From an uncultured Desulfovibrio sp. (GTDB lineage: Bacteria > Desulfobacterota > Desulfovibrionia > Desulfovibrionales > Desulfovibrionaceae), in contig CAMBWG010000048.1 in NCBI GenBank assembly GCA_945871415.1, positions 1 to 10,435 of the forward strand: 10,435 bases of DNA. The letters are read 5' to 3'. Position numbers and translations under genes: made by a program. Positions within the stretch are counted from its first letter, which is position 1. Each line of letters opens with the position of its first letter. Below are positions 1 through 10,435 of this stretch, in pieces. The notes under the pieces are model-generated. The model was not told the DNA's origin, did not search any database, and saw nothing but the letters and a program-made list of their open reading frames with translations.

Positions 1-414
1 ATCAAGGAAAGCGATCTGCGTTTCGATACCTTCCGCTCCAGCGGCCCCGGCGGTCAGAGCGTCAATACGACCAGTTCCGCCGTGCGCGTCACCCATATTC
101 CCACGGGCATATCAGCCCAGTGCCAGAACGAGAAGTCACAGCACCACAACAAGGAATCGGCGCTGCGCATTCTCAGAGCCCGGCTTTACAATCTGGAGTT
201 GCAGAAACGCGAAGCCGAGCGTCAGGCCGAATATGCCGGCAAGGACGCCATCGCCTTCGGCAGCCAGATCCGGACCTACACGCTGCAACCCTACCGTCTG
301 GTCAAGGATCATCGTACCGGAACGGAAGTCGGCGATGTTGACGCCGTACTCAACGGACAAATCGACGTTTTTCAGCACGACTATCTGCTTTATCGCCACG
401 AACGGCAACGCTAG
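1..414 (+). CDS. prfB: Peptide chain release factor 2 (RF2), 3' part
   Basis: Codons run in frame from base 1, so the N-terminal part lies outside the window; 137 residues and a TAG stop are present. RF2 recognises UGA/UAA stop codons and triggers release of the finished protein in the ribosomal peptidyl-transferase centre. The catalytic GGQ is at residues 17-19, in the context [10 protein letters not shown]. The following [18 protein letters not shown] and the [12 protein letters not shown] helix are typical of RF2 rather than RF1, and the [15 protein letters not shown] tail closes domain 3. RF1 would normally read ECQDERSQ here. The codon-recognition loop and the usual programmed frameshift site lie upstream and cannot be judged. 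The TAG stop is also the first three bases of repeat copy A. Family is certain; RF2 over RF1 is highly likely. Confidence 0.95.
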
Positions 415-520
415 ACGGCGGCACAGCGCCGCCCGGCCAAAAGCAAGCGGAAAAACCATGCTTTTTCCGCGACCAGGCCGTATGGTTTGAAACGCACAGC
501 GCTTCAAGCTGAAAAGTTCT
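412..520 (-). repeat. Intergenic repeat, copy A
   Basis: On the - strand this matches copies B-F: a TTTTCAG start, then GTTTCAAACCATACGGCC, a hairpin, and a GC-rich end GGCCGGGCGGCGCTGTGCCGCCG. The inner hairpin is GCGGAAAAA (447-455) pairing with TTTTTCCGC (462-470). The terminal arm seen in copies D-F between GCCGCCG and GCTCTA is missing, so GCCGCCG joins TCTAG directly. The outermost TAG is the prfB stop codon. Confidence 0.85.
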
Positions 521-522
521 GA

Positions 523-560
523 TGCACGACCGCGGGACACGGTCGTTCCGCGGTCGTGCA
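523..560. other. 13-bp perfect inverted repeat after prfB
   Basis: TGCACGACCGCGG (523-535) pairs perfectly with CCGCGGTCGTGCA (548-560) across a 12-base loop. It follows repeat copy A, where a terminator for prfB would be expected, but neither strand has a T-run after the stem. It may be an RNA 3'-end stem, an atypical terminator, or a protein-binding palindrome. Confidence 0.6.
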
Positions 561-674
561 GGACGGTTTACAGGAGAGGTTCACGACGCCCCTGCCGCCC
601 CAAGGTGGATGTATGCATACTCAGATTGACGGAGCGACACGGTATCGCCGCGTCCACCTCCGCCCGGAAAAGCC
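561..674. other. Leader region of the GGDEF-like/MinD-like unit
   Basis: This 114-base gap holds no convincing reading frame. It contains a 10-bp palindrome GTATGCATAC (611-620) and a TTGACG (625-630) that resembles a -35 box, but no good -10 box follows at normal spacing. The promoter of the downstream pair should lie here, but I cannot place it with confidence. Confidence 0.3.
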
Positions 675-1589
675 ATGTCATCACGAAACGCCGACTTTGA
701 ACTGCTGACGCGCGAACTGCGTGCGCTGCGTCTGCTCATGGAGCAGGATGAGCCCCCTGCGACACCGCAGGACATTCTCGTCATGCGGCGCGTCAGCGGT
801 CTGCCGCTCAAACGCTGGGACGAATTTTGCCGACGTTGTCCCCTCCGCCGCTGGTGCGCCCTCCCGCTGCCCGAGGAAATGGGGAAAAATCTGGATATCG
901 CTCTGGCGGATGTCTGTCCGGACATGCGGCGCGACGGTCAGCCCACCCCGGCGAGTCCGCCGGATTTTATGAACGTTCTTGCCTCCATGCTCTCGCGGGA
1001 GATGCTGCACCAGCAGCTGGAACGAGAATTGCAGAGACTGGAGCGCAATGGCGGACAATTGACGCTGGTCTGCGGAACGCTTCAGCCATCCCATCTGGAT
1101 GCGGCTCCGGGCATCTGCCCGGAGCGTCCTGCTGTCGCTTCCTCCGCAACCGAAGACTCCCCCGCGCAGCTTCTCGGGGAGCGTCTGCTTTACGAAACGC
1201 TGCGGCAGCGCCTGGACGCCTGCGACAGCATCGGCAATCTGGAAAAAGGAGCCCTTCTGGCCATTCTTCCCGGATACGGTCTGTTGCGCGGTCGTCTGCT
1301 GGCCGAACGGACGCGCACAGCCTTTCGCCTGCGCTGCAAGGGACTTGTGCTCGGCAAACCCGGCGTCATTGCCCCTTTTACACAGGCCGGCTGCGCCTTT
1401 GGCATCGTTACCGTCACGCAAAGCGAGCATCCCAAGGCCAATGCTCTGCTTCAACGGGCCCGGCAGGCGCTTGCCAGGGCGCGGGAAAGCAAGGAGCATC
1501 TTTACGAAGACACCGGCGCCCCCCTGGCTGAACGAGCCACACTGGTTCATTCCCAGGAAAAACGCTTTCTTTTTTTTGGCGGAGAATAA
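675..1589 (+). CDS. Degenerate GGDEF-domain protein with N-terminal Cys motif
   Basis: A 304-residue soluble protein with no signal peptide or membrane segment. The C-terminal part (about 120-282) follows the GGDEF diguanylate-cyclase fold: RNGGQLTLV for the first strand, LLGERLLYETLRQRLDACDSIG for the helix and turn, AILPG after the signature, AGCAFGIVTV matching the TVSIG strand, and a final ALLQRARQALARARE helix. The GGDEF signature itself is replaced by NLEKGAL (188-194) and the metal-binding aspartate of strand 1 is absent, so cyclase activity is unlikely; binding or signalling is more plausible. The N-terminal part has Cys52, Cys55, Cys61 (CX2CX5C) plus Cys81, a possible metal site. The start ATG has only a weak GGAAAAG upstream. 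The stop lies 3 bases before the MinD-like gene, so the two are probably translationally coupled. Fold assignment is from pattern only. Confidence 0.75.
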   Translation: MSSRNADFELLTRELRALRLLMEQDEPPATPQDILVMRRVSGLPLKRWDEFCRRCPLRRWCALPLPEEMGKNLDIALADVCPDMRRDGQPTPASPPDFMNVLASMLSREMLHQQLERELQRLERNGGQLTLVCGTLQPSHLDAAPGICPERPAVASSATEDSPAQLLGERLLYETLRQRLDACDSIGNLEKGALLAILPGYGLLRGRLLAERTRTAFRLRCKGLVLGKPGVIAPFTQAGCAFGIVTVTQSEHPKANALLQRARQALARARESKEHLYEDTGAPLAERATLVHSQEKRFLFFGGE

Positions 1590-1592
1590 CCA

Positions 1593-2396
1593 ATGCCCAA
1601 TACCACGCTCAGCATCGCCATCATGAGCGGCAAAGGCGGTGTCGGCAAAACAAGTCTGGCCCTCAACCTTGCCTGCGCCCTGCACCAGAACAGCTTCAAG
1701 ACCCTGCTTATCGACTGCGATCTTGGCCTTGCCAATCTTGACGTCCTGCTCGGCATCACGCCGGAAGGCAATCTGCAGAATGTCCTTCTGGGCGACAAAC
1801 CTCTGGAAGAAGTCCTGTATCCTGTTGAAAAACAGGGCTTTGACGTTCTCCCCGCCGCCTCGGGCGTTCCCGAACTGGTGGACATGAACGCCGATACCCG
1901 GGATCTGCTGCTGCGGCGGCTGGAGCCCTCGCTGGGACGCTATGATTTTGTCTTCATGGATCTTGGCGCCGGTATTTCCGACACAGTCCAGAGTTTCGCC
2001 GCTATGGCCGCTCTGCGTATCGTGGTCGTCACCCCCGAGCCGACGTCGCTCACGGACAGCTACGCCATGATCAAGGTACTCAACAACCGCTACGGCCTGC
2101 GTAACTTCATGGTCGTCGTCAACGAAGCCGCCTCGATCAAGGAAGCGCAGGATACCTTTGAGAAACTGGCGGGAGCCTGTCGTCACTTCGTCCACTTTGA
2201 ACCCGTCATGCTCGGCCCGGTTCGGTTCGACGAAAACGTTTCTGAAGCCGTCTGCCTCCAGAAGCCGCTCATGCGCTGCTATCCCGGCTCGCCGGCCGCA
2301 CAGGATATCCAGAGCATCGCCCAGCGCCTGCAAAAAGCCCGTCTCAACATGCTGGACTGGCTCGGACAGCGCGGCATCCTGCATCTGGATGTCTAG
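1593..2396 (+). CDS. MinD/FlhG-like ParA-family ATPase
   Basis: 267 residues with the full MinD/ParA signature: deviant Walker A SGKGGVGKTS (12-21), LIDCDLGLANLDVLLGI around switch I (39-55), FMDLGAGISD at switch II (121-130, Leu124 where MinD usually has Thr), and TPEPTSLTDSYAMIK (147-161). These proteins dimerise on ATP and act at membranes or poles to place division, flagellar or other complexes. The LGLANLDVLLG and PEPTSLTD wording is closest to the FlhG/FleN/YlxH branch, but the N-terminal DQAxxLR motif with which FlhG activates FlhF is missing and no flagellar gene is nearby. The C-terminal helix (about 241-260) could be amphipathic and membrane-binding. The ATG is 3 bases after the preceding stop and its GGCGGAG ribosome site lies inside that gene. 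The TAG stop is the first three bases of repeat copy B. Confidence 0.9.
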   Translation: MPNTTLSIAIMSGKGGVGKTSLALNLACALHQNSFKTLLIDCDLGLANLDVLLGITPEGNLQNVLLGDKPLEEVLYPVEKQGFDVLPAASGVPELVDMNADTRDLLLRRLEPSLGRYDFVFMDLGAGISDTVQSFAAMAALRIVVVTPEPTSLTDSYAMIKVLNNRYGLRNFMVVVNEAASIKEAQDTFEKLAGACRHFVHFEPVMLGPVRFDENVSEAVCLQKPLMRCYPGSPAAQDIQSIAQRLQKARLNMLDWLGQRGILHLDV

Positions 2397-2501
2397 AGCA
2401 TTTTCAGGTTGAAACGCGTTGCGTTTCAAACCATACCGGCCTGTCGTCTCGCGGAAAAAACGCGGTTTTTCCGCTCAATTCAGGCCGGGCGGCGCAGCTC
2501 T
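2394..2501 (+). repeat. Intergenic repeat, copy B
   Basis: Starts TAGAGCATTTTCAGGTTGAAACG, with a short inverted repeat TTGAAACGCG/TGCGTTTCAA, then CCATACCGGCCTGTCG. The inner hairpin GCGGAAAAA (2451-2459) pairs with TTTTTCCGC (2466-2474). It ends GGCCGGGCGGCGCAGCTCT, apparently a short form lacking the last arm. Its initial TAG is the stop codon of the MinD-like gene. Confidence 0.85.
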
Positions 2502-2521
2502 TCATCGCATGCCGACCTTTC

Positions 2522-2553
2522 AGGCAATGTCTTTCGGAGGCATTGCCTTTTTT
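2522..2553 (+). terminator. Rho-independent terminator of the GGDEF-like/MinD-like unit
   Basis: AGGCAATG (2522-2529) pairs with CATTGCCT (2541-2548) and is followed by six T (2548-2553). It lies beyond repeat copy B, so the repeat is transcribed as part of the 3' untranslated region. Confidence 0.85.
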
Positions 2554-2644
2554 CATGCCTCTGCGCGTCCCCCGTTCCTCCGGTACGGGAGCCCCTGCCT
2601 GCCGCCCGACGCAAAAATTTTTTCCTGCCCCTTTTGCCTCCCGC

Positions 2645-2673
2645 TTTACCTCTCTGCATAAAAACAGTATTGT
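2645..2673 (+). promoter_or_regulatory. Candidate promoter for the HU-dapA unit
   Basis: TTTACC (2645-2650) and TATTGT (2668-2673) are 17 bases apart, each matching sigma-70 consensus at 4 of 6 positions. If used, the leader before the HU-type gene is about 200 bases. A perfect TTGACA also occurs at 2776-2781 but has no good -10 box. The rest of 2554-2880 holds no convincing gene; a small hairpin (CCATC/GATGG, about 2853-2866) sits shortly before the HU ribosome site. Confidence 0.35.
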
Positions 2674-2880
2674 AGAACCCCACAACGTCTGTGCCGGCTT
2701 CGATCAGGATGAAAAAGCCCGCTGCAAGGGAACTTCCGGGAGCAGAAAGCGTCTCTGCTGCCGCCAAAATGGACATTGACAATCACTTTTCCCGTCAGCG
2801 ACGCAGGGCATCCGCCCCAATCTTCCGGTGCCGCGTTACTCCGAAAAGAACCCATCCGAGGATGGTGGGCTGGAGGATAT

Positions 2881-3156
2881 ATGAACAAAAGTGAACTCAT
2901 CAGGACTCTGGCGGAAGAAACGGATCTCCCGTTTGAAGACGCCTCGCTGGTCGTCAACACCTTTTTCGATGCCATGAAGGAATCGCTCATTGCCGGGGAA
3001 CGTATCGAAATCCGCGGCTTTGGCAGCTTCAAGATCAAGGAGTATGAAGGCTACGCCGGGCGCAATCCCAAGACCGGCGAAAGTGTGGACGTGGTGCCCA
3101 AGCGCCTGCCCTTCTTCCGGGCAGGCAAGGAACTGAAGGAATTCATCAACCAGTAA
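2881..3156 (+). CDS. HU/IHF-family DNA-binding protein
   Basis: 91 residues, the usual length for this family of small basic dimers that bend DNA and organise the nucleoid. Visible marks are the N-terminal MNKSELIRTLAEET helix, the central IEIRGFGSFKI strand (42-52), the arm GRNPKTGE (60-67) with the DNA-intercalating proline at 63, and the closing PFFRAGKELKEFIN helix. The start at 2881 is preferred over an upstream in-frame start at 2776 because a strong GGAGG lies just before it (GGAGGATAT then ATG) and because the family begins here. IHF-like features (RGFGSF, PFFRAGKEL) are present, but I cannot separate HU from IHF subunits by eye. dapA follows after 36 bases, probably in one transcript. 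Confidence 0.93.
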   Translation: MNKSELIRTLAEETDLPFEDASLVVNTFFDAMKESLIAGERIEIRGFGSFKIKEYEGYAGRNPKTGESVDVVPKRLPFFRAGKELKEFINQ

Positions 3157-3192
3157 CCGTCTCTCGTTCACCCGTAGTTCCAAGGAGTCACT

Positions 3193-4071
3193 ATGCTGTT
3201 TCACGGTGCAATGACCGCACTGGTCACCCCTTTCAAAAACGGCGTCATTGATGAAGAAGCCTACCGCAAACTCATCGACTGGCAGATTGAGCAGGGCATT
3301 CAGGGGCTGGTGCCGTGCGGCACCACCGGCGAATCGGCAACCCTGACCCATGAGGAACACGAACGGGTCATCGAAATCTGCATCGAGCAGGCCGCCGGAC
3401 GCGTTCCCGTTCTGGCAGGGGCCGGCTCCAACAATACCGCCGAAGCTATCCGGCTGGTGCGTTTTGCCAAAAACGCCGGCGCGGACGGCGCGCTGCTCAT
3501 CACCCCTTATTACAACAAACCCACGCAGGAAGGTCTGTATCAGCATTACGGCGCCATTGCCCGGGCCGTGGATCTGCCTCTTGTGCCCTACAATGTGCCC
3601 GGCCGCACGGGCTGCAATCTTCTGCCTGCCACACTGGCGCGACTGGCGAAGGATTTTCCCACCATCGTGGGCGTCAAGGAAGCCACGGGCGACATGGCGC
3701 AGGCAAGTCTGACCATTGAGAGCTGTCCCAAAGATTTCAGCCTGTTGTCCGGCGATGACTTTACCGCCCTGCCCCTCATGAGCATCGGCGGAACCGGCCT
3801 CATCTCCGTGACATCCAACATCGTGCCCGACAAGGTGTCCCAGATGTGCAAGGCAGCGGCAAAAGGCGACTTTACCGCCGCCCGCAAGATTCACCACGAG
3901 ATCTTCGACCTGCATCATGCCATGTTCATGGTGACAAATCCCATTCCTGTTAAAACGGCCCTGGCGCTCATGGGCCGCATGGATATGGAAATGCGCCTGC
4001 CGCTCTGGCCCATGCAGGATGCCGACAGAGAAAAGTTGCGCGGCATACTTCAGGCGCACGGCCTTGTCTAG
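3193..4071 (+). CDS. dapA: 4-hydroxy-tetrahydrodipicolinate synthase
   Basis: 292 residues, full length for DapA, which condenses pyruvate with L-aspartate semialdehyde in the cytoplasm at the first committed step towards diaminopimelate and lysine. The (beta/alpha)8-barrel landmarks are all visible: GTTGES with the Thr44-Thr45 proton-relay pair, Tyr107 in ITPYYNKP, Tyr133 in PYNVPGRTG with substrate-binding Arg138, the Schiff-base Lys162 in VGVKEATGD, LLSGDD (185-189) and the GGTGLISV loop (199-206). Related aldolases (NanA, KDG aldolase) share the lysine, but Thr44-Thr45, Tyr107 and Arg138 together favour DapA. A good AAGGAG (3182-3187) precedes the ATG. The gene closely follows the HU-type gene. 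No lysine riboswitch was recognised upstream. The TAG stop opens repeat copy C. Confidence 0.96.
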   Translation: MLFHGAMTALVTPFKNGVIDEEAYRKLIDWQIEQGIQGLVPCGTTGESATLTHEEHERVIEICIEQAAGRVPVLAGAGSNNTAEAIRLVRFAKNAGADGALLITPYYNKPTQEGLYQHYGAIARAVDLPLVPYNVPGRTGCNLLPATLARLAKDFPTIVGVKEATGDMAQASLTIESCPKDFSLLSGDDFTALPLMSIGGTGLISVTSNIVPDKVSQMCKAAAKGDFTAARKIHHEIFDLHHAMFMVTNPIPVKTALALMGRMDMEMRLPLWPMQDADREKLRGILQAHGLV

Positions 4072-4205
4072 AGCGTTTCAACTTTGAGGCGTGACACAGC
4101 GCCGACCGGCCTGTCGCTTCGCGGGAAAACCACGTTCTTCCGCGAAACGACAGGCCGTATGTTTTGAAGCGCAGCACGTTTCAAATCAAACTGAAAATAT
4201 TCTGG
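4069..4205 (-). repeat. Intergenic repeat, copy C
   Basis: Inverted relative to copies B and D-F. It begins TAGAGCGTTTCAACTTTG on the + strand and ends with CAGTTTG-like sequence and TTCTGG, whose complement CCAGAATATTTTCAG matches copy D. It holds the longest stem of the family: GGCCTGTCG (4108-4116) with CGACAGGCC (4148-4156), then TTCGCGG (4118-4124) with CCGCGAA (4140-4146), separated by one mismatch. No other terminator for dapA is seen, so this stem may end or stabilise the dapA transcript. Its TAG is the dapA stop codon. Confidence 0.85.
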
Positions 4206-4207
4206 AT

Positions 4208-4246
4208 AAAAAAAGGCGGCCTGCGTCCCTCGGGACACAGGCCGCC
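4208..4246 (-). terminator. Rho-independent terminator of dnaA
   Basis: GGCGGCCTG (4215-4223) pairs with CAGGCCGCC (4238-4246), with an additional inner GTCCC/GGGAC stem. On the - strand the stem is followed by seven T (4208-4214 read as A on +). It lies about 110 bases past the dnaA stop. The sequence between (4247-4359) has two more small hairpins, CAAGACG/CGTCTTG and CCCCGC/GCGGGG, and no gene. Confidence 0.85.
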
Positions 4247-4359
4247 GTGGCTGGAAAGGACAGGCGAGGCTGCCGACCACCCCTGTTCCTGCAAGACGCT
4301 CTCTGGACGTCTTGAACATTCTTTCACCCCGCACCACGCCTTGCGGGGAATATTCTTCT

Positions 4360-5853
4360 TTACGCCGACGCGCAGACGCCCGCGTTACGCTCGATCAGGC
4401 TCACAGCCCGGGCAATCTGACGCCCGACGCGCGTTTCCTTGCACAATTCGCGTTCCACCGAGGAAATACCCTTGATAACGGTGGTATGACGCCGATTGAA
4501 GCGCGAACCGATTTCCGCCAGCGACATTTCCGTATGCTTGCGCGCCAGGTAATAGATGGTATTGCGGGCCAGTACCAGTTCCTGCCGCCGCGACGGCGAG
4601 GCCAGCTGTTTCTGAGTCAGCCCGAAGCTTTCGCAGACAAGACGGACTATGGCGTCAAAATCGGGGCCGCATTCCACATCGGCATATTGCGACAGAACCT
4701 CAAGCGCCAGTTCGGTATTCAGATTGCAATTGAGCAGACGCGCCTTGAAAACAAGGCTGTTCAGACAGGATTCCAGCTGCCGCACATCGCCCTGAAGGCG
4801 GTTGGCCAGCAGATCGCAGACCGTGCCGGGCAGCATGACCTGCCAGCTCCGGGCCTTGCGTTCCAGAATCTCGCGGCGCATATCCTCGTCAGGCCGGCTG
4901 ATGGCCGACACAATACCCGAGCAGAAATGCGATACCAGCTGCGAGTCCACCTGCTGCAATTCCCGCGGCGAAAAGGTGCTGGTGAAGACAACGCGTCCGC
5001 CGTATTCCTGCAGGTGCTTGACCACGCTCAGCACCATATCCTGAATTTTTTCCTTGCCGCGCAGAAAATGTACATCCTCAAGCAGCAGCACATCCAGCTG
5101 ACGCAGACGGGCCTTGAATTCATCCACTTCTCTGGTGCGCAGGGCCGACACAAAGCGGGCGGCGAAGTCTTCGGCAGTCAGATAGCCCACCTTGGAACCG
5201 AGCCCGGCCTTGTACATGGTCTGTCCCACGGCCTGGCTCACATGCGTTTTTCCCAGCCCGGGAGGCGCGCTGATGAACAGCGTGGAGACGCAGCCGGAGC
5301 TGCGGCAGACATCCTGAGCCGCTGCAACCGCAACATTGTTGCTGGGACCCACGACAAAATCGTCGAAGGAATGCCGCCACTCATTGCGGGGGCGGGAGAA
5401 GGACGCCACGCCAAGCGGCAGATACTGCTGTGTGGGCGCGGGAGACGCGGCAGACGGCGTGACAAGAATCGGAGCCGCAGACACGGAATCTGACGCGGCA
5501 GTCGTCAGCGTCCCGTGCGCATCGCCTGCGTCAGGCCCTTCGGCAGCGGGCATTGACGCGGCAAGCGCCTCGGCAGCATTCGTCATCGTCACAGCCGCCG
5601 CAGCTTCCTGCGATCCGGCCAGCACTTCCACAGACACTTTCTCGGGATTCAGCCGGAGCACGGCAGCGGCGGCCTCGCGTATCGAGGCCAGCAGACGCGT
5701 CCGCAGCCAGTTAGCCACGAAGGCATTGGGAGCACGCAGCGTCAGATGCTCGCCCCGCACCTCGCCATGCAGAGGAGCTATCCACACCTTGTAGACGCCC
5801 GAATCCAGAGATTCTTGAAGCTTTCTAGAGATTTCCAGCCATTGTTCTTGCAT
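4360..5853 (-). CDS. dnaA: Replication initiator DnaA, divergent form
   Basis: 497 residues from the ATG at 5853, which has AAGGGGG just upstream; a TTG start at 5889 would add 12 residues but has no ribosome site. Domain I (WLEISRKLQ...VWIAPLHGEV, 5-32) binds helicase and other partners. An Ala-rich, low-complexity domain II (about 80-150) follows. Domain III is the AAA+ motor with Walker A APPGLGKTH (196-204), Walker B LDVLLLEDVHF (253-263) and box VIII GDVRQLES (355-362). Domain IV (about 400-490) is the DNA-binding helix-turn-helix ending FNRRHTTVIKGI. Oddities against E. coli DnaA: Gln305 and His309 where Arg281 and the Arg285 finger are expected, Glu259 in Walker B, Phe294 in sensor 1 (TSTFSPREL), and RRHTTV in place of RDHTTV. 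There is no dnaN beside it. It may be a second dnaA paralogue or a lineage variant. Confidence 0.93.
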   Translation of the reverse strand: MQEQWLEISRKLQESLDSGVYKVWIAPLHGEVRGEHLTLRAPNAFVANWLRTRLLASIREAAAAVLRLNPEKVSVEVLAGSQEAAAAVTMTNAAEALAASMPAAEGPDAGDAHGTLTTAASDSVSAAPILVTPSAASPAPTQQYLPLGVASFSRPRNEWRHSFDDFVVGPSNNVAVAAAQDVCRSSGCVSTLFISAPPGLGKTHVSQAVGQTMYKAGLGSKVGYLTAEDFAARFVSALRTREVDEFKARLRQLDVLLLEDVHFLRGKEKIQDMVLSVVKHLQEYGGRVVFTSTFSPRELQQVDSQLVSHFCSGIVSAISRPDEDMRREILERKARSWQVMLPGTVCDLLANRLQGDVRQLESCLNSLVFKARLLNCNLNTELALEVLSQYADVECGPDFDAIVRLVCESFGLTQKQLASPSRRQELVLARNTIYYLARKHTEMSLAEIGSRFNRRHTTVIKGISSVERELCKETRVGRQIARAVSLIERNAGVCASA

Positions 5854-5929
5854 GGCCCCCTTGTAGCCCCAAAAGGGTACGGGCCGCAACAGGCGGAAAT
5901 TGAATAATATCAGGGAACAAGATTTTGTC

Positions 5930-6125
5930 GCCGCCTGATACTTAAGATTATAACTTATTGATTTTTATTGATTTTTTATATTCCAATCTAGACTTTTTCA
6001 AAGCTGATAATCAAAAAGTCCGCAGGGTTAAAAACACTCTAGACAATTATCAACAAATTCATCAACAATAAATCAACAGTATAAATTTATTTTTTCATCA
6101 TTTTTTGAAAGTTTTTGCTTTTTTT
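5930..6125. other. AT-rich origin-like region upstream of dnaA
   Basis: Strongly AT-rich in an otherwise GC-rich window, and without a gene. It holds a perfect tandem 10-mer TTATTGATTT (5955-5964, 5965-5974), three ATCAACA boxes on the + strand (6049-6055, 6061-6067, 6072-6078) spaced 12 and 11 bases apart, and T/A runs to 6125. The first box is in TTATCAACA (6047-6055), one base off the DnaA-box consensus TTATCCACA. An inverted repeat GACTTTTT (5991-5998)/AAAAAGTC (6013-6020) encloses TGATAATCA, and TCTAGAC occurs twice (5987, 6038). Together these suggest oriC or a dnaA control region. No exact DnaA box was seen. Confidence 0.5.
5947..5952 (-). promoter_or_regulatory. Candidate -10 box of dnaA
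   Basis: A perfect TATAAT on the - strand (ATTATA on +), about 95 bases before the dnaA ATG. No consensus -35 box sits 16-18 bases upstream, where there is AT-rich repeated sequence instead. Transcription could depend on DnaA or another factor binding that repeat. Confidence 0.45.
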
Positions 6126-6197
6126 ATTTTGTCACCAGCATGTGCATATCTTTGTGCGTAACACGCCTTATCCCCTCCCGGGACTTTTTTTCAGGCA

Positions 6198-6224
6198 CAA
6201 AAAAAGGCCGGCTTTCGCCGGCCC
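6198..6224 (-). terminator. Rho-independent terminator of the beta-barrel gene
   Basis: GGCCGGC (6206-6212) pairs with GCCGGCC (6217-6223) over a TTTC loop. On the - strand it is followed by seven T (6199-6205 as A on +). It lies downstream of repeat copy D in the direction of transcription, between the beta-barrel gene and the AT-rich region. Confidence 0.85.
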
Positions 6225-6254
6225 AGGGGCTCAATCTGTTTGTCAGACAGGCTG

Positions 6255-6277
6255 TTTCGGGCAAGAACTGCCCGAAA
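6255..6277. other. Perfect 9-bp hairpin between repeat D and terminator
   Basis: TTTCGGGCA (6255-6263) pairs with TGCCCGAAA (6269-6277) over a 5-base loop. It would be in the 3' untranslated RNA of the beta-barrel gene, before the terminator. It has no T-run after it in that direction. Confidence 0.6.
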
Positions 6278-6298
6278 AAAACGCTTTCTGACGCTGTT

Positions 6299-6441
6299 CC
6301 AGAACATTTTCAGTTTGAAACGCGTTACGTTTCAAACCATACGGCCTGTCGCTTCGCGCGAAAAACACATTCTTCCGCTCACTTCAAGCCGGGCGGCGCC
6401 GTGCGCGCCTCACGCTGCCTTTTCAAAGGCAGAATGCTCTA
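6299..6441 (+). repeat. Intergenic repeat, copy D
   Basis: Begins CCAGAACATTTTCAGTTTGAAACG and contains TTTCAAACCATACGGCCTGTCG, a stem region and GGGCGGCGC. It ends with a small hairpin CTGCCTTT/AAAGGCAG (6415-6432) and GCTCTA. The final CTA (6439-6441), read on the - strand, is the TAG stop of the beta-barrel gene. Confidence 0.85.
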
Positions 6442-7104
6442 GAAACCGAAACGCAGACCGAGCATAAATTCATTGTTGTAGGGATCGTTTTCAAAGGTCA
6501 TGTTACCCAGCGAGACTTCGTTATGTCCGAGGCTCACAAAGCGATAGCCCAGGTCGACAGCCAGATTTTCATTGAAGCTGTAGCTCACGCCGACGCCGAG
6601 ATTCCAGGCGAAGTTGGTCATGGTATCATTGGCCGAACCAGCCCAGCCGCCCTGATTCCACTTGTACTCGGCATAGTTGAAGGCCATGCCCAGACCGCCG
6701 CCCACATAGGGGGTCAGGCCGAAATCGGTATGGAAGTCATAGTACAGGTTGGCAAACAGGGTCGTGCTGTTCCAGGTACCCTTGACCGTCCCGGAAGCGC
6801 CGCCGCGATAGACGTCCCATTCATGCTCGTTGTTGCCGCGCAGACCCAGCTCCAGCTCGAAACGCAGCGGCACCAGATAGTACTGCCAGAAATCGAAGCC
6901 TACAGCCAGAGCGCCCCCCATCGTGAACTGATCATGACGATCCATGGAACCGCTGAACGGAGCGTTATCCTTGGAGATGTCACCCGAATTCTGCAACGAA
7001 AGCAGGAATTTGGGCGCAAGGTACAGACCCGTGCCCTCGGCGGCGGCCATACCCGGCACCATCAGCGCGGCAACCAGAGCCACAGCAGCCAGAAAGCGTT
7101 TCAT
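6439..7104 (-). CDS. Outer-membrane beta-barrel protein, OmpA/OmpW-like
   Basis: 221 residues from the ATG at 7104, which has GGAGGA four bases upstream; an ATG at 7116 overlaps that ribosome site and is less likely. A clear signal peptide (MKRFLAAVALVAALMVPGMAAA, predicted cut after residue 22) sends it to the periplasm. The mature part is rich in aromatic and glycine residues with alternating strands typical of a small barrel: GLYLAPKFLLSL, GGALAVGFDF, LRFELELGLRG, TTLFANLYYDF, PYVGGGLGMAFNY, WNLGVGVSYSF, AVDLGYRFVSL and FMLGLRFGF. The C-terminal Phe fits the signal read by the BAM insertion machinery. The length suits an 8-stranded barrel; the ligand or role is unknown. It seems to be a single-gene unit with a long leader, repeat copy D and its own terminator. 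Confidence 0.88.
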   Translation of the reverse strand: MKRFLAAVALVAALMVPGMAAAEGTGLYLAPKFLLSLQNSGDISKDNAPFSGSMDRHDQFTMGGALAVGFDFWQYYLVPLRFELELGLRGNNEHEWDVYRGGASGTVKGTWNSTTLFANLYYDFHTDFGLTPYVGGGLGMAFNYAEYKWNQGGWAGSANDTMTNFAWNLGVGVSYSFNENLAVDLGYRFVSLGHNEVSLGNMTFENDPYNNEFMLGLRFGF

Positions 7105-7480
7105 ACATTCCTCCATGAGGTAAGAATCGGGGCCGCCTCCGAGGCTGCTCCCACCCTCATGCCGTCATCCCGGATGGAAAGCAGACCTCCGGCCCGAAAA
7201 TCGGAACCCCGGAACCGCTGTCGCAAAGCGGCTTCCGCCGGGCATCCCGACTCCCATCGGCCCAGCTTGTTCGTGACGCCGCACAGGGCAGCGCCCGCCG
7301 CGGAACCGTTCCGCGGCGTCCTCCGACGCAGAGTGCGGCGGCGACATCGAATCCCGTTGGATGATTTTTCATTTTACCGTCAAAGTCAAGAAAAGTTCTG
7401 GAATAATCCTAAAAAAAATCGAGACTAACTCTATAGAAAACTTGTAAAAAACAAAAAAAACGCGCATGTCACGCCGTCGC
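7105..7480 (-). promoter_or_regulatory. Long leader region of the beta-barrel gene, with a 21-bp palindrome
   Basis: No gene is supported here. A perfect 10-bp inverted repeat with one central base lies at 7297-7317 (GCCGCGGAAC, C, GTTCCGCGGC). An AT-rich stretch at about 7370-7465 probably holds the promoter: on the - strand there is TTGACT near 7388 and a TATAGA near 7434, but neither pairs with a good partner at normal spacing. Transcription from there would give a leader of roughly 250-320 bases. I did not recognise a known riboswitch. Confidence 0.4.
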
Positions 7481-7482
7481 CG

Positions 7483-7627
7483 GAGCATTTTCAGTTTGAA
7501 CCGCGTTGCGTTTCAAACCATACGGCCTGTCGTTTCACGGAAAAGCGTACTTTTTCCCCTCACTTCGGGCCGGACGGCGCTGTGCCGCCGCCTCGCGCTT
7601 CACCTTTTTCAAAGTTGAAACGCTCTA
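7483..7627 (+). repeat. Intergenic repeat, copy E
   Basis: One of the fullest copies: GAGCATTTTCAGTTTGAACCGCG, TTTCAAACCATACGGCCTGTCG, a stem region, CGGACGGCGCTGTGCCGCCG, then TTTTTCAAAGTTGAAACGCTCTA. The two ends are imperfect inverted repeats of each other. It does not abut a stop codon; it lies between the terminator at 7632-7672 and the beta-barrel promoter region. Confidence 0.85.
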
Positions 7628-7631
7628 AAAC

Positions 7632-7672
7632 ACTCAAAAAGGGCGGCCCGCCTTCCGGCAGTGCCGCCCTCA
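7632..7672 (-). terminator. Rho-independent terminator of the permease gene
   Basis: AGGGCGGC (7640-7647) pairs with GCCGCCCT (7663-7670); on the - strand five T follow (7636-7640 as A on +). It sits between repeat copies E and F, about 200 bases past the permease stop, and would stop read-through into the beta-barrel leader. Confidence 0.75.
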
Positions 7673-7674
7673 AT

Positions 7675-7800
7675 CCAGAGTATCTTCAAACCATACGGCC
7701 TGTCGCTTCACGGAAAAAGCGTGCTTTTTCCGCTCACTCCGGGCCGGGCGGCGCTGTGCCGCCGTATCGCGTTTTACCTTTTTCAAGGCTAAAACGCTCT
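7675..7800 (+). repeat. Intergenic repeat, copy F
   Basis: Lacks part of the left arm (CCAGAGTATC joins directly to TTCAAACC), then runs CATACGGCCTGTCG, a perfect hairpin CGGAAAAAGC (7711-7720)/GCTTTTTCCG (7723-7732), GGGCCGGGCGGCGCTGTGCCGCCG, and ends AAAACGCTCT. Same orientation as copy E, with a terminator between them. The 76 bases between it and the permease stop carry only a weak GCGTCT/AGACGC stem. Confidence 0.85.
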
Positions 7801-7876
7801 GATTTTCGCGTCTTACGTATTGCAGACGCTTTTGCCGCAGCCTGTCGCGCTTCCGCTACGCCGCGAAAAACAGAAG

Positions 7877-8623
7877 CTATCCAATCCAGCCCAGCACTTC
7901 ACGTCCCAGCAGAAAGAGCCCCAGAAGGCAGCAGATGGCGCCGATACCCCGCCGCAGCATCTGTACCGGCAGACGCTTTGCGACGGCGACGCCCGCCACA
8001 AAGCCCGCGACCTGAAACAGCCCCATCAGCGGTAAAGCGGCCCAGTCCACATTCCCGTTCACGGCGCAGCCGACAGCCCCGGACATGGCCGTTGCCAGCT
8101 GATAGGGCTGCGCCAGCCCTATGGCCGTAAGGGGATGAAAGCCCACAAGAATCATCCACGGAATGGAAAGCACCGGCCCCCCGGCTCCGGTAAGCCCCGC
8201 CATCAGTCCTGTTGCCGCGCCGATCAGAAACAGGCCGCCGGGTGTGTGCCAGAAAGGCGCTTTTTTTCCCTGCCCCGTGGGGCGGAATACGCCGACACCG
8301 GAGAACAGCACCATGATCGCCAGAAGAACAATCAGCGGACTGCCCGGCAGAAGGGAGGCCAGCAGCCCGCCCGGAGCCGCGCCGGCAAGGCCGCCCAGCG
8401 CAAAGGGAACAGCCTCCCGCACGGAAAAGGTGCGCAGCCTGCAACCATACATATAGATGCCGGCCACGGCTACCGCCATGAAGGAAGCCAGCGTTGTTCC
8501 CATGGCCATGTGCGTCTCATAGCCGCTCCACAGCACCAGCGCAGGAGGCACCAGAATCCCCCCCACGCCGGAACAGCCCACAATAATGCCCACCACAAGA
8601 CACACGATAGAAATTACCAGCAT
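7877..8623 (-). CDS. TauE/SafE-family membrane permease
   Basis: 248 residues from the ATG at 8623, preceded by CGGGAAG; an in-frame extension to 8821 is hydrophilic, Arg-rich and overlaps the promoter of the opposite operon, so it is rejected. About eight hydrophobic segments fill the protein. The family's internal duplication is visible: GCSGVGGILVPPALVL near the N-terminus and GLTGAGGPVLSIPWMIL in the second half. TauE/SafE proteins are inner-membrane carriers, several linked to export or uptake of sulfur-containing anions such as sulfite, sulfoacetate or thiosulfate; the substrate here cannot be read from sequence. It is divergent from the ORP-type operon, with about 196 bases between the starts, so shared control or a role in supplying an anion to that system is possible but unproven. 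Confidence 0.88.
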   Translation of the reverse strand: MLVISIVCLVVGIIVGCSGVGGILVPPALVLWSGYETHMAMGTTLASFMAVAVAGIYMYGCRLRTFSVREAVPFALGGLAGAAPGGLLASLLPGSPLIVLLAIMVLFSGVGVFRPTGQGKKAPFWHTPGGLFLIGAATGLMAGLTGAGGPVLSIPWMILVGFHPLTAIGLAQPYQLATAMSGAVGCAVNGNVDWAALPLMGLFQVAGFVAGVAVAKRLPVQMLRRGIGAICCLLGLFLLGREVLGWIG

Positions 8624-8763
8624 GAACTTCCCGCTTTTCTGCTTTCCATAAGAGTATCGATGTTGTTGCCATTTCCGCAGGGCGCTTACCCTACGCCTGC
8701 CCTCTGCCGGACGCAAGCCGCGATCCGGGAAGGTTCCCGACGGAATATTTCCCGGCCGTCCTC

Positions 8764-8791
8764 TTGACATGTCCGCGGCAAAGATTATGCT
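8764..8791 (+). promoter_or_regulatory. Promoter of the ORP-type operon, with inverted repeat
   Basis: A perfect -35 box TTGACA (8764-8769) and a -10 box TATGCT (8786-8791) are 16 bases apart, giving a short leader of about 20 bases to the ATG at 8820. CTCAT (8790-8794) and ATGAG (8806-8810) form an inverted repeat over the likely start of transcription, a possible operator. I saw no sigma-54 (GGC/TGC type) promoter. Confidence 0.6.
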
Positions 8792-8819
8792 CATTTGTGC
8801 AAAACATGAGAGAAATACC

Positions 8820-9503
8820 ATGCCGCGTCCCAGACAATGCCGCTATGTGGCCGTTGCGCCCCATGTCACCTATTTCAAGCCCCGGGGCATTCCCATGACT
8901 GCGCTGGCAGAAGTACGCCTCAGTGTGGACGAGCTGGAGGCTCTGCGGCTGGCGGATCTGGAGGGCATGACCGGAAGCGAGGCCGCGCGCTGCATGCGCG
9001 TCTCGCGGCACACTTTCGGGCGCACGCTGGCCGCTGCCCGCCATACGGTGGCGCAGGCCCTGTGCCGCGGGCTTGCCCTGCGCATCGAGGGCGGCACCTA
9101 TGCCGTGGCCGACGTCGGTACGGCCGCGGTATCCGCAAAGGAGAACATCATGCAGAAAATAGCCATTTCCAGTGAAGGCCCCACGCTTGACGATGCCGTT
9201 GATCCCCGTTTCGGACGGGCGGGCGGCTTTGTAATCCTTGCTCTGCCGGACATGACGCCGCAGTATCTCGACAACGGCGCATCCCAGACCATGAGCATGG
9301 GCGCGGGCATTGAAACGGCCGAACGGATGGCCCGCGAGGGCGTGCAGGTCGTGCTGAGCGGCTACGTGGGCCCCAAGGCCTTTGAAGCGCTGACCGCGGC
9401 GGGCATCAAGGTCTGCCAGAATGTGGACGGCGGCAGTGTGCGCGAAGCCGTGGAGCGCTTCGTCAAGGGCGAGCTGCCCTTTGCCGACGCTCCCAATAAA
9501 TAG
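8820..9503 (+). CDS. DUF134 HTH protein fused to a NifX/ORP-like domain
   Basis: 227 residues. The first 100 are a DUF134 domain: MPRPRQCRYVAVAPHVTYFKP, the LSVDELEALRLADLEGMTG helix (35-52), then a helix-turn-helix-like EAARCMRVSRHTFGRTLAAAR (54-74) and ALRIEGG. From about 111 is a dinitrogenase iron-molybdenum cofactor (NifX/NifB-type) domain: MQKIAISSEGPTLDDAVDPRFGRA, a central GIETAERMAREGVQVVLSGYVGPKA, and GSVREAVERFVKGEL. In Desulfovibrio the orange protein ORP is a domain of this type holding a Mo-Cu-sulfur cluster. The start at 8820 is chosen because the upstream ATG at 8769 overlaps the -35 box. The linker has its own ribosome site and ATG (9150). The N-terminal part may bind the operon's own control region. 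Family assignment is confident, cluster type is inferred. Confidence 0.88.
   Translation: MPRPRQCRYVAVAPHVTYFKPRGIPMTALAEVRLSVDELEALRLADLEGMTGSEAARCMRVSRHTFGRTLAAARHTVAQALCRGLALRIEGGTYAVADVGTAAVSAKENIMQKIAISSEGPTLDDAVDPRFGRAGGFVILALPDMTPQYLDNGASQTMSMGAGIETAERMAREGVQVVLSGYVGPKAFEALTAAGIKVCQNVDGGSVREAVERFVKGELPFADAPNK
9138..9152 (+). promoter_or_regulatory. Internal ribosome site and start inside the fusion gene
   Basis: AAGGAG (9138-9143), six bases, then ATG (9150-9152), in frame with the fusion gene and exactly at the first residue of the NifX/ORP domain (Met111). Initiation here would give a free 117-residue ORP-like protein. The signal is stronger than the weak GAGAG before the full-length start at 8820. 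Confidence 0.6.
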
Positions 9504-9512
9504 GAGTCGGTC

Positions 9513-10400
9513 ATGCGCATTGCCATTGCCAGCGGCAAGGGCGGAGCCGGAAAAACCAGCGTCACCGCCTCTCTGGCCCGCGTCTGGAACAGTCCTCTTG
9601 TGGCTGTGGATACCGATGCGGAAGCCCCCAATCTGCATCTCTTTCTCAAGCCGCGTCTTTTCGAGAGCATGCAGGCCGGGCTGGACGTGCCCCGGCTGGA
9701 TGTCGCCCGCTGCGACGCCTGCGGGCGCTGCCGCGATATCTGCCGTTACAAGGCCATTGCCGCCTTTGCCGGGAAAATCTCCCTGTTCCCCGACATGTGC
9801 CACGGCTGCGGCGGCTGTTTTGCCGTCTGCCCGCATGATGCGCTGGAAGTGACGCAGCGCGAGCTCGGCGTCATCGAAAACGGCGATGCGCTTGACGGAA
9901 CCATCCGTTTCCTCATGGGAAGGACGCGCATCGGCGAAGCCATGACGCCTCCTCTGCTCCGCCGGCTGCACGCCCGTCTGGACGCCCTGCTTCAGGAAGC
10001 CGACGCCGACGCGCTGCTGGATGCCCCTCCGGGCGTCAGCTGTCCGGCCGTGACGGTGGCCCGCGATGTGGACATACTGCTTCTTGTGGCCGATCCCACG
10101 CCCTTCGGCTTCCATGATTTCCAGCTTGCCCATCAGGCATTCAGCCCGCTGCAAAAGCCTCTTGCCGTTGTTGTGAATCGTGCCGGAGCCGAGGGCAATA
10201 CCGACGGCGACGAAGCGGTGCGCGCCTACTGTCGCCGGGAAGGGCTTCCCCTGCTGGCCGAACTGCCCTTTGAACGCGCCGCGGCCGAGCAGTATGCCGC
10301 CGGATCGCTGCTGGCGGATCTTTCGGACGTCTGGCGGCAGCGCTTTGCCGCTCTGCGCGATGCCCTGCGTCAACTGGGGCGGGAGGTGTCCCATGCGTGA
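9513..10400 (+). CDS. Mrp/MinD-type ATPase with two [4Fe-4S] motifs (ORP operon)
   Basis: 295 residues. The deviant Walker A is ASGKGGAGKTS (6-16), followed by AVDTDAEAPNLHLFL (31-45). A ferredoxin-like insert carries CX2CX2CX3C twice (Cys67, 70, 73, 77 and Cys96, 99, 102, 106), each fit to hold a [4Fe-4S] cluster. The C-terminal part restores the ATPase fold with LLDAPPG (switch II), LLLVADPTPFGFHDFQLA and VVVNRAG. Proteins of this make-up belong to the anaerobe Mrp/ORP complex and are thought to build or handle the ORP metal cluster, by analogy with Mrp/Nbp35 iron-sulfur carriers. The start follows the fusion gene by 9 bases, and AGGAG overlaps the preceding TAG. The last 8 bases overlap the next gene, so all three are one operon. 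Confidence 0.92.
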   Translation: MRIAIASGKGGAGKTSVTASLARVWNSPLVAVDTDAEAPNLHLFLKPRLFESMQAGLDVPRLDVARCDACGRCRDICRYKAIAAFAGKISLFPDMCHGCGGCFAVCPHDALEVTQRELGVIENGDALDGTIRFLMGRTRIGEAMTPPLLRRLHARLDALLQEADADALLDAPPGVSCPAVTVARDVDILLLVADPTPFGFHDFQLAHQAFSPLQKPLAVVVNRAGAEGNTDGDEAVRAYCRREGLPLLAELPFERAAAEQYAAGSLLADLSDVWRQRFAALRDALRQLGREVSHA

Positions 10401-10435
10401 AATCGTCGTCATCAGCGGCAAGGGCGGAACGGGTA
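10393..10435 (+). CDS. Second Mrp/MinD-type ATPase, 5' end only
   Basis: Fourteen codons (MREIVVISGKGGTG) are in the window. They start at an ATG overlapping the previous stop by 8 bases, with GGGAGG (10381-10386) upstream. The beginning of a deviant Walker A, SGKGGTG, matches the neighbouring ATPase. Paired ATPases of this kind are usual in ORP gene clusters. The frame is open at the window edge. Confidence 0.85.
   Translation, partial: MREIVVISGKGGTG

Follow-up and report, generated by a model that had tools for sequence, protein, structure and literature searches.

IS630 reportedly prefers the TA within CTAG as its insertion site, a preference that Tenzen and Ohtsubo are said to have described in 1991. 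The repeat family described here shares this preference, while IS630 itself is an autonomous element. In the published passages on IS630 that were examined, an association with stop codons is absent.

Other elements with comparable target sites have been described in bacteria. ISY100 of Synechocystis belongs to the IS630 family and, in the part of the report considered here, inserts almost only at TA, which is duplicated (PMC2170065); it is an autonomous insertion sequence and not a MITE, and the same part gives no CTAG preference for it. A close counterpart is RUP of Streptococcus pneumoniae, which is presented together with IS630-Spn1, and which the passages in question describe as an IS630-type MITE with TA-containing targets and 108-110 intergenic copies (PMC3049150, PMC2229807). 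In these features it resembles our repeat. According to the same passages, RUP measures 107 bp with a mean GC content of 27.5% and stops reported in all six frames, whereas the repeat studied here measures 148 bp with 55% GC; the two are set apart by length and composition. A further difference is that our repeat is tied to the stop codons of genes. MITEPsy1 of Pseudomonas syringae is described in an excerpt as IS5-like, inserting at CTAG or YTAA with a 4-bp duplication (PMC3189936); its sites are like those of our repeat, for which the duplication is 2 bp. QMITE2 of Coxiella burnetii, as far as the passage seen tells, lies at the 3' end of a gene and affects its stop (PMC5896051), but there a single gene of a single strain is extended in frame, and the stop is not rebuilt. 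In the titles and abstract openings among the open-access matches listed, a link of IS630, MITEs or TA sites to stop codons, or MITEs of Desulfovibrio, is undescribed.

Six copies in the window and their genes

The window, that is, the whole stretch of 10,435 nt that was analysed, is one contig of a draft assembly of an uncultured Desulfovibrio sp. (435 contigs, 2.56 Mb, 79% complete). An earlier note on its sequence had reported six related copies of a repeat between the genes. A covariance model (R1) built from 34 sequences recovers all six with E 5.8e-24 or better; copies D and E match it by construction, as both are among its source sequences. The copies and the stop codons that they meet are as follows.

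412..414, + strand: TAG stop of an RF-1-domain (release-factor) gene that enters the window at position 1; adjoins copy A
413..515 (R1 394-524), - strand: copy A, E 7.9e-29; BLAST covers 7-113 of the 148-base query
2394..2396, + strand: TAG stop of a ParA-family (FlhG-like) gene, 1593-2396; copy B left end, offset 0
2394..2495 (R1 2391-2554), + strand: copy B, intact at the left end and decayed in the right part
4069..4071, + strand: TAG stop of a dapA-like gene, 3193-4071; copy C right end, offset 0
4069..4204 (R1 4065-4207), - strand: copy C, right end at 4069
6300..6441 (R1 6297-6445), + strand: copy D, full length
6439..6441, - strand: TAG stop of an outer-membrane beta-barrel (OMP) gene; copy D right end, offset 0
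7481..7627 (R1 7478-7631), + strand: copy E, full length, intergenic, away from stops
7683..7801 (R1 7673-7805), + strand: copy F, without its left ~30 nt, intergenic, away from stops

The claim that the terminal TAG of copies A to D is exactly the stop of the neighbouring gene holds for B, C, and D, which lie at offset 0. Copy B meets its gene by the left end and copies C and D by the right, so that both ends and both orientations are indeed involved. The stop beside copy A is real, but no intact element end was scored at 412-414; this copy lacks about 35 nt of its right end, the one toward the upstream gene, and its TAGA could be the remnant of an element end.

Each window gene was compared with its relatives in the best-scoring 29 other genomes among the 34 to 40 with a match. 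The release-factor gene ends in TGA in 26 of them, in TAA in two, and in TAG in one. The C-terminus of the FlhG-like gene is variable among the 29, and one relative (G017) bears a repeat copy on this stop (E 2e-5). The DapA stops, counted by eye, are TAG in 15 (CTAG in 8), TAA in 7, and TGA in 7; none of the 29 relatives has the repeat on the DapA stop, and a weak match in G017 (E 0.25) starts just beyond it. The OMP gene, which is encoded on the - strand and starts near 7104 or 7116, has the same terminal residue, a C-terminal Phe, in all 29 relatives. Its stop is TAG in 15, TAA in 12, and TGA in 2 of them, the context is YTAR in 27, and two relatives (G024 and G033) carry their own repeat copies there (profile E 2e-11 and 4e-21, respectively).

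Form and distribution of the repeat

The repeat is short, with a profile of 148 positions (~148 nt, 55% GC) and without a transposase of its own. Terminal inverted repeats are present (TAGAGCATTTTCAG and TAGAGCGTTT at the two ends). Read inward, the left end is TAGAGCATTTTCAGTTTGAAA, and the commonest forms of the right end are TAGAGCGTTTCAACTTTGAAA, TAGAGCGTTTCACCTTTGAAA, or TAGAGCGTTTTGCCTTTGAAA. In the sample of the own genome (754,440 nt, comprising the window and 60 further contig stretches, 30% of the draft), 228 profile matches correspond to 218 copies once overlaps are removed, and the raw matches make up ~4% of the sequence. The whole assembly holds at least 150 repeat matches, the true number being larger. 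With the covariance model the repeat was detected at E 1e-10 in 13 of 61 genomes, the own genome included, all of one genus; under stricter filters, none of 24 genomes of the order outside this genus had it. Public records contain an exact 22-base core in at least 97 stretches, labelled Desulfovibrio, some Desulfovibrionaceae, and one Mailhella. The repeat is a very common small mobile element of Desulfovibrio-type bacteria.

Target site and duplication

Among 109 full copies (raw matches), the inferred empty sites were CTAG in 28, CTAA in 15, TTAG in 15, and TTAA in 14, which corresponds to an enrichment over all TA sites, coding ones included, of 21-, 13-, 12-, and 6-fold, respectively. Compared with non-coding TA sites only, CTAG is still enriched ~12-fold (17 of 76 copies away from stops vs 64 of 3,385 sites). 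The preference is for YTAR and is strongest for CTAG, so that the CTAG preference suggested by the earlier note is part of a broader one. Likewise, the C-TA-GAGC ends described there hold as a preference and not as a rule: among the raw matches, a few of which overlap, C precedes TA in 90 of 166 left ends and in 73 of 163 right ends, and CA or TG is frequently found in place of TA itself.

Among copies with A as the far genomic base, 64 had G and 11 had A as the inner base of the opposite end (raw matches). The inner base of the element is mostly G regardless of the target's own base, which indicates that TA alone is duplicated. Such a 2-bp duplication is the Tc1/mariner-IS630 pattern, as had been proposed, and argues against the duplication of all four bases of YTAR.

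Coincidence with gene stops

A gene caller seeded from the window genes and iterated delivered 605 genes with 580 complete stops in the own sample, where 322 intact ends were found on 210 copies after de-duplication. Sixty ends, on 60 of the 210 copies, lie at offset 0: there the element end coincides exactly with the stop of a gene that reads into the element, TAG in 54 cases and TAA in 6. Within 300 nt, every other offset was seen three times at most. Hence 60 of 580 gene stops are occupied; in a related genome (G021, 421,705 nt), 28 of 121 copies lie on a stop and 28 of 319 gene stops are occupied. About one gene in ten of the examined part ends on a piece of a transposon. Called stops are untouched by 150 of the 210 intact-end copies. 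The earlier note had taken a majority of copies away from stops to speak against its mechanism; that majority exists, and the mechanism is not refuted by it, as YTAR sites between genes serve just as well as targets.

A or G follows the far TA in 34 of 36 stop-abutting copies of the own sample and in 13 of 15 of G021; the former proportion does not differ significantly from the 126 of 152 among copies away from stops (P 0.12). For six stop-abutting genes the C-terminal length was compared with that of orthologues (at least 45% identity and at least 60% coverage), and the difference was zero in five and one codon in one. With G006 as outgroup (400 kb sample), usable orthologues were available for two stop-abutting genes.

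Empty and filled orthologous sites

Flanks of full-length copies (64 of 133 matches in G021) were used in a search between the own genome and G021, which gave 14 sites each way, with at least one site (L015 = L082) listed twice in the own set. Eight of these differ in size from an empty site by <10 nt and six of the eight are cleanly readable, three of them at gene stops according to the gene calls. In two cases the copy is in G021 and the own genome is empty, with TAT followed by TAG in both (L159:2192 vs L057:11003) and GAA followed by TAG in both (L205:888 vs L067:9070). In the third, the own genome is filled (L063:943) and G021 empty (L198:8437), again with TAG in both; here, the gene with the copy is two codons longer just before the stop. 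The orthologous loci without the repeat therefore had a stop at all three empty stop sites: the stop predates the element, in line with the silent rebuilding of TAG proposed by the earlier note. The fourth pair (L161:6152 in G021, filled, vs L037 in the own genome, empty) is a clear intergenic TTAA site with a bare TA, and insertion at TA with its duplication is borne out by these pairs together with the inner and far bases given above. The remaining two show one extra A (L159:8956 in G021) and the site ATAG (own L028:697). Another relative, G064 (375 kb), whose release-factor gene is 99% alike that of the own genome, gave one alignable site, which lacks TA (0 of 111 full copies in one direction and 1 of 18 in the other).

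A candidate mobilizing element

A transposase with TAGAGC-type ends, which the earlier note had called for, is present in G021, and no matching IS630 element was found in the own assembly (79% complete). The G021 element is an IS630-family element of ~995 bp, whose PF13358 transposase extends across two overlapping frames and whose ends are TAGAGCAATTCAACTTTGAAA and TAGAGCGTTTCAACTTTGAAA. The latter is also the commonest right end of the repeat, identical over 21 bases in 14 of 163 cases, and 92 of 163 right ends (raw matches) differ from it at no more than three positions. Most of 3,000 TA sites drawn anywhere in the sample as a control, repeats included, differ at 11-18 positions. The left ends fit the ends of the insertion sequence less well, with four to six mismatches in 124 of 166 (raw matches). 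The C-terminal half of the transposase was matched in 10 of 41 genomes of the genus, G021 included and the own genome not among them. From these similarities we infer that the repeat is probably mobilized by a G021-type IS630 transposase.

As an observation apart, the left end of the G021 IS630 element also lies on the TAG that ends a transporter frame; its other flank resembles a different gene, and as the contig may be chimeric, this site was left out of the argument. The own genome does encode a PF13358 gene (L091, orthologous to L147 of G021). It was rejected as the source since no matching ends surround it, and its domain match, ending at position 115 of 146, also counts against such a role.

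Proposed mechanism and alternatives

It is very probable, in our view, that the repeat is an IS630/Tc1-mariner-type MITE that inserts at YTAR and thereby rebuilds TAG stops, and that the element-borne stop is then kept by selection. The element would insert at the TA within YTAR and duplicate it. As the element body starts with G at both ends, insertion into a TAA or TAG stop would join TA and G to an in-frame TAG on the side of the gene, in either orientation. The protein would remain unchanged, and the stop would become or stay TAG. The element end would subsequently serve as the stop of the gene and be retained by selection, while the other end would be free to decay. The inverted ends, the TA duplication, the site preference, the stops at empty sites, and the IS630 ends in a relative were all observed. 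Because TAR is impossible in frame inside genes and YTAR is scarce in the genome, stops make up roughly half of all CTAG sites outside coding sequence, and 23-29% of the intact-end copies lie on one. Several findings fit less easily: the own assembly yielded no matching IS630 element, the left ends of the repeat match those of the insertion sequence less closely, the relatives of the gene beside copy A mostly have TGA (26 of 29) and not TAR, one filled/empty stop pair differs by two codons, and ATAR stops were hit 10 times vs 2.0 expected (P 5e-5), an excess that a simple site preference leaves unaccounted for.

That excess would be expected if the element or its transposase recognized stops or gene ends as such, for instance by way of translation or the ends of transcripts, over and above the local sequence. 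The 60 of 210 copies on stops agree with this reading, as does the lower density of copies in divergent gaps (0.79 per kb, 0.80 in G021) than in convergent gaps (1.82 and 2.86, respectively). However, with the context held fixed, 36 hits on stops were observed vs 31.6 expected (Mantel-Haenszel odds ratio 1.37, P 0.24). This test used 112 copies with both ends intact (raw matches), left out stops at contig edges, and took the per-site rate for each NTAN context from the 76 full copies away from stops. Stops are often hit because of their supply, since the non-coding sequence offers 70 unoccupied CTAG stops vs 64 other CTAG sites. Targeting beyond sequence context is unsupported, as stops are not hit significantly above non-coding sites of the same context, and we rate it as improbable. 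Still less credible is that insertion near gene 3' ends was random and that the element provided a new, truncating stop. The consensus does contain stops in two different frames, a TAG and, at position 16, a TGA, and a premature stop generated by a MITE in one gene is described for MITEAba12 in an excerpt of PMC6382973. Under truncation the TGA at position 16 should be common, yet it accounts for one case vs 60 at offset 0, a stop was already present at the three empty sites, and the OMP length is identical in all 29 relatives; the offsets and empty sites rule gene truncation out.

The YTAR preference is shared with MITEPsy1 as excerpted in PMC3189936 and could also be that of an IS5-type MITE with a 4-bp duplication of CTAG or YTAA. 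We give this next to no credence: G as the inner base in 64 of 75 copies with a far A does not agree with a 4-bp duplication, the intergenic empty site is compatible with TA only, and the matching ends are those of an element with a PF13358 transposase. It is also highly unlikely that the repeat is REP-like and owes its movement to a Y1 (RAYT) transposase, or that it is an RNA structure under selection, for example a terminator, and no transposon at all. Hairpins do lie between the two ends (z -2.1 to -5.4 across the six window copies), there is some covariation (64 double-change cells vs 19.5 after shuffling), and the orientation is biased (115:58, below). On the other hand, 32 of the 64 double changes fall in one pair that looks like a subfamily marker, and the covariation is modest; the TA duplication and the presence or absence of copies between genomes show mobility. 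The own genome (79% complete) has no PF01797 (Y1_Tnp) match, so that a RAYT/REP origin is unsupported there, and the window has no Rfam match at gathering thresholds. The repeat may have a later role in 3'UTRs. Elsewhere, the PF01797 matches were a 144-aa frame in G021 and, in G064, a fragment at a contig end.

The IS630-type mechanism would be a simple rule by which an element can multiply to hundreds of copies in a compact genome: a target barred in frame is combined with ends that complete a stop. Since the target is impossible in frame inside genes and the ends complete the stop, insertion at the last codon of a gene is harmless. The same habit is predicted for any TA-inserting element whose body starts with G or A.

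Fate of element-borne stops and orientation

In the own sample, TA is retained at the far end of 15 of 36 stop-abutting copies vs 85 of 226 ends of other copies; in G021 the values are 2 of 15 vs 58 of 120. In the consensus, the frame continuing from the stop is open across the whole element when entered from the left end, and over ~44 codons when entered from the right end. If the near ends decayed equally, many genes would be expected to lose their stop and continue in this frame. No gene that had lost an element-borne stop with in-frame read-on was seen in the own sample or G021; one gene per genome runs past an intact end, in both cases in another frame. These numbers suggest that purifying selection retains the element-borne TAG, the comparison being indirect as stop-abutting copies are recognized by their stop.

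It thereby becomes testable whether stops and 3' regions supplied by a transposon are neutral or have been given a use. That this transposon family is an everyday supplier both of stops, with a selected TAG in about one gene in ten, and of a directional 3'UTR with a signal for transcript end or stability, is a tentative proposal that we regard as rather doubtful. Copies between tandem genes turn their right end to the upstream gene in 82 of 123 cases in the own sample and in 33 of 50 in G021, jointly 115:58 (P 2e-5, which is optimistic because some copies may be shared by descent). This 2:1 bias toward transcription hints at a directional effect on transcripts, and it is also seen in copies away from stops (77:38).

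Target sites and decay of the repeat

In the outer-membrane barrel genes of the stretches L399, L405, and L413, a final Phe codon is followed mostly by TAR, a combination that gives the repeat a ready-made YTAR site. Copies are present at the barrel-gene end in the related genomes G024 and G033, where they probably represent independent insertions. In another relative, G020, TAGAGC was seen by eye at the barrel-gene end.

One site was found in two states, namely as a 141-nt copy in the related genome G021 (L159:2911-3051) and, in the window's own draft genome, G000 (L057:10401-10431), as a 29-nt palindrome that comprises little beyond the repeat's two ends. The copy in G000 thus appears to have decayed through internal deletion. 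In the tandem gene gaps of both genomes, the orientation of the repeat relative to transcription is biased 2:1.

Copy number and a transposase frame

In the 61 sequences taken from G000, nine copies fall at the very start, on bases 1 to 3, for example:

L034:1-102, copy at a contig start
L062:1-125, copy at a contig start

The repeat therefore breaks this assembly, and its copy numbers are consequently underestimates.

Both genomes contain a PF13358 (IS630-type) transposase in a single frame of ~280 aa:

L091 (G000:C172)
L147 (G021:C84)

The two frames are 93.5% alike, and the repeat's ends were not found around either, the frame being either a remnant or a domesticated gene. Its neighbor resembles, by eye, a sigma-54 activator.

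Release-factor gene beside copy A

The release-factor gene (window 1-414), which is probably RF-2-like by its motifs, stops with TAG. Among the orthologues of 29 relatives examined, 26 stop with TGA and 23 have exactly the same length.
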